The position numbers were made by a program, and so were the translations under genes. The notes beneath the pieces are model-generated. The model worked only from the letters and a program-made list of their open reading frames with translations, ran no database searches and was not told the DNA's origin. Source: a virus. From it: a stretch of 48,009 bases of DNA. Numbering within the stretch: the stretch's first letter is position 1; each line of letters begins with the position of its first letter. Below are positions 1 to 48,009 of this stretch, piece after piece. The stretch lies in the IMG/VR virus record IMGVR_UViG_3300008110_007590, positions 1 through 48,009 of that record. One strand, written 5' to 3'.

Positions 1-35
1 TGACTTCGTAGGTTCGAGTCCTTCCTCTCCCACCA
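1..35 (+). tRNA. 3' part of a tRNA gene cut by the window edge
   Basis: A T-arm with a TTCGAGT loop is followed by an acceptor 3' strand, a discriminator A and an encoded CCA. The 5' half and anticodon lie outside the window, so the amino acid cannot be assigned. It is presumably the last member of an upstream tRNA cluster. Confidence 0.75.
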
Positions 36-235
36 TTTTGATCTGAATACTACGGTAGTCATACCTGGGTAGTCGTTTAATTTCAGACAAACTAGACCAA
101 AGCGTGAGGTTTAGTAGCAGACCCACTCGGGCCTCCTGCTCGGTATACTCTGCTTCCGCTATAGACGAAACGTGGGATGGGCTGTCTATACGGGGTTTGA
201 TAGTCTTCCTGACACAAAAAAGACTATCGCTAATT
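36..235 (+). other. non-coding stretch with inverted repeats, possible structured RNA
   Basis: No credible ORF occurs between the partial tRNA and the promoter of the next gene. Two clear inverted repeats are visible: TATAGAC paired with GTCTATA around 160-190, and a perfect 9-bp pair GATAGTCTT (199-207) / AAGACTATC (220-228). The second hairpin has no proper T-run, so it is only terminator-like. It may be a phage small RNA or a processing structure for the tRNA transcript. I recognise no Rfam family. Confidence 0.3.
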
Positions 236-240
236 TATTG

Positions 241-269
241 TTGCATTAATTATGTAACTATCGTATATT
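241..269 (+). promoter_or_regulatory. sigma70-like early promoter for the HTH gene
   Basis: A TTGCAT -35 box (241-246) and a TATATT -10 box (264-269) are separated by 17 bp, placing a start near 276, about 47 nt before the HTH gene. The same TTGCAT -35 word recurs at 4003 and 44757, suggesting a host-RNA-polymerase (early) promoter class. Confidence 0.55.
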
Positions 270-322
270 ATTAATGTTAATAACAGAGCACAGTGCTCAT
301 TTCTATATTATGGAGAAAACAT

Positions 323-577
323 ATGACTACTACTAATCGTGTCCTCGAAGCTCTTATGTCTGGTGAAGAACTTACTGGCAAGCAGATTTCTGCTCGCTTT
401 GGAATTGCTAATGCTCGTGGAGTTATCCATACTCTTCGTTCAGAAGGCTTCCCTATTTACCTCAACAAGCACACCGATACTAAAGGTCGTGTAACCAACA
501 AGTACCGTCTTGGTAAGGCTTCACGTCGAGTCGTCGCTGCTGGTTATGCAGTTCTCGGTGCAGAAGCTTTTGCTTAA
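323..577 (+). CDS. small helix-turn-helix protein
   Basis: An 84-residue protein. The ATG at 323 is preceded by GGAGAA at good spacing, so an upstream in-frame start at 293 is rejected. Residues about 6-50 form a winged-helix/HTH-like unit (LMSGEELTGKQISARFGIA, then GVIHTLRSEGFPIYLN), followed by a basic wing (TKGRVTNKYRLG). Short proteins of this kind are widespread in T4-like phages and are annotated as HTH-domain DNA-binding proteins. The sigma70-like promoter at 241 and the terminator at 604 make it a monocistronic, probably early unit. A regulatory role is inferred; the target is unknown. Confidence 0.7.
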   Translation: MTTTNRVLEALMSGEELTGKQISARFGIANARGVIHTLRSEGFPIYLNKHTDTKGRVTNKYRLGKASRRVVAAGYAVLGAEAFA

Positions 578-603
578 TATCTAAGTCACCGTTATGGGTT
601 CAT

Positions 604-632
604 AAAGGGGGGCTTAGTGCTCCCCTTTTTCT
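604..632 (+). terminator. intrinsic terminator after the HTH gene
   Basis: A G-run (607-612) pairs with CTCCCC (620-625) across a short TTAGTG-type loop, flanked by AAA/TTT and followed by a T-rich tract (TTTTTCTTTT). Confidence 0.8.
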
Positions 633-635
633 TTT

Positions 636-687
636 GGATCCATAGCTCAATAGGTAGAGCAAGCGGCTTTTAAATTGCTACCATTTT
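636..687 (+). pseudogene. truncated tRNA-Lys(UUU)-like gene
   Basis: The sequence starts as a normal tRNA: acceptor-like GGATCCA, a D-arm (TAGCTC..GAGC) and an anticodon arm beginning GCGGCTTTTAA, which would read UUU (Lys). It then breaks down within the 3' anticodon stem, and no T-arm or acceptor partner follows; an ACCA lies just after. No 3' half was found downstream, so an intron is unlikely. It appears to be a deletion remnant. Confidence 0.55.
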
Positions 688-754
688 ATGGTTTATTAGT
701 ATTTCAATAACATATAGTCATAGTGGTTTTAATAATATTAAAAATTGTTATAAG

Positions 755-1003
755 ATGTGGTTTACTAGAGAATATTGGACTAACTATAACAAAGTAGAGT
801 TTGCTAGTTGGCTTGCAAAAGCAATCATTATTGTTCCTGGTTTAATTTTTAATATACAAATATGGTGGTTATATTTCTTTACTTTAGCAACTAGTTTAAC
901 GTTAATATGGGCTAGTAATAAAAAACTACTACCTACTCTTGTAGGGTTTAATACTATATGGGTATGGATAAGCTGTATGGTATTAGCACAGAATTTAATT
1001 TAA
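755..1003 (+). CDS. small hydrophobic membrane protein
   Basis: An 82-residue protein I do not recognise. Hydrophobic segments at about 21-39, 40-55 and 62-80 suggest two or three membrane helices, with many aromatic residues (WWLYFF). The start at 755 lacks a strong Shine-Dalgarno sequence. It lies between a broken tRNA-Lys and tRNA-Pro, in a region where other reading frames also encode envelope proteins. It could be an accessory inner-membrane protein; a holin role is possible but unsupported. Confidence 0.5.
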   Translation: MWFTREYWTNYNKVEFASWLAKAIIIVPGLIFNIQIWWLYFFTLATSLTLIWASNKKLLPTLVGFNTIWVWISCMVLAQNLI

Positions 1004-1006
1004 TAT

Positions 1007-1083
1007 CTGCCTGTAGCGCAGTCTGGTAGCGCACTTGATTTGGAGTCAAGGGGTCGTAGGTTCGAATCCTACTAGGCAGACCA
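1007..1083 (+). tRNA. tRNA-Pro(UGG)
   Basis: A full cloverleaf: acceptor CTGCCTG/TAGGCAG, anticodon stem CTTGA/TCAAG with anticodon TGG at 1041-1043, a TTCGAAT T-loop and an encoded CCA. Confidence 0.9.
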
Positions 1084-1100
1084 ATTTACATAAATATTTA

Positions 1101-1442
1101 ATGAAAAAAATATTAGTTATATTATTTTCGTTATTTTATTTACCTGCTTATGCAGAAGAATGGTTAGTGATTGAAACTACTAAACATTATCAAATAAAAA
1201 TATTACAACCTACAATTAAACTAGCAGATAGAGTTACAGTCTGGCAAAAACTCCTACGATATGATCGTACATGGTTACTTGCCAAAGTAGAGTGGGACTG
1301 TATTACCAAGCAGTATAAAACATTAGTAGCTATAGAAAGTTATAGAGATGATCCTCCAAGAGTTAACTATAACGTGTTAGATAGATTTCATTCTATTAAG
1401 ACTGCTGCTGATCAAATGATTTACAATACAATCTGCAATTAA
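1101..1442 (+). CDS. secreted surface-adhesin-E-like protein
   Basis: A 113-residue protein starting at ATG 1101; the longer frame from 1035 reads through tRNA-Pro and is discarded. Residues 1-18 are a Sec signal peptide (charged KK, hydrophobic core, cleavage after AYA). The mature part matches the layout of surface-adhesin protein E: early Trp (21), a central VTVW segment, a Cys at 67 within a DC..KQYK motif, and a near C-terminal Cys at 112. The two cysteines may form a disulfide. It probably acts in the periplasm or at the cell surface of the infected host. Its role for the phage is unknown. The family assignment is from pattern only. Confidence 0.5.
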   Translation: MKKILVILFSLFYLPAYAEEWLVIETTKHYQIKILQPTIKLADRVTVWQKLLRYDRTWLLAKVEWDCITKQYKTLVAIESYRDDPPRVNYNVLDRFHSIKTAADQMIYNTICN

Positions 1443-1445
1443 TAA

Positions 1446-1522
1446 GCTTCCATAGCTCAACTGGATAGAGCGCCACGCTACGGACGTGGAGGTTAGGGGT
1501 TTGAGTCCTCTTGGGAGCTCCA
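1446..1522 (+). tRNA. tRNA-Arg(ACG)
   Basis: Acceptor GCTTCCA/TGGGAGC, anticodon stem CCACG/CGTGG with anticodon ACG at 1480-1482, TTTGAGT T-loop, encoded CCA. Confidence 0.88.
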
Positions 1523-1576
1523 TGCCGTCTTAGTGTAGTGGTAGTCACGTTGGTTCGACTCCAACTATTTGCACCA
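1523..1576 (+). pseudogene. tRNA remnant lacking the anticodon arm
   Basis: This 54-nt segment has a D-arm-like stretch (TTAGTGTAGTGGTAGTCAC) joined directly to a T-arm (TTGG TTCGACT CCAA) and ends in GCACCA. The acceptor ends barely pair (TGC/GCA only). It looks like a tRNA in which the anticodon arm was deleted or two halves were fused. It sits between intact tRNA-Arg and tRNA-Ile with no spacer. Confidence 0.5.
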
Positions 1577-1577
1577 T

Positions 1578-1651
1578 CCTCTGATAGCTCAAAGGTAGAG
1601 CACTCGACTGATAATCGAGAGACCAAGGATCGATACCTTGTCGGAGGACCA
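1578..1651 (+). tRNA. tRNA-Ile(GAU)
   Basis: Acceptor CCTCTGA/TCGGAGG, anticodon stem CTCGA/TCGAG with GAT at 1610-1612, encoded CCA. The T-loop ATCGATA is atypical at its first base. Confidence 0.85.
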
Positions 1652-1657
1652 TTTTTT

Positions 1658-1731
1658 TGGGGGATCGTCTAATGGTAGGACCTAGGATTTTGATTCCTGT
1701 TATCGGGGTTCGAGTCCCTGTCCCCCAGCCA
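1658..1731 (+). tRNA. tRNA-Gln(UUG)
   Basis: Acceptor TGGGGGA/TCCCCCA, anticodon loop TTTTGAT giving TTG at 1690-1692, TTCGAGT T-loop, discriminator G, encoded CCA. Confidence 0.87.
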
Positions 1732-1732
1732 T

Positions 1733-1808
1733 GCGGTGTTCGTCTATCGGTTTAGGATAAGACCCTTTCAAGGTCCAGAGATGGGTTCGATTCCCGTACA
1801 CCGCACCA
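1733..1808 (+). tRNA. tRNA-Glu(UUC)
   Basis: Acceptor GCGGTGT/ACACCGC, anticodon loop CTTTCAA giving TTC at 1767-1769, TTCGATT T-loop, encoded CCA. Confidence 0.87.
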
Positions 1809-1814
1809 AATAAA

Positions 1815-1846
1815 AAAGCTCTCACCTTACGATGAGAGCTTTAATA
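1815..1846. terminator. bidirectional terminator between tRNA-Glu and a convergent gene
   Basis: AAAGCTCTCA (1815-1824) pairs with TGAGAGCTTT (1833-1842). Both flanks are A/T-rich, so it can end the plus-strand tRNA transcript and the convergent minus-strand gene ending at 1869. Confidence 0.75.
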
Positions 1847-1868
1847 ATAAAAACTTTCAATTAAACTA

Positions 1869-2102
1869 TTATCTATTTTTCCATATACTATGCAATACCC
1901 AGATAGCGACTAAACCAACAAGTCCTTCTGAGCCTAGTGACTTAACAATTGATGTTACATTAGCAATAACATCTACGTTAGGTAGAAATGGAATTGCAAT
2001 ACCCTTAAATAATACACCTACAACAATCATAAGTGCGAGAACTGATACTGCCACATCAGCAAGAGCACCTGCCCATGTTTTAATAGTTTTTAGAATATCC
2101 AT
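1869..2102 (-). CDS. small two-helix membrane protein
   Basis: A 77-residue protein with an amphipathic N-terminus (MDILKTIKTWAGALAD), a membrane segment at about 17-35, a linker with a Pro/Asp turn, and a second hydrophobic segment at about 58-73 ending in a basic tail. The start has a strong GGAGG Shine-Dalgarno, and an AATAAATA late-promoter-like element lies upstream (2140-2147). Similar short hydrophobic proteins occur in marine T4-like phages, with no known function. It is one of three minus-strand genes here, all envelope-directed. Confidence 0.65.
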   Translation of the reverse strand: MDILKTIKTWAGALADVAVSVLALMIVVGVLFKGIAIPFLPNVDVIANVTSIVKSLGSEGLVGLVAIWVLHSIWKNR

Positions 2103-2139
2103 CTTGGATCCTCCATACAGCTCAACATTGAGCCAGTAA

Positions 2140-2147
2140 TATTTATT
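2140..2147 (-). promoter_or_regulatory. late-promoter-like AATAAATA (minus strand)
   Basis: Read on the minus strand, AATAAATA lies about 40 bp before the start of the 1869-2102 gene. It differs from the T4 late box TATAAATA at the first base. Confidence 0.4.
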
Positions 2148-2196
2148 AAGGTTGGTCGCTTAATAGACTCGCGTAGTGCCACGGTTAGCCTGCATT

Positions 2197-2204
2197 TATA
2201 AATA
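2197..2204 (+). promoter_or_regulatory. T4-type late promoter TATAAATA
   Basis: An exact TATAAATA box lies 29 bp before the ATG at 2233 and heads the fibre operon 2233-3997. The late timing fits virion genes. Confidence 0.75.
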
Positions 2205-2232
2205 TAACATATTAACAAAAAGGTGATATGTT

Positions 2233-2577
2233 ATGGAATCAGTTAAAGTAAAAATTGAAAATTATGATAGAGAGAGTAATTCTCTTATAGTTTCTTTTAG
2301 CTGTTTACATGAAGGTAAACATTATGAAACTACACCATATTCGTTTAATTCAGTAAATTTTAATGCTGATACAGAAGAAGAGTTAGTAAAACTATTAGCA
2401 CTTATTGGTTCTGATTATCTTGATCAAAAAATTAAATCAGATAAATTATCACATGATTTTTTTGAAAGTATTTCTAATAAAGAATATAATTTAAATATGT
2501 CGGATGTTAGACCTGTTCATTCTATACATACTGCAGATGAATTAAAATTAGGTGATTCACTGGAAGTTGAAATATGA
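2233..2577 (+). CDS. conserved hypothetical, first gene of the fibre operon
   Basis: A 114-residue acidic protein with no family I can name. The N-terminal half alternates hydrophobic and polar residues as in beta strands (VKVKIENYD, LIVSFSCL) and the C-terminal half is more helical. It starts directly after AAAGGTGATATGTT, behind an exact late promoter, and its stop overlaps the next start (ATGA at 2574). Translational coupling to the cupin-like and glycine-rich fibre genes suggests a virion or fibre-assembly role; that is inference. Confidence 0.6.
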   Translation: MESVKVKIENYDRESNSLIVSFSCLHEGKHYETTPYSFNSVNFNADTEEELVKLLALIGSDYLDQKIKSDKLSHDFFESISNKEYNLNMSDVRPVHSIHTADELKLGDSLEVEI

Positions 2578-3071
2578 AACTTATAAGCACACTTTCAGTT
2601 TGTAAAGGTTTTGCAATGTGTAGAGGTCATATTACCTCTAATGACTTTTATGAGTATACTCAAGAAGATGTCTCTTCAGATGCAAGATTTAGCCAAATAT
2701 TCTATTTACTAGAAGGTAGTGGTACAGTATATAACGGTGACGGTTCATATCATAACAAATCAGATGTATCTAATGCCTGGGATATTAGATACTTTTATAA
2801 AAAACCATATAAGTTTGTTGCAGGTGACAGAGGTGCAACTTGGATATGCATTAACCCTATACCTGCAGATAAATTTTTTGATATGGTACTTATTAAACAA
2901 AGTACATCCATACAAGGTACAGAGGAAGAACAAAATATAATATGTGTAAAAGGTACTGCAATAATTAATGATAAGCAACTAAAGCAATTTAATTATGCAA
3001 GAATACCTAATGGTAAAGTGGCAAACATTACAGTACCCGAAGGGTCAGAACTTTTATATATTAAAAGGTAA
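2574..3071 (+). CDS. cupin-like protein, possible fibre-associated factor
   Basis: A 165-residue protein. Two similar beta-rich halves are suggested: residues about 43-105 include a YLLEGSGTVY strand-turn like an RmlC/cupin core, and about 120-165 include IICVKGTAIIN and a final strand ending LLYIKR. No clear cupin metal ligands are visible, so any enzyme activity is doubtful. It overlaps the upstream gene by 4 nt and is followed by the glycine-rich fibre gene after 8 nt. The alternative is a small beta-sandwich virion protein. Confidence 0.5.
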   Translation: MKLISTLSVCKGFAMCRGHITSNDFYEYTQEDVSSDARFSQIFYLLEGSGTVYNGDGSYHNKSDVSNAWDIRYFYKKPYKFVAGDRGATWICINPIPADKFFDMVLIKQSTSIQGTEEEQNIICVKGTAIINDKQLKQFNYARIPNGKVANITVPEGSELLYIKR

Positions 3072-3079
3072 GAATAAAA

Positions 3080-3997
3080 ATGCCATCAGCTAATACACCT
3101 ACCTCAGGTCAATCTATATCAGTATCGGAAATATTTAATGTTTTTGGTTCAGGTAATGATCCTTTAGGTAAAACAAGAGATGTTAACGATTACAAAGGTG
3201 TAACCTTTTACGGATCACTCTATCCTTTTAATCAAGGTAGGTTTACAACAACAGCTCCTATAAGTTTTTCTGACTTCTACGATAAAACTTCTTCTGATCC
3301 TGCTCCACCAGGTTCTTCTACAGATAACACAGCTGGATCTAACAAATCTTTTACTATACCGGTTTTTAGAAACAATATAAAATTTGAAATATGGGGTGCA
3401 GGGGGTGGAGCAGGTGCTGCAGATCATGATTCAGTTAAAGCATCTGGTGGGAGTGGTGGTACATCTTCTATAGTAATAAATTCTTCTACACTTACTGCAA
3501 CAGGTGGTGGAGGTGGAACTAGTGGTTATAGATATGGTAACCAGAATGGTTCTGGTGGTGGCGGCGGCACTGCTTCTAATACAGGTACTTTCACTACTAG
3601 TACAATAGTAAAAACAAACGGCAATTCAGGTGGTAATGGTGATGCAGGTGGTGGTACTGGTGCTAATGGTGGGAATGCTCCTAACGGTGGTACAGGTGGT
3701 ACAAGGGGTGCGCATAATATAAATGGTAAAAACGGTTCTCCTGGTAGAGCACCAGGAGGTGGTGGCGGATCAGGTGGTTATAGTGACTTTCAATCAGGTA
3801 AAAATGCAAACCCTAACAGAGCAGCTGGTGGATCAGGTGGTAGTGGTGCTTATGCGTCTTTAACTTTTACCAGAGCGCAAATTACCCCGGGATTAGTTAT
3901 TAGATATACTGTTGGGTCAGGCGGTGCAGGTTCCGCAGGTAATTTAGGTAATGGTGCAGCAGGTGCATCTGGTGGATTTAAAGCTACCTGGTCTTAA
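3080..3997 (+). CDS. glycine-rich tail fibre / adhesin-like protein
   Basis: A 305-residue protein. The N-terminal ~70 residues resemble the attachment segment common in marine phage fibres (SVSEIFNVFG near 15-23 and the ISFSDFYDK motif at 61-69). From about residue 105 it becomes extremely glycine-rich, with runs such as GGGGG and GGNG spaced by short turns, and ends in a beta-type segment (LVIRYTVGSGGAG). This resembles the polyglycine-II sandwich of T-even gp38-type receptor-binding adhesins, which sit at the fibre tip and determine host range. It is the last gene of the late operon starting at 2233. The gp38-like role is inferred from composition. Confidence 0.6.
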   Translation: MPSANTPTSGQSISVSEIFNVFGSGNDPLGKTRDVNDYKGVTFYGSLYPFNQGRFTTTAPISFSDFYDKTSSDPAPPGSSTDNTAGSNKSFTIPVFRNNIKFEIWGAGGGAGAADHDSVKASGGSGGTSSIVINSSTLTATGGGGGTSGYRYGNQNGSGGGGGTASNTGTFTTSTIVKTNGNSGGNGDAGGGTGANGGNAPNGGTGGTRGAHNINGKNGSPGRAPGGGGGSGGYSDFQSGKNANPNRAAGGSGGSGAYASLTFTRAQITPGLVIRYTVGSGGAGSAGNLGNGAAGASGGFKATWS

Positions 3998-4002
3998 AAT
4001 AG

Positions 4003-4031
4003 TTGCATTATATTATAATTTAATCTATCAT
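4003..4031 (+). promoter_or_regulatory. sigma70-like promoter for a tRNA/protein unit
   Basis: TTGCAT (4003-4008), a 17-bp spacer and TATCAT (4026-4031). The predicted start near 4038 is just before tRNA-Thr at 4043. Confidence 0.45.
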
Positions 4032-4042
4032 ATAAAATGATT

Positions 4043-4117
4043 GCCCAAATAGCACAGCGGTAGTGCAATCGCCTTGTAAGCGATAGGTCGGGAGTTCAAT
4101 CCTCTCTTTGGGCACCA
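4043..4117 (+). tRNA. tRNA-Thr(UGU)
   Basis: Acceptor GCCCAAA/TTTGGGC, anticodon stem ATCGC/GCGAT with TGT at 4075-4077, TTCAATC T-loop, encoded CCA. Confidence 0.9.
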
Positions 4118-4120
4118 TAT

Positions 4121-4181
4121 CGGGAGAGCTGTTTGGAAACAGCAGCTGCAATTAAAAGGTTAAATCCTTTTCTCCCGCCCA
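4121..4181 (+). other. tRNA-like element without an anticodon arm
   Basis: A perfect 7-bp acceptor-like stem CGGGAGA (4121-4127) / TCTCCCG closes a compact structure followed by CCCA. Inside are a D-arm-like hairpin (GCTG TTTGGAAA CAGC, keeping the GG of a D-loop) and a T-arm-like hairpin (AAAAGG/CCTTTT). Only about 10 nt (AGCTGCAATT) replace the anticodon arm. The intact outer stem argues against random decay. It may be a tRNA-like RNA or a decayed tRNA, perhaps Cys from the residual TGCA. Confidence 0.45.
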
Positions 4182-4197
4182 GTTTAAAGGTGTGACA

Positions 4198-4917
4198 TTG
4201 TTTAGTTTTTTTAATAAACCAAAGATAGAATTCTACCCTATCATTCCAGAATTATTAGAAACATTTCCACCAGATAATGGTAAAAAAGATATTGCAAATA
4301 TCTTTAAGAATATTAAACCATCAAAACTAAACCCAGAACTTAATTATACTTCAGAAGTAAATTTAAAAAACTGCCCTGCTATTATCGAATATTACAAATA
4401 TGGACATGTAATAAGATTGTGGCAAGATATTCATATTCGCACATCAGAAGATGGTGAGTACTATGAATGGAAGTCAGCTACGAATACTGAAAAATATGCA
4501 TCAGAATATTTAAAACAAAATACATATTTTAATAATGAAATATCTCATTTTCCAAAAGAGATGTATTCACCTTATTTTTATAGAGATAATACTTTAAAGT
4601 TTATTCTTCAGATACCTACAAGATGGTGTATAAAACTTCCTAAAGATTATGGTGCATTATTTTTACCCGTCTGGTATGATAATGAAGAAAGATTTACAGT
4701 AATACCAGGATTACTTCCAGCTGGTACAGATCAACAGATAAATGTCGCTATTCAGTGGAATAAATTAGGTACAGAAGAAGTACTTAAAGCTGGCACTCCT
4801 ATTGTAAAAATTATACCATTTAAGATGGAAAAAAATAATATTACAGTAAGGCAAGTTACAAAAGAAGACGCTTCTACTTTTAAGAAATTTAGTTTATTAA
4901 AAAATAATCATTTTTAG
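4198..4917 (+). CDS. DUF6065-like conserved phage protein, copy 1
   Basis: A 239-residue protein. I place the start at TTG 4198: AGGTG sits 7-8 nt upstream, and the N-terminus then lines up with its paralogue at 5258 (MF..F..KP.IEFY); a GTG at 4192 is in frame but has no room for a ribosome site. Conserved blocks are KNCPAIIEY near residue 60, WQDIHI, a trio GALFLPVWYDNE..F..IPGLLPAG, and KAGTPIVKIIPF near the C-terminus, the pattern I associate with DUF6065. Function is unknown. The stop codon shares its last base with the following tRNA-Thr. Confidence 0.65.
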   Translation: MFSFFNKPKIEFYPIIPELLETFPPDNGKKDIANIFKNIKPSKLNPELNYTSEVNLKNCPAIIEYYKYGHVIRLWQDIHIRTSEDGEYYEWKSATNTEKYASEYLKQNTYFNNEISHFPKEMYSPYFYRDNTLKFILQIPTRWCIKLPKDYGALFLPVWYDNEERFTVIPGLLPAGTDQQINVAIQWNKLGTEEVLKAGTPIVKIIPFKMEKNNITVRQVTKEDASTFKKFSLLKNNHF

Positions 4918-4992
4918 CCCACATAGCTCAGTTGGTAGAGCAACTGATTAGTAATCAGTAGGTCACGAGTTCGAATCTTGTTGTGGGCACCA
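4917..4992 (+). tRNA. tRNA-Thr with anticodon AGU
   Basis: Acceptor GCCCACA/TGTGGGC, anticodon stem ACTGA/TCAGT with AGT at 4950-4952, TTCGAAT T-loop, encoded CCA. The first base is the last base of the preceding stop codon. A34 outside tRNA-Arg(ACG) is unusual in bacteria. Confidence 0.85.
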
Positions 4993-5083
4993 TTATGTAC
5001 CGGCCACGCCTCTATAGAAAAGCGCAACAGGCACCTGGAATTAACCAGTGAGACTATCCGGCGAGTCAACGGTCTCTATATTT
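4993..5083 (+). other. structured spacer between tRNA-Thr and tRNA-Cys
   Basis: No ORF. It contains a hairpin around CTGG (5035-5038) / CCAG (5045-5048) extended by CAC/GTG, and GAGAC (5050-5054) / GTCTC (5072-5076). It may be a processing spacer, a decayed tRNA or a small RNA. No known family recognised. Confidence 0.3.
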
Positions 5084-5159
5084 GGGGAAGTGCGTCGAAT
5101 GGCTAGGCAGAGGTCTGCAAAACCTTTTTATGTGGGTTCGAGTCCCATCTTCCCCTCCA
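5084..5159 (+). tRNA. tRNA-Cys(GCA)
   Basis: Acceptor GGGGAAG/CTTCCCC, anticodon loop CTGCAAA with GCA at 5117-5119, TTCGAGT T-loop, discriminator T, encoded CCA. Confidence 0.88.
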
Positions 5160-5165
5160 GTACAA

Positions 5166-5242
5166 GGCCGCTTAGCTCAGTCGGTCAGAGCGCTAGCCTG
5201 TCACGCTAGAGGTCGCCGGTTCGAGCCCGGTAGCGGTCGCCA
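5166..5242 (+). tRNA. tRNA-Asp(GUC)
   Basis: Acceptor GGCCGCT/AGCGGTC, anticodon stem CTAGC/GCTAG with GTC at 5200-5202, TTCGAGC T-loop, discriminator G, encoded CCA. Confidence 0.92.
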
Positions 5243-5257
5243 TTTAGTGGAGTAGTT

Positions 5258-5962
5258 ATGTTTAATATGTTTAAGACTAAACCTATTATAGAATTTTATA
5301 CAGATATACCTGTAGCTCTTGAACACTATCCTCCTCAATTAAGTAAAACAAACTTTATTGAAACATTTAAGAAAGTAAAAATATCTCCAGATGCTAAAGC
5401 TAATATTAAAAACTGCCCAGGTATAATAGACTATAGTAAAACTGGTTATATTATTAGAACTTGGCAAGATTTTTCGATAGAAGCAAACAATACCGGTGAA
5501 TGGTTTGAGTGGAATGCACCATTAAATGCTGATGATTATGTTATAAAAAATTTAAATTTCAAAGGTGTTACAAAAAAAGAAATTGATTTTTTTAACGAAA
5601 AAATATTTTTTGAACATTTTCCAAGACCTAATACACTTCAAACTGTCTTGAAATTTAGTACACCTTGGTATGTTAATGTACCAAAAGGTTATAAAGTTTT
5701 ATTCTTACCAGTATGGTATGATAATGAAACAAGATTTAGTGTAATACCAGGACTCTTAGATACTCAGTTATCAAATAATATTAATGTACAAGTTTATTGG
5801 CATGCATTAGGTAAGAAAGAAATATTGAAAGCTGGGACACCTCTAGTTAAAATAGTTCCAGTAAAAGACGAAGAATACGATCACGTTTTTAGATTAATAA
5901 CAGATAAAGAACATTATAAACTGAAAAGCTACCTATACAAATTAAGTAATGTCTTCCGATAA
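5258..5962 (+). CDS. DUF6065-like conserved phage protein, copy 2
   Basis: A 234-residue paralogue of the protein at 4198-4917. The same blocks occur in the same order: IEFYTDIPVALEHYPP, IKNCPGIIDY, TWQDFSI, a WY.NVPKGYK segment, LFLPVWYDNE, VIPGLL and KAGTPLVKIVP. It has a TGGAG ribosome site before ATG 5258. The two copies flank a tRNA-Thr/Cys/Asp cluster, so a duplication followed by tRNA insertion, or the reverse, is likely. Divergence is substantial, so both are probably maintained. Enzymatic residues cannot be named. Confidence 0.65.
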   Translation: MFNMFKTKPIIEFYTDIPVALEHYPPQLSKTNFIETFKKVKISPDAKANIKNCPGIIDYSKTGYIIRTWQDFSIEANNTGEWFEWNAPLNADDYVIKNLNFKGVTKKEIDFFNEKIFFEHFPRPNTLQTVLKFSTPWYVNVPKGYKVLFLPVWYDNETRFSVIPGLLDTQLSNNINVQVYWHALGKKEILKAGTPLVKIVPVKDEEYDHVFRLITDKEHYKLKSYLYKLSNVFR

Positions 5963-5965
5963 ATA
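5958..5965 (+). promoter_or_regulatory. late-promoter-like GATAAATA
   Basis: GATAAATA lies 22 bp before ATG 5988 and overlaps the stop codon of the preceding gene. The same variant occurs at 32715. Confidence 0.5.
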
Positions 5966-5987
5966 GTTGTATAATAATGAGGTTGTA

Positions 5988-6635
5988 ATGGGTAAGATTG
6001 CGCTGTTCTTAGATCATCCTAGATGCTCAGTTGATGGCGTTAATGCTATCATTAATGCATTACAATCTCAGCACACATTTAAAATCTTTACTCGTCATAA
6101 AATACCTTATGATAATTTTTTTGACGATGTAGATGTTATTGCTGTTCCTGGTGGTGTAGGTGATGTAGACACTTTTGATAAAGTGATGAAACATCATAAA
6201 GATACTATTAGAGAATATATTAATAATGGCGGTCATTATCTTGGTATTTGTATGGGTGCCTATTGGGCAGGAAGCAAATACTTAGACCTAGTTAAAGGTC
6301 GTGATTGTGTCCAATTTATGGGGCGCCCTGGTTCAAAAACAAGAAGACCACATCCAAAAGATCTCGAAGTTAGTTGGTTAGGTAATGAAGAGAGGATTTA
6401 TTGGTATGATGGATGTAGCATTGTTGGTAACGGTAGAATGGATGTTGTGGCTACTTATCCTAACGGCGATGTTATGGCTGGTTATCAGGGACGCGTAGGA
6501 TTAATTGGCTCACACCCGGAAGCAGATGAGAACTGGTATAGTTGTCATTCGTGGATGAAGAAGAAATGGCAACCAGAGAAGACTTCTAATTGGGATCTTC
6601 TTTTAGATTTTACTAATGAATTAATTAAGAGATAA
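5988..6635 (+). CDS. BPL_N / glutamine-amidotransferase-fold protein
   Basis: A 215-residue protein, start ATG 5988 after GAGGTTGTA; the in-frame TTG at 5967 is not used. It resembles the N-terminal domain of biotin-protein-ligase-like proteins, a class I amidotransferase (flavodoxin-like) fold: PGGVGDVD near 54-61, the nucleophile elbow GICMGAYWAG with Cys88, and a late IGSHPEADENW segment carrying the candidate catalytic His-Glu. Such proteins recur in T4-like marine phages with unknown substrate. A glutaminase or peptidase-like hydrolase role is inferred. It is followed after 1 nt by a membrane protein gene. Confidence 0.7.
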   Translation: MGKIALFLDHPRCSVDGVNAIINALQSQHTFKIFTRHKIPYDNFFDDVDVIAVPGGVGDVDTFDKVMKHHKDTIREYINNGGHYLGICMGAYWAGSKYLDLVKGRDCVQFMGRPGSKTRRPHPKDLEVSWLGNEERIYWYDGCSIVGNGRMDVVATYPNGDVMAGYQGRVGLIGSHPEADENWYSCHSWMKKKWQPEKTSNWDLLLDFTNELIKR

Positions 6636-6636
6636 C

Positions 6637-6921
6637 ATGTTTGATTCTTTGTTATTGAATGCAGTGCTTGCATTCCTATCTATGTTTATTGTTGATTTTA
6701 TCAATGCTATCTATATTAGACATATTCAGAATGATAGTGCAATAGCATCTGCAAGTACTAGTGTGTTTATTTTCTTAGTACATAGTGTTGCAATTATTGG
6801 CTATGTAGGTAATAATATGCTTTTGATACCTGCTGGTCTTGGAGCGTTTCTAGGAACATTCTTAGGAGTGTTGGTTAATAAGAAATATATCGGTGTCGTA
6901 ATAGAGAAAGAGCCGGGATAG
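6637..6921 (+). CDS. small integral membrane protein
   Basis: A 94-residue protein, three predicted membrane segments (about 5-24, 40-60, 62-84) with glycine-rich packing in the last (GLGAFLGTFLGVLVN). The N-terminal helix contains acidic residues (VDFINAIYIRH), reminiscent of small DUF5698/YqgA-like membrane units, but I do not assign a family. It starts 1 nt after the BPL_N-like gene, so the two are probably co-translated. Its last 10 nt overlap the 5' acceptor strand of tRNA-Trp. Confidence 0.6.
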   Translation: MFDSLLLNAVLAFLSMFIVDFINAIYIRHIQNDSAIASASTSVFIFLVHSVAIIGYVGNNMLLIPAGLGAFLGTFLGVLVNKKYIGVVIEKEPG

Positions 6922-6986
6922 TTTAATTGGCAAAATGTCGGTCTCCAAAACCGAAGTTCCCAGATCGTTGCTGGGTCCTGGTGCCA
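6912..6986 (+). tRNA. tRNA-Trp(CCA)
   Basis: Acceptor GCCGGGA/TCCTGGT (two G-U pairs), anticodon stem TCGGT/ACCGA with CCA at 6945-6947, T-stem CCCAG/CTGGG. The T-loop ATCGTTG is non-canonical. The gene overlaps the end of the upstream CDS. Confidence 0.78.
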
Positions 6987-7002
6987 TTTAAAGGAAGATG
7001 AA

Positions 7003-7110
7003 ATGAAAAAAATAGTAGACTTTTTATACTTTATGTGGTACAATCATATTAATGGCGAGCAATCTAAACATAGACAGTTCACTACTAAGTATGAAGACTT
7101 GTGCATGTAA
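7003..7110 (+). CDS. 35-residue small protein
   Basis: An ORF between tRNA-Trp and tRNA-Val with an AAGGAAG ribosome site 6-7 nt before ATG 7003. The product is short and starts with a hydrophobic, aromatic helix (VDFLYFMWY), then a polar tail (GEQSKHRQF). I recognise no family. Good spacing and an otherwise unexplained gap support it as real. Confidence 0.45.
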   Translation: MKKIVDFLYFMWYNHINGEQSKHRQFTTKYEDLCM

Positions 7111-7117
7111 TGATTTT

Positions 7118-7192
7118 GGGTGATTAGCTCAGTGGTAGAGCGTCTCGTTTACACCGAGAATGTCGGGAGTTCGACCCTCTCATCACCCACCA
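7118..7192 (+). tRNA. tRNA-Val(UAC)
   Basis: Acceptor GGGTGAT/ATCACCC, anticodon stem TCTCG/CGAGA with TAC at 7150-7152, TTCGACC T-loop, encoded CCA. Confidence 0.9.
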
Positions 7193-7209
7193 ATTACAAA
7201 AAAGAAAAA

Positions 7210-8370
7210 ATGAAAAAATTAGCAATCATAGGTAAAGGTACTGCAGGAGCTTTTTCAGCAACTCATTTTATGCGTTGGACTGATTGGGATATTGATTGGT
7301 ATTTTGACCATAATATTAAACCACAAGCAGTTGGTGAAGGGTCTAATTTAGTTTTTCCACTAGCACTTTATGAGAATATAGGGTTTACCTATCAAGATTT
7401 AAAAAAGTTAGACGGTACAGTAAAAGAATCTATATACAAACAAAACTGGGGAACTAACGTAAAAGAATTTCATCATCATTTTTCTCCCCCTAATATTGGT
7501 ATACATTTTAATGCAGTTAAATTTCAAGAATATATTTTTTCATTAGTGCAAAATAATAAACGTTTTAAATTTATAGAAAAAAATGTATTATCAGATCAAA
7601 TAGATGCAGACTTTATAATGGATTGTTCTGGTAAACCGGAAATTAATAAAGATAATTTTATAGAATCAAATTATATTCCAGTTAATTCAGTGCACGTCAA
7701 TCAATGTATGTGGGAATATCCTAGATTTCAATATACATTAACTATAGCTAGACCATATGGTTGGGTATTTGGTATACCCCTACAGAACAGATGTTCTATT
7801 GGTTACTTGTACAATAATAATATTAATACATTAGAAGAAGTAAAAGAAGATGTAAAGAATATTTTTGAGGAGTTTAATCTAGTACCTAGCGGAATTACCA
7901 ATACATTTTCTTTTGGCAATTATTATAGAAAAGAAAATTACAGTAAAAGAATATCTTATAACGGTAATGCATCATTCTTTTTAGAACCATTAGAAGCAAC
8001 ATCAATTTCTACTATGGACTTAATTCAAAGATCTGCTTTTAGTTTATGGACAGGTGAAGCTTCACTAGACAGGGTTAATAATCTTTATTTTGATACTATT
8101 AACGAAGTAGAAGCTATGATCATGCTGCATTATTATGCTGGATCTTCGTTTGATACTAGATTTTGGTCAATGGCAAAAAATAATGGTAAATTGAAAATAG
8201 ATCAGGCAATAAAGAATTCAAAATTAGTAGATATGATTTTACAAAGTGATACTATAAAATTTGGCTATTTAAAAGAAAAATTTGAATATGGTACTTGGAA
8301 TCCAATTTCTTTTAATCAAAATCTTACTCAATTAGGTATACGCAATACTTTACAAAAATATATAAACTAG
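7210..8370 (+). CDS. compact flavin-dependent tryptophan-halogenase-like protein
   Basis: A 386-residue protein from ATG 7210; the longer frame reads through tRNA-Val. It shows a Rossmann FAD motif (GKGTAG, 8-13), the halogenase GEGS block (42-45), a Lys in ESIYKQNW (Lys77) at the position of PrnA Lys79, a YGWVFGIPL segment in place of the family's WxWxIP, and LEPLEATSI (258-266) carrying the candidate catalytic Glu262. Family members chlorinate or brominate tryptophan or other aromatics using FADH2 and hypohalite. At 386 residues it is clearly shorter than the usual ~500, and the WxWxIP signature is altered, so the substrate or the reaction may differ. No flavin reductase is visible nearby. 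Confidence 0.75.
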   Translation: MKKLAIIGKGTAGAFSATHFMRWTDWDIDWYFDHNIKPQAVGEGSNLVFPLALYENIGFTYQDLKKLDGTVKESIYKQNWGTNVKEFHHHFSPPNIGIHFNAVKFQEYIFSLVQNNKRFKFIEKNVLSDQIDADFIMDCSGKPEINKDNFIESNYIPVNSVHVNQCMWEYPRFQYTLTIARPYGWVFGIPLQNRCSIGYLYNNNINTLEEVKEDVKNIFEEFNLVPSGITNTFSFGNYYRKENYSKRISYNGNASFFLEPLEATSISTMDLIQRSAFSLWTGEASLDRVNNLYFDTINEVEAMIMLHYYAGSSFDTRFWSMAKNNGKLKIDQAIKNSKLVDMILQSDTIKFGYLKEKFEYGTWNPISFNQNLTQLGIRNTLQKYIN

Positions 8371-8663
8371 ACTTTATTTGCACCTTTACCAGATGCAATA
8401 ACACACCCTACATTATCTTTATATTCAATAATAGTCCAAGAACCTTTTTCTGTGTTCTCTAACAACATTGCATCAGTTTCAAAAAAATCAATTTTACCAA
8501 ATTTTCTTGATACTATTTCACCATATTCAGATTTAAGATGGTTGAGTATCTCGTCTAATGCAAAACATAGAACGGGTTTTTTAGCAACTTGACCAGATGG
8601 CTCAGCGGCAAAAGAACTAAATGGTAATAACATAAATGGGACTGCAAGTAATAATTTTTTCAT
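8367..8663 (-). CDS. small secreted protein of an alphaproteobacterial family
   Basis: A 98-residue protein, start at 8663 after GAGGG; the longer frame reads antisense through tRNA-Gly and is rejected. Residues 1-19 are a signal peptide (cleavage after SFA). The mature part has the layout C..(L)(x)n HLKSEYGE...SWTIIEY....GCVIASGKG, which I associate with short periplasmic proteins of alphaproteobacteria. Two cysteines may pair. It is driven by an exact minus-strand late promoter at 8683-8690, and its stop overlaps the stop of the convergent halogenase gene. It is probably host-derived cargo acting in the periplasm; function unknown. Confidence 0.65.
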   Translation of the reverse strand: MKKLLLAVPFMLLPFSSFAAEPSGQVAKKPVLCFALDEILNHLKSEYGEIVSRKFGKIDFFETDAMLLENTEKGSWTIIEYKDNVGCVIASGKGANKV

Positions 8664-8682
8664 AGTGTATCCCTCAAATAAA

Positions 8683-8690
8683 TATTTATA
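8683..8690 (-). promoter_or_regulatory. T4-type late promoter (minus strand)
   Basis: The minus strand reads TATAAATA, 19 bp before the ATG at 8663. It is squeezed against the 5' end of tRNA-Gly on the other strand. Confidence 0.7.
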
Positions 8691-8692
8691 AT

Positions 8693-8767
8693 GCGGAGGT
8701 AGCTCAGGGGTAGAGCTTCTGCTTGCCAAGCAGACGGTCGTGGGTTCGAATCCCATTCTCCGCTCCA
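8693..8767 (+). tRNA. tRNA-Gly(GCC)
   Basis: Acceptor GCGGAGG/TCTCCGC, anticodon stem TCTGC/GCAGA with GCC at 8725-8727, TTCGAAT T-loop, discriminator T, encoded CCA. Confidence 0.92.
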
Positions 8768-8783
8768 TTTCTTTGAGTATGCC

Positions 8784-9383
8784 ATGGAAGACTATGAAGT
8801 AGAAGCTATTGCATGGAAGAATGCTAAAGATGAAGATCTTTGGATATTCGATAAGTTAATAGTTGCAAGAAAGCTAAAATACAATTGCGGCCCAGTAGGT
8901 ATGGTTGTACCTAGACCTGATACTTATATCGTAAGACCATGTGTTAATATTCCAGGTATGGGTCGTGGTGCAGAATTTCATTACATAAAAGATGATACTA
9001 GTCATTTACCATTTGGATACTTCTGGTGTGAGGTATTCAAAGGTAGACATTTAAGTATTGACTACAAAGAAGGTAGACAAGTACTAACAGTCGAAGGTCA
9101 TAGAAACTCAGAAGAACTTTGGCGTTTTAGTAAATGGGTAAAAGTAGATGATATTATACCTCTACCTTCCATATTTTTTCCGTTGATTAAAAAATACGAA
9201 TATATTAATATAGAATATATCGATGGAAATCCAATAGAAATACATCTTAGAAAAAATCCTGACTTTGTACATGGTAATTCAATTGCAATACCAGTATGGA
9301 AAGATGAACATATATCAGTATCAGGTAATTTAAGATTTGTTGAATCCCCTGACTATAATAGGAAGGGATTTTATATAGACTGA
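8784..9383 (+). CDS. conserved phage protein, possible ATP-grasp-like fold
   Basis: A 199-residue protein with a conserved early block (DEDLWIFDKLIVARKL, then a GPVG..VP segment and YIVRPCVNIPGMGRGA), a middle FGYFWCEVFKGRHLSIDY block, and a late NPDFVHGNSIAIPVW. I recall this family from many T4-like and other myophages, unnamed. The order of blocks loosely resembles ATP-grasp proteins (a glycine-rich binding loop, then acidic metal ligands such as IHLRKNPD), but I cannot prove this. The ribosome site is weak. It is followed by the RNase-H-like gene after 11 nt. Confidence 0.6.
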   Translation: MEDYEVEAIAWKNAKDEDLWIFDKLIVARKLKYNCGPVGMVVPRPDTYIVRPCVNIPGMGRGAEFHYIKDDTSHLPFGYFWCEVFKGRHLSIDYKEGRQVLTVEGHRNSEELWRFSKWVKVDDIIPLPSIFFPLIKKYEYINIEYIDGNPIEIHLRKNPDFVHGNSIAIPVWKDEHISVSGNLRFVESPDYNRKGFYID

Positions 9384-9394
9384 GGAGAGCGGTC

Positions 9395-9871
9395 ATGTTA
9401 CGTAAAGAAATGAATATCGAAGAAGTTAAACAATATATTCTAGCACAATCACCAGAAACAAAAGTGTATGTTGGTGCAGACTCTGAGCGTTTCATGATTA
9501 ATAATGTATGGCATGCTGATTATACTCTTGCTGTCGTTGTTCATATTGATGGTAAACGTGGATGTAAGATCTTTGGAGAAGTTCAACGTGAACGTGACTT
9601 CGATCAGCAACGAGATAAACCTCGTATGCGTTTAATGAATGAAGTTTATAAGGTTGCCGAATTGTATATGAAGTTGGCCGATGTGTTGGAGGATCGCCAT
9701 GTGGAAGTACACCTTGATATCAATCCTGATGAGCATCATGGTTCTTCTTGTGTTATTTCAGAAGCTACCGGATATATTCGTGGTATGTGTAATGTGGTAC
9801 CTATGGTCAAGCCTAATGCTTTTGCAGCATCATATGCAGCGGACAGATTGAAAGAATTAATGGCAGCTTAA
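9395..9871 (+). CDS. RNase-H-like protein of the YkuK (DUF458) type
   Basis: A 158-residue protein, start ATG 9395 with GAGGAGAG upstream. The YVGADSERF segment supplies the first catalytic-type Asp of an RNase-H fold, and HLDINPDEHHGSS a later acidic/His cluster; a helix with basic residues (RDFDQQRDKPRMRLMNE) lies between. YkuK-like proteins are predicted nucleases with an RNase-H fold, so a role in primer removal or RNA turnover is possible. Activity and target are inferred from the family. Confidence 0.65.
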   Translation: MLRKEMNIEEVKQYILAQSPETKVYVGADSERFMINNVWHADYTLAVVVHIDGKRGCKIFGEVQRERDFDQQRDKPRMRLMNEVYKVAELYMKLADVLEDRHVEVHLDINPDEHHGSSCVISEATGYIRGMCNVVPMVKPNAFAASYAADRLKELMAA

Positions 9872-9878
9872 ACTAATT

Positions 9879-9952
9879 GCGGGTATGGTATATGGGTTGT
9901 GCCCCAGCCTTCCAAGCTGTAGAAACCAGTTCGAGTCTGGTTACCCGCTCCA
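9879..9952 (+). tRNA. tRNA-Gly(UCC)
   Basis: Acceptor GCGGGTA/TACCCGC, anticodon loop CTTCCAA with TCC at 9911-9913, TTCGAGT T-loop, discriminator T, encoded CCA. Confidence 0.88.
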
Positions 9953-9957
9953 TTCAA

Positions 9958-10033
9958 GGGCCTTTAGCTCATCTGGGAGAGCGATAGCTTTGCAAGCTAT
10001 AGGTGATCGGTTCGAGTCCGATAAGGTCCACCA
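9958..10033 (+). tRNA. tRNA-Ala(UGC)
   Basis: Acceptor GGGCCTT/AAGGTCC, anticodon stem ATAGC/GCTAT with TGC at 9991-9993, TTCGAGT T-loop, encoded CCA. Confidence 0.9.
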
Positions 10034-10037
10034 ATTA

Positions 10038-10114
10038 GCGCGTGTGACGGAATTGGTATACGTACTAGTCTTAGAAACTAGGTTTTGGGGGTTCAAGTCC
10101 CTCCATGCGCACCA
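10038..10114 (+). tRNA. tRNA-Leu(UAG) with a short variable arm
   Basis: Acceptor GCGCGTG/CATGCGC, a Leu-like D-arm (GGAATTGGTATAC), anticodon loop CTTAGAA with TAG at 10072-10074, TTCAAGT T-loop, encoded CCA. The variable region is about 5 nt, not the long arm expected in bacterial tRNA-Leu. The gene overlaps, antisense, the 3' end of the adhesin reading frame. Confidence 0.75.
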
Positions 10115-12485
10115 AACATAGAAAGAGCGGGATTTTATTCCCGCTCTTTTTTAAACTATCATAGTTCTGACCTTTGTCAGCACCTACAGTAAGATTTAGA
10201 GAAACATTGTCTGTGATTTTATTCTTAGCAGTTACTTTACCTGATACAACAGTACCATATGGTTCTGTTTGAGTTGCTTTTACTTCAACTACTACACCAG
10301 GTGATACTTCGTTCTTAACACCGACATAAGGCATTGTGTATGTCTTATTTGATGCAACAGTACCACTTGATAGTAATGATGAACCAGTTTCCTCAACATT
10401 ACCAATATCACTATTAAGAACAGTCACACCAGCAAATGGTGTCCATCCTGCATACTTTTCTGGAGAATAAAATGCAAGATCAGCATATGCTGTTTTTTGT
10501 TGTGACTTAGTTTGATTAGATAGACCAAAGTTTGCAATTGAATTATTAACAATATAATTACCAATTCCAAAACCAATTGATCCTTTTACGTCTACAACAT
10601 CAGACTTATTTAACACATAAGCAGTTGCTGCATATGTATCACCAGTTACAGATGAATTGTTAAGACCGCTTGATGCGACCTTACCGGCTGAACCTGCAAC
10701 ACCTGCAGTAACATTTTCGACAGTCTTTTGATAACCAAAGTTTACATTAGTACTACCAATATTATTACCAGAAGACAATGAAACATCAGCCCATGATCCT
10801 TCTGGAATACCTAATGGATCGACAAAGAATGGTTTTACTATTGCATTATTGTATGCACTATTTCCACCACCAACATAAGCAGTTTCTTCTACATTAGCAG
10901 TATCAAAAGTAACAGTACTTACAGTAGTGGTTGTTGTTACAGGTGTACCGTTAGTAGTTACTGTAGAACCATCACTGTAAGTATCTACAGTAGTAGGTGT
11001 TGTAATAGTAACAGTAGTTGTTGGTGTTGTGTGAGCAGTTACAGTAGTTTGTGTGATAGTCTTTGTGTCACCAGAAGATGCTGCAGTATAATTTACAGTA
11101 TCTTGTGATACAGTTGCACCAACAGTTGATGTTGATGTAACGATATCAGCACCTGGTGCGGTGCTTACTATTGTAGGTGTACCACTACCACCTCCTGAAT
11201 TGTTAGGAGCATTACTTCCTGGATTAGGAGCAATAGGACCAAATGCAACACCGTGATCAAGAGTTGTACCTTGATATTGAGTTACAAAAAGAATAGGACT
11301 TAGAGCAGTATCTGAAAGATTGAATGATCCAAAGCCTAATCTGTATGTTCCGTTTTCATTAACAAGATAAGTTGCAAGTTGCCATCCAGTAGCACCATAT
11401 GATCCTACTGAATAGTTACCAGTTCCTGCATTAGTAAATCCAAGAAGAGCATATTCTTTATTTTCACCATTTACAGTTGCAACTGTAGTACCAGTAGTAT
11501 TAACAAGAGATGTTAAGCTACCATCATTAAATGGTTCGTAGTCCGATGAAACATATTGCCATGCAACGTTGAATGTAGTTCCATTAGACAATACTAAATC
11601 CTGATATAACCATGCAGCATTTGTTGGAAGACCGTTGCCGGTTGCTGTCATTGCATTTTGAATTTCAGTAACACTGGTAGCACTAAGACCTAATGCAGTT
11701 GCCATTGTTTGAAAATCATTAGTTCCACTTTGTTGTGTTCCGGTTGGTTGTAAACTGACCATGTAGTCACCCGTAGGTGGTGTAATAGTCCATGAGTGAG
11801 TACCACCTGCATTAAAATTTTGCATTCCTTGGACTACAGCAACACCAACACCAGTACCTGTATAAGAAGATGTTTGTGTTCCAGTGCCACCACCAGAAGT
11901 CCAACCAGTTAGATCACCAGTTGCAAAATTCATATTAGTTGGGTTGCTAACACTGCTCCCTGAACCACTACCAGAACCAGAACTTGCAGTTTGACCTGCA
12001 GCTAATGGAGTTGTACTTGCCCATGTATAACTAGTAGTATCAGTACCAGATACAGAAGTGTCCATGTTAGTAAAACTTGCATTATCACCATAATTATAAC
12101 CAGCTGATGTTGTGATTACTGTGCCAAAGAAGCCAGAACCAATATAAAACAATGCATCTGGACCAATAGCTTGAAGTGTACCAGTATCATGCAGCACTTG
12201 TGCAAGAGTACCATCACTGTTATAAAGACCTAGACCATAAGTCCCTGGATTAGTAGTACTATTAAAGAATTGAAAGTATTGACCAGAAGTTACAGTAGGA
12301 TGAGTAAAGTTCTGATCATATGGAGCAATAAAGTTAGAAGCGTTAAGAGTAGTTCCTGACCAATAATATTGCACATCGAATATTTGATTTGTACTAAATT
12401 GCCCGTCGGCAATATCAGCTTTAGCAACAGTCAATGTAGAAAGTACTGCCACAAAAGCTATAGCTATTTTACGTAAAAAAGACAT
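10071..12485 (-). CDS. autotransporter-like outer-membrane surface protein
   Basis: About 804 residues, start at 12485 after GAGGGAA. Residues 1-23 are a signal peptide (cleavage after AKA). A long Ser/Thr/Gly-rich passenger follows, including a Gly/Ser linker near residue 180 and a Thr-rich stretch (TTVTITTPTTVDTYSDG) near 510. The last ~250 residues alternate polar and aromatic residues as in an autotransporter beta-barrel (ADVSLSSGNN, MPYVGVKNEVSPGVVVEVK). Predicted function is surface display by the infected host, for adhesion or receptor masking. No stop occurs before the frame enters the terminator and the antisense of tRNA-Leu, so the true C-terminus is uncertain: a barrel should end near GQNYDS, and the ~25 extra residues may reflect a lost stop. 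Confidence 0.65.
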   Translation of the reverse strand: MSFLRKIAIAFVAVLSTLTVAKADIADGQFSTNQIFDVQYYWSGTTLNASNFIAPYDQNFTHPTVTSGQYFQFFNSTTNPGTYGLGLYNSDGTLAQVLHDTGTLQAIGPDALFYIGSGFFGTVITTSAGYNYGDNASFTNMDTSVSGTDTTSYTWASTTPLAAGQTASSGSGSGSGSSVSNPTNMNFATGDLTGWTSGGGTGTQTSSYTGTGVGVAVVQGMQNFNAGGTHSWTITPPTGDYMVSLQPTGTQQSGTNDFQTMATALGLSATSVTEIQNAMTATGNGLPTNAAWLYQDLVLSNGTTFNVAWQYVSSDYEPFNDGSLTSLVNTTGTTVATVNGENKEYALLGFTNAGTGNYSVGSYGATGWQLATYLVNENGTYRLGFGSFNLSDTALSPILFVTQYQGTTLDHGVAFGPIAPNPGSNAPNNSGGGSGTPTIVSTAPGADIVTSTSTVGATVSQDTVNYTAASSGDTKTITQTTVTAHTTPTTTVTITTPTTVDTYSDGSTVTTNGTPVTTTTTVSTVTFDTANVEETAYVGGGNSAYNNAIVKPFFVDPLGIPEGSWADVSLSSGNNIGSTNVNFGYQKTVENVTAGVAGSAGKVASSGLNNSSVTGDTYAATAYVLNKSDVVDVKGSIGFGIGNYIVNNSIANFGLSNQTKSQQKTAYADLAFYSPEKYAGWTPFAGVTVLNSDIGNVEETGSSLLSSGTVASNKTYTMPYVGVKNEVSPGVVVEVKATQTEPYGTVVSGKVTAKNKITDNVSLNLTVGADKGQNYDSLKKSGNKIPLFLCLVRMEGLEPPKPSF
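10122..10152. terminator. bidirectional terminator between tRNA-Leu and the adhesin
   Basis: AAAGAGCGGGA (10122-10132) pairs with TCCCGCTCTTT (10139-10149), followed by more T. It ends the plus-strand tRNA transcript. On the minus strand it lies inside the open adhesin frame. Confidence 0.85.
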
Positions 12486-12660
12486 GTTTATTCCCTCATT
12501 GGTTGAACATTTTAATTCAATCAATCAGTCATTCATAATGATATAAACATGATTAAATTGCGCGAATCTTATAATTTATTTCAAGCGCACATAATTATTC
12601 AGTTGAAGTTAATAATCAACTCCTATATATTTAGGTATTATGTGTAAAATGGAGACTTAT
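12486..12660. other. divergent intergenic region
   Basis: This spacer separates the minus-strand adhesin from the plus-strand sugar cluster. It holds an inverted repeat AGTTGA (12601-12606) / TCAACT (12616-12621). A TATAAT word at 12570-12575 has no matching -35. I find no exact late box for either direction, so both transcripts' promoters remain unassigned. Confidence 0.35.
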
Positions 12661-12846
12661 ATGAACATAGAAAAACTTAAACATCATATTAAAAGTCTTA
12701 AAGAAAAGCATAAAGATTTAGAAAATCAGATTAACGAATCTTATATTCATTACGATCCAGATCTTAAAATAAAAGATCTAAAAATAAAGAAACTTCAAGT
12801 TAAAAAAGAAATTGAGTGGCTAGAAAAAGAAATAGATAATGCTTGA
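12661..12846 (+). CDS. YdcH/DUF465-like coiled-coil protein
   Basis: A 61-residue protein. ATG 12661 has GGAG 7 nt upstream, so the in-frame start at 12640 is dropped. The charged helical hairpin (LKEKHKDLENQINE, a short turn with YDPD, then LKKLQVKKEIEWLEKEI-like heptads) matches the DUF465/YdcH layout. Function is unknown in bacteria and phages. Its stop overlaps the next start by 8 nt, suggesting coupled translation. Confidence 0.6.
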   Translation: MNIEKLKHHIKSLKEKHKDLENQINESYIHYDPDLKIKDLKIKKLQVKKEIEWLEKEIDNA

Positions 12847-13564
12847 TGAAACTGAAGCTCATCTTATATTCCCTACAGTAATCTATACAGCACAACTAAA
12901 TAATTATAGAGAGTATAATAAAGTTATATTAGATAATATAGAACCTTATAACTTTGAAACATTAGATGAACAAAACGATATCTATAGAATGACGGGTGAA
13001 CATATTGGCAAAATCAATATACACCATAATTCTCTTTTCCAAGATTTTTTTAGACAGATATCGATACATGCAAAATCTTATGTAGATTTGTTAGGTGTTA
13101 AAAGTGATGTGTTTGAATATTATATTACTAAAACATGGTTGTCTATTTTAGATAAACCTGGCAATCATATGAACTATCATATTCATTCTAATTCAGATAT
13201 TTCATTTGTATATTATCTTGAAGTTCCAGAAGACGCAGATTGTTTATCATTTAAAAATGTTCATAGACCAAATCAGTTATTTTCAGGTATGATGGATGAT
13301 GATAGATTTGAGCAAGATAAAACATTTTTAAAAGAACGTAACGTTACTAACTATAATAGTTTTTTTATTCCACCCCGTGAAGGACTATTAGTAATGTGGC
13401 CTGGTAATTTACCTCATGGTACAGTTCCTAATCCTAATCTAAATAAGCTACAGGATGGTAGAAGGTGTGGACTTGCAGGAGATTTTAACTTAATACTTAA
13501 ATCAGGTTATAATGATTTTGAATCTGGAAGAATTAGCTTAGACTATCTTAGAAAATTTAATTAA
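12839..13564 (+). CDS. 2OG-Fe(II) oxygenase-like protein
   Basis: A 241-residue protein of the TIGR02466-type putative 2-oxoglutarate/Fe(II) dioxygenases. A double-stranded beta-helix is suggested by HMNYHIHSNSDISFVYYL (first iron His), PREGLLVMWPGNLPHGTVPN (distal His) and a basic residue later (GRRCGLAGDFN) for 2OG binding. Such proteins are common in marine T4-like phages and are expected to hydroxylate a small molecule, protein or nucleotide. It heads the sugar-nucleotide genes, so a sugar-linked substrate is possible. A second member lies at 45860. Confidence 0.7.
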   Translation: MLDETEAHLIFPTVIYTAQLNNYREYNKVILDNIEPYNFETLDEQNDIYRMTGEHIGKINIHHNSLFQDFFRQISIHAKSYVDLLGVKSDVFEYYITKTWLSILDKPGNHMNYHIHSNSDISFVYYLEVPEDADCLSFKNVHRPNQLFSGMMDDDRFEQDKTFLKERNVTNYNSFFIPPREGLLVMWPGNLPHGTVPNPNLNKLQDGRRCGLAGDFNLILKSGYNDFESGRISLDYLRKFN

Positions 13565-13572
13565 GGTGTATT

Positions 13573-13983
13573 ATGAAAATTGGTGTAACATTTTCAACAT
13601 TCGATCTTCTTCATGCAGGTCATATTTTAATGCTAGAAGAAACAAAACAATACTGTGATTATCTCATTGTAGGGTTACAGACCGATCCTACTATAGATAG
13701 ACCAGATACTAAAAACAAACCTGCACAATCGATTGTAGAAAGACAAATACAGTTAGCAGCAGTTAAGCATGTCGATCAAATTATAGTTTATGAAACAGAA
13801 AAAGACTTGTTAGATATTCTTACAATATTTCCAGTCAATGTAAGATTTGTAGGAGAAGAATATCGTAATAAAGATTTTACCGGTAAAGAGTATTGCCTAG
13901 ATAATAATATTGAAATTATTTACAATAGTCGTAAACATAGATTTTCAACTACAGATTTAAGAAAGAGAGCAGCGTTACCATAA
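13573..13983 (+). CDS. glycerol-3-phosphate cytidylyltransferase-like nucleotidyltransferase
   Basis: A 136-residue protein, close to the family's usual size. It has the HxGH signature (LLHAGH, His14-His17) after GVTFSTFD, an IVGLQTDPT loop, and the C-terminal STTDLRKR motif replacing ISSTxxR. These form the CTP and phosphate-binding site of TagD/RfaE-type cytidylyltransferases. The likely product is a CDP- or NDP-activated alditol or heptose for surface glycans. The stop overlaps the start of the epimerase gene (TAATG at 13981). Confidence 0.75.
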   Translation: MKIGVTFSTFDLLHAGHILMLEETKQYCDYLIVGLQTDPTIDRPDTKNKPAQSIVERQIQLAAVKHVDQIIVYETEKDLLDILTIFPVNVRFVGEEYRNKDFTGKEYCLDNNIEIIYNSRKHRFSTTDLRKRAALP

Positions 13984-14843
13984 TGAAAAAAATCTTAGTA
14001 ACAGGTGCTTATGGTTATATTGGTTCACATACAGTTAAGGCTTTAGCTGAACATGGTTATCATGTTGAAGGTCTAGACATCAGCAGGTCTTCCAATGATA
14101 TTGAAAAATATTTAAACAAACCAGCATACCTACATGATGTAGTTCGTAAAGATCACCGTGGTGATTATGATGCAATTGTCCACCTTGCTGGTGCTATTGA
14201 TATTGAAGAGTCAGTAAGAGTTCCTTGGAAGTACGTTAAGACAAATGTTGAAGGTACATTTAATACACTTATAAAATATTCTTCAGATAATTTTATTTTT
14301 GCATCTACAGCATCAGCGTTTAATCCTATATCACCATATGCACAATCAAAATTACTTGCAGAAAATATTATTAAAGCATACGGTAAGAATTATAGCATTT
14401 TTAGATTCTTTAATGTTGCTGGTAATAACGGTGAGTTTAGACAAATTGGTAATGCTACTCATTTGATACGTATTGCAGCAGAAGCAGCAGCAGGTAAAAG
14501 ACCTTTTATTACTATAAATGGCACTGACTGGGATACCCGTGATGGTACTTGTATTAGAGACTATGTTCACGTTTCTGATCTTGCAGATTGTATAGTTAAC
14601 TCTATTGAAAATCCTAGTAATTCAAATTATGAATGCATTGGTAGTGGTATCGGTCATACTGTTAGAGAAGTTATAGATGCAATGAAAATTGTTTCGGATG
14701 TTGACTTCCAGGTTATAGAAGGACCGAGAAGATCTGGTGATACTGCAGAACTTATTATGCCTGAAGATAAGTCGGTAAAGTATTACGGTAAGCGCACTTT
14801 AGAAGATATGTGTATGAGTGCATATCAGATGGAATTGAAGTGA
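13983..14843 (+). CDS. NAD-dependent sugar epimerase (GalE-like SDR)
   Basis: A 286-residue extended short-chain dehydrogenase. The GAYGYIG motif (8-14) binds NAD, DV..KDHRGDYDAIVHLAG follows, and the catalytic YAQSK has Tyr119 and Lys123. GTxDGTCIRDYVHVSD is the substrate-side motif of UDP-glucose 4-epimerases. It is about 50 residues shorter than GalE but keeps the core. It probably interconverts a nucleotide sugar for the glycosyltransferases downstream. Coupled by 1-nt overlaps on the upstream side and a GTGA overlap on the downstream side. Confidence 0.78.
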   Translation: MKKILVTGAYGYIGSHTVKALAEHGYHVEGLDISRSSNDIEKYLNKPAYLHDVVRKDHRGDYDAIVHLAGAIDIEESVRVPWKYVKTNVEGTFNTLIKYSSDNFIFASTASAFNPISPYAQSKLLAENIIKAYGKNYSIFRFFNVAGNNGEFRQIGNATHLIRIAAEAAAGKRPFITINGTDWDTRDGTCIRDYVHVSDLADCIVNSIENPSNSNYECIGSGIGHTVREVIDAMKIVSDVDFQVIEGPRRSGDTAELIMPEDKSVKYYGKRTLEDMCMSAYQMELK

Positions 14844-15361
14844 TTTATATACTAGTAGCGTTAGAGCAAGAGCTTCCATTTAATAGTACAGATTTGTATA
14901 TTAAATATACCGGGGTAGGTAAAATTAATGCTACAATTGCTGCAGTAGAAGCATGTATAGATCCTAAATGTACTAGAATTATTAATTATGGTACTGCAGG
15001 AGCTCTTAACAAAGATCTTATAGGACAGCTTATTGAGATTGGCACTTTGTATCAAAGAGATATGGATGCAAGACCGTTAGCAGAACTAGGTCATACCCCG
15101 TTTGAAAAAAACAGCGGATCAATTACTATCAGTAATTCACATTATACTTTAAGCACAGGTGATAATTTTGTAATGTCTTCACCTGAATTAAAAACAGATG
15201 CGGTTGATATGGAAGCATATGCAATAGCAAAAGTTTGTAATTTAATGAACAAACCTTTTTCGTGTTACAAATATTTAACAGATTATGCAGATGAAAACTC
15301 AGCAAATCACTGGCAAGAAAATATTAACAAAGGCATAGAAAAGTTTTTAAAAGTAATATAG
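14840..15361 (+). CDS. MTA/SAH nucleosidase-like protein
   Basis: A 173-residue protein. I choose GTG 14840, overlapping the epimerase stop (GTGA), because it gives the family-like start IYILVALEQELPF; an earlier GTG at 14810 is in frame. Visible family features are the Glu pair (EQE), GTAGALN for GSAGGL, VDMEAYAIAKVC for VEMEAAAIA, and a late TDYADE with the catalytic-type Asp. It is shorter than the usual ~230 residues. The family removes adenine from SAH, methylthioadenosine and 5'-deoxyadenosine, the by-products expected from the four methyltransferases and the radical SAM enzyme downstream. Confidence 0.68.
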   Translation: MIYILVALEQELPFNSTDLYIKYTGVGKINATIAAVEACIDPKCTRIINYGTAGALNKDLIGQLIEIGTLYQRDMDARPLAELGHTPFEKNSGSITISNSHYTLSTGDNFVMSSPELKTDAVDMEAYAIAKVCNLMNKPFSCYKYLTDYADENSANHWQENINKGIEKFLKVI

Positions 15362-15365
15362 AATT

Positions 15366-15456
15366 GGAGGGTTGGCTGAGTGGTCGAAAGCAGCTCATTG
15401 CTAACGAGTCGGTCCCTAACACGGTCCCATAGGTTCGAATCCTATACCCTCCGCCA
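15366..15456 (+). tRNA. tRNA-Ser(GCU)
   Basis: Class II tRNA with a long variable arm: acceptor GGAGGGT/ACCCTCC, anticodon GCT at 15400-15402, TTCGAAT T-loop, discriminator G, encoded CCA. One A-C mismatch closes the anticodon loop. Confidence 0.85.
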
Positions 15457-15473
15457 TTTATTATGAGGTAGTT

Positions 15474-16187
15474 ATGATAACAGTTGTTGTGCCTACAATG
15501 TGGAAGTATCCACCATTTCTTAAATTTGTAGAAGATATGGTTGAAGTACCTTCCATTGGTGAAATTATTATTATTGATAATGATCCAGCTGTAACACCTA
15601 CTAGTAACATATTTACACATTCTAAAGTAAACTGTATATCATATGGTAAGAACATCTATGTTAATCCAGCATGGAACATAGGAACACAGATTGCCAAATA
15701 TGATAAGATATGTCTTATTAACGATGATGTAATAGTTGATCTTAAATTATTTCATCGTATGGATCAGTTCCTTAATCCTAATATAGGATTGTGTGGTATT
15801 TGTCCTGGTAATGTAAAAGACTTCAATCAGATTCCTATTACGACTGGTGAAATTACTCTCTTACAATGTGCAACACCTTATGACTATAGATTTCATTTCG
15901 GTCTAGGTACACTTATGTTTTTCCATAAAGACGTATACGTCCCTATCATTGAAGGACTAGACTTGTACTGGGGTGATAATTTCATATACGACACAATGTT
16001 CTATAAACTTAATCAAAACTATCATATTACTAATACGTTCTACCATACACCATTTGCAGTTACAACTTCTACGATTAAAGATTCTAATGAGATTCTAAAT
16101 AGAGAATCAATTGTTTACAACAGGGAAATGCCTAGTCTTTTAGCAAAGATTAAGGAAGAGAACAAACATCGTACTGGATTTATTTAA
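15474..16187 (+). CDS. GT-A family glycosyltransferase
   Basis: A 237-residue protein starting VVVPTMWKYPPFLKF, a GT2-type N-terminus for nucleotide-sugar binding. EIIIIDNDPA and KICLINDDVIVD (Asp84-Asp85) provide the acidic DxD-like metal site, and GLGTLMFFHKDVY with a following WGDNFIYDTM is the acceptor-side region. It is compact (237 residues) and lacks membrane segments. It likely adds one sugar to a glycan or protein in the cytoplasm. A tRNA-Ser separates it from the nucleosidase gene. Confidence 0.7.
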   Translation: MITVVVPTMWKYPPFLKFVEDMVEVPSIGEIIIIDNDPAVTPTSNIFTHSKVNCISYGKNIYVNPAWNIGTQIAKYDKICLINDDVIVDLKLFHRMDQFLNPNIGLCGICPGNVKDFNQIPITTGEITLLQCATPYDYRFHFGLGTLMFFHKDVYVPIIEGLDLYWGDNFIYDTMFYKLNQNYHITNTFYHTPFAVTTSTIKDSNEILNRESIVYNREMPSLLAKIKEENKHRTGFI

Positions 16188-16209
16188 TAAGATAAGCCAT
16201 AATTATAAT

Positions 16210-16500
16210 ATGGAAAACAAACTCGAATATCATATTAAACGTCTTTGGCTAGCTTACCGTCTATATCATCGCGTTTCAGTACGTAATGATTCTGATGAAA
16301 AAGAATACGCAGACGCATGTACTAATGGTTACTTAGAGTATTTGCGTAAGTGCACTAAAGAAGAAGATTCAGTATATGACTGGGGTGACTGGTCGTATCC
16401 TATTGAAAATCAGATTCGTATCTTAATGGGGTTCGTTGAGTGCTATGACAGACCAGTTAAACGCGATAAGATCACCCAGAAAACTCGTTGGTCACTCTAA
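16210..16500 (+). CDS. conserved hypothetical protein
   Basis: A 96-residue, charged, aromatic-rich protein, probably all helical (KLEYHIKRLWLAYRLYHR, then YADACTNGYLEYLRK). WGDWSYPIENQIRILMGF is the most distinctive stretch. I recognise no family. It is followed after 10 nt by a 29-codon gene that overlaps guaC, so it appears to belong to the nucleotide/transport group. Confidence 0.5.
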   Translation: MENKLEYHIKRLWLAYRLYHRVSVRNDSDEKEYADACTNGYLEYLRKCTKEEDSVYDWGDWSYPIENQIRILMGFVECYDRPVKRDKITQKTRWSL

Positions 16501-16510
16501 GGAGAATAAA

Positions 16511-16600
16511 ATGGTTAAGCGATATGATGTCTTTACAAAGAAGTGGTATGTTGGATTTTGGATTGGTCGTTCATTTAAGATTATCGGTACAGTAGACTAA
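16511..16600 (+). CDS. 29-residue small protein
   Basis: ATG 16511 follows AAGGAGAATAAA, an excellent ribosome site, and the stop overlaps the guaC start (TAATG at 16598). The product is basic and aromatic ([19 protein letters not shown]). The strong ribosome site and coupling support a real gene or a translational leader for guaC. Confidence 0.5.
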
Positions 16601-17718
16601 TGCGTATCGATAATGATCAAAAACTTGACTTTAAAGATGTACTACTAAGACCTAAACGTAGTACACTTACTTCTAGAAAAACAGTATCACTAGAACGTGA
16701 ATATACTTTCCGCAATAGTCAACTTAACTATTGCGGAGTTCCTATTATCGCTGCAAATATGGATGGTGTTGGTACTCGTCGTATGGCAGTCGAGTTATCA
16801 AACTTCAATATGTTTACCTGTCTTGTTAAACACTATTCTCCAGAAGAAGTAGTAGAGTTTTTACATGATGCTTCTATAATTGATCATGACGTTAATGATC
16901 ATACCGCTATGAGTATTGGTATAGGTGAAGATGATCTTAATAAACTTCACTATGTTTATAGACATAGTAGTAAACTAAAATATGTTTGTATTGATGTTGC
17001 AAACGGATATACAGAACGTTTTATTGATGTAGTTAAACATGTAAGAGATAATTATCCTTTACTTACAATCATTGCAGGTAATGTTGTTACCGGTGATATT
17101 ACAGAGGAGTTGATCCTTGCTGGAGCTGATATCGTTAAAGTAGGCATTGGTCCTGGTTCTGTTTGCACTACCCGCATTAAAACAGGTGTTGGTTATCCGC
17201 AGCTCTCAGCTGTTATCGAGTGCGCTGACGCTGCTCATGGACTTGGTGGGCATATCATAGCTGATGGTGGTTGTACTTCTCCTGGCGATGTTGCTAAAGC
17301 ATTTGCAGCTGGTGCTGACTTTGTAATGCTTGGTGGCATGCTTGCCGGCCACGATGAAGGTGGTGGTGATATTGTTACTAAGTATCTCAGTACAGGTGAG
17401 TGGTCATATGATCGTGATTGGGATACATACAAACCAATCACAGAAGAAAAGAAATTCGTAAAGTTCTATGGAATGAGTTCCAAGGCTGCCAATGATAAAC
17501 ACTTTGGTGGTCTTAAGGATTACCGATCTTCAGAAGGAAGAGAGGTACTCGTACCGTATAAAGGAAAAGCTTCCGATACAGTACGAGATATTTTAGGTGG
17601 TTTGAGGTCCGCATGCACCTATGTTGGAGCCTCAAAGTTGAAGTATCTCAGCAAGTGTACTACATTTGTTAGAGTAACCCAGCAATACAATAATGTATTT
17701 GAAAGGAATACTATATGA
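16600..17718 (+). CDS. guaC: GMP reductase / IMP dehydrogenase family enzyme
   Basis: A 372-residue TIM-barrel protein. The N-terminus ([18 protein letters not shown]) is characteristic of GMP reductase, the catalytic loop is [11 protein letters not shown] with Cys189, and [17 protein letters not shown] then [11 protein letters not shown] form the phosphate-binding part. There is no CBS insertion, which favours GMP reductase over IMPDH. It would convert GMP to IMP with NADPH. It is slightly longer than bacterial GuaC. The stop overlaps the YhhQ-like gene (ATGA), tying purine flux to 7-deazaguanine precursor uptake. Confidence 0.85.
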
Positions 17719-18296
17719 TTAACTTTGCAGAAGTAAATAAAAATCTAGCATTAAAACTTATGCTTGTCCATGTATTCATTATCGGACTTGCAAATTATAT
17801 TGTTCAGTTTCCATTAGAAATTTTTGGACTTAAAGTAACATGGGCAATGTTCCTCTTCCCATTAGTTCTTGTAGCAACTGATTTGACTACACGTCTTACC
17901 AATAAACATCAATCAAGAGTAGTTGTTGGTATGGCTTTTATTCCTGCGGCAGTAGTTAGTGCTGCTCTTTCTGATTGGCGTATCGGTGTTGCGTCAGCAG
18001 TAGCATATCTTATTGGTCAATTGTTTGACGTAACAGTATTCCAGAAAGTAAGAGAAAAGTATTCTTCTTGGTGGGTTGCACCATTAGTTTCAGGTATCTT
18101 TGCAAACATTGTTGACACATATGCTTTCTTTGGTGCAGCATTCTATAACAGCACTAACGAGTATATGGCAGCTAACTGGCTTGCAATTGCAAATGCCGAT
18201 GTTGTATTCAAGACTATTGTAAGTCTTGTTATTATTCTTCCTATCTACGGTGTTGTTCTTAACCATCTCTTGAATAAAATTAAGAAAGAACAATAA
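17715..18296 (+). CDS. YhhQ-type queuosine-precursor transporter (VUT family)
   Basis: A 193-residue integral membrane protein with about six helices. Family features visible are the [20 protein letters not shown] opening, [15 protein letters not shown] with a conserved acidic residue, a [20 protein letters not shown] block, and [21 protein letters not shown]. YhhQ proteins import preQ0/preQ1, precursors of queuosine in tRNA and of 7-deazaguanine bases in some phage DNAs. It overlaps guaC by 4 nt and is closed by a strong terminator. No transglycosylase (Tgt/DpdA) is visible in this window, so the use of the precursor is open. Confidence 0.75.
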
Positions 18297-18311
18297 TAAA
18301 TAATACTACAC

Positions 18312-18338
18312 AGGGGCGCACTCTGCGCCCCTTTTCTT
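18312..18338 (+). terminator. strong intrinsic terminator after yhhQ
   Basis: GGGGCGCA (18313-18320), a CTC loop and TGCGCCCC (18324-18331), then TTTTCTTT. It separates the guaC-yhhQ unit from the methyltransferase/glycosyltransferase operon. Confidence 0.88.
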
Positions 18339-18353
18339 TATTATGAGGTTGTT

Positions 18354-19091
18354 ATGGGTATTGATATTTCGTGTTTGAACTTTATTGCTGATCATAAACA
18401 ATATGTAAAAGGCAAAACACTGCAGATTGGAAGACAAGGTCTCCACTATGCAGGTTCCTGGGCAGATAGATCTGGCAGGAAAGCAGCAATTAGTAATAAA
18501 ATTTTATCAGACCATGACATTAATTTTACAGCAGAAGATACTGTTAATGGTGGTGATGGTCATACAGAAAAACTATTTAGACTACTAGGTGCTGATAGTG
18601 TAGATACAATAGATTATTCACCTTATGAAGGTTGTTCTATAGTTCATGATATGAATAAACCAGTCGACGAGATATACCATAATACTTTCGATTATATTTT
18701 AGACGCAGGTACTATTGAACATATCTATGATATTAAAACAGTGATTGATAATTACAAAATTATGCTAAAGGTAGGTGGGGTAGTAGCAATTATTACCACA
18801 TGTAATAATTTTGCAGGACATGGTTTTTATCAATTTAGCCCAGAATTTTTTAGAACAGTTTTTTCAGAACAAGCAGGTTATGAACAACTTAGTTTGGACA
18901 TTTATGAATTGACTTCAGATGAATCGTTTGACATGTATCATATACCTGAACCTAAAAAAGGTGATAGACAAGAATTTAAAACATCACCTAACTCACACTA
19001 CATAGCATTTGCTGCAAAAAAAATTAAAGATGTAAATAATAATAATAATTTTCAACAAAGTGATTATTTAAAAGTATGGGGCGAATTGTGA
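18354..19091 (+). CDS. class I SAM-dependent methyltransferase-like protein
   Basis: A 245-residue protein. A degenerate motif I (KTLQIGRQGLHYAG, near 21-34) is followed by VDTIDYSPYEG (motif II acidic), FDYILDAGTIEHI (motif IV region) and MLKVGGVVAIIT (post-motif). It is typical of methyltransferases acting on small molecules or sugars in surface-glycan clusters. It begins 16 nt after a terminator and is the first gene of an overlapping series to 24621. Confidence 0.65.
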   Translation: MGIDISCLNFIADHKQYVKGKTLQIGRQGLHYAGSWADRSGRKAAISNKILSDHDINFTAEDTVNGGDGHTEKLFRLLGADSVDTIDYSPYEGCSIVHDMNKPVDEIYHNTFDYILDAGTIEHIYDIKTVIDNYKIMLKVGGVVAIITTCNNFAGHGFYQFSPEFFRTVFSEQAGYEQLSLDIYELTSDESFDMYHIPEPKKGDRQEFKTSPNSHYIAFAAKKIKDVNNNNNFQQSDYLKVWGEL

Positions 19092-19930
19092 GTAGTCTAG
19101 TACTAGGATCTATTACCTCTGATCTTACTTGGGATAAATGTAAATTTTGGGTTAATTCTCTTAATCAAAGCGGCTATTCTGGGGATAAACTTATTATTAT
19201 TTTTGGTGACAATAAAGAACTTGAACAAAAATTTGAACAAAATAATTTTGAAGTAATTTCTCTGAGAAAATTAGAACCTAATGAACATGTCTGTGTTGTA
19301 AGATTTTATGTTTACTATGCAATACTACAAGATAGAAAAGAAAAATATGATTTTATTATTACTACGGATGTTACTGATGTGATCTTTCAGAAAGATCCCA
19401 GCAAATACGTTTATTTTAGTTTAATAGATAGTATATCAACTAAACATATTATTTCTTCTTCAGAAAATATAAGATATAAAGATGAGGTATGGGGTGCTAA
19501 TAATATGAAATTAGCATTTGGTGAAGAAGTGTATGAGAAGTTAAAAGACATCTCAATATACAACGCTGGAGTTATGGCTGGTAAAACTGAAGCTATGAGT
19601 GATCTTTTCTTCTCGATCTACTCTTTATGTACTGGAAAACAACAACATGTACCTGGTGGTGGTGGTTCAGATCAAGCAGCTTATAACGTACTACTCTCAA
19701 CTATCCCTTATAAACTAATTACTCGTTATGTAAGTCATGATAGTGGCTGGGCTTGTCAAGTAGGTACAGTTGCAGACCCATATAAAGATTATTCGAGAGT
19801 TAATATTGAAGCTAATCCTAAATTTGAAAACGGTATGGTAAAAACTTCTTCAGGTATTGATTATTTTATAGTTCACCAATATAATCGTAATTCGATGTGG
19901 AAACAATCTATAGAAGAAAAATACAGATGA
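19088..19930 (+). CDS. glycosyltransferase-like protein with DxD-type site
   Basis: A 280-residue protein. I favour GTG 19088, overlapping the upstream stop (GTGA) with GGGG ahead; an in-frame ATG at 19076 has no ribosome site. YDFIITTDVTDVIFQKDP gives the acidic metal-binding region of GT8/PF03407-like enzymes, ISIYNAGVMAGK follows the usual NAGV acceptor loop, and VPGGGGSDQAAYNVLL the QxxxN-type helix. Cytosolic, no membrane segment. Its stop overlaps the next start (ATGA). Confidence 0.65.
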   Translation: MSSLVLGSITSDLTWDKCKFWVNSLNQSGYSGDKLIIIFGDNKELEQKFEQNNFEVISLRKLEPNEHVCVVRFYVYYAILQDRKEKYDFIITTDVTDVIFQKDPSKYVYFSLIDSISTKHIISSSENIRYKDEVWGANNMKLAFGEEVYEKLKDISIYNAGVMAGKTEAMSDLFFSIYSLCTGKQQHVPGGGGSDQAAYNVLLSTIPYKLITRYVSHDSGWACQVGTVADPYKDYSRVNIEANPKFENGMVKTSSGIDYFIVHQYNRNSMWKQSIEEKYR

Positions 19931-20685
19931 AGAAAAGTCTCATTTTTAGTTCAGTAGGTATACCTATTAATTTTTATCCAGAAGCTTACGATTCAGATAA
20001 TCACTGGAGATATACTAAACCAGAACGTTTGTATGAAACTGTACTCTATAGATATAATGATATTGAAATAGAACCTAATACATATGATTATATTAGCTGG
20101 GAAAACAAAGGGTTTAAGTGGCAAATCGCTCATAAATTTTTACAAGAATTTGACTGGACTGATTATGAGTATATCGGTTTTTTTGATGATGATTTAATAA
20201 CAGATATTGATAATATTAATAGAGCAATTAAGCTTGCTTATGATAATAGAATTAAATTATTTCAATTATCTACCTACAAAGGCTCTGAAAGTTCACATCA
20301 TATTCTGCATCAAAGAGAAGACCTAGAATATTCTATTACAAGATTTGTAGAAGGAATGTGTAACTTTGTGCACACATCCTGTATTCCAACATTACTTGAG
20401 TTGTGGAAATTGCATGACTTTAAAAGTGGTTACGGTTTTGATGTTATTCTTTCTAAAGTATTAAAAGAAAAAGCTATGGTGGTTCATAGTAGTTCAGTTT
20501 ATCACCCTCCTGCATCATTTAAAGGGTATACACCCTCATATTATAAGGTAGACGAAGCTAATAGAGAAATGTATCATATTTTTAATAGTGTTTATCCAGA
20601 TTTTATGATGCAGCATTATCATGAATATGTTACACCATTATTTGGTATAGATTATACAATTTACGAAGAAGTGAAAAGAAAATGA
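19927..20685 (+). CDS. DUF707-like putative glycosyltransferase
   Basis: A 252-residue protein, start ATG 19927 (ATGA overlap); the frame from 19897 is discarded. YEYIGFFDDDLITDIDNIN carries a triple-Asp metal-site motif of GT-A-like DUF707 proteins, with ITRFVEGMCNFVHTSC and GYGFDVILSKVL as the acceptor and nucleotide-sugar side. It follows another glycosyltransferase and precedes two methyltransferases and a radical SAM gene, as expected in a glycan-building operon. Its sugar is unknown. Confidence 0.65.
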   Translation: MKKSLIFSSVGIPINFYPEAYDSDNHWRYTKPERLYETVLYRYNDIEIEPNTYDYISWENKGFKWQIAHKFLQEFDWTDYEYIGFFDDDLITDIDNINRAIKLAYDNRIKLFQLSTYKGSESSHHILHQREDLEYSITRFVEGMCNFVHTSCIPTLLELWKLHDFKSGYGFDVILSKVLKEKAMVVHSSSVYHPPASFKGYTPSYYKVDEANREMYHIFNSVYPDFMMQHYHEYVTPLFGIDYTIYEEVKRK

Positions 20686-21281
20686 CAAACTCAAATTTAT
20701 ATCCATGGTTAATATCTGAACTTGTAGAAAAAAATGAATGGGAGCAAAAAAAATACATTTCTGCTTCTGGGCTAGTACCTGTAGTAAAACAACTTACAAT
20801 AGATGAAGATACTCCTATAATAGGTATGGAGATCGGGGTAGCAAGCGGTTGGAACATTAATCATTTTCTTTCTAATATACCTAACCTTCATCTTATAGGA
20901 GTTGATCCATATCTTCCTTATCAAGATTGGAATTCGTATATTGGAGAAGATATATTAGATGCTCAATACCAAGCAGCTGTTAAGAACACAGAACAGTTTG
21001 AAGGTAGAATTATCATAGTAAAAGATAAATGTGAGAATATTTTACAAGATTATTCTGATGAATCTCTAGATTATATTTTTATAGATGGTGATCATTCAGA
21101 AGAAGCTGTTTATAGAGATTGTAAAAACTTTTATAATAAAGTAAGAAAAGGCGGTATCTTTTCCGGGCATGATTATGGATTGCCTGGAGTGAATGCTGCT
21201 CTAAATAAATTTAGATCTGAAGGTGACTACCCTCCAATAGCAACATGTGCAGATAATGTCTGGTACTGGATTAAACAATAA
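20682..21281 (+). CDS. class I SAM methyltransferase (Methyltransf_24-like)
   Basis: A 199-residue protein. GMEIGVASGWNINHFL is motif I, LIGVDPYLPYQDW supplies the motif II acidic residue, and LDYIFIDGDHSEEAVYRD is the hallmark metal-binding Asp-His segment of this family, with KGGIFSGHDYG next. Such enzymes methylate hydroxyls of sugars (as in TylF/macrocin type). ATGA overlap with the upstream glycosyltransferase. Confidence 0.75.
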   Translation: MTNSNLYPWLISELVEKNEWEQKKYISASGLVPVVKQLTIDEDTPIIGMEIGVASGWNINHFLSNIPNLHLIGVDPYLPYQDWNSYIGEDILDAQYQAAVKNTEQFEGRIIIVKDKCENILQDYSDESLDYIFIDGDHSEEAVYRDCKNFYNKVRKGGIFSGHDYGLPGVNAALNKFRSEGDYPPIATCADNVWYWIKQ

Positions 21282-21292
21282 GGAAAAATATT

Positions 21293-22381
21293 ATGCACGA
21301 GATGGAAACAAAAGTTCAAGGTAGAAGCTACACAAGTAATCATGTTAAGCTTCTTAAGCATATGGATAGGCTTTCTATTATCCAAAAAGGAGGAAGACCA
21401 AAGCCTGTAATGTTCCATATGTCACCTTGCAATCCTTGCAATCTGACTTGTTCATTCTGCTGCTTTGCTAATCGTAACTTGAAGGAAATGCTTACCAAGG
21501 AACAGATGATTAAAGCCGTAGATCAGTTTGCTGAACTTGGTGTTCTTGGTATGGAATTTACTGGTGGTGGCGAACCTACTCTTCATCCTGATCTTAACTT
21601 CATGATTGATTACATTCATGCAAAAGGAATTAAGATTGGTATTGTAACAAACGGTTCGCGTCTTAAGAAGATTAAGAATTGGGATAAAGTATCCTGGGTA
21701 CGTCTTGGTATGTACGGGTTTGACGAAGGATATGATTATGACCTTTCAGTATTTGAAGGTCTTACTAATATTGAAATCTCAGCTGCATATGTTTGGGATG
21801 GTGCACTAGAAACTTCTACCAACCCTAACATTACTGGTCAGTGGACAGAGACTAATAGTGAACTTGCAGGTAAGAAAGTTCTTGCTAAGAATACCTATAA
21901 GGAAGAAAACTTTATTCGTATGCTTAAGTGGGTAGAAGAGAAGAAGATACCTTGCCGCATTGCATTTAATGCTATCAAGGATCCAAAGGAAACTGCTAAG
22001 GACATTGAAAAGATTCGAGGCATTCTTAATAACTTCGAAGCAGAGAATGGTCCATTGAAGTTTGCTTTCCTTTCAGACTTTAACTTCAAAGGCACTCGTC
22101 GTAACGATAATTGTTACATGCATATGGTTAAGCCTTGCGTGTTTACAGATGGTAACGTTTATGTTTGCCCATCAGCAGAACTTGCACCCGAGAACGGATA
22201 TCATGTTAATGCTGAGTTTAAAATTGCTGACATCGATGGTATCTTAGATTACTATAATTCGATTGACGGTGATATTAATACTAAGCGTAGACATCATGCT
22301 TGCTCATTCTGTAAGTATGCTCTACAAAACGAACTTATCGACGATATTGTAACGGAAACAAGACATAACGAATTTGCTTAA
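21293..22381 (+). CDS. radical SAM enzyme with SPASM-like C-terminus
   Basis: A 362-residue protein. CNLTCSFC (Cys49, 53, 56) binds the SAM [4Fe-4S] cluster, with extra nearby cysteines at 46 and 57. GMEFTGGGEPTLHPD is the GGEP SAM-binding motif. The C-terminal third has Cys-rich segments (CYMHMVKPC, VYVCPSAEL, HHACSFCKYAL) suggesting a SPASM-type auxiliary cluster. SPASM proteins modify peptides, sugars or cofactors. Base composition is less AT-rich than its neighbours, hinting at separate acquisition. The substrate is not predictable; a carbohydrate or a small precursor fits the operon. Confidence 0.75.
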   Translation: MHEMETKVQGRSYTSNHVKLLKHMDRLSIIQKGGRPKPVMFHMSPCNPCNLTCSFCCFANRNLKEMLTKEQMIKAVDQFAELGVLGMEFTGGGEPTLHPDLNFMIDYIHAKGIKIGIVTNGSRLKKIKNWDKVSWVRLGMYGFDEGYDYDLSVFEGLTNIEISAAYVWDGALETSTNPNITGQWTETNSELAGKKVLAKNTYKEENFIRMLKWVEEKKIPCRIAFNAIKDPKETAKDIEKIRGILNNFEAENGPLKFAFLSDFNFKGTRRNDNCYMHMVKPCVFTDGNVYVCPSAELAPENGYHVNAEFKIADIDGILDYYNSIDGDINTKRRHHACSFCKYALQNELIDDIVTETRHNEFA

Positions 22382-22391
22382 GGATTTTAAT

Positions 22392-23003
22392 ATGAATATA
22401 TTTGATGAAAAATATTATGAAGATGGTATTAATAATCACATTAGTGGTTATGAAAACTATCGCTGGATGCCTGAGCGCACAATTCGTGAAGCTACATCTA
22501 TTATCGAAAAAGTTAATTTTGAAACAGTGCTTGACTTTGGTTGTGCAAAAGGCTTCATGGTCTATGCCATGAGACTTCTTGGCAAAGAAGCTTACGGTGT
22601 AGATATTTCCGAATACGCAGTTAATGCAGGTATGCCAGAAGTAAAAGATTATCTTAGCATCATTAATAGTGTAGATGATATTAAAGGTAACTATGATCTC
22701 ATTATGGCTAAAGATGTCCTAGAGCATGTTCCTTATGATGTGCTACCAGGTATCCTAAAAGCATTTCGCATCCGTTGTAGAAATATTTTAGTTGCTGTAC
22801 CGTTAGGTGATAATAAAAAGTTTCGTATTCGTCAATACGAAATGGACATCACTCATGTGATCAGAGAACCTGAAGAGTTTTGGTTGAAGGCTCTTGGTGA
22901 AGCTGGTTTCAAAATCAAGTTCTTTGACTATCAGATGGGACACCTTAAAGGTAACTGGACAAAAACTCATCAGTTTGGCAATGCATTTATTGTTGCAGAA
23001 TAA
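22392..23003 (+). CDS. class I SAM methyltransferase
   Basis: A 203-residue protein. ATG 22392 has AAGGA upstream; the earlier TTG at 22374 is rejected. ETVLDFGCAKGFMVYAM is motif I, YGVDISEYAV motif II and YDLIMAKDVLEHVPYDVLPGIL motif IV with post-motif. It resembles methyltransferases of glycan clusters. Its stop overlaps the next methyltransferase (TAATG at 23001). Confidence 0.75.
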   Translation: MNIFDEKYYEDGINNHISGYENYRWMPERTIREATSIIEKVNFETVLDFGCAKGFMVYAMRLLGKEAYGVDISEYAVNAGMPEVKDYLSIINSVDDIKGNYDLIMAKDVLEHVPYDVLPGILKAFRIRCRNILVAVPLGDNKKFRIRQYEMDITHVIREPEEFWLKALGEAGFKIKFFDYQMGHLKGNWTKTHQFGNAFIVAE

Positions 23004-23590
23004 TGGAACACATTTATCATAATATTCAAGGTTTTTTTAACTTTGAAAAATTGTATGATGATATGATAGAAAAACTTTCTGATAATTCTATTTTCGTAGA
23101 AGTAGGAGTTTGGAAAGGAAAATCAATTAGTTATGCAGTAGTCGAGTCTATCAATAAAAATAAAAATATTAAATTTTATGCTGTTGATACTTTTATAGGT
23201 TCTCCAGGTGAACCACAAATAATGGAAAACAATTCAATAAAAGATAATACATTATATGAAGAATATCTTTCCAATATAAAACCTATAAAAGATCATATTA
23301 CAACATACAAGAAACATAGTGTGCAGGCAGCTAAATTGTTTAAGGACAACTCAGTTGATTTTGTTTTTATAGATGCATCTCATAAGTATGAAAATGTAAA
23401 AAAAGATTTGCTTGCATGGTTACCTAAAATTAAAAAGAGTGGGTTTATAGGTGGTCATGATTATGCATCACCTCCTGACCATCCTGATCATGGTGTATAC
23501 ATAGCAGTGAATGAAATTTTTGGTAAAGATAATATTAAAGTATATGATAATATTGGTTGGGATAGTTGGTTATATGAGGTAAAATTATGA
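23003..23590 (+). CDS. class I SAM methyltransferase (Methyltransf_24-like)
   Basis: A 195-residue protein related in layout to 20682-21281. FVEVGVWKGKSISYAV is motif I, FYAVDTFIGSPG motif II, and VDFVFIDASHKYENVKKDLLAW the Asp-His metal segment, followed by GFIGGHDYASPP. Likely a sugar O-methyltransferase. Overlaps both neighbours (TAATG upstream, ATGA downstream). Confidence 0.73.
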   Translation: MEHIYHNIQGFFNFEKLYDDMIEKLSDNSIFVEVGVWKGKSISYAVVESINKNKNIKFYAVDTFIGSPGEPQIMENNSIKDNTLYEEYLSNIKPIKDHITTYKKHSVQAAKLFKDNSVDFVFIDASHKYENVKKDLLAWLPKIKKSGFIGGHDYASPPDHPDHGVYIAVNEIFGKDNIKVYDNIGWDSWLYEVKL

Positions 23591-24621
23591 GTAAGAATGT
23601 TTTAATTACTGGTGGTGCTGGTTTTGTAGCTCATCATGTTGTAAATTATTTTTTAAATAATACTGATTGGAATATAGTTACTCTAGATCGTCTAGATTTT
23701 TCAGGTAACTTAAATCGTCTACATGATCTAGTAAAAGATAACCCTCACAAACATAGAGTTAAGGTTGTATATCATGACCTCAAGGCAGCTATTACTCCTC
23801 TCACTGCTTCCCGTATTGGCCCAGTTGACATTATTGTTCATCTGGCCGCTGGTAGTCATGTGGATAGGTCTATTGATTATCCCATGGAGTTTGTTCTTGA
23901 TAATGTTGTGGCAACATGTAATATCTTAGAATATGCTAGAGGATGTAATGGATCATTAGAAAAGTTTATTTACTTCTCGACTGATGAAGTGTTTGGTCCT
24001 GCACCTAAAGGTGTAAACTATGATGAGTATGATCGTTACAATTCTACTAACCCATATTCAGCAACAAAAGCTGGTGGTGAAGAACTTGCAGTAGCTTATC
24101 ATAACACTTACAAATTACCAATCATTGTAACTCATACAATGAATGTGTTTGGTGAAAGGCAACATCCAGAAAAGTATATTCCTAAATGCATTAAGAAGAT
24201 CAGAGATGGTGAAACAATCACTGTACATTCTGATGCATCAAAAACAATTCCAGGAAGCCGTCATTATATTCATGCGGTAGATGTTGCAGATGCAATTATG
24301 TTTTTAATTAATAATGCAGATACAAACAATGATCCTAATGACACTACGACAAGTGGTGTTAAATGTCCTAAGTTCAATATTGTTGGAAAGCAAGAAATAA
24401 ATAATCTACAATTAGCTCAAATCATTGCTGATTGCCAGGGTAAAGAATTGAAGTACGAATTGGTCGACTTTCATTCATCTCGTCCTGGTCATGATCTCAG
24501 ATACGCTCTTAGTGGCGAGAGAATGAAGGCAATGGGTTGGGAACCTAAGATTGAATTGACTGAACGAATTAAACAAGTTGTCGATTGGACACTAAGCCGA
24601 CCAGATTGGCTGATTACATAA
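23587..24621 (+). CDS. dTDP-glucose 4,6-dehydratase-like SDR
   Basis: A 344-residue extended SDR, near the usual RmlB length. The N-terminal GGAGFVAHH (9-17) has Ala in place of the third Gly of GxxGxxG. FSTDEVFG is the RmlB signature, NPYSATKAGGEELAVAYH holds the catalytic YxxxK, and MNVFGERQHPEKYIPK is conserved downstream. It would make a 4-keto-6-deoxy nucleotide sugar for the operon's glycosyltransferases. It is the last gene of the run, 10 nt before the exported nuclease. Confidence 0.78.
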   Translation: MSKNVLITGGAGFVAHHVVNYFLNNTDWNIVTLDRLDFSGNLNRLHDLVKDNPHKHRVKVVYHDLKAAITPLTASRIGPVDIIVHLAAGSHVDRSIDYPMEFVLDNVVATCNILEYARGCNGSLEKFIYFSTDEVFGPAPKGVNYDEYDRYNSTNPYSATKAGGEELAVAYHNTYKLPIIVTHTMNVFGERQHPEKYIPKCIKKIRDGETITVHSDASKTIPGSRHYIHAVDVADAIMFLINNADTNNDPNDTTTSGVKCPKFNIVGKQEINNLQLAQIIADCQGKELKYELVDFHSSRPGHDLRYALSGERMKAMGWEPKIELTERIKQVVDWTLSRPDWLIT

Positions 24622-24631
24622 GGAATACAGG

Positions 24632-25399
24632 ATGAAAAAGTTATTATTAGCTTTACTATTTTTTCCAACATTAGCATTTGCTAACCCCATTGACGATAAG
24701 TGTCCACAACATGTTAAATGGGGTGCACCTGAACCATTAGTAAAAGAAAATATTCAGTATCTATGTCGTTCAAGTTATGCAGTGGCTTATAGTACAGTAT
24801 ATAAGAATCCTCTTTATGTTGCCGAACACGTATCTAAAGATCGTATTGGTGAAGAACCTCGCACAGAAGACTTTAGACCAGATCCTGAAATTAAACCAGA
24901 ACATCAGTCAACATTACAAGACTATAATGGTGCAGGATATGATCGTGGCCATATGAGTCCAGCTGCTAATAACGGTGCTAACAAACAAGCCATGTCTGAA
25001 TCGTTTCTTCTTTCAAATATGGTACCTCAGAATCCAGGCAACAACAGAGGTATCTGGAAACAGCTAGAAGTATTCGTACGTAACTGGGTTGTGTCAGGTG
25101 CTGACTTGTATGTTATTCAAGGTTCTATTTACGATAACGGATATAAGACTATTGGTACTAATAAAGTAGCAGTACCTACAAGACTCTTTAAAGTTATTAT
25201 TGATCCTACTAATAAAAAAATGATTGCGTTTATCTTTCCTAATGAAAAGTTGGAAGTTAAAGATCTTCCAAAATACGTAGTTTCTGTTCAGAAAGTAGAA
25301 CAAGAAACAAAAATTGACTTCAGTCCATTGATTCCTGGTGATCTTAAAGTACTTGAAAATACTGATCCAGATAAGAAACAGTGGCCGTCTTTACAATAA
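24632..25399 (+). CDS. exported DNA/RNA non-specific endonuclease
   Basis: A 255-residue protein with a signal peptide (1-18, cleavage after AFA). It has the beta-beta-alpha-metal nuclease motif DRGHMSPAANNG, with Asp104 and the general base His107, and the metal-binding Asn in GNNRGIWKQLE. NucA/EndA-type enzymes degrade DNA and RNA without specificity. The Sec signal places it in the periplasm or outside, so it would attack DNA released at lysis or incoming DNA, not the phage's own cytoplasmic genome. It precedes the lysis genes. Confidence 0.8.
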   Translation: MKKLLLALLFFPTLAFANPIDDKCPQHVKWGAPEPLVKENIQYLCRSSYAVAYSTVYKNPLYVAEHVSKDRIGEEPRTEDFRPDPEIKPEHQSTLQDYNGAGYDRGHMSPAANNGANKQAMSESFLLSNMVPQNPGNNRGIWKQLEVFVRNWVVSGADLYVIQGSIYDNGYKTIGTNKVAVPTRLFKVIIDPTNKKMIAFIFPNEKLEVKDLPKYVVSVQKVEQETKIDFSPLIPGDLKVLENTDPDKKQWPSLQ

Positions 25400-25407
25400 T
25401 CAAATAA

Positions 25408-25415
25408 AATAAATA
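25408..25415 (+). promoter_or_regulatory. late-promoter-like AATAAATA for the lysis genes
   Basis: AATAAATA lies about 70 bp before ATG 25485 and heads the transglycosylase/endopeptidase pair. Confidence 0.5.
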
Positions 25416-25420
25416 TTCAA

Positions 25421-25478
25421 TCGTGCTCCTTCTAGCACGAGAAGCACAAGGTTAGAAGCCTTTGTGTCAACCAAAGGA
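25421..25478 (+). promoter_or_regulatory. leader with two hairpins before the lysis genes
   Basis: TCGTGCT (25421-25427) pairs with AGCACGA (25434-25440), and CACAAGG pairs with CCTTTGTG a little further on with one bulge. The ribosome site AGGAAG follows. No T-run, so neither is a terminator. They may stabilise the late mRNA or control translation. Confidence 0.4.
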
Positions 25479-25484
25479 AGAAAA

Positions 25485-25934
25485 ATGAAGAAAGTACTAT
25501 TAGCCCTCGTAATAGGGGTTAGTATGTCTTCTGCATCATACGGCGCTAATACATCGAAAAATACATCGTTTAATAAATCGGATATACAATTACTAGTAGA
25601 TATAATCGCAGAAAGACATAATGTTCCAAAAGACTTAGCGCATGCTATTGTCAGTCTGGAATCAAATTATGATCCCAATGCTACCGGTAAACTAGGTGAA
25701 ATTGGCCTTGGTCAAATTCGCTGTGGTACCGCGAAGTCAGAGGGATTTAAGGGTAAGTGTACTGAACTTTACAAGCCTGAAGTTAACTTAGAGTATAGCA
25801 TGGCATATCTTCGTTATGCTTTGGATAGAACGAACAACGATATCTGCAAAGCAGCATCGTTTTATAGCAGTGGTCAGGTTCCAAGATCGAATAAGACCGC
25901 ATACTGCAGAAAAATGCTTACCCATTTACAATGA
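25485..25934 (+). CDS. exported lytic transglycosylase (SLT-like)
   Basis: A 149-residue protein from ATG 25485 (AGGAAG upstream); the GTG at 25464 is in the leader hairpin. The signal peptide ends near SYGA. The SLT core has the catalytic Glu59 in SLESNYDPNATG, GEIGLGQI, a Cys pair in IRCG and GKCTELY, and AMAYLRYALDRT-like helices. It cleaves peptidoglycan glycan strands in the periplasm. Its stop overlaps the next start (ATGA), forming a lysis pair. Confidence 0.8.
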   Translation: MKKVLLALVIGVSMSSASYGANTSKNTSFNKSDIQLLVDIIAERHNVPKDLAHAIVSLESNYDPNATGKLGEIGLGQIRCGTAKSEGFKGKCTELYKPEVNLEYSMAYLRYALDRTNNDICKAASFYSSGQVPRSNKTAYCRKMLTHLQ

Positions 25935-26443
25935 AAAAATTTCTAGCAACTCTACTCATATGTCTGTTACCTGTCAAGGCGTTAGCATTTGAATTAACAT
26001 TCTCTGTTGATTTCAACGGTATGTTTGCTAAGCAGCCAGATATATTAAAGGTAGCCATGGGATACAATGGCTACGAAGCTAGAAAGAATAGAAAAGAGCT
26101 AAAAGAAATTTTAGAGATAGACCCGGTGCAGACGCCTTGGTGTGCTGGGTTTATTAATTTTGTATTAGAACAAACAGGTTATCACTCTACTAATAGTTTG
26201 TTAGCATCTAGTTATCATAACTACGGTAGTAAGGTAAAAGAACCACAACCAGGTGATATAGTTCTTCTTAGAAGAACAGGTGGTAGTGGTAGACATGTTG
26301 CATTCTTTTATGGTTATCATGTTGAGAATGGTGAAAAGTATATTCAATTATTAGGTGGTAATCAAGATGATTCAGTTAAAATATCTTCTTACCCAGCCAG
26401 TCAAGTAGTTGATATTCGTAGACCTGTTAAGAAAGCAGGGTAA
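25931..26443 (+). CDS. exported CHAP/NlpC-P60-like endopeptidase (TIGR02594 type)
   Basis: A 170-residue protein with a signal peptide (1-19, cleavage after ALA). TPWCAGFINFVL holds the catalytic-type Cys71, GRHVAFFYGY the His122, and LLGGNQDDSV the polar third position. This order is that of TIGR02594 phage and bacterial peptidoglycan endopeptidases. With the transglycosylase it can cut both glycan and peptide bonds. Sec export without a visible holin suggests a timing device in the membrane encoded elsewhere. Confidence 0.7.
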   Translation: MKKFLATLLICLLPVKALAFELTFSVDFNGMFAKQPDILKVAMGYNGYEARKNRKELKEILEIDPVQTPWCAGFINFVLEQTGYHSTNSLLASSYHNYGSKVKEPQPGDIVLLRRTGGSGRHVAFFYGYHVENGEKYIQLLGGNQDDSVKISSYPASQVVDIRRPVKKAG

Positions 26444-26449
26444 TAAATA
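26442..26449 (+). promoter_or_regulatory. late-promoter-like AATAAATA
   Basis: AATAAATA overlaps the stop of the endopeptidase and lies 33 bp before ATG 26483. It supports that start over the ATG at 26450, which would lie at or before the transcription start. Confidence 0.45.
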
Positions 26450-26482
26450 ATGTTTTACATTTACCCAGAAAAGGAAACCAGA

Positions 26483-26908
26483 ATGAAAGATACATGGGGC
26501 TACCATCTTTTACTTGATTGTACAAATGGTGATAAAGAACTAATTAGTTCTAAAGATAACGTCTATAAGTTTATTAAGGAACTAGTAGTTGCTATCGATA
26601 TGGTTGCCTTCGGTGAACCTTGGATTGAACGTTTCGCTACTCATGATCTTTCTAAGTCAGGTATTTCTTTTTGCCAGATGATTGAGACATCAAACATTAC
26701 GAGATGCTTAATGAAAAGCTTTACAGAATTTCTTAACGAAGAAAAAGCATCTAAACAAGAAGCTAGTTATCAAGCACACCCACATGAAGGGCAAATTTGT
26801 AAAAATTGCACAATGTGGAGAGAACCTAATAAGTGTACAGCAGTAGCAGGTGATATTGATCCTGAAGGCTGGTGTAAGTGGTACAAGAGATCACATAAAC
26901 AAAGTTGA
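26483..26908 (+). CDS. SpeD-like N-terminus fused to a HiPIP-like iron-sulfur domain
   Basis: A 141-residue protein. ATG 26483 has AAAGGAAA upstream. Residues 1-73 match the S-adenosylmethionine decarboxylase proenzymes of marine T4-like phages (DTWGYHLLLDC, VAIDMVAFGEP, MIETSNIT with the pyruvoyl-precursor Ser70). At the position of the family's catalytic His five residues after the Ser, there is Cys75, and the usual ~40-residue end with the second catalytic Cys is missing. Instead, residues about 100-136 carry C106-x2-C109-x8-C118-x12-C131 with a terminal GWCKWYK, the pattern of short high-potential iron-sulfur proteins. The reading frame is clean. Decarboxylase activity is doubtful. Confidence 0.6.
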   Translation: MKDTWGYHLLLDCTNGDKELISSKDNVYKFIKELVVAIDMVAFGEPWIERFATHDLSKSGISFCQMIETSNITRCLMKSFTEFLNEEKASKQEASYQAHPHEGQICKNCTMWREPNKCTAVAGDIDPEGWCKWYKRSHKQS

Positions 26909-26983
26909 CGCGGGGTAGCGCAGAGGAAGAGCGTCGGACTCATAATCCGAAGGTCGGTGGTTCAACTCCATCCCCCGCAACCA
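26909..26983 (+). tRNA. initiator-like tRNA-fMet(CAU)
   Basis: Acceptor with a C1-A72 mismatch then GCGGGG/CCCCGC, the signature of bacterial initiators, anticodon CAT at 26941-26943, TTCAACT T-loop, encoded CCA. The anticodon stem has two rather than three terminal G-C pairs. It abuts the upstream stop codon. Confidence 0.8.
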
Positions 26984-27001
26984 TTTTATAATAGGTGACC
27001 T

Positions 27002-27781
27002 ATGAAAATTGAGCATGCTTATATTTTATACATTGATACTCCTGATGCTATAAAGTATATGGAGGAGTGTAAGAAATCTTGTGAAGAGCATGGCATCCCT
27101 GTTACACCTTTTAAAGGTATGAAACTTCCTACCACAACAAAAGAAATATATGACAACTGGGGATTTAAAGTAGATCCTCGAGTTGACGGTCATGAAGCAA
27201 CAAACGATGTTCTTAATATATGGTTTAAAGAACAATTGTGTCTGACAGGCCACCTTTCTATATGGAAAAAGATTGCATCAGAACATACAGGAGCAGTAGC
27301 AGTATTTGAGCACGATGCTATTGTTAAGCGTAACTTTTTAGATGCAGATGTACAAGATAATGAATGGTTGTTTTTAGGTTACAGAGTTGATCATAGAGAT
27401 GACTATGAATGTATCGATGAACCATTTACAAGAGTACAGATAGAAAAATTTGAAGGCACGCATGCTTATGCAATAACTCCTAATACAGCAAGAAACTGCC
27501 TACAAACTCTCTTAAATTATAATGAACAAAAAAATCAAGGTTATCATATCTTAGGTCTTTCTATCGATCATATTATGGGTGTTCGTAATCTTTTTAGGAT
27601 GCCGATGTATGTTGTAGATCCTGCACCAGTTATTGTACCAGTAGAACAAAAGAAATCTCATACACAACCAGATGATAAAACTGCTAGATATAATATGATC
27701 CCTCCTAATGGTTTTATCAAGGGGTTGAAGAATACCGACAAGTATATGATAGATGAAGAAAACGGGTGGATTGTATTCTGA
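27002..27781 (+). CDS. GT25-like glycosyltransferase
   Basis: A 259-residue protein. It opens with IEHAYILYIDTPDA, typical of GT25 LPS-type transferases, has LTGHLSIWKKIA for the family's GCxxSHxxxW helix, and AVAVFEHDAIVK for the LEDD metal-binding site. YAITPNTARNCLQTL follows. It probably transfers galactose or a related sugar to a surface glycan. It lies outside the main glycan operon, after tRNA-fMet, and is coupled to the next gene (TGATG). Confidence 0.68.
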   Translation: MKIEHAYILYIDTPDAIKYMEECKKSCEEHGIPVTPFKGMKLPTTTKEIYDNWGFKVDPRVDGHEATNDVLNIWFKEQLCLTGHLSIWKKIASEHTGAVAVFEHDAIVKRNFLDADVQDNEWLFLGYRVDHRDDYECIDEPFTRVQIEKFEGTHAYAITPNTARNCLQTLLNYNEQKNQGYHILGLSIDHIMGVRNLFRMPMYVVDPAPVIVPVEQKKSHTQPDDKTARYNMIPPNGFIKGLKNTDKYMIDEENGWIVF

Positions 27782-28350
27782 TGAAAGTATCACTTGGAAA
27801 ATACCCTAGAAAATTTGGTGCTGAACGTAAGATAAAAATTCAGATTGATAAGTGGGATACATGGTCAATGGATCATACTCTTTCTATTATCATTCACCCT
27901 TTACTTGTTCAGCTTCAAGCAACAAAGCATGGTGCACCATTAGTCGATGACGAGGATGTCCCAGAAGAACTTCGTTCTTCATCTGCACCTCCTAAAAAGA
28001 ACGAATATGATACTGATGATAATTTTCATAAACGTTGGGATTGGGTGCTTGATGAGATGATCTGGGCATTTGCACAAAAGATTGATGATAGAGCAGATGA
28101 TCAGTTTCATACAGGTGAAACAGATATACTCTGGAGAAAAGTGGATATTGAAGGTAATGTATTAGACGAAACTTTATATAAGATGGGTGAAACACCAGAG
28201 TCTAAACCCAAGAAAGAACATTATTGGGAAATGGTAGAAGGTCCTAATCATACACATAAGTTTGACAAAGAAGGCTGGGAGAAGTGGAATGCAAGAAAAT
28301 CAAACGGATTTAGGCTTTTCGGCAAGTACTTTGAGGCACTCTGGGACTGA
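27781..28350 (+). CDS. conserved phage protein of unknown function
   Basis: A 189-residue protein from ATG 27781, overlapping the upstream stop (TGATG). The conserved signature IDKWDTWSMDHTLSIII and LQATKHGAPLVDDEDVPE followed by HKRWDWVLDEMIWAF is one I recall from many unrelated phages, always unnamed. The long helix with acidic and Trp residues near the middle is its main feature. It does not look structural in sequence. Function unknown. Confidence 0.7.
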   Translation: MKVSLGKYPRKFGAERKIKIQIDKWDTWSMDHTLSIIIHPLLVQLQATKHGAPLVDDEDVPEELRSSSAPPKKNEYDTDDNFHKRWDWVLDEMIWAFAQKIDDRADDQFHTGETDILWRKVDIEGNVLDETLYKMGETPESKPKKEHYWEMVEGPNHTHKFDKEGWEKWNARKSNGFRLFGKYFEALWD

Positions 28351-28378
28351 TCTGCCTTATAATTATTCAGTAGATCAG

Positions 28379-28507
28379 ATGAAAAAAGCTGCCTTTGTTG
28401 ATGAACTTAACTATGCCAAGATATACTTTGAAAAATCAGTTGCAAAAGATTTCATTATAGAGTATCTTAATATTAGGATTGATGAGATAAACAAAAGGTA
28501 CAAGTGA
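28379..28507 (+). CDS. 42-residue hypothetical protein
   Basis: A short helical product (KKAAFVDELNYAKIYFE, then DFIIEYLNIRIDEINKRYK). The frame is open further upstream inside the previous gene, but ATG 28379 is the first reasonable start. The ribosome site is weak. It is followed by the acidic protein gene almost without a gap, so it fills an otherwise unexplained stretch. Confidence 0.4.
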   Translation: MKKAAFVDELNYAKIYFEKSVAKDFIIEYLNIRIDEINKRYK

Positions 28508-28508
28508 T

Positions 28509-28802
28509 ATGCCAACTATTACACAAACAGTTGATGTTGATTTTGACTTAGATGATATTGATGACTATGATCTAGTAGATGAGCTTAAAAGTCGTGGCTT
28601 TGTTGTTTATGAACCGGGTACAAAAGATCAAGATCTTATTGATATAGTTCAAGAACGAGGCTATACTGTATACGGTAAACTTCATCATAAAGATGACGAT
28701 ATTACAAAACTATATACAACTTATATGACAACTTCACCAGAGTTCTTTGAAAAAGAACTTAAAAAATACTTTCGTGAAAAATTAAACATTAATCTTTATT
28801 GA
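28509..28802 (+). CDS. acidic hypothetical protein with an internal repeat
   Basis: A 97-residue protein. The N-terminus is very acidic (DVDFDLDDIDDYDL). Two similar units, LVDELKSRGFVVYEPG and LIDIVQERGYTVYGKL, look like a repeated helix-strand element. The C-terminus is basic and helical (KELKKYFREKL). I recognise no family. It may be a DNA mimic or a protein-binding adaptor, but this is speculation from charge alone. Confidence 0.5.
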   Translation: MPTITQTVDVDFDLDDIDDYDLVDELKSRGFVVYEPGTKDQDLIDIVQERGYTVYGKLHHKDDDITKLYTTYMTTSPEFFEKELKKYFREKLNINLY

Positions 28803-28805
28803 GAT

Positions 28806-28882
28806 GGTCACGTAGCTTAACTGGACAAAGCAGCCGCCTTCTAAGCGGCAGAGTCCTGGTTCGAGTCCAGGCGTGATCGCCA
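28806..28882 (+). tRNA. tRNA-Arg(UCU)
   Basis: Acceptor GGTCACG/CGTGATC, anticodon stem GCCGC/GCGGC with TCT at 28840-28842, TTCGAGT T-loop, discriminator G, encoded CCA. Confidence 0.9.
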
Positions 28883-28884
28883 AT

Positions 28885-28967
28885 GGGCGCGTGGAGAAAT
28901 AGGTAAACTCGACGGACTTAAAATTCGTTGCTTCGGCTTGCCGGTTCAAGTCCGGCCGCGCCTACCA
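28885..28967 (+). tRNA. tRNA-Leu(UAA)
   Basis: Class II tRNA, 83 nt: acceptor GGGCGCG/CGCGCCT, anticodon TAA at 28919-28921, a normal Leu variable arm (TGCTTCGGCT), TTCAAGT T-loop, encoded CCA. Confidence 0.88.
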
Positions 28968-28995
28968 TTACCATTTTATTAACAAAGGATATATT

Positions 28996-29217
28996 ATGGC
29001 AAAATTTATTAGATTGACTAATGATGTAGAAGCACACAAAGGTAATCCAATCTACATTAATGTTGATCATATTACAGCAGTCTATGATGCAGCACCTCAA
29101 CCAGGTGGTAGTCTTAAGACATTTGTATTTGGTGGATATACTGGTGTTCAATGGGAAGTAGAACAATCTCCTAAAGATGTAGTTAAAATGATTGAGAGTA
29201 TTAAAAATGATTCATGA
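28996..29217 (+). CDS. FlbD-like small protein
   Basis: A 73-residue protein. The order FIRLTN, PIYINVDHITAVYD, FVFGGYTGVQWEVEQSP and DVVKMIESI matches the small beta-rich FlbD/YlzI-like family, which also occurs in many phages. It has AAAGGATATATT ahead of ATG 28996. Function is unknown in phages. It overlaps the start of the next gene at its 3' end. Confidence 0.55.
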   Translation: MAKFIRLTNDVEAHKGNPIYINVDHITAVYDAAPQPGGSLKTFVFGGYTGVQWEVEQSPKDVVKMIESIKNDS

Positions 29218-29485
29218 ATATATTGTAAAAAAGAAACCATTTATTCAAAAAGCAATACAATTTACTCCTGAACTAACAGATGAGGAATTGCGTAAATGGT
29301 CTGATAATAAAGCATTTATTACTCATCTCGATCGTGATGATGAACCTTGTGTGTTAATTATGACTCTTGAGGGTGCAATGAAGGCATACTATGGTGATTA
29401 TATTATGCAGGGTGTGAATGGTAATGACTTTTATCCAGTTAAAGAATCTATCATGATTAAGTCTTATGACTTTTTGAGAGACTGA
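29207..29485 (+). CDS. conserved small phage protein (GDYI..GV motif)
   Basis: A 92-residue protein; ATG 29207 has GAGAG upstream. The layout KKKPFIQKAIQFTPE, then TLEGAMKAYYGDYIMQGVNG and FYPVKESIM is a very common phage family whose central signature is PGDYII.GV.GE.YP. Here Tyr replaces the usual Pro before GDYI. No function is known. ThyX starts 1 nt after its stop. Confidence 0.65.
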   Translation: MIHEYIVKKKPFIQKAIQFTPELTDEELRKWSDNKAFITHLDRDDEPCVLIMTLEGAMKAYYGDYIMQGVNGNDFYPVKESIMIKSYDFLRD

Positions 29486-29486
29486 T

Positions 29487-30152
29487 ATGTCAGTAAAAGT
29501 AGTAGCGTACACCCAACTTGCTGACGAAAACAATACTATGAATCCTAGTGATTTCATTGCATATGTTGCAAGAGTCTCTAACCCATCAAATCAACATAAT
29601 ACAGAAACATCAGATCGTCTTCTTAAGTATTTGGTAAAACATAAACATTGGTCACCTTTTGAGATGGCTCATGTTACTATGGAGATTAATACGACTCGTG
29701 ATATCGCTAGACAAATTTTACGACACCGTTCATTTTCTTTCCAGGAATTCTCGCAAAGATATGCAGATCCGACCGATGATCTCGGATTCACAGTCCGTGA
29801 AGCCCGTCTCCAAGATACAAAAAACAGACAAAACTCAATTGAAGCAAACAACGACGACCTATCATTTCAATGGACAGGGCGACAACAATACGTCATTGAT
29901 GCAGCAAACATTGCATACAAATGGGCAATCGATAACGGAATTGCAAAAGAACAAGCAAGAGCAGTACTCCCAGAAGGACTTACTGTTAGTCGTCTCTATA
30001 TGGCTGGTTCTGTGCGTTCTTGGATACATTATTGTCAGTTAAGATGTGCAAATGGTACCCAGAAAGAACATCAACTTATAGCATTAGAATGCTGGAACGA
30101 ACTTATAAAAATATATCCTTCACTAGATAATCTTATTGATTTTAATAACTGA
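29487..30152 (+). CDS. thyX: flavin-dependent thymidylate synthase
   Basis: A 221-residue protein, a normal ThyX length. The signature RHRxxSxxExSxRY is present as RHRSFSFQEFSQRY (Arg79-Tyr92), and YKWAIDNGIAKEQARAVLPEG and LYMAGSVRSWIHYCQLR follow as in the family; HQLIALECWNEL is the C-terminal helix. It makes dTMP from dUMP using FAD, NADPH and methylene-tetrahydrofolate, supplying nucleotides for phage DNA together with the reductase at the end of the window. Confidence 0.93.
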   Translation: MSVKVVAYTQLADENNTMNPSDFIAYVARVSNPSNQHNTETSDRLLKYLVKHKHWSPFEMAHVTMEINTTRDIARQILRHRSFSFQEFSQRYADPTDDLGFTVREARLQDTKNRQNSIEANNDDLSFQWTGRQQYVIDAANIAYKWAIDNGIAKEQARAVLPEGLTVSRLYMAGSVRSWIHYCQLRCANGTQKEHQLIALECWNELIKIYPSLDNLIDFNN

Positions 30153-30182
30153 ACATACTAATATTAGTTATTGGAGGTATTC

Positions 30183-30668
30183 ATGATTAAGTTTCATAAT
30201 GCTAAGTATGTTTCTAAGAGTGATTATAGTAAGTTAAAGAGTCTTACTAATTTTGTCCTTAAGAAGTTTTTTACAAAATATATGCGTGATAAGTTAATTA
30301 TTGACATACATTTTAAGAAAGACTTGTTTAAAAATCAAAATCAGTACGGAAATTGTATATGGGAAGATACCCATCGCAATTCTCGTGAGTTTACTATACA
30401 AATAGATCCTAATCAAAAGATATCTCTTCTGCTAAATACCTTAGCTCATGAGCTAGTACACGTCAAGCAATGGGCTAAAGGAGAGTACTACGAGCTTTGT
30501 AGTAGACCGAAGGTCTACAAGTTCAACGGCAAATACGTTGATACTGCAAAGGTCGATTATTGGGATACGCCATGGGAAATCGAAGCCCACGGACGTGCAA
30601 TCGGGTTAGTAATCCAGTGGACGAGACAAGAAAAGCTCACTGGACATAATTTAATTGTTGAAGGCTAA
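30183..30668 (+). CDS. HExxH zinc-metalloprotease-like (SprT-like) protein
   Basis: A 161-residue protein; ATG 30183 follows GGAGGT. LNTLAHELVHVKQWAKGEYYEL contains HELVH (His89-His93), and DTPWEIEAHGRAIGLVI supplies a downstream Glu/His that can be the third zinc ligand. This is the layout of SprT-like and related phage metallopeptidases. The target could be a host or virion protein. The N-terminal ~70 residues are basic and may bind nucleic acid. Confidence 0.65.
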   Translation: MIKFHNAKYVSKSDYSKLKSLTNFVLKKFFTKYMRDKLIIDIHFKKDLFKNQNQYGNCIWEDTHRNSREFTIQIDPNQKISLLLNTLAHELVHVKQWAKGEYYELCSRPKVYKFNGKYVDTAKVDYWDTPWEIEAHGRAIGLVIQWTRQEKLTGHNLIVEG

Positions 30669-30695
30669 CCCATAACTTTAACCAAGGAGTAATTA

Positions 30696-31334
30696 ATGAA
30701 GAAGCTACTTATTACTGCAGCCGCTATTGCTTTTGCAACTGGCGCATATGCTACAGACCTTCCTAATAAGAAGGCCGCTCCTGCAGCAACTGCAGCAGCA
30801 CCTGCAGCATCTGCAGACAATACGATTTCAGCTGGATATGGTTTCGACTATAACACAGGTGAATATAGCAAGTCAACTGCTACTAACTATTCTGTAGCAT
30901 ACTCACGTAATCTCGGCGGTGGCTTTTCAGCAGGCGTTGCTGCTGGAACATCACAGGCAGCTGATGCCGGAGCATTGAAGCAGACTATTGAAGCACAAGC
31001 TGGCTATAAGCTTCCAGTTTTTGCTGGTTTTACTGCTAAGGCTGGTGCAGGCATTGGTCAAAGATTTACCAGTGGTGCCAATTATGGCTACTATGCACTT
31101 CGTGCAGGTATGGACTACAGTCTTACTGATAACATTGTTATCAATGCTGCCAACTATCGTTATCGTAACTCATTCGATGCTGCTTACAGCTATGAGTCAC
31201 AACAAGTTGGTACAGGCTTGACTTACAAGTTTGCTAAGGATCAATCAGTAAACATTTCAGCAGCTCGTTCATATGACAAGAGCTGGACTTCTACTGGAGA
31301 TTCAGTAACAGTAGGTTATGCACTTAATTTCTAA
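30696..31334 (+). CDS. Omp25-like outer-membrane beta-barrel
   Basis: A 212-residue protein with a signal peptide (1-20, after AYA). The mature N-terminus (TDLPNKKAAPAATAAAPAA) resembles alphaproteobacterial Omp25/Omp31 proteins. From residue ~45 alternating beta strands run to a final VTVGYALNF, whose terminal Phe is the BAM recognition residue. It predicts an 8-strand barrel in the host outer membrane. AAGGAG lies upstream and a terminator-like hairpin follows at 31416. Possible roles are receptor masking against superinfection or envelope repair; inferred. Confidence 0.7.
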   Translation: MKKLLITAAAIAFATGAYATDLPNKKAAPAATAAAPAASADNTISAGYGFDYNTGEYSKSTATNYSVAYSRNLGGGFSAGVAAGTSQAADAGALKQTIEAQAGYKLPVFAGFTAKAGAGIGQRFTSGANYGYYALRAGMDYSLTDNIVINAANYRYRNSFDAAYSYESQQVGTGLTYKFAKDQSVNISAARSYDKSWTSTGDSVTVGYALNF

Positions 31335-31380
31335 TAAAATAGTTTGAAAAAGTTTTATAAATCTTTCATAAAAACGTGAA

Positions 31381-31414
31381 ATTTCATAAAACTTTCATAC
31401 TAGGGATCTATATA
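31381..31414 (+). promoter_or_regulatory. Pho box and -10 element of pstS
   Basis: ATTTCATAAAACTTTCAT (31381-31398) matches the PhoB consensus of two CTGTCAT repeats separated by 4 bp at 15 of 18 positions. A third copy (CTTTCAT) lies at 31363-31369. TATATA (31409-31414) follows 10 bp after the box, the canonical spacing in which the Pho box replaces the -35 element. The predicted start is near 31421. Confidence 0.8.
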
Positions 31415-31443
31415 AGGGACGGGAGAAATCTCGTCCCTTTTTT
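31415..31443 (+). terminator. terminator overlapping the pstS transcription start
   Basis: GGGACGGGA (31416-31424), a GAAA tetraloop and TCTCGTCCC (31429-31437), then a T-run. It can stop transcripts from the upstream barrel gene. The predicted pstS start near 31421 lies inside its 5' arm. Confidence 0.85.
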
Positions 31444-31461
31444 ATTAACTCAGGAGTTAAC

Positions 31462-32385
31462 ATGTTAAAGAACATTCTTGCCGTAATCGGATCTATGTTT
31501 ATCGCTACTTCAGCCTTTGCAGGTGAAGTTAATGGTGCAGGTGCTACTTTTCCACAACCAATTTATGTAAAGTGGGCAGATAGCTTTAAGAAAGAAACTA
31601 ACAACGCTGTAAATTATCAGGGAGTTGGTTCTGGTGCAGGTATCAAGCAGATTGATGCAAAGACAGTAATATTTGGTGCAACTGACATTCCAGTAAAGCC
31701 AGAAGACCTTGAAAAGAAAGGTCAAGTACAGTTTCCTATGATCGTTGGTGGTATCGTTCCTATCTTTAATCTTAAAGATGTAGAACGCCTTACTCTTACT
31801 GCTGACATCCTAGCAAAGATTTATTCAGGTAAAATTACAAAGTGGAATGATAAAGAAATTGCAGAAATCAATCCTGGCGTAAAGCTTCCTGATCTCGGTA
31901 TCATTAAGATTCGTCGTTCAGATGGTTCAGGTACAACTTGGAACTTCACAAAGTTTCTTTCTGAAGCAAATGCTGATTGGAAGAAGAACTACGGTTTTGG
32001 TTCAACTGTAGAATGGGCTGGTAACACAATCGGTGGTAAAGGAAATGATGGTGTTGCAAATAATGTATACCAAACTAATGGTTCGATCGGTTACGTCGAG
32101 TATGCATTTGCCAAGCAAAACGACCTACAAGTTGCTGATATGATTGGTACAGATGGTAAGAAGGTATCACCAGGTCTTAAAGCATTCCAGTCAACTTGGC
32201 CAATGGTTGCAACTTCATATATCGTAATGCACAAGCAGAACGATGATGCAGCTGCAGTTGCAATTGCAAAGAAGTTCTTTGAATACGGACTTGCACACGA
32301 TAAGGATGCAGAAGCACTTGACTATATTCCATTGACAGCTGCACAGAAAGCAGAAGTCAAGAAGACTCTCTCAAGTGTAAACTAA
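31462..32385 (+). CDS. pstS: periplasmic phosphate-binding protein PstS
   Basis: A 307-residue protein with a signal peptide (1-20, after AFA) and a CAGGAG ribosome site. GAGATFPQPIYVKWADSF, GVGSGAGIKQI, IFGATDIPV and RRSDGSGTTWNFTKFLS are the classical PstS phosphate-binding blocks. It is the substrate-binding subunit of the high-affinity ABC phosphate importer, and would work with the host's PstCAB. Phage PstS is known from marine T4-like phages and raises phosphate uptake during infection. A Pho box upstream implies control by the host PhoB under phosphate starvation. Confidence 0.93.
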   Translation: MLKNILAVIGSMFIATSAFAGEVNGAGATFPQPIYVKWADSFKKETNNAVNYQGVGSGAGIKQIDAKTVIFGATDIPVKPEDLEKKGQVQFPMIVGGIVPIFNLKDVERLTLTADILAKIYSGKITKWNDKEIAEINPGVKLPDLGIIKIRRSDGSGTTWNFTKFLSEANADWKKNYGFGSTVEWAGNTIGGKGNDGVANNVYQTNGSIGYVEYAFAKQNDLQVADMIGTDGKKVSPGLKAFQSTWPMVATSYIVMHKQNDDAAAVAIAKKFFEYGLAHDKDAEALDYIPLTAAQKAEVKKTLSSVN

Positions 32386-32389
32386 TCAG

Positions 32390-32418
32390 TTGATTTTTTA
32401 ATAAGAAGCCTCTATTAT
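32390..32418 (+). promoter_or_regulatory. sigma70-like promoter
   Basis: TTGATT (32390-32395), a 17-bp spacer and TATTAT (32413-32418). It precedes the gene at 32446 with a short leader. Confidence 0.5.
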
Positions 32419-32445
32419 CATATTATAGGTAATGGAGGCTTTCCT

Positions 32446-32661
32446 ATGTTTCAACGTAATGCTAAGACCCATAAGGCTGCTCTTTCAGATTCAGATAAGA
32501 TTTCGTACAAGTCTTTAGTAGAATTCTGTAAGAAAGCAAAGACTGATCTCGAGAATGCTGGTGAGTCTGATTCTGCTCTTCGTTTCGAGATTCTAGAAGA
32601 ATGGCTACGTACTGATTTCAAAGGTTCATTTAGTTACAGTTCTAAGATGATAGGACTGTAA
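32446..32661 (+). CDS. small hypothetical protein
   Basis: A 71-residue helical protein (LSDSDKISYKSLVEFCKKAKTD, FEILEEWLRTDF) with an AATGGAGG ribosome site before ATG 32446. It has its own sigma70-like promoter and a terminator, so it is a monocistronic early-type unit lodged between pstS and the late capsid genes. No family recognised. Confidence 0.6.
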   Translation: MFQRNAKTHKAALSDSDKISYKSLVEFCKKAKTDLENAGESDSALRFEILEEWLRTDFKGSFSYSSKMIGL

Positions 32662-32681
32662 TATTACAAGTAATCTCCTAG

Positions 32682-32709
32682 AAAAGAGGGTAGAAATACC
32701 CTCTTTTTT
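32682..32709 (+). terminator. strong intrinsic terminator
   Basis: AAAAGAGGGTA (32682-32692), GAAA loop and TACCCTCTTTT (32697-32707), then more T. It separates early-type transcripts from the late capsid operon. Confidence 0.9.
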
Positions 32710-32714
32710 GTTTG

Positions 32715-32722
32715 GATAAATA
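32715..32722 (+). promoter_or_regulatory. late promoter GATAAATA of the packaged-protein operon
   Basis: GATAAATA follows the terminator directly and lies 26 bp before ATG 32748. The variant equals that at 5958. Confidence 0.6.
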
Positions 32723-32747
32723 TCATATAAACTATCTGGAGAATCCT

Positions 32748-33425
32748 ATGCATACTTTCCTCTCTTTTATTACAGAAGCACATGCCAAAGGCGGCTTTGA
32801 TTATGAAGAAAAGATTAACAAGCATCTAGAAAAACATGGTGTATTAACACCTGGACACACATCTGCCGGTTCGAGTGGTGATGCTCCAGATTCAAGTATC
32901 CATGTTGGTGGTAAAAATCATAATCTTGAAATTAAGAAAGATAAGAATGCTATGATGGGTCAATTAGAACTCCATCATCACCCAGATAAGGGTTGGCATA
33001 TTAGTGAAAAATCTAAAGAAAAATATCCTGCAACAGCTGCACATATTGAGAAGTCAGGATTTCTCCATCATGTGAATAAGCAATGGGGTAAACCTTCTGG
33101 TGATTATCACAAAGATCTTAAGATGGGTAATGTGTATCATACAGAAAAAGGTTCTGCAGGTATTCAGGCTCATTATGGTCAAGATAGAAAAACACCATAC
33201 ATTCATATCGGTGGTCATGGAACTTATCATACTGGTAAAGATGTTGCTAAAACAGGTGTGCCTGAACTATCTGGTGACACACAACTTAGAGCACGTATGA
33301 AAGCAAGAAGCACAGATAAAGCAACTGGTAAGAGAAAATACGGTGCTCTTATTGTTATGAGTTTAAAAAATGCCGATAAGTCATCACATGATCTTGAGAA
33401 AGATCCATCATTCTTAAAGAAGTAA
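32748..33425 (+). CDS. capsid-targeted PD-(D/E)xK nuclease-like protein
   Basis: A 225-residue protein; ATG 32748 follows TGGAGAATCC, so the TTG at 32712 is rejected. MHTFLSFITE resembles the T4 capsid-targeting sequence, with predicted gp21-type cleavage after ITE (residue 10). Next, GGFDYEEKINKHLEKHG, an Asp near 45-48, LEIKK (Glu61-Lys63) and GQLEL (Gln72) follow the order of a RecB/Hjc-like PD-(D/E)xK nuclease. PYIHIGGHGTYHTG and RARMKAR are conserved in marine phage relatives. It is His-rich (about 9%). If packaged, it would enter the host with the DNA and could cut host DNA or process phage ends. Inferred. Confidence 0.6.
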   Translation: MHTFLSFITEAHAKGGFDYEEKINKHLEKHGVLTPGHTSAGSSGDAPDSSIHVGGKNHNLEIKKDKNAMMGQLELHHHPDKGWHISEKSKEKYPATAAHIEKSGFLHHVNKQWGKPSGDYHKDLKMGNVYHTEKGSAGIQAHYGQDRKTPYIHIGGHGTYHTGKDVAKTGVPELSGDTQLRARMKARSTDKATGKRKYGALIVMSLKNADKSSHDLEKDPSFLKK

Positions 33426-33426
33426 A

Positions 33427-34074
33427 ATGTTAACTTTTTTAACTTATATTACAGAAGAAGCAGGTGCTAAATTAAAGCATCTAGATCACCCCGAAGATAA
33501 TGCAGTATTGTCTCATCAAGGCTTTACACATGCATTTCATGCTTTACATGATGTTCATAAGGCATTAAAAGGTCAAAAACATTCTTCTCATATTACAACT
33601 AAACTAGATGGTTCACCTTCTGTAGTATTTGGACATCATCCAGAGTCAGGTAAGTTCTTCGTTGCATCTAAGTCAGCATTTAATAAGAATCCTAAGATTA
33701 ATTATTCACATTCAGATATAGAAAAGAACCACGGTCATTCACCTGGTCTTGCAAAGAAATTAGGACAAGCATTAGAACATCTTCCTAAGGTAACTCCTAA
33801 GAAGGGTGTTTACCAGGGTGACTTTATGCACTCACATGATGAGATGCATCATACTGATCACAAAGTAAGTTTTAAACCAAATACTATTACCTATTCTATT
33901 CATAAAGGATCAGAAGAAGGTAAGAAAGCTGTTAACTCAAAAATTGGAGTTGCTGTCCATACAAAGTATGAAGGTAAGACTCTAGAGGGTATGCATGCTA
34001 CACCTCATGTAGATCATCATAACTTTAAACAGCATAAAGATGTTCATTTAATTTCACCTGAGGCTAAACTATGA
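33427..34074 (+). CDS. N-terminal half of a DUF6267-like protein, capsid-targeted, KxDG motif
   Basis: A 215-residue protein beginning MLTFLTYITEE, a T4-like capsid-targeting sequence with cleavage predicted after ITE. TTKLDGSPSVVFG has the KxDG motif (Lys59-Gly62) of covalent nucleotidyltransferases (DNA/RNA ligases and capping enzymes), GKFFVASKSAFNKNPK follows as a core strand, and KGVYQGDFMH and YEGKTLEGM may be later motifs. I recall this sequence as DUF6267, where it forms one protein with the next ORF. It is extremely His-rich (about 13%). Ligase-like function is inferred from one motif. Confidence 0.6.
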   Translation: MLTFLTYITEEAGAKLKHLDHPEDNAVLSHQGFTHAFHALHDVHKALKGQKHSSHITTKLDGSPSVVFGHHPESGKFFVASKSAFNKNPKINYSHSDIEKNHGHSPGLAKKLGQALEHLPKVTPKKGVYQGDFMHSHDEMHHTDHKVSFKPNTITYSIHKGSEEGKKAVNSKIGVAVHTKYEGKTLEGMHATPHVDHHNFKQHKDVHLISPEAKL

Positions 34075-34604
34075 GTAATCTATCTAAAGAACAATCTGAT
34101 GCTTTTGAACATCATATGGCAAAAGCAAAAGAATTACATGATAAGATGCCTCATGACTTCCATAATGTTGTAAATAAACATTCAGAACATCTTACTACAT
34201 ATATTAATCAAACAGTAAGATCTGGTGATAAGCCTACTACTAAAGGTTTACGTTCACATATTCAAGCAAGACATCAAAAAGCAATCGATAGTGTTTCTAC
34301 TCCTACTGCAAAAGCAAAGAAGAAAGAAACAATGAATGCTGATCTTAAACATCATGATGAGAATGAAAAGCATTTTGATAATGCATTAAAATTACACCAT
34401 CATATTCAGGCTGCTAAAAATATTCTAGTTCATGGTTTGAACAAAGCGAATAAAACTGAAGGTGGAATGGAGCATCATATTGATGGTAAAGAAACACATC
34501 CAGAAGGATATGTTGCACATCATAATGGTGGATCAATTAAATTAGTCAATAGAGGTGAGTTTTCAGCAGCTAATTTTGCTGCTACTAAAGCATGGAAAAA
34601 ATAA
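34071..34604 (+). CDS. C-terminal half of the DUF6267-like protein
   Basis: A 177-residue protein overlapping the upstream stop (ATGA at 34071). It starts without a capsid-targeting sequence. Its end, HHIQAAKNILVHGLNK and EGYVAHHNGGSIKLVNRGEF then SAANFAATKAWKK, corresponds to the C-terminus of single-chain homologues as I remember them. About 12% of residues are His. The frame boundary has no slippery heptamer, so coupled reinitiation is more likely than frameshifting. It could assemble with the N-terminal half. Confidence 0.6.
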   Translation: MSNLSKEQSDAFEHHMAKAKELHDKMPHDFHNVVNKHSEHLTTYINQTVRSGDKPTTKGLRSHIQARHQKAIDSVSTPTAKAKKKETMNADLKHHDENEKHFDNALKLHHHIQAAKNILVHGLNKANKTEGGMEHHIDGKETHPEGYVAHHNGGSIKLVNRGEFSAANFAATKAWKK

Positions 34605-35957
34605 ATGGCTCAGTATAGACGCGATACTAAAAGATTTTTAGCCGACGGTAATACTATATTTGAAGTCGTAATGACTGCTGATAGTAATGGTGCCTTTTAT
34701 GATGAATATAATAGATTTCCAGTAGCATTAGAAGCAGGACAATCAGACGCATTTGGTAGATTAAGAACATCAGATGCATTTACTTTAGGTGATTACAAAC
34801 ATCTTTATGGTATTGATCCTGCATTTGAAGATATTTTAGCAGCAAACGGCACAGTAACTTTTTTACCTAATCAAGCTTGTGCACGTCTTACTACTGCAAA
34901 CAATTCAACCAGCAGCGTTGTTCACCAGACAAAATTCTACCATCAATATTTGCCAGGCAAGAGTCAGTTAATTAAAACTACTTTTAATTTTTATGGTGCA
35001 AATACCAATGTTACTAAACGCACAGGTTATTATGATGATAACAACGGTATTTACTTTGAACAAGCTGGTAACGGTCAAATAAGTTTTTGTATTAGAACTT
35101 ATACTGGTGGTTCACCCGATGATAGCAGAAAAGTTACACAGGCTGATTGGAATGTAGATACTTGTGATGGAAACGGTCCTTCCGGTTTTAATATTGACAT
35201 TACTAAAACACAAATTGTTTTTATAGATTTTCAATGGCTGGGTGTTGGTAGAGTTCGTACTGGTTTTGTTCATGATGGTAAGTTTATACCCGCTCATGAA
35301 TTTTATAATAGTAACAACCTAGATAAAGTTTATATGAGTAGTCCCAATCTACCAATTAGATGTGAGATATTTAATACGGGTACAAGAACAGCTAATGCTT
35401 ATATGGATCAGATATGTTCTACAGTAATATCTGAAGGTGGTTATCTAGAATCAGGTCAAGATTTTGCATGGCATAGTGGGCTAAGATTACTTGCAGGTGG
35501 TAATACAACACCGATTATGGCTATTAAATTAAAGGATACCTTCAACGGCTATTCAAACAGAATGATTGCAAGATTAGGCAATATTACTATTCTTTCTACT
35601 GATGAGAATGTTAGATATGATGTAATTAAACTTGCAAATACGTCAGTAATTACAGGTGGTTCTTGGGTGGATGTTCATCCTTCTAGTGGTATACAGTATA
35701 ATGCAACAGCTACTAATTATAATGACGGTGAAGTAATGGATGGTGGATTTGCTGCTGCTAATAATCCAAGAGCTGCTTCTACTACCTCATCATCAGGTAT
35801 AACAAATCCAAATATGCCAAGTACAGCTAAAAAGAACTATATTGCTCAAAATTACTACAGCAACAATTCACAAGTATTTGTTGTCACTGCTACCAATCTT
35901 TCTTCATCAAATTCGACATATGTCGGTGTAAACATGCAGTGGCGTGAAGTTTATTAA
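34605..35957 (+). CDS. virion structural protein
   Basis: A 450-residue beta-rich protein starting directly after the preceding stop. The N-terminal DEYNRFPVALEAGQSDAFG and RLRTSDAFTLGDYKH are a conserved opening of marine T4-like structural proteins. Later, NFYGANTNVTKRTGYYDDNN and TQIVFIDFQWLGVGRVRTG, then FVHDGKFIPAH, are sandwich-like strands. The C-terminus ends NMQWREVY. Probably a capsid decoration, neck or tail-associated protein. Exact position in the virion unknown. Confidence 0.65.
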   Translation: MAQYRRDTKRFLADGNTIFEVVMTADSNGAFYDEYNRFPVALEAGQSDAFGRLRTSDAFTLGDYKHLYGIDPAFEDILAANGTVTFLPNQACARLTTANNSTSSVVHQTKFYHQYLPGKSQLIKTTFNFYGANTNVTKRTGYYDDNNGIYFEQAGNGQISFCIRTYTGGSPDDSRKVTQADWNVDTCDGNGPSGFNIDITKTQIVFIDFQWLGVGRVRTGFVHDGKFIPAHEFYNSNNLDKVYMSSPNLPIRCEIFNTGTRTANAYMDQICSTVISEGGYLESGQDFAWHSGLRLLAGGNTTPIMAIKLKDTFNGYSNRMIARLGNITILSTDENVRYDVIKLANTSVITGGSWVDVHPSSGIQYNATATNYNDGEVMDGGFAAANNPRAASTTSSSGITNPNMPSTAKKNYIAQNYYSNNSQVFVVTATNLSSSNSTYVGVNMQWREVY

Positions 35958-35961
35958 GAAC

Positions 35962-35969
35962 AATAAATA
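35962..35969 (+). promoter_or_regulatory. late-promoter-like AATAAATA
   Basis: AATAAATA lies 29 bp before ATG 35999, at the end of the preceding gene. Confidence 0.5.
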
Positions 35970-35998
35970 TAAAATAACAATTTCAAAAGAGAAATATA

Positions 35999-38900
35999 AT
36001 GTCAGATCAGAATAAAGACAACAATCAAAACACACAGGTTAGCTCAAAAAAGCTTAAAACTACTGTTGTTAAAGACGTTATTTCCAAGTCAAGAACTATG
36101 ACTGGTTCTAAACCTGATCAAATCACTATTAATCCTATTCAAGAAGAAAAAGAGAAAACAGCAGTTATGGCATTTGGCCGTTATAACCCTCCTACTGTTG
36201 GACACGAAAAGCTTATTCATAAAGTAGAATCGGTAGCTTCAGAACATAAAGGTGATGCACATATTATTGCATCACATTCTGAAGGTAATGGTAAGAATCC
36301 TCTTCCTAAAGAGAAAAAAGTAGGTTATCTTAAGAAGGTAGTTAAACCAACTACTTCTGTATCTTCTTCTGATAAAGAACACCCATCCTTCTTACATCAG
36401 GCTAAGAAACTGCATGATGCTGGTTACCATCATTTAGTAATGGTAGCGGGTTCAGACCGTGTAGATGATTATCATAAGAAACTTCATCAGTATAACGGCA
36501 AAGAAGGTCATTATAATTTTAAGTCAATTAAAGTGGTTTCTGCAGGTCATAGAGATCCAGATGCAGAAGGTACTGAAGGTATGTCTGGTACTAAGATGCG
36601 TGAACATGCAAGATCAGGTAATATGAAAGCATTTAAATCAGGTCTTCCGAAAGCATTGCATTCACATGCTGAAGAAATTGCTGATCACATTAAATCCATT
36701 AAAGAAGATCTAGACGATTTATTTGATGAGTTGTTTACAGAAGAAGAACAACTAGACGAAATTACTCTTCAACAAAGAATGAAGAGAGCAATGATTATGC
36801 GCCGCTACCAAAGCCGTATTGAATTAGCTAGAAAACGCTCTATGTTAAGAAGAGCAAATACAAAAGTTATTACAAACAGAGCACGTAAACTTGCAATTAA
36901 AAAGATGAAATCAAAACTAGCAGGTGGTCGTGATCCTGAATCTCTTTCTGCTGCAGAAAAACAGAGAATAGAAAACATTGTTTCAAAGAGAAAAGCAGCA
37001 ATCCGTAGACTAGCAATGAGACTAGTACCTCAGGTTAGAAAAAAAGAATCAAGAAGATTTACAAAAGAAGATCTTGATATATCAAATCTATTAGAGTCAT
37101 ACGAATTTCTAAATGCAATTTATGATGTAGTAATAGAAGATATAGACCGTAGTAACACCCATAAAAGAGAATGGGGTACATCATCTTTGACTAAAATATA
37201 CAAAAACGATACACCCGGTGAAAAAGAAATAGAAGAAGCAAAAAAAGAAATAGCAGTTGAAGATGATGTTACTCTTGCAGTCAATGCAGTAAAGAATAGA
37301 TATAATCCTGATTTCTTTAAAAGAATGCGTGAAAAAGATGCGTTAGATAAAGAAATAGAAATGGCTGCAAAAGAGAATGTAAAAGAAGATCTAGATAATG
37401 TTTTTGATGAGCAATTTGGTAAAAATAGAGAAGCAGTTCCTCGTTCTGGTCAAGAACGTAAAGATATAGATCTAGTAGTTAGAAAAGGTGAAGATCGTAA
37501 AACAGATGATAGACCTTATCGTCATCAAGCTATTAAAAAGCAAATAATTGATGAACAACCAGAAGCATCTTTTGGTAAAGGTCCACCTAGCAACATGTCA
37601 TCACCTTCAAATGATACTGCTAAACAGGCTTTAAAATTACCAAAAGCTACTATACCAGATTTTAAATCAAAAATACCTTTAAAGTTACCTAATGTAAATG
37701 ATTATACTCCAGATATGTTTAAATCAGAAGCATATGGTAAAGGTTATAAATCACCGTGGGAAAAAATAGAGAAAGCAAGACCAGGTATTGGTAAGAAAAT
37801 AGATACTGCAGCAGCTGCTTTAAAGCAAAACGCTGCAGACTATCAGGCTATTATTGATAAAGAAAATAAAAAAAAAGAAGTAAAAGAAGATCTCCGCCAG
37901 TGGTTTAAAGATAAATGGGTCCGCATGGACACTAAAGGTAATATTAAAGGTGATTGTGCAAGAGAACCAGGTGAAGGTAAACCAAAATGTCTTCCTATTG
38001 CAAAAGCAAGAGCAATGGATAAAGATGATCGTGCATTAGCTGCACGTAGAAAAAGAAGAGAAGATCCAGTAGCTGACCGCCCTGGTAAAGGTGGTGCACC
38101 TATCAACGTAAGAACAGAAGAAGTAGAAATGACTCCTTCAGGTCAGGTTACATTTGGTAGTTATACTACTAAGCACTTTGATATATGTCCAAGTGCAGTA
38201 AAATTGTACACAGGTATAGAAAATAAAACACAGATGTCTCATCTTGCAGTTGAGAATATGATGTTACATGATCTTCTGTTTAGATTAGAAAAACAAGTGG
38301 TAGCAATTGGTCACTCAGATAAAGACGATATAGAAAAAGCAGAGCATATCGCTGATCTTATTATGACTAATGCTAAACGTATGGGTTTAGAAAAAGAACA
38401 TTCTTATATTGAAGATCCTCATCTTAAAACAATTAGAGATCTCAATAAAACACAATCTGAAGCAGCAAATCCTGCACAACAAGCTGCTATTGCAATTGCT
38501 CTAATTAAAGCAGGTAAGAAAAAAGGTAAAAATCCTGGTCCTCAAAAAGAAGAAAATAATATAAAGGAAACTAAGAGTGCTCCTAAAGGTTTTCATTTTA
38601 CAAGATCAGGTAAATTAAAAAAAGGTGATGCAGATCTAGATGGTAGCGGAGGAAAGATGCTTCGTTCTGATCCTCTAGATAAACTGCGTAGCAAAATACC
38701 CCCTGTATCTGAAGAAATAATAAACGAGAAAAATAAACCTACCAACCCTGAATTATGGTCAAGAGCTAAAGCTTTAGCAAAAAGTAAGTTTGATGTATAT
38801 CCTTCTGCATATGCTAACGGCTGGGCTGCAAAATGGTATAAATCAAAAGGTGGTGGTTGGAAAAGTACAAATGAAGAAACTCTCAATGAACTATCTAATG

Positions 38901-39031
38901 AACTGATTGGTAAAGTTAACAAAATTAGAACACTTACTGGTATTAAAAGTAAAACACCTGTTGCATCCGAAACATTAAATAAAGCAGTAGAAAAAGTAAG
39001 AAGAAGAACTGATGTGGGTAAGGTAAAATGA
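35999..39031 (+). CDS. 1010-residue mosaic protein with a nucleotidyltransferase domain
   Basis: Residues ~53-230 are a NadM/cytidylyltransferase-type domain: FGRYNPPTVGHE gives TxGH with His69, and SGTKMRE (196-202) replaces ISxTxxR. Residues ~250-355 are a very basic helical region (MKRAMIMRRYQSRIELARKR). Residues ~640-710 hold WFKDKWVRMDTKGNIKGDCA, a unit seen alone in other phage proteins; ~840-1010 include FHFTRSGKLKKGDADLDGSG and NPELWSRAKALAKSKF. A KEDL motif occurs four times (Glu236, 357, 463, 630), each encoded by AAAGAAGATCT, and may mark cleavage by a prohead protease. Likely an internal head protein. The polyprotein idea is inference. Confidence 0.62.
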   Translation: MSDQNKDNNQNTQVSSKKLKTTVVKDVISKSRTMTGSKPDQITINPIQEEKEKTAVMAFGRYNPPTVGHEKLIHKVESVASEHKGDAHIIASHSEGNGKNPLPKEKKVGYLKKVVKPTTSVSSSDKEHPSFLHQAKKLHDAGYHHLVMVAGSDRVDDYHKKLHQYNGKEGHYNFKSIKVVSAGHRDPDAEGTEGMSGTKMREHARSGNMKAFKSGLPKALHSHAEEIADHIKSIKEDLDDLFDELFTEEEQLDEITLQQRMKRAMIMRRYQSRIELARKRSMLRRANTKVITNRARKLAIKKMKSKLAGGRDPESLSAAEKQRIENIVSKRKAAIRRLAMRLVPQVRKKESRRFTKEDLDISNLLESYEFLNAIYDVVIEDIDRSNTHKREWGTSSLTKIYKNDTPGEKEIEEAKKEIAVEDDVTLAVNAVKNRYNPDFFKRMREKDALDKEIEMAAKENVKEDLDNVFDEQFGKNREAVPRSGQERKDIDLVVRKGEDRKTDDRPYRHQAIKKQIIDEQPEASFGKGPPSNMSSPSNDTAKQALKLPKATIPDFKSKIPLKLPNVNDYTPDMFKSEAYGKGYKSPWEKIEKARPGIGKKIDTAAAALKQNAADYQAIIDKENKKKEVKEDLRQWFKDKWVRMDTKGNIKGDCAREPGEGKPKCLPIAKARAMDKDDRALAARRKRREDPVADRPGKGGAPINVRTEEVEMTPSGQVTFGSYTTKHFDICPSAVKLYTGIENKTQMSHLAVENMMLHDLLFRLEKQVVAIGHSDKDDIEKAEHIADLIMTNAKRMGLEKEHSYIEDPHLKTIRDLNKTQSEAANPAQQAAIAIALIKAGKKKGKNPGPQKEENNIKETKSAPKGFHFTRSGKLKKGDADLDGSGGKMLRSDPLDKLRSKIPPVSEEIINEKNKPTNPELWSRAKALAKSKFDVYPSAYANGWAAKWYKSKGGGWKSTNEETLNELSNELIGKVNKIRTLTGIKSKTPVASETLNKAVEKVRRRTDVGKVK
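36701..37893 (+). repeat. four copies of an 11-bp direct repeat inside the mosaic gene
   Basis: AAAGAAGATCT occurs at 36701, 37064, 37382 and 37883, always in the same frame, encoding KEDL. The spacing is irregular (about 320-500 bp), each copy near a change in local composition between domains. Confidence 0.7.
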
Positions 39032-39342
39032 TTACTTTTAGAGAATTTTTAGATCAATTAAATGAAGCTCTTACTTTAAGACAGAAGACTGCTGAACTTA
39101 AAGTAAAAAGAAAGAATGTTCTGGTTAAAGATATATCCAACTTTCAAGAACCAGAGCATAAGGTACACACTACTGCTTCTAAAGATGGTAATAAAGAATA
39201 CTTTAAAGATAAAATACGTGCTAAAAATAAACACGATGCAATTTTTAAAACACAAATGAAATACCATAAAATGGGATATAAAGTGCATGATGTATCTCAT
39301 AAAGGTATAGTAAAAGAGAAAAATAAAAATGAAAACCTTTAA
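39028..39342 (+). CDS. small basic capsid-targeted protein
   Basis: A 104-residue protein, ATGA overlap with the mosaic gene. MITFREFLDQLNEA is a T4-like capsid-targeting sequence, cleavage predicted after LNE (residue 13). The mature part is strongly basic (LRQKTAELKVKRKNVLVK, KDKIRAKNKHDAIFKTQMK), consistent with a DNA-condensing internal head protein or injected protein. No enzyme motif visible. It overlaps the next gene by 14 nt. Confidence 0.6.
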   Translation: MITFREFLDQLNEALTLRQKTAELKVKRKNVLVKDISNFQEPEHKVHTTASKDGNKEYFKDKIRAKNKHDAIFKTQMKYHKMGYKVHDVSHKGIVKEKNKNENL

Positions 39343-39709
39343 AGAACATTCAGAAGAAAATGGCTGTCTATTAGATGAGGAAATGGAAATTCATGAACTC
39401 ATCGAAGAAGATTTTGTTGTATCAGGTGATGAGCTTTACGAAGACTGGAACGAAATAGAAGAAGAAGCAGAACACGGTGGACGTAAAGTTAAATTAGGTA
39501 AACCATTCCTTACACCAGATGGACCAAAAAAGAGAGCTGTTTACGTTAGAAATGATAAAGGTAACGTAGTTAAGGTTAACTTTGGTGATCCTAATATGAG
39601 AATTAAAAAGAATATACCTGCACGTAGAAGATCATTCCGTGCAAGACATAATTGTGATAGTCCAGGTCCTAGACATAAAGCTAGATATTGGAGTTGTAAA
39701 GCGTGGTAA
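39329..39709 (+). CDS. capsid-targeted protein with C-terminal RARHNC..YWSCK motif
   Basis: A 126-residue protein. MKTFKEHSEENGCLLDEE resembles a capsid-targeting sequence, though less strictly (candidate cleavage after LDE). Residues ~15-55 are very acidic, then GGRKVKLGKPFLTPDGPKKR and YVRNDKGNVVKVNFGDPNM lead to a basic end SFRARHNCDSPG and ARYWSCKAW. I recall this paired-Cys C-terminal motif from many marine phage proteins; it may bind zinc or form a disulfide. Function unknown. Confidence 0.6.
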   Translation: MKTFKEHSEENGCLLDEEMEIHELIEEDFVVSGDELYEDWNEIEEEAEHGGRKVKLGKPFLTPDGPKKRAVYVRNDKGNVVKVNFGDPNMRIKKNIPARRRSFRARHNCDSPGPRHKARYWSCKAW

Positions 39710-39885
39710 CGTTTAAACAATTTATATCAGAATTATCAGTTCCAGCTGGAACTACAGGAAAAAGAAAAACATGGAATCCTCCTATGGTAGGAATTCGTAT
39801 GGCATCAGGTAAAATAGAAAGACACCCACCAGGTAAAAGTTCAAGCTCCGGAGGCGGGAACGGCGGTGGCAACGGAGGAACTTAA
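39703..39885 (+). CDS. capsid-targeted small protein with a Gly-rich tail
   Basis: A 60-residue protein with a GTG start that overlaps the previous stop. MVTFKQFISEL is a capsid-targeting sequence (cleavage after ISE, residue 10). The mature part is SVPAGTTGKRKTWNPPM, then a basic segment and GGGNGGGNGGT. Similar small proteins occur in marine T4-like phages beside the Dps-like gene. The stop overlaps the Dps-like start (TAATG). Confidence 0.6.
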   Translation: MVTFKQFISELSVPAGTTGKRKTWNPPMVGIRMASGKIERHPPGKSSSSGGGNGGGNGGT

Positions 39886-40322
39886 TGGAACAGCTTATTG
39901 AAAAACTAAAAATATTACATGCATCTAATTTTTCATTCTATCTTAAATTGCATTTCTTTCATTGGAATGTAGAGGGTCCAAACTTCCCTCAATATCATGA
40001 ATTATTTGGTGATCTTTATTCAGATGTTCATGGTAGTGTAGATAATTATGCAGAGCATCTTAGAGCATTACAAGCATATGCACCTGGTTCTCTAGGTAGA
40101 TTTTCAGCACTCAGTGTAGTAAGTGATCAATTTGAAACACTCCCTGCTAGTCAGATGATAAGAGTTGCTATGGAAGATAATACTAAAGTGATGTTTTTAA
40201 TTGGTGAATTAGATAAACTTGCTAATGAAGCAGGTGAGATAGGTCTTTCCAATTTCCTTCAAGGTCGTATGGAAATTCATAGAAAACACCAATGGATGTT
40301 AAGAGCAACATCTAAACAATAA
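39885..40322 (+). CDS. Dps-like ferritin-fold protein
   Basis: A 145-residue four-helix protein. LKLHFFHWNVEGPNFPQYHE contains the Dps-type first His ligand, and DVHGSVDNYAEHLRALQ the D..AE.lRAL ferroxidase segment; EDNTKVMFLIGELDKLANEAG and GRMEIHRKHQWMLRA are helices 3 and 4. Dps proteins oxidise and store iron and can protect DNA. Marine T4-like phages encode members of unknown timing. Here it is embedded among packaged-protein genes, so protection of DNA during packaging or ejection is plausible. Confidence 0.72.
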   Translation: MEQLIEKLKILHASNFSFYLKLHFFHWNVEGPNFPQYHELFGDLYSDVHGSVDNYAEHLRALQAYAPGSLGRFSALSVVSDQFETLPASQMIRVAMEDNTKVMFLIGELDKLANEAGEIGLSNFLQGRMEIHRKHQWMLRATSKQ

Positions 40323-40347
40323 TTAGTACATTAGATACTATAGAATC

Positions 40348-40355
40348 CATAAATA
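40348..40355 (+). promoter_or_regulatory. late-promoter-like CATAAATA plus leader hairpin
   Basis: CATAAATA lies 42 bp before ATG 40397. The leader contains GTAGAA (40360-40365) / TTCTAC (40374-40379), a small hairpin just ahead of the AAAGGAG ribosome site. Confidence 0.45.
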
Positions 40356-40396
40356 CTGGGTAGAAGTCTGTAATTCTACTCAAAGGAGAAAATCAA

Positions 40397-41239
40397 ATGT
40401 CACAATGGAAAAACGACGACTCAGCAGCAAATTCAGTGCTGTGGGCAGGTACAGGATTTAATCTTGCACCTAATTCTTCAAATAGAACTGCTCTATTTGG
40501 TAACGTAACAGCCGATGCTATTGTTAGCGGATTAACAGTAGGTCAATTTGGTGTTGATACTACAGAAATTGGTGTTGGTTCTGGTGGTGTTATTCAGATT
40601 ATTGTAACTAATGCAGGTTCTGGTTATACTTCTAACTCTACTGTTACTTTCACAGGTGGTGGCGGTTCAAGTGCTGCAGCTACTGGTACAGCAAACAATA
40701 CTGGTAAGATTGGTGGATCAAATATCAGCAATGCTGGTTCATCTTATGAAACTAATCCTTCTATTACTTTTGCTGCTCCAACTGCAAATACTTTTAATGC
40801 TAACTCTGCAGTAACTGGTGGTACTGGTGGTGGTGCAAATAGTACTATTGCATTAGGTTCTGCTGGTGCATTTGTTGCAGGCGATCCTGTAACTTATACT
40901 GTAGCATCTGGTAATACAGCAGTTGGTGGTCTTACATCAGGCACTAAGTACTACATTCAGTTTGCAAATTCAACTGTTGTAGCACTTGCTACTACTTCAG
41001 GTGGTTCAAGAATCACGCTTACAAAGGGTCTAACAGAAACTGGTCACACTCTACAAGGTGATACAGCAACAGGTGCAGCCGTTGTTGGTGGTGGTAGCAA
41101 TAAGGGTATTGCACACGCTGGTTGGGTAGTACGTACAGTAGGTTCTGGTAACCGTGCTGGACGTGTTCAGTATGAAACACTAGTTGCAATGGGCTCAATG
41201 TCTGGTGACGGCGAAGATTCAGTACTTCCTGATTCTTGA
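40397..41239 (+). CDS. virion structural protein with Ig-like beta repeats
   Basis: A 280-residue protein. It opens with SQWKNDDSAANSVLWAGTGF, a common start of marine T4-like structural proteins. Residues ~65-135 contain repeated strands with the VTNAGSGYTSNSTVTFTGGG motif, and a second half-repeat ISNAGSSYETNPSITF. The end, HAGWVVRTVGSGNRAGRVQYE, is conserved in relatives. Probably a decoration or tail-associated protein; location unknown. It has its own late promoter. Confidence 0.68.
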   Translation: MSQWKNDDSAANSVLWAGTGFNLAPNSSNRTALFGNVTADAIVSGLTVGQFGVDTTEIGVGSGGVIQIIVTNAGSGYTSNSTVTFTGGGGSSAAATGTANNTGKIGGSNISNAGSSYETNPSITFAAPTANTFNANSAVTGGTGGGANSTIALGSAGAFVAGDPVTYTVASGNTAVGGLTSGTKYYIQFANSTVVALATTSGGSRITLTKGLTETGHTLQGDTATGAAVVGGGSNKGIAHAGWVVRTVGSGNRAGRVQYETLVAMGSMSGDGEDSVLPDS

Positions 41240-41261
41240 TAACTAATATAGAGGGTGACTA

Positions 41262-42413
41262 ATGCCTAAGATTTCAGAACTAAACGCTATAACAAGCGTT
41301 GCTAATACAGACCTACTAATGGTAGTTCATGATCCAGGTGGGTCACCCTCTACTAATAAAGTTACACTTACTAATTTTGCTACCAGTGTAACTAATAGTT
41401 TAAATTACGCTAACAGTACAGTTAGAGGTACTATAAAAGTTGGTGATGGATTAACTATCTCTAACGGTGTTTTATCTGCAAACACACTTTCTATTTTACC
41501 TTCTTCAAACACAAATGAAGGTTACTTGTTAAGTTGGGATGATCAAGTCAATAGTGCAATATGGTCAGCTTTTTCTGGTGTGCAAGACTATACTCTTGTT
41601 AATTCCTCTAACACTTATCTTGCAGAAAAACATGATTATATTGTATTTGCTGACCCTAATAATATAAGTCAAGATATAAGAATAATTTTACCAGATAGTG
41701 CATCTTCACCTGCTGCAATCTCCGGTAAAAGTTATTTTATAAAAAATATTAATGATGGTGGTCAATATAAAGTAAAAGTTACTACTTTTTCCGGTAACGC
41801 ATACGGTAGCAATTATATTGAAAACCCAGTAACAGGCACTTTTGTTTCTACATATGATTTAATTGGAAAGGGTGCTGGCGATGAGTGGATTTTTGATGGG
41901 TCAGTATGGCGTCATATTAACACACAAAGAGCTGTACCTATATTTTATACATCAGTTGACACTTACGCGCAAGTAGCAGTTAAAAATGCTAGTGCAAGTA
42001 ATAATGCATCTACAGATGTAGTTATGTATAATGATATAGGTGATATAGATGGTGATGCAGGTCCTTATATTGATATAGGTATTAATAGTAGTAATTATAG
42101 TAATTCCAGTTATAGCATAGGTGGTCCTAATGATTCTTATGTTTATAATAAAGGTGGTGATCTAACTATCGGTACTGCAAATACAGGTACTTCATTAATA
42201 TTACATGCTGGTGGTACTACCAATGTAGATTCTAAAATGGTAATTAATTCTACTGCTGTATCTGTTAATACTTCTATATCGTTTATACTACCCTTAGCTA
42301 CTAAAGCTAATAACTCTGTAGGTATTGCAGGTCAAGCCAGCTGGGATAGTAATAATATTTACATATGTGTTGGAACTAATAGTTGGAAAAAAGTAGCATT
42401 AAGCGATTTCTAA
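41262..42413 (+). CDS. fibre-like virion structural protein
   Basis: A 383-residue beta-rich protein. MPKISELNAITSVANTDLLM is the standard opening of fibre or baseplate-associated proteins in marine T4-like phages (SEL..I..V...DLL.VV). The middle is Ser/Asn/Thr-rich, with DYTLVNSSNTYLAEKHDYI and SYFIKNINDGGQYKVKV resembling a repeated fibre domain. A GAGGGTG ribosome site precedes ATG 41262. Likely a fibre or head/tail fibril. Confidence 0.62.
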   Translation: MPKISELNAITSVANTDLLMVVHDPGGSPSTNKVTLTNFATSVTNSLNYANSTVRGTIKVGDGLTISNGVLSANTLSILPSSNTNEGYLLSWDDQVNSAIWSAFSGVQDYTLVNSSNTYLAEKHDYIVFADPNNISQDIRIILPDSASSPAAISGKSYFIKNINDGGQYKVKVTTFSGNAYGSNYIENPVTGTFVSTYDLIGKGAGDEWIFDGSVWRHINTQRAVPIFYTSVDTYAQVAVKNASASNNASTDVVMYNDIGDIDGDAGPYIDIGINSSNYSNSSYSIGGPNDSYVYNKGGDLTIGTANTGTSLILHAGGTTNVDSKMVINSTAVSVNTSISFILPLATKANNSVGIAGQASWDSNNIYICVGTNSWKKVALSDF

Positions 42414-42416
42414 TAT

Positions 42417-42809
42417 ATGATTGATAAACTTGACGAATTTAATTTTTTATTATTTGCTGCTAGACACTACGATAATCCACAGTGCTATGATACTGTAGAA
42501 TTCTATGATGATCTAAAGAGAATTAAGTATATTAAGAGACTTCTTAATAGATACGTTGAAGAAGGTGATTTGAAAGAACGTCTTATTTTAAACCATATTA
42601 CTATATTATGCAACGTTTTTGGTCCACAAGCCACAGTAAAAATGCTCTTTTTAAAGTGTAAAGGAATGGAATCTCAACTTAAATCCTTTCTAGTTTTTCT
42701 AAACCTTTTACCAGAAACTATACAGAATATTGGTGTTGAAAATAGAACAATAAATACTAAAGATATTGTAGTAGATGAAAGAATACTAAACGAACTAAGG
42801 AAAATCTGA
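42417..42809 (+). CDS. conserved T4-like hypothetical protein
   Basis: A 130-residue, mostly helical protein. YDTVEFYDDLKRIKYIKRLL and YVEEGDLKERLILNHITILC are its core, with NVFGPQATVKMLFLKC next. I recall this family from marine T4-like phages as a conserved protein without a function. It starts 3 nt after the fibre gene and shares one nucleotide with the next gene (42809), so it belongs to the structural transcript. Confidence 0.6.
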   Translation: MIDKLDEFNFLLFAARHYDNPQCYDTVEFYDDLKRIKYIKRLLNRYVEEGDLKERLILNHITILCNVFGPQATVKMLFLKCKGMESQLKSFLVFLNLLPETIQNIGVENRTINTKDIVVDERILNELRKI

Positions 42810-43306
42810 TGGTAGTTGATACATTTTTAGTATATCAATTCATTAAAAAACTTATTACACCTTTTGATAAGATGCCAGCATATGACAGAGGTCTTATTGA
42901 TGACAAGGGTAATTTTCTAAGAGATAGAAAGTATTTTTCTCCTGATGATAAGAAAGCATTGGGATTTTTTGATACTATGGTAATTAATTTAAAAAAACTT
43001 ATTGCTAAAGTCCCAGGTGGTAGTACAAGAATAGCTACTATGGCAGCAGCTTTGTTACTTCTCAGAACTGCTCCTATTAAGAAAATGAATGAAGAAACAT
43101 TTATTAATGGTATGTTTGGTTTAGAAGATCAACTTAAGACTACTATGGAAGAATTAAGATTAGCAGAACTTGCAGAAGATCATGCTCCAGTCAATACAGT
43201 AGCAGGTATTGCTGGGCTTACACCAGACACACTAGGTGTTCCTGTAAAAGCGGCTAGAAAGTATAAAAGAAGAAATATTATATTGGCGCCAATATTACGT
43301 AGGTAA
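42809..43306 (+). CDS. conserved T4-like hypothetical protein
   Basis: A 165-residue protein. The N-terminal VYQFIKKLITPFDKMPAYDR then GLIDDKGNFLRDRKYFS is conserved in marine T4-like phages. A hydrophobic segment (IATMAAALLLLRTAPI, ~100-115) may touch the membrane or pack in the virion. The basic C-terminus ends ILAPILRR. The assignment is by memory of a family without a function. Overlaps the upstream gene by one base. Confidence 0.6.
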   Translation: MVVDTFLVYQFIKKLITPFDKMPAYDRGLIDDKGNFLRDRKYFSPDDKKALGFFDTMVINLKKLIAKVPGGSTRIATMAAALLLLRTAPIKKMNEETFINGMFGLEDQLKTTMEELRLAELAEDHAPVNTVAGIAGLTPDTLGVPVKAARKYKRRNIILAPILRR

Positions 43307-43312
43307 TACACT

Positions 43313-44074
43313 ATGATAAAAGATCTAGACTTTATTCAACGTAGTTTATTGTTTGCACGTCTTTCCGAAATATCTTACTTAGATCAAAAGAAGGTTACTA
43401 AAGAAGCTAAGAAGCTTGGATTCGATCAAGTAGAATATTATGATGTAGATGGTGCACAAAGTTATAGATTTCAAAACAAAACAGATTGTGTAATATCCTG
43501 CCGTGGTACACAACCTACTCAATGGAACGATATTAAAGCAGATCTTCGTGCATGGCCTGTAATATCAGAAACAGTTTCAAGAGTTCATAAAGGATTTAAG
43601 AAGGAAGTTGATGATCTTTGGCCACTGGTAAAAGAAGATATTCAAAGTCTTGATTCATCCACTACACTTTGGTTCTGTGGTCATTCACTAGGTGCTGCAA
43701 TGGCAACTATTATGGCGAGCAGATGTCTATTTGATAAGTCATTAGCAGACCCGGAAGAACTCTACACATATGGTTCACCAAGAGTTGGTTGGCCAAAATA
43801 TGCTAACTCATTGGGTGTAAAACATCATAGATGGGTTAATAATAACGATATCGTTACAAGAGTGCCATTTACCATTATGGGTTACAAGCACCACGGTACT
43901 GAACATTATCTTAATGCATATGGTAAGTTAAGAAATCCTACTGGATGGCAAAGAATAAAAGATCGTTTTAGAGGAATGAGAGATGGTCTTAAAAAAGGTA
44001 AGATTGATAACTTTGCTGATCATAGTATAACAGAATATGCAAATTATATCGAGAAAATATCTAAGGAAAAATAA
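43313..44074 (+). CDS. class 3 lipase-like alpha/beta hydrolase
   Basis: A 253-residue protein. WFCGHSLGAAMATIMASRC gives the nucleophile Ser125 in GHSLG; LYTYGSPRVGWP is the class 3 lipase segment, NNNDIVTRVPF provides the Asp and HHGTEHYL the His. DCVISCRGTQPTQWNDIKADL is the oxyanion/fold region. No signal peptide, so it acts in the cytoplasm or inside the virion unless released with lysis. It directly precedes the spanin pair (TAATG at 44072), which suggests a lysis or membrane-lipid role. Confidence 0.75.
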   Translation: MIKDLDFIQRSLLFARLSEISYLDQKKVTKEAKKLGFDQVEYYDVDGAQSYRFQNKTDCVISCRGTQPTQWNDIKADLRAWPVISETVSRVHKGFKKEVDDLWPLVKEDIQSLDSSTTLWFCGHSLGAAMATIMASRCLFDKSLADPEELYTYGSPRVGWPKYANSLGVKHHRWVNNNDIVTRVPFTIMGYKHHGTEHYLNAYGKLRNPTGWQRIKDRFRGMRDGLKKGKIDNFADHSITEYANYIEKISKEK

Positions 44075-44478
44075 TGGCATTCTTAAGTTTCTTTATGGGT
44101 AATAGAATAGGGCAGATAATTGGTATAGTAGTTTTACTATCCAGCTCTTTCTTTACCTGGTTAGCAATTCATGATCATAATTTATGGAATGAGGCTACCG
44201 AGAAGTTTAATATGATGCAGCAAGAACTCTTCAACAAAAAAGAAGAAGAGTTCAAGGAAAAGACAGAAACTATCAAAACTAATGCTGATCGTATAAGAGA
44301 AATTATTGCACAGCAAGAAGCTGATGCAAAGAAACAACTAGATGAAATTGAAAAGAAAGCAGATGAAGAGTCAAAACCAAAGACTCCTACAACTGCACCA
44401 GTATCAGATGATGCAGTTCCATACCTTAAGAGTATTGTAAAACAGCTAGATGCAGCTTATGGTGAGAAAAAGAAATGA
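44074..44478 (+). CDS. i-spanin-like inner-membrane protein (Rz-like)
   Basis: A 134-residue protein with one N-terminal membrane helix (~12-32, IGQIIGIVVLLSSSFFTWLA) and a long charged coiled coil (~40-100), then a short Pro/Thr-rich and helical end. This is the topology of Rz. The next gene starts within its stop (ATGA) and encodes a lipoprotein, the usual Rz/Rz1 arrangement. Together they would fuse inner and outer membranes at the last lysis step. Confidence 0.65.
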   Translation: MAFLSFFMGNRIGQIIGIVVLLSSSFFTWLAIHDHNLWNEATEKFNMMQQELFNKKEEEFKEKTETIKTNADRIREIIAQQEADAKKQLDEIEKKADEESKPKTPTTAPVSDDAVPYLKSIVKQLDAAYGEKKK

Positions 44479-44753
44479 AAAGATTAATTTTATTATTTCC
44501 ATTATTATTAACCGGATGTTCACAGACAGCTGTACAATTACTAGCACCAGAATATAAAATTGTTAAAGCACCAGATGATATGTATACATGCCCGGTAGAA
44601 ACTAAGTTTCCTAAAGCTGATACTTTGACTAATAAACAAGTTGGAGCTCTTATCCTAAAACTGCAAAAGAATAATGTAACCTGCAAACAAAAACTTGATG
44701 CAGTTAAGCAGTTTTACGATGATGCAGAAAAAACTGTCAACGAACAAAAATAA
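44475..44753 (+). CDS. o-spanin-like outer-membrane lipoprotein (Rz1-like)
   Basis: A 92-residue protein with a lipobox LLLTGC (Cys at 15) after a short signal sequence. The mature part has a Pro-containing linker (KAPDDMYTCPVETKFPKADT), two further cysteines and a helical end (KLDAVKQFYDDAEKTVNEQK). It overlaps the i-spanin-like gene by 4 nt. After processing it would be anchored in the outer membrane and pair with the i-spanin coil. Longer than lambda Rz1, as in many phages of this group. Confidence 0.68.
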   Translation: MKRLILLFPLLLTGCSQTAVQLLAPEYKIVKAPDDMYTCPVETKFPKADTLTNKQVGALILKLQKNNVTCKQKLDAVKQFYDDAEKTVNEQK

Positions 44754-44756
44754 CAG

Positions 44757-44784
44757 TTGCATTTCTCTATAGTTACTCTATAAT
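44757..44784 (+). promoter_or_regulatory. sigma70-like promoter for the primase operon
   Basis: TTGCAT (44757-44762), a 16-bp spacer and a perfect TATAAT (44779-44784). The start is predicted near 44791, about 23 nt before ATG 44814. It divides late lysis genes from replication genes. Confidence 0.7.
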
Positions 44785-44813
44785 ACTACTGTCCCATCAA
44801 AGGAATAGTAATA

Positions 44814-45860
44814 ATGAGTATATTGTGGATTGATCAGAAATACGCTTCGTTACTTGGAACGCAATTACAGCAGTTTAAAGTAAAGAAAACTAAACCTTAT
44901 ATTGCACAGTTTAGATGTCCGTTATGTGGTGATTCTGCCACTAATCGTTTTAAAACACGTGGACATTTCTATGAACATAAAGGTCATATTAACTTCAAGT
45001 GTTTTAACTGTGGTGCTAGTACCACTTTAAATAACTTTATGAAATCTCAGAATACCACCTTACATACCGAATACCGGTTGGAAGTTTTAAAAGAGACGGG
45101 TGGTGCAAATAACAACATAGATAATTTTTTCGTACCTGCTATCGAGAAATTCTCTAGCAGGCGTATAGATTCTTTTGATCCTTTTAAAGAATTATCTAAG
45201 ATTTCACAGTTAAAACCTAATCACCCAGCAAAAATCTATGTACAAGAGAGAAAAATTCCTCCGAATACTCATTATCGAATTTACTACTCGCCTACATACT
45301 ACTACTGGGTAAACTCGATACTGCCAGGCAAGTTTAGCGAAAAAGCATTAGCACTTGATGAGCCACGTATAGTTTTCCCATTCATTGATTCAAAGGGTTA
45401 TGTTTTCGGTTTTACTGGTAGATCGCTTAGTAAGACCACGAACATGCGTTATTCTACAATTATCTTAGACGAGACAAAAGAAAAGGTATTTGGACTAGAT
45501 TCTATCGATAAGACTAAAAAGGTCTACGTAGTTGAAGGTCCAATTGATAGTCTTTTCTTAGATAATTGTATTGCAATGGCAGGCTCTGATATTAACTTGA
45601 ATAATATAACAGATAGAGATAAAATAGTAGTAGTATATGATAATGAACCACGAAACAAAGAAATTGTTAAGAAGATTTCAAAAGCCGTGGATCAAGGCTA
45701 TAATGTCTGTATCTGGCCAGAATTTATTGAATACAAAGATATAAATGATATGGTTTTAAAGCAGGGTCTATCTGGTCCTGCTATTCAATCTATTATTGAT
45801 TCTAATACGTTTTCAGGTCTTGCTGCAAAGATGAGACTACAACAGTGGAGTAAAGTCTAA
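44814..45860 (+). CDS. T4 gp61-type DNA primase
   Basis: A 348-residue protein. An N-terminal zinc ribbon is visible (C35-x2-C38 in RCPLCGD, and C63-x2-C66 in FKCFNCG). The Toprim core has VYVVEGPIDSLF with Glu241 and VVYDNEP with Asp276. This matches the primase subunit of the T4 primosome, which makes RNA primers with the gp41 helicase. It has AAAGGAATAGTAATA upstream and a sigma70-like promoter, so early or middle expression. Overlaps the next gene by one base. Confidence 0.85.
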   Translation: MSILWIDQKYASLLGTQLQQFKVKKTKPYIAQFRCPLCGDSATNRFKTRGHFYEHKGHINFKCFNCGASTTLNNFMKSQNTTLHTEYRLEVLKETGGANNNIDNFFVPAIEKFSSRRIDSFDPFKELSKISQLKPNHPAKIYVQERKIPPNTHYRIYYSPTYYYWVNSILPGKFSEKALALDEPRIVFPFIDSKGYVFGFTGRSLSKTTNMRYSTIILDETKEKVFGLDSIDKTKKVYVVEGPIDSLFLDNCIAMAGSDINLNNITDRDKIVVVYDNEPRNKEIVKKISKAVDQGYNVCIWPEFIEYKDINDMVLKQGLSGPAIQSIIDSNTFSGLAAKMRLQQWSKV

Positions 45861-46444
45861 TGTATCTTCATAATATATTTTCTAGTCTGCTGTGTGTAGA
45901 TACATTAGAAATTGATAATACTGGTTTAGAAATATTTGCACAAGAATTGCAAAGAACAACCGATGGCAGAAAATATACTAATAGAGGTGGATGGCAAAGT
46001 GATTTTATAGATGAAATGCCAGAAGTGCAACTCTTGGTTGAGGAAATTAATTCGAGATTAGATGCTTTACGAATTAATATAAACTATAAAGATGAACTAG
46101 ATCTTAAAATAGAAAGTATGTGGGTTAATATTAATCATCAATATAGTTATAATGCACCACATATTCACCCAGATTCTTACATGTCAGGTGTGTATTATAT
46201 CAAGGTACCGGAATATTCAGGTGATTTAGTACTTAAGCATCCATCTAATCTACAACCCTTGTTTACACCTAGAGATGTATTAAAATCGTATAATGAGCAA
46301 AATTGCTCTAAATGGAATATATCACCACAGGTAGGTCAGCTTGTAATATTTCCTAGCTGGATTGAACATGAAGTAACACAAAATCTATCAGGTGAAGATA
46401 GAATCTCAATTGCATTTAATACAGCTTTTTACAAAAGAGCTTAA
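45860..46444 (+). CDS. 2OG-Fe(II) oxygenase (TIGR02466-like)
   Basis: A 194-residue protein. The first iron His is in APHIHPDSYMSGVYYIKVPE, the second in IFPSWIEHEVTQN, and the 2OG-binding Arg in DRISIAFNTAF. It is a standard TIGR02466 member, shorter than the protein at 12839. Two divergent copies in one window suggest different substrates. It lies between primase and ribonucleotide reductase, common in marine T4-like phages. The substrate is unknown. Confidence 0.78.
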   Translation: MYLHNIFSSLLCVDTLEIDNTGLEIFAQELQRTTDGRKYTNRGGWQSDFIDEMPEVQLLVEEINSRLDALRININYKDELDLKIESMWVNINHQYSYNAPHIHPDSYMSGVYYIKVPEYSGDLVLKHPSNLQPLFTPRDVLKSYNEQNCSKWNISPQVGQLVIFPSWIEHEVTQNLSGEDRISIAFNTAFYKRA

Positions 46445-46446
46445 TC

Positions 46447-46611
46447 ATGTATATTAGAGAAATCAAACAAGATATTGATAACGAATTGTATATAGAATTA
46501 CCAGAAGAATTAATTAACGAGCTTGGTTGGAATCTTGAGACTAAGCTTGAATGGATTATTGAAGAAGGTAGAGTTATTTTAAAGAAAAAAGAAGAACAAA
46601 AAGAGGTCTAA
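46447..46611 (+). CDS. small AbrB-like protein
   Basis: A 54-residue protein from ATG 46447, 2 nt after the oxygenase stop. YIELPEELINELGWNLETKLEWII is the swapped-hairpin AbrB/SpoVT fold pattern (ElPeElleeLGw..Gd.L.w), followed by a basic end. These are dimeric DNA-binding or antitoxin-like proteins. No toxin partner is visible. The reductase gene starts 1 nt after its stop, so it could regulate the nucleotide genes; inferred. Confidence 0.6.
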   Translation: MYIREIKQDIDNELYIELPEELINELGWNLETKLEWIIEEGRVILKKKEEQKEV

Positions 46612-46612
46612 A

Positions 46613-48009
46613 ATGGTCGCAGCTTATAAAGATACTAAAAAATTACTTTCAGATGCTAAGTTCTACGAGGGGTATGCTCGTTTTAAAGAAGATGAAGGTA
46701 GATACGAAACTTGGTCAGAGGCTGTTGACCGTGTTATGAAAATGCATTCTGGTTTCTATGCAGATAAAATGTCATCTAAGTTAATGGCATTTATGGATGA
46801 GGCTGCAGCTGCATATAAACAAAAACTCGTTCTAGGTGCACAACGTGCATTGCAGTTCGGTGGTGAACAACTTATTCGTCATCAGATGAAAATGTATAAT
46901 TGTACTTCTTCATATGCTGATCGTCCAGAGTTCTTCGGTGAAGTATTCTATATTCTTCTTTGTGGTGCAGGTGCTGGTTTCTCAGTTCAATCACATCACG
47001 TTGGTAAACTACCTAAGATTGTCAACCGCACAAAAGCACCAAAGCTTCACACAGTAGAAGATAGTATTGAAGGATGGGCAACTGCACTAGACGTTCTTAT
47101 GTCTTCATTCTTTGAGAATGGTGGTAAATATCCAGAGTATGCAGGTCGTAAGGTAGCATTTGACCTCTCTATGATTCGTCCAAAGGGTGCGAAGATCTCT
47201 GGTGGGTTTAAAGCGCCAGGTTCAGAACCTTTACGTCGTTCACTAGACCGTATTGAATATATTTTAACCGGACTCACTCTTAACGAAAAATCAACAACAC
47301 TGAGACCAATCCATGTTTACGATATTGTTATGCATGCTGCTGATGCAGTTCTCTCTGGCGGGGTCCGCCGTTCTGCTACTATCTGTCTTTTCTCTGCAGA
47401 CGATCAAGAGATGGCATCTGCTAAGACTGGTAATTGGTATATTGATAATCCACAGCGTGGTCGTTCTAACAATAGTGCTGTTATTGTTCGCAACGAAATA
47501 ACTAAAGAACAATTTGCATCTCTTATGACATCAATTAAGCAGTTTGGTGAACCAGGCTTCTTCTTTGTTGACGATAAAGATATTACAACTAATCCATGTG
47601 TTGAAATCGGAATGTATCCTCAGATTGAGGGTAAGTCAGGCTGGCAAGGCTGTAACCTAACTGAGATCAATGGCGGTCAATGTGATAATGAAGAAACATT
47701 CTACAAGGCATGTCGTGCAGCTGCTATCCTAGGTACGCTACAAGCAGGTTATACAGACTTTAAATTCCTCTCACCTACATCAAAGGCTATCTTTGATCGT
47801 GAAGCACTATTAGGAGTATCAGTTACAGGTTGGATGAATAACCCAAAGACACTTTTTGATGAAAAGATTTTACAAAAAGGAGCTGAAATTGTCAAAGAAA
47901 CAAATAGAGAAGTGGCTGGATTACTTGGGATTAACCCTGCTGCTCGTACTACTTGTGTTAAGCCTTCCGGGAATGCCTCTGTCCTATTGATGACTGCTTC
48001 TGGTATTCA
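46613..48009 (+). CDS. adenosylcobalamin-dependent (class II) ribonucleotide reductase, 5' part
   Basis: An open frame of 465 codons running off the window, start ATG 46613. FYEGYARFKEDEGRYETWSEA then NCTSSYADRPEFFGEVFYIL is the N-terminus of the monomeric, RTPR-like class II enzyme. SGGVRRSATICLFSADD, TTNPCVEIGMYPQIEG, GWQGCNLTEI and CVKPSGNASVLLM are active-site blocks, including the NPCVEI Cys. It reduces ribonucleotides to deoxyribonucleotides using B12 instead of a diiron radical. T4 itself uses class I NrdAB, so this is a B12-dependent replacement in the usual position after the primase. Confidence 0.85.
   Translation, partial: MVAAYKDTKKLLSDAKFYEGYARFKEDEGRYETWSEAVDRVMKMHSGFYADKMSSKLMAFMDEAAAAYKQKLVLGAQRALQFGGEQLIRHQMKMYNCTSSYADRPEFFGEVFYILLCGAGAGFSVQSHHVGKLPKIVNRTKAPKLHTVEDSIEGWATALDVLMSSFFENGGKYPEYAGRKVAFDLSMIRPKGAKISGGFKAPGSEPLRRSLDRIEYILTGLTLNEKSTTLRPIHVYDIVMHAADAVLSGGVRRSATICLFSADDQEMASAKTGNWYIDNPQRGRSNNSAVIVRNEITKEQFASLMTSIKQFGEPGFFFVDDKDITTNPCVEIGMYPQIEGKSGWQGCNLTEINGGQCDNEETFYKACRAAAILGTLQAGYTDFKFLSPTSKAIFDREALLGVSVTGWMNNPKTLFDEKILQKGAEIVKETNREVAGLLGINPAARTTCVKPSGNASVLLMTASGI

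Follow-up and report, generated by a model that had tools for sequence, protein, structure and literature searches.

A block of tagged genes in the phage DNA fragment analysed here (48,009 nt, 48 kb; hereafter the window) most probably encodes a cargo of the T4 internal-protein type, which is packaged, cut and ejected into the next host. The predicted cargo comprises a split DUF6267 ligase-like protein, a polyprotein-like nucleotidyltransferase protein of 1010 aa, three small proteins and what may be a nuclease. Sequence comparison supports the equivalence of the N-terminal tag to the T4 capsid-targeting sequence (CTS), and packaging and cleavage of the tagged proteins are well supported by comparison with other phages. 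Cleavage in the window phage, processing of the polyprotein, injection and the roles of the enzymes in the host are what we infer.

The N-terminal tag and its gene block

Five window genes (Table 1; genes are named by number or start position) begin with the pattern M-x-x-F-x-x-F-[IL]-x-E or a variant in which the (I/L)xE is shifted, and the cleavage-type sites ending the five tags are ITE, ITE, LNE, LDE and ISE. The five similar N-termini described in the first-pass annotation were all found in place, with canonical spacing in three and a later site in two. Aromatic residues were present at positions 4 and 7 in four of the five tags, the exception being gene 39329 with His at position 7. Window genes were scored with a weight matrix trained only on families absent from the window; 4 of 60 exceeded the threshold compared with 0.1 expected from internal positions (p ~4e-6), and gene 39028 ranked fifth of 60 but stayed under the threshold. 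When the listed window proteins were scored with the full matrix, a single internal stretch, in PstS, reached a score of at least 5.

Table 1. Features of the tagged block and its surroundings (a slash marks the site).
Feature	Position	Strand	Details
ATAAATA, late-promoter-like	32716-32722	+	26 nt upstream of first tagged gene
Tagged gene 1, 225 aa	32748-33425	+	tag MHTFLSFITE/A at 32748-32777; phrog_26930
Tagged gene 2, 215 aa	33427-34074	+	tag MLTFLTYITE/E at 33427-33456; DUF6267 N-terminal half, PF19782 E 7e-62
Gene 3, 177 aa, untagged	34071-34604	+	DUF6267 C-terminal half, PF19782 E 7e-31
Virion structural protein, untagged	34605-35957	+	phrog_1645, E 1e-111
ATAAATA, late-promoter-like	35963-35969	+	30 nt upstream of 1010-aa gene
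Putative polyprotein, 1010 aa, no N-terminal tag	35999-39031	+	NMNAT/cytidylyltransferase-like domain, basic region, further modules
Glu49 codon of 1010-aa protein	36143-36145	+	INPIQE/EKEK; aligned with tag cut site of L012 NMNAT gene
Glu254 codon of 1010-aa protein	36758-36760	+	EQLDE/ITLQ; start of region that is its own gene in L076
Glu964 codon of 1010-aa protein	38888-38890	+	ETLNE/LSNE; aligned with own gene in L067
Tagged gene, 104 aa	39028-39342	+	MITFREFLDQLNE/A at 39028-39066; site moved to residue 13
Tagged gene, 126 aa	39329-39709	+	MKTFKEHSEENGCLLDE/E at 39329-39379; site moved to residue 17; body phrog_7595
Tagged small gene, 60 aa, GTG start	39703-39885	+	VVTFKQFISE/L at 39703-39732
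Dps/ferritin-like gene	39885-40322	+	same block, untagged
DNA primase (gp61-like)	44814-45860	+	downstream anchor of block, conserved in relatives

The genes had also been described as lying together behind a late promoter. The ATAAATA ahead of gene 1 agrees with this. Untagged genes make up three of the eight genes of the stretch (34071, 34605 and 35999). Window-wide, ATAAATA (the T4-type late-promoter core) is rarer than chance (14 versus 30), but 7 of its 12 forward copies lie just upstream of a gene, compared with 18% for permuted 7-mers.

A DNA search among phage records returned no near relative of the whole window. Comparison of N-termini across related phages, which had been proposed as a check, showed that the tags are kept in relatives of 82–94% identity; the L011 counterpart of gene 39703 begins MVKTFRQFLDE, and two Roseobacter phage homologues of gene 39329 (phrog_7595) are annotated HVA1. 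A first regular expression, broad and loosely spaced, was dropped because of its high background, and a tighter form and the weight matrix were used instead. A loose form of the tag pattern was found in 128 of the 1,485 genes of 83 related contigs versus 4.4 expected, and on more than 20 protein families without other similarity. With complete genomes included, matches fell into 29 clusters without other similarity, about 22 of which seem genuine. Tagged enzymes in relatives included an ADP-ribosyltransferase (E 4e-12; such enzymes are carried by L008 and G003), a RimK-like enzyme (E 3e-33), NMNAT-like proteins, a SAM hydrolase and a kinase, and the cargo set varies between close relatives. 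No prior description of the tag in cyanophages was found in a literature search of incomplete coverage. The motif is short and its site is shifted in two of the five tags, as might be expected if a few N-termini resembled each other by chance; this explanation is refuted by the counts in the relatives and in the left-out scoring, as well as opposed by the conservation of the tags, and its probability is close to nil.

Comparison with T4 and published virion data

The claim that the tag is a T4-like capsid-targeting sequence was supported by cross-prediction, by the positions that matter in IPIII, by the gp21 and gp23 sites that relatives have conserved, and by tagged cyanophage proteins that published mass spectrometry (MS) placed in virions. 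With a matrix trained without T4, gp61.1, IPII, IPIII and IPI took ranks 1–4 of 277 T4 genes. With a matrix trained without S-CREM2, and scoring from annotated gene starts, gp154, gp14, gp136, gp13 and gp6 took ranks 1–5 of 217 S-CREM2 genes; all five are in the virion by published MS, which places 52 of the 217 proteins there (p 7e-4). Tagged NMNAT-like virion proteins were likewise reported by MS in S-SCSM1 (MKSFLQFLKE) and S-SZBM1 (MRFRQFIIE). Against packaging, two tagged cyanophage proteins of about 105 aa, SSCSM1_30 and SSZBM1_191, are missing from the reported virion proteins. The strongest matrix positions were residues 4, 7, 8 and 10, the same residues that drive targeting and processing of T4 IPIII by genetics (PMC9026906). 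In T4, targeting depends on the aromatic residues at 4 and 7. The shared N-terminus might instead direct proteins elsewhere (a replication site or the membrane) or form a regulatory leader, its likeness to the T4 CTS being convergent; given that the matrix cross-predicts both T4 internal proteins and MS-detected virion proteins, and that the functional positions of T4 match, we consider this very improbable.

A search for a gp21-like protease had been proposed as a further check. No match to a gp21-type protease (Peptidase S77) was found in the 48-kb fragment by a PF03420 search, for which T4 served as positive control; gp21 was present in seven of eight related records, with GELxHP and GVSxRGxGS conserved. 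One of the relatives, G001, has gp21 with its catalytic motifs and a DUF6267 N-terminal half 82% identical to that of the window. In gp23, F-L-x-E near the T4 site is retained in Melnitz, HTVC008M and C48C1.

Alternatively, the tagged proteins would be packaged and cut but, serving as core proteins or in organising the DNA, would stay in the head and not reach the host. Virion MS proves presence only, structural virion proteins are encoded in the same block, the tagged proteins are basic in their mature form, and some of them are small and have no enzyme domain. This explanation is nevertheless judged unlikely: the tagged ADP-ribosyltransferase, RimK-like ligase, NMNAT-like proteins, SAM hydrolase and kinase have no obvious head role, the cargo varies between close relatives, and tag-bearing T4 proteins are injected (PMC12373910, PMC9391042).

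Predicted enzymes of the cargo

Enzyme-like domains had been noted in the block and were recognised as a putatively ligase-like DUF6267 protein and an NMNAT/cytidylyltransferase-like domain. DUF6267 is divided over two chains, tagged gene 2 and untagged gene 3, which overlap by ATGA; a sequencing error was ruled out as the cause of the split, since four relatives (L005, L011, L014 and G001) have an identical 4-nt overlap. Gene 2 contains KLDG (ligase motif I) and YQGD, and gene 3 contains PEGYV and KLV (motif IV/V-like). Motif I, KxDG, is nearly invariant (KYDG, KFDG or KLDG) among 18 sequences spanning the site, as are E359, G360, V362, K371 and V373 of DUF6267 in the alignment; by our own assignment, the first three would represent ligase motif IV (EGxV) and the last two motif V (K-x-[KV]). 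The best 50 VIA-align structural rows for the DUF6267 model were all nucleic-acid ligases (top Z 10.1, 6vt1), but Foldseek gave an E of only 0.35. The protein is predicted from its model to be ligase-like in fold; the tag is disordered in the model. It resembles RNA ligases (Naegleria Rnl, T4 Rnl2) in the KxDG and EGxV motifs and in these structural matches, and differs from them by a large inserted helical domain and by the two-chain split in the window. The tag is absent from the cyanophage DUF6267 homologues looked at (P-HM2, S-SZBM1), and the S-SZBM1 and S-CREM2 homologues are not in virion lists, so that these proteins give no information on packaging of the window DUF6267.

The 1010-aa protein (phrog_3041, E 2e-64) has its NMNAT/cytidylyltransferase-like domain, under the Pfam cut-off, at residues ~50–235, followed by a basic region from residue 255, and carries GRYNPPTVGH and SGTKMR, which correspond to (H/T)xGH and STxxR-type motifs. 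Judged from its sequence, it is probably a polyprotein cut at (I/L)xE junctions. Three such sites fall at separate gene starts of relatives: Glu49 matches the tag cut site of the stand-alone L012 NMNAT gene (MKTFKETLQE/ET), Glu254 opens a region encoded separately in L076 (MEDNEINE/TL), and Glu964 aligns with a separate L067 gene (MINE/ISAE). The protein shows no excess of (I/L)xE, with nine sites of a motif that is common in Glu-rich chains. Related nucleotidyltransferases are virion proteins by MS in S-CBWM1, S-SZBM1, S-SCSM1 and S-CREM2; the three examined are tagged, whereas the window domain lies inside an untagged chain. In S-CREM2 and S-SCSM1 the genes are in a block shortly upstream of the gp61 primase, as in the window, and the publications consulted link no targeting sequence to these proteins.

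In gene 1, the pattern D48...E61-x-K63...Q72 is invariant (D48, E61 and K63 compared in three sequences) and is tentatively reminiscent of PD-(D/E)xK nucleases. The nuclease reading is a lead, since no homologue above cut-offs was found by tblastn, Pfam, NCBIfam or PDB sequence searches and the AF2 model was poor (pLDDT 42).

Proposed delivery and relation to known systems

In the proposed T4-type cargo, the tagged proteins would be made late, and the N-terminal peptide of each would direct it into the prohead. A gp21-type protease would then cut after (I/L)xE, leaving the mature protein with the DNA, and would also divide the 1010-aa chain as part of the cargo. The mature proteins would most likely be ejected into the next host, acting ahead of new synthesis. 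The ligase-like enzyme would consist of one tagged and one untagged chain. A more specific version, which we regard as speculative, is a repair kit delivered with the genome against NAD+-depleting or RNA-cutting defences before phage expression, some of its components being released from a polyprotein by the prohead protease. In this kit the NMNAT-like enzyme would restore NAD+ and the two-chain RNA-ligase-like enzyme would reseal cut tRNA or DNA.

T4 IPI, IPII and IPIII share with the block the ten-residue tag, with aromatic residues at 4 and 7, Ile or Leu at 8 and Glu at 10, and basic mature proteins; IPI (MKTFKEFTSTTTPVSTITE) has a later (I/L)xE, as do genes 39028 and 39329. T4 internal proteins use gp21 cleavage, and relatives of the window phage have a gp21-type protease. 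Compared with T4 internal proteins, the cargo of the block is larger and more numerous, has enzyme-like domains and is probably in part a polyprotein; the block adjoins the gp61 primase and is carried by aquatic Kyanoviridae-like phages. T4 Alt is a head-packaged ADP-ribosyltransferase, as found also in the relatives L008 and G003, but its N-terminus (MELITELFDE) is not of the IP type, whereas the ADP-ribosyltransferases of the relatives bear an IP-type tag. Polyvalent proteins, described by Iyer, Aravind and colleagues, are large phage proteins with several domains for which injection has been proposed (PMC9503650). In contrast to these, the large chain of the block is seemingly cut at (I/L)xE junctions, and the smaller cargo is tagged singly.

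The T4 capsid-targeting peptide is known from the T-even phages of E. coli, and T4-like phages of oceans and lakes are among the most abundant viruses. The window phage and its relatives place this T4 'packing label' on a wide range of unrelated proteins, some of them enzymes. This suggests that a set of ready-made enzymes travels in the heads of widespread aquatic phages and probably reaches the host together with the DNA. The tag predicts virion cargo in these T4-like phages and would account for the NMNAT-like enzymes, kinases and SAM hydrolases in cyanophage virions. It provides a sequence rule by which more injected proteins may be found in metagenomes, and DUF6267 and other unknowns become candidates for action in the first minutes of infection.

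Tagged genes and their likeness to T4 targeting sequences

All five N-termini that the first-pass annotation had read as T4-like capsid-targeting peptides (tags) were present in the window sequence (virus record, 48,009 bases, 19 tRNA genes). The tagged block comprises eight genes, of which those at 34071, 34605 and 35999 are untagged. Tags were counted as M-x(1-3)-[FYL]-x(1-3)-[FYHI]-[ILVM]-x-E at gene starts, with internal positions as background and simple gene calling except where annotated starts served. The motif stood at the start of 128 of 1,485 called genes in 83 related contigs versus 4.4 expected; as these contigs had been retrieved via DUF6267 or gene 1 (32748), DUF6267 supplies the majority of matches. 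With seven longer genomes included, the matches formed 29 clusters with no detectable similarity beyond the tag, of which about 22 look genuine. A weight matrix from tag families absent in the window placed 4 of 60 window genes above threshold (0.1 expected), with the fifth tagged gene, 39028, next in rank and under threshold; score thresholds were set after the data had been seen, and rankings are independent of them.

For T4 and cyanophage S-CREM2, the matrix was trained on 64 aquatic-phage tags without any T4 or S-CREM2 sequence. Ranks 1-4 among 277 called T4 genes were taken by gp61.1 and the internal proteins IPII, IPIII and IPI. The top-scoring gp61.1, a hypothetical protein adjoining gene 61, carries the canonical tag MKTFKEFIKE; gp61 also neighbours the aquatic cargo block. 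The highest-weight positions were 4, 7, 8 and 10; in T4 IPIII mutants, residues 4 and 7 mainly govern targeting, and residues 8 and 10 processing (PMC9026906). Methylophilales phage Melnitz and phage C48C1 showed a like arrangement, Pelagibacter phage HTVC008M more weakly; the block lies between gp41 helicase and gp61 primase in HTVC008M and P-HM2.

Coordinates of features in the window and related records
Feature	Record	Position	Strand
817-aa open frame, no PHROG match	window	10071-12524	-
Gene with signal-peptide-like start	window	30696-31334	
The same plus PstS-like phosphate-binding gene (signal-peptide-like start), directly upstream of block	window	30696-32385	
Tagged block (5 of 8 genes tagged)	window	32748-39885	
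Split DUF6267	window	33427-34604	
1010-aa gene	window	35999-39031	
First 49 residues of 1010-aa protein	window	35999-36145	
Dps/ferritin-like gene, untagged, within cargo block; also in close relatives	window	39885-40322	
DNA primase, gp61 type	window	44814-45860	
gp61.1	T4	L172:267-431 = T4 18966-19130	-
gp12	S-CREM2	L153:4705-7314	-
~105-aa tagged protein	cyanophage	L197:1216-1536	
~105-aa tagged protein	cyanophage	OL473597 122311-122628	-
ADP-ribosyltransferase-like, IP-type tag	related phage	L008:1632-2336	
ADP-ribosyltransferase-like, IP-type tag	related phage	L136:4391-5260	
RimK-like ATP-grasp ligase	Melnitz	L096:82-1131	

Virion proteomes and the prohead protease

Matrix ranks were compared with the published S-CREM2 virion proteome (PMC10665884 Table 3). 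The top five of 217 annotated proteins, namely gp154 (cytidylyltransferase, MKNFSSFLTE), gp14 (kinase), gp136, gp13 and gp6 (SAM hydrolase, MKDFDSFLEE), were all detected in the virion by mass spectrometry (base rate 52/217, p = 7e-4; p = 5e-5 among proteins without structural assignment), and 0.07 scores of this level were expected by chance. The detected NMNAT/cytidylyltransferase was tagged in both S-SCSM1 and S-SZBM1; one tagged protein of ~105 aa in each was absent from the reported virion proteins. Those two proteins have the tag MK[TS]FK[QS]F[ML]SESVNISGDFNGNLY and lie near terminase genes. Pooled over the three cyanophages, 8 of 10 above-threshold proteins were detected versus a base of ~17%, S-SCSM1 detection being taken from the 'virion protein' labels of its record and the base count being approximate. 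The virion proteins detected in S-CREM2 also include gp12, whose annotation as Cas9 is doubtful; a tag-like LRFASFMAE occurs ~17 residues from its annotated start, which may have been set too far upstream.

The gp21-like protease anticipated in the first-pass annotation was not found in the 48-kb window, a genome fragment; it was found (Peptidase S77) in seven of eight related records, with the catalytic T4 motifs GELxHP and GVSxRGxGS conserved. These records include G001 (157,623 b), whose DUF6267 N-half is 82% identical to that of the window. The major capsid protein keeps (I/L)xE near the T4 site position (slash, putative cut): FLTE/A in T4, FLSE/A in Melnitz, FLGE in HTVC008M, FLTE/T in C48C1, LME in the related record G003 and LFE in G001. 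Because protease motifs and capsid sites are both kept, the cutting rule appears conserved within the group.

Probable enzyme-like cargo

Gene 2 (33427) and gene 3 (34071) are the two halves of DUF6267, which in most relatives is a single tagged protein of ~390 residues. The two frames overlap by 4 nt (ATGA), and the split is real, because the identical overlap recurs in L005, L011, L014 and G001. An AF2 model of one-chain DUF6267 was good (pLDDT 87; residues 1-15 disordered); the best 50 structural alignments were all RNA or DNA ligases (top Z 10.1 over 183 residues), Foldseek E-values were weak, and KxDG, EGxV and KxV were nearly invariant. We read DUF6267 as a divergent member of the ligase-type nucleotidyltransferases. 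The tagged chain carries motif I and the untagged one motifs IV and V; the chains would therefore have to assemble.

The untagged 1010-aa protein has an NMNAT/cytidylyltransferase-like domain at residues 50-235. In L012 this domain is a gene of its own, whose tag MKTFKETLQE/ETEKKAV aligns without gaps to INPIQE/EKEKTAV of the window. EQLDE/ITLQ (254) matches the start of a separate L076 gene, MEDNEINE/TL, with a one-residue gap, and ETLNE/LSNE (964) that of an L067 gene, MINE/ISAE; the Melnitz stand-alone middle-region homologue (MKKFSELTSELIE) aligned only roughly in that region. Since (I/L)xE sites coincide with separate gene starts in relatives, the protein may be a polyprotein cut by a gp21-type protease; the evidence is suggestive rather than strong, because (I/L)xE shows no overall excess in the protein and the first site reads VxE in L009 and L014. 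Its first 49 residues (..TVKDVISKSRTMTGSKPDQITINPIQE), in place of the usual tag, are conserved in L009, L014 and G001 and may represent a different type of targeting leader.

A D...ExK pattern is invariant in gene 1, whose structure model gave no confident fold. Two Roseobacter phages have homologues of 39329 that are annotated HVA1. The mature forms of the tagged proteins are basic, and those of genes 1 and 2 are histidine-rich. Tagged enzymes in relatives were ADP-ribosyltransferases in L008 (PF03496, E 4e-12) and G003 (E 5e-4, short of the cut-off) and NMNAT in L067 and L081; Melnitz has a RimK-like ATP-grasp protein (E 3e-33) with the tag MTQKFSQFITE, encoded away from the main block. The N-terminus of T4 Alt differs from the IP-type tag of the relatives' ADP-ribosyltransferase-like proteins. 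Because these enzymes carry it too, the tag resembles a packing label that can be exchanged between proteins.

Expression and proposed delivery

ATAAATA was not enriched across the window (14 versus 30 expected); 7 of 12 forward copies lay 8-80 nt upstream of a gene, versus 18% for permutations, among them the copies upstream of gene 1, the 1010-aa gene and 40397. This placement is consistent with late expression. The tagged proteins would be synthesised late, enter the prohead core through tag residues 4 and 7, and be cleaved by gp21 after residue 10 (or 13 or 17); the mature basic protein would stay with the DNA and be ejected into the next host. Comparison with T4, together with the virion proteomes of relatives, gives good support to the early steps; ejection and a role inside the host we infer from T4, where proteins bearing this tag are injected and inhibit restriction enzymes (PMC12373910, PMC9391042). 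We hypothesize that the NMNAT-like and ligase-like cargo is suited to repairing damage from host defence.
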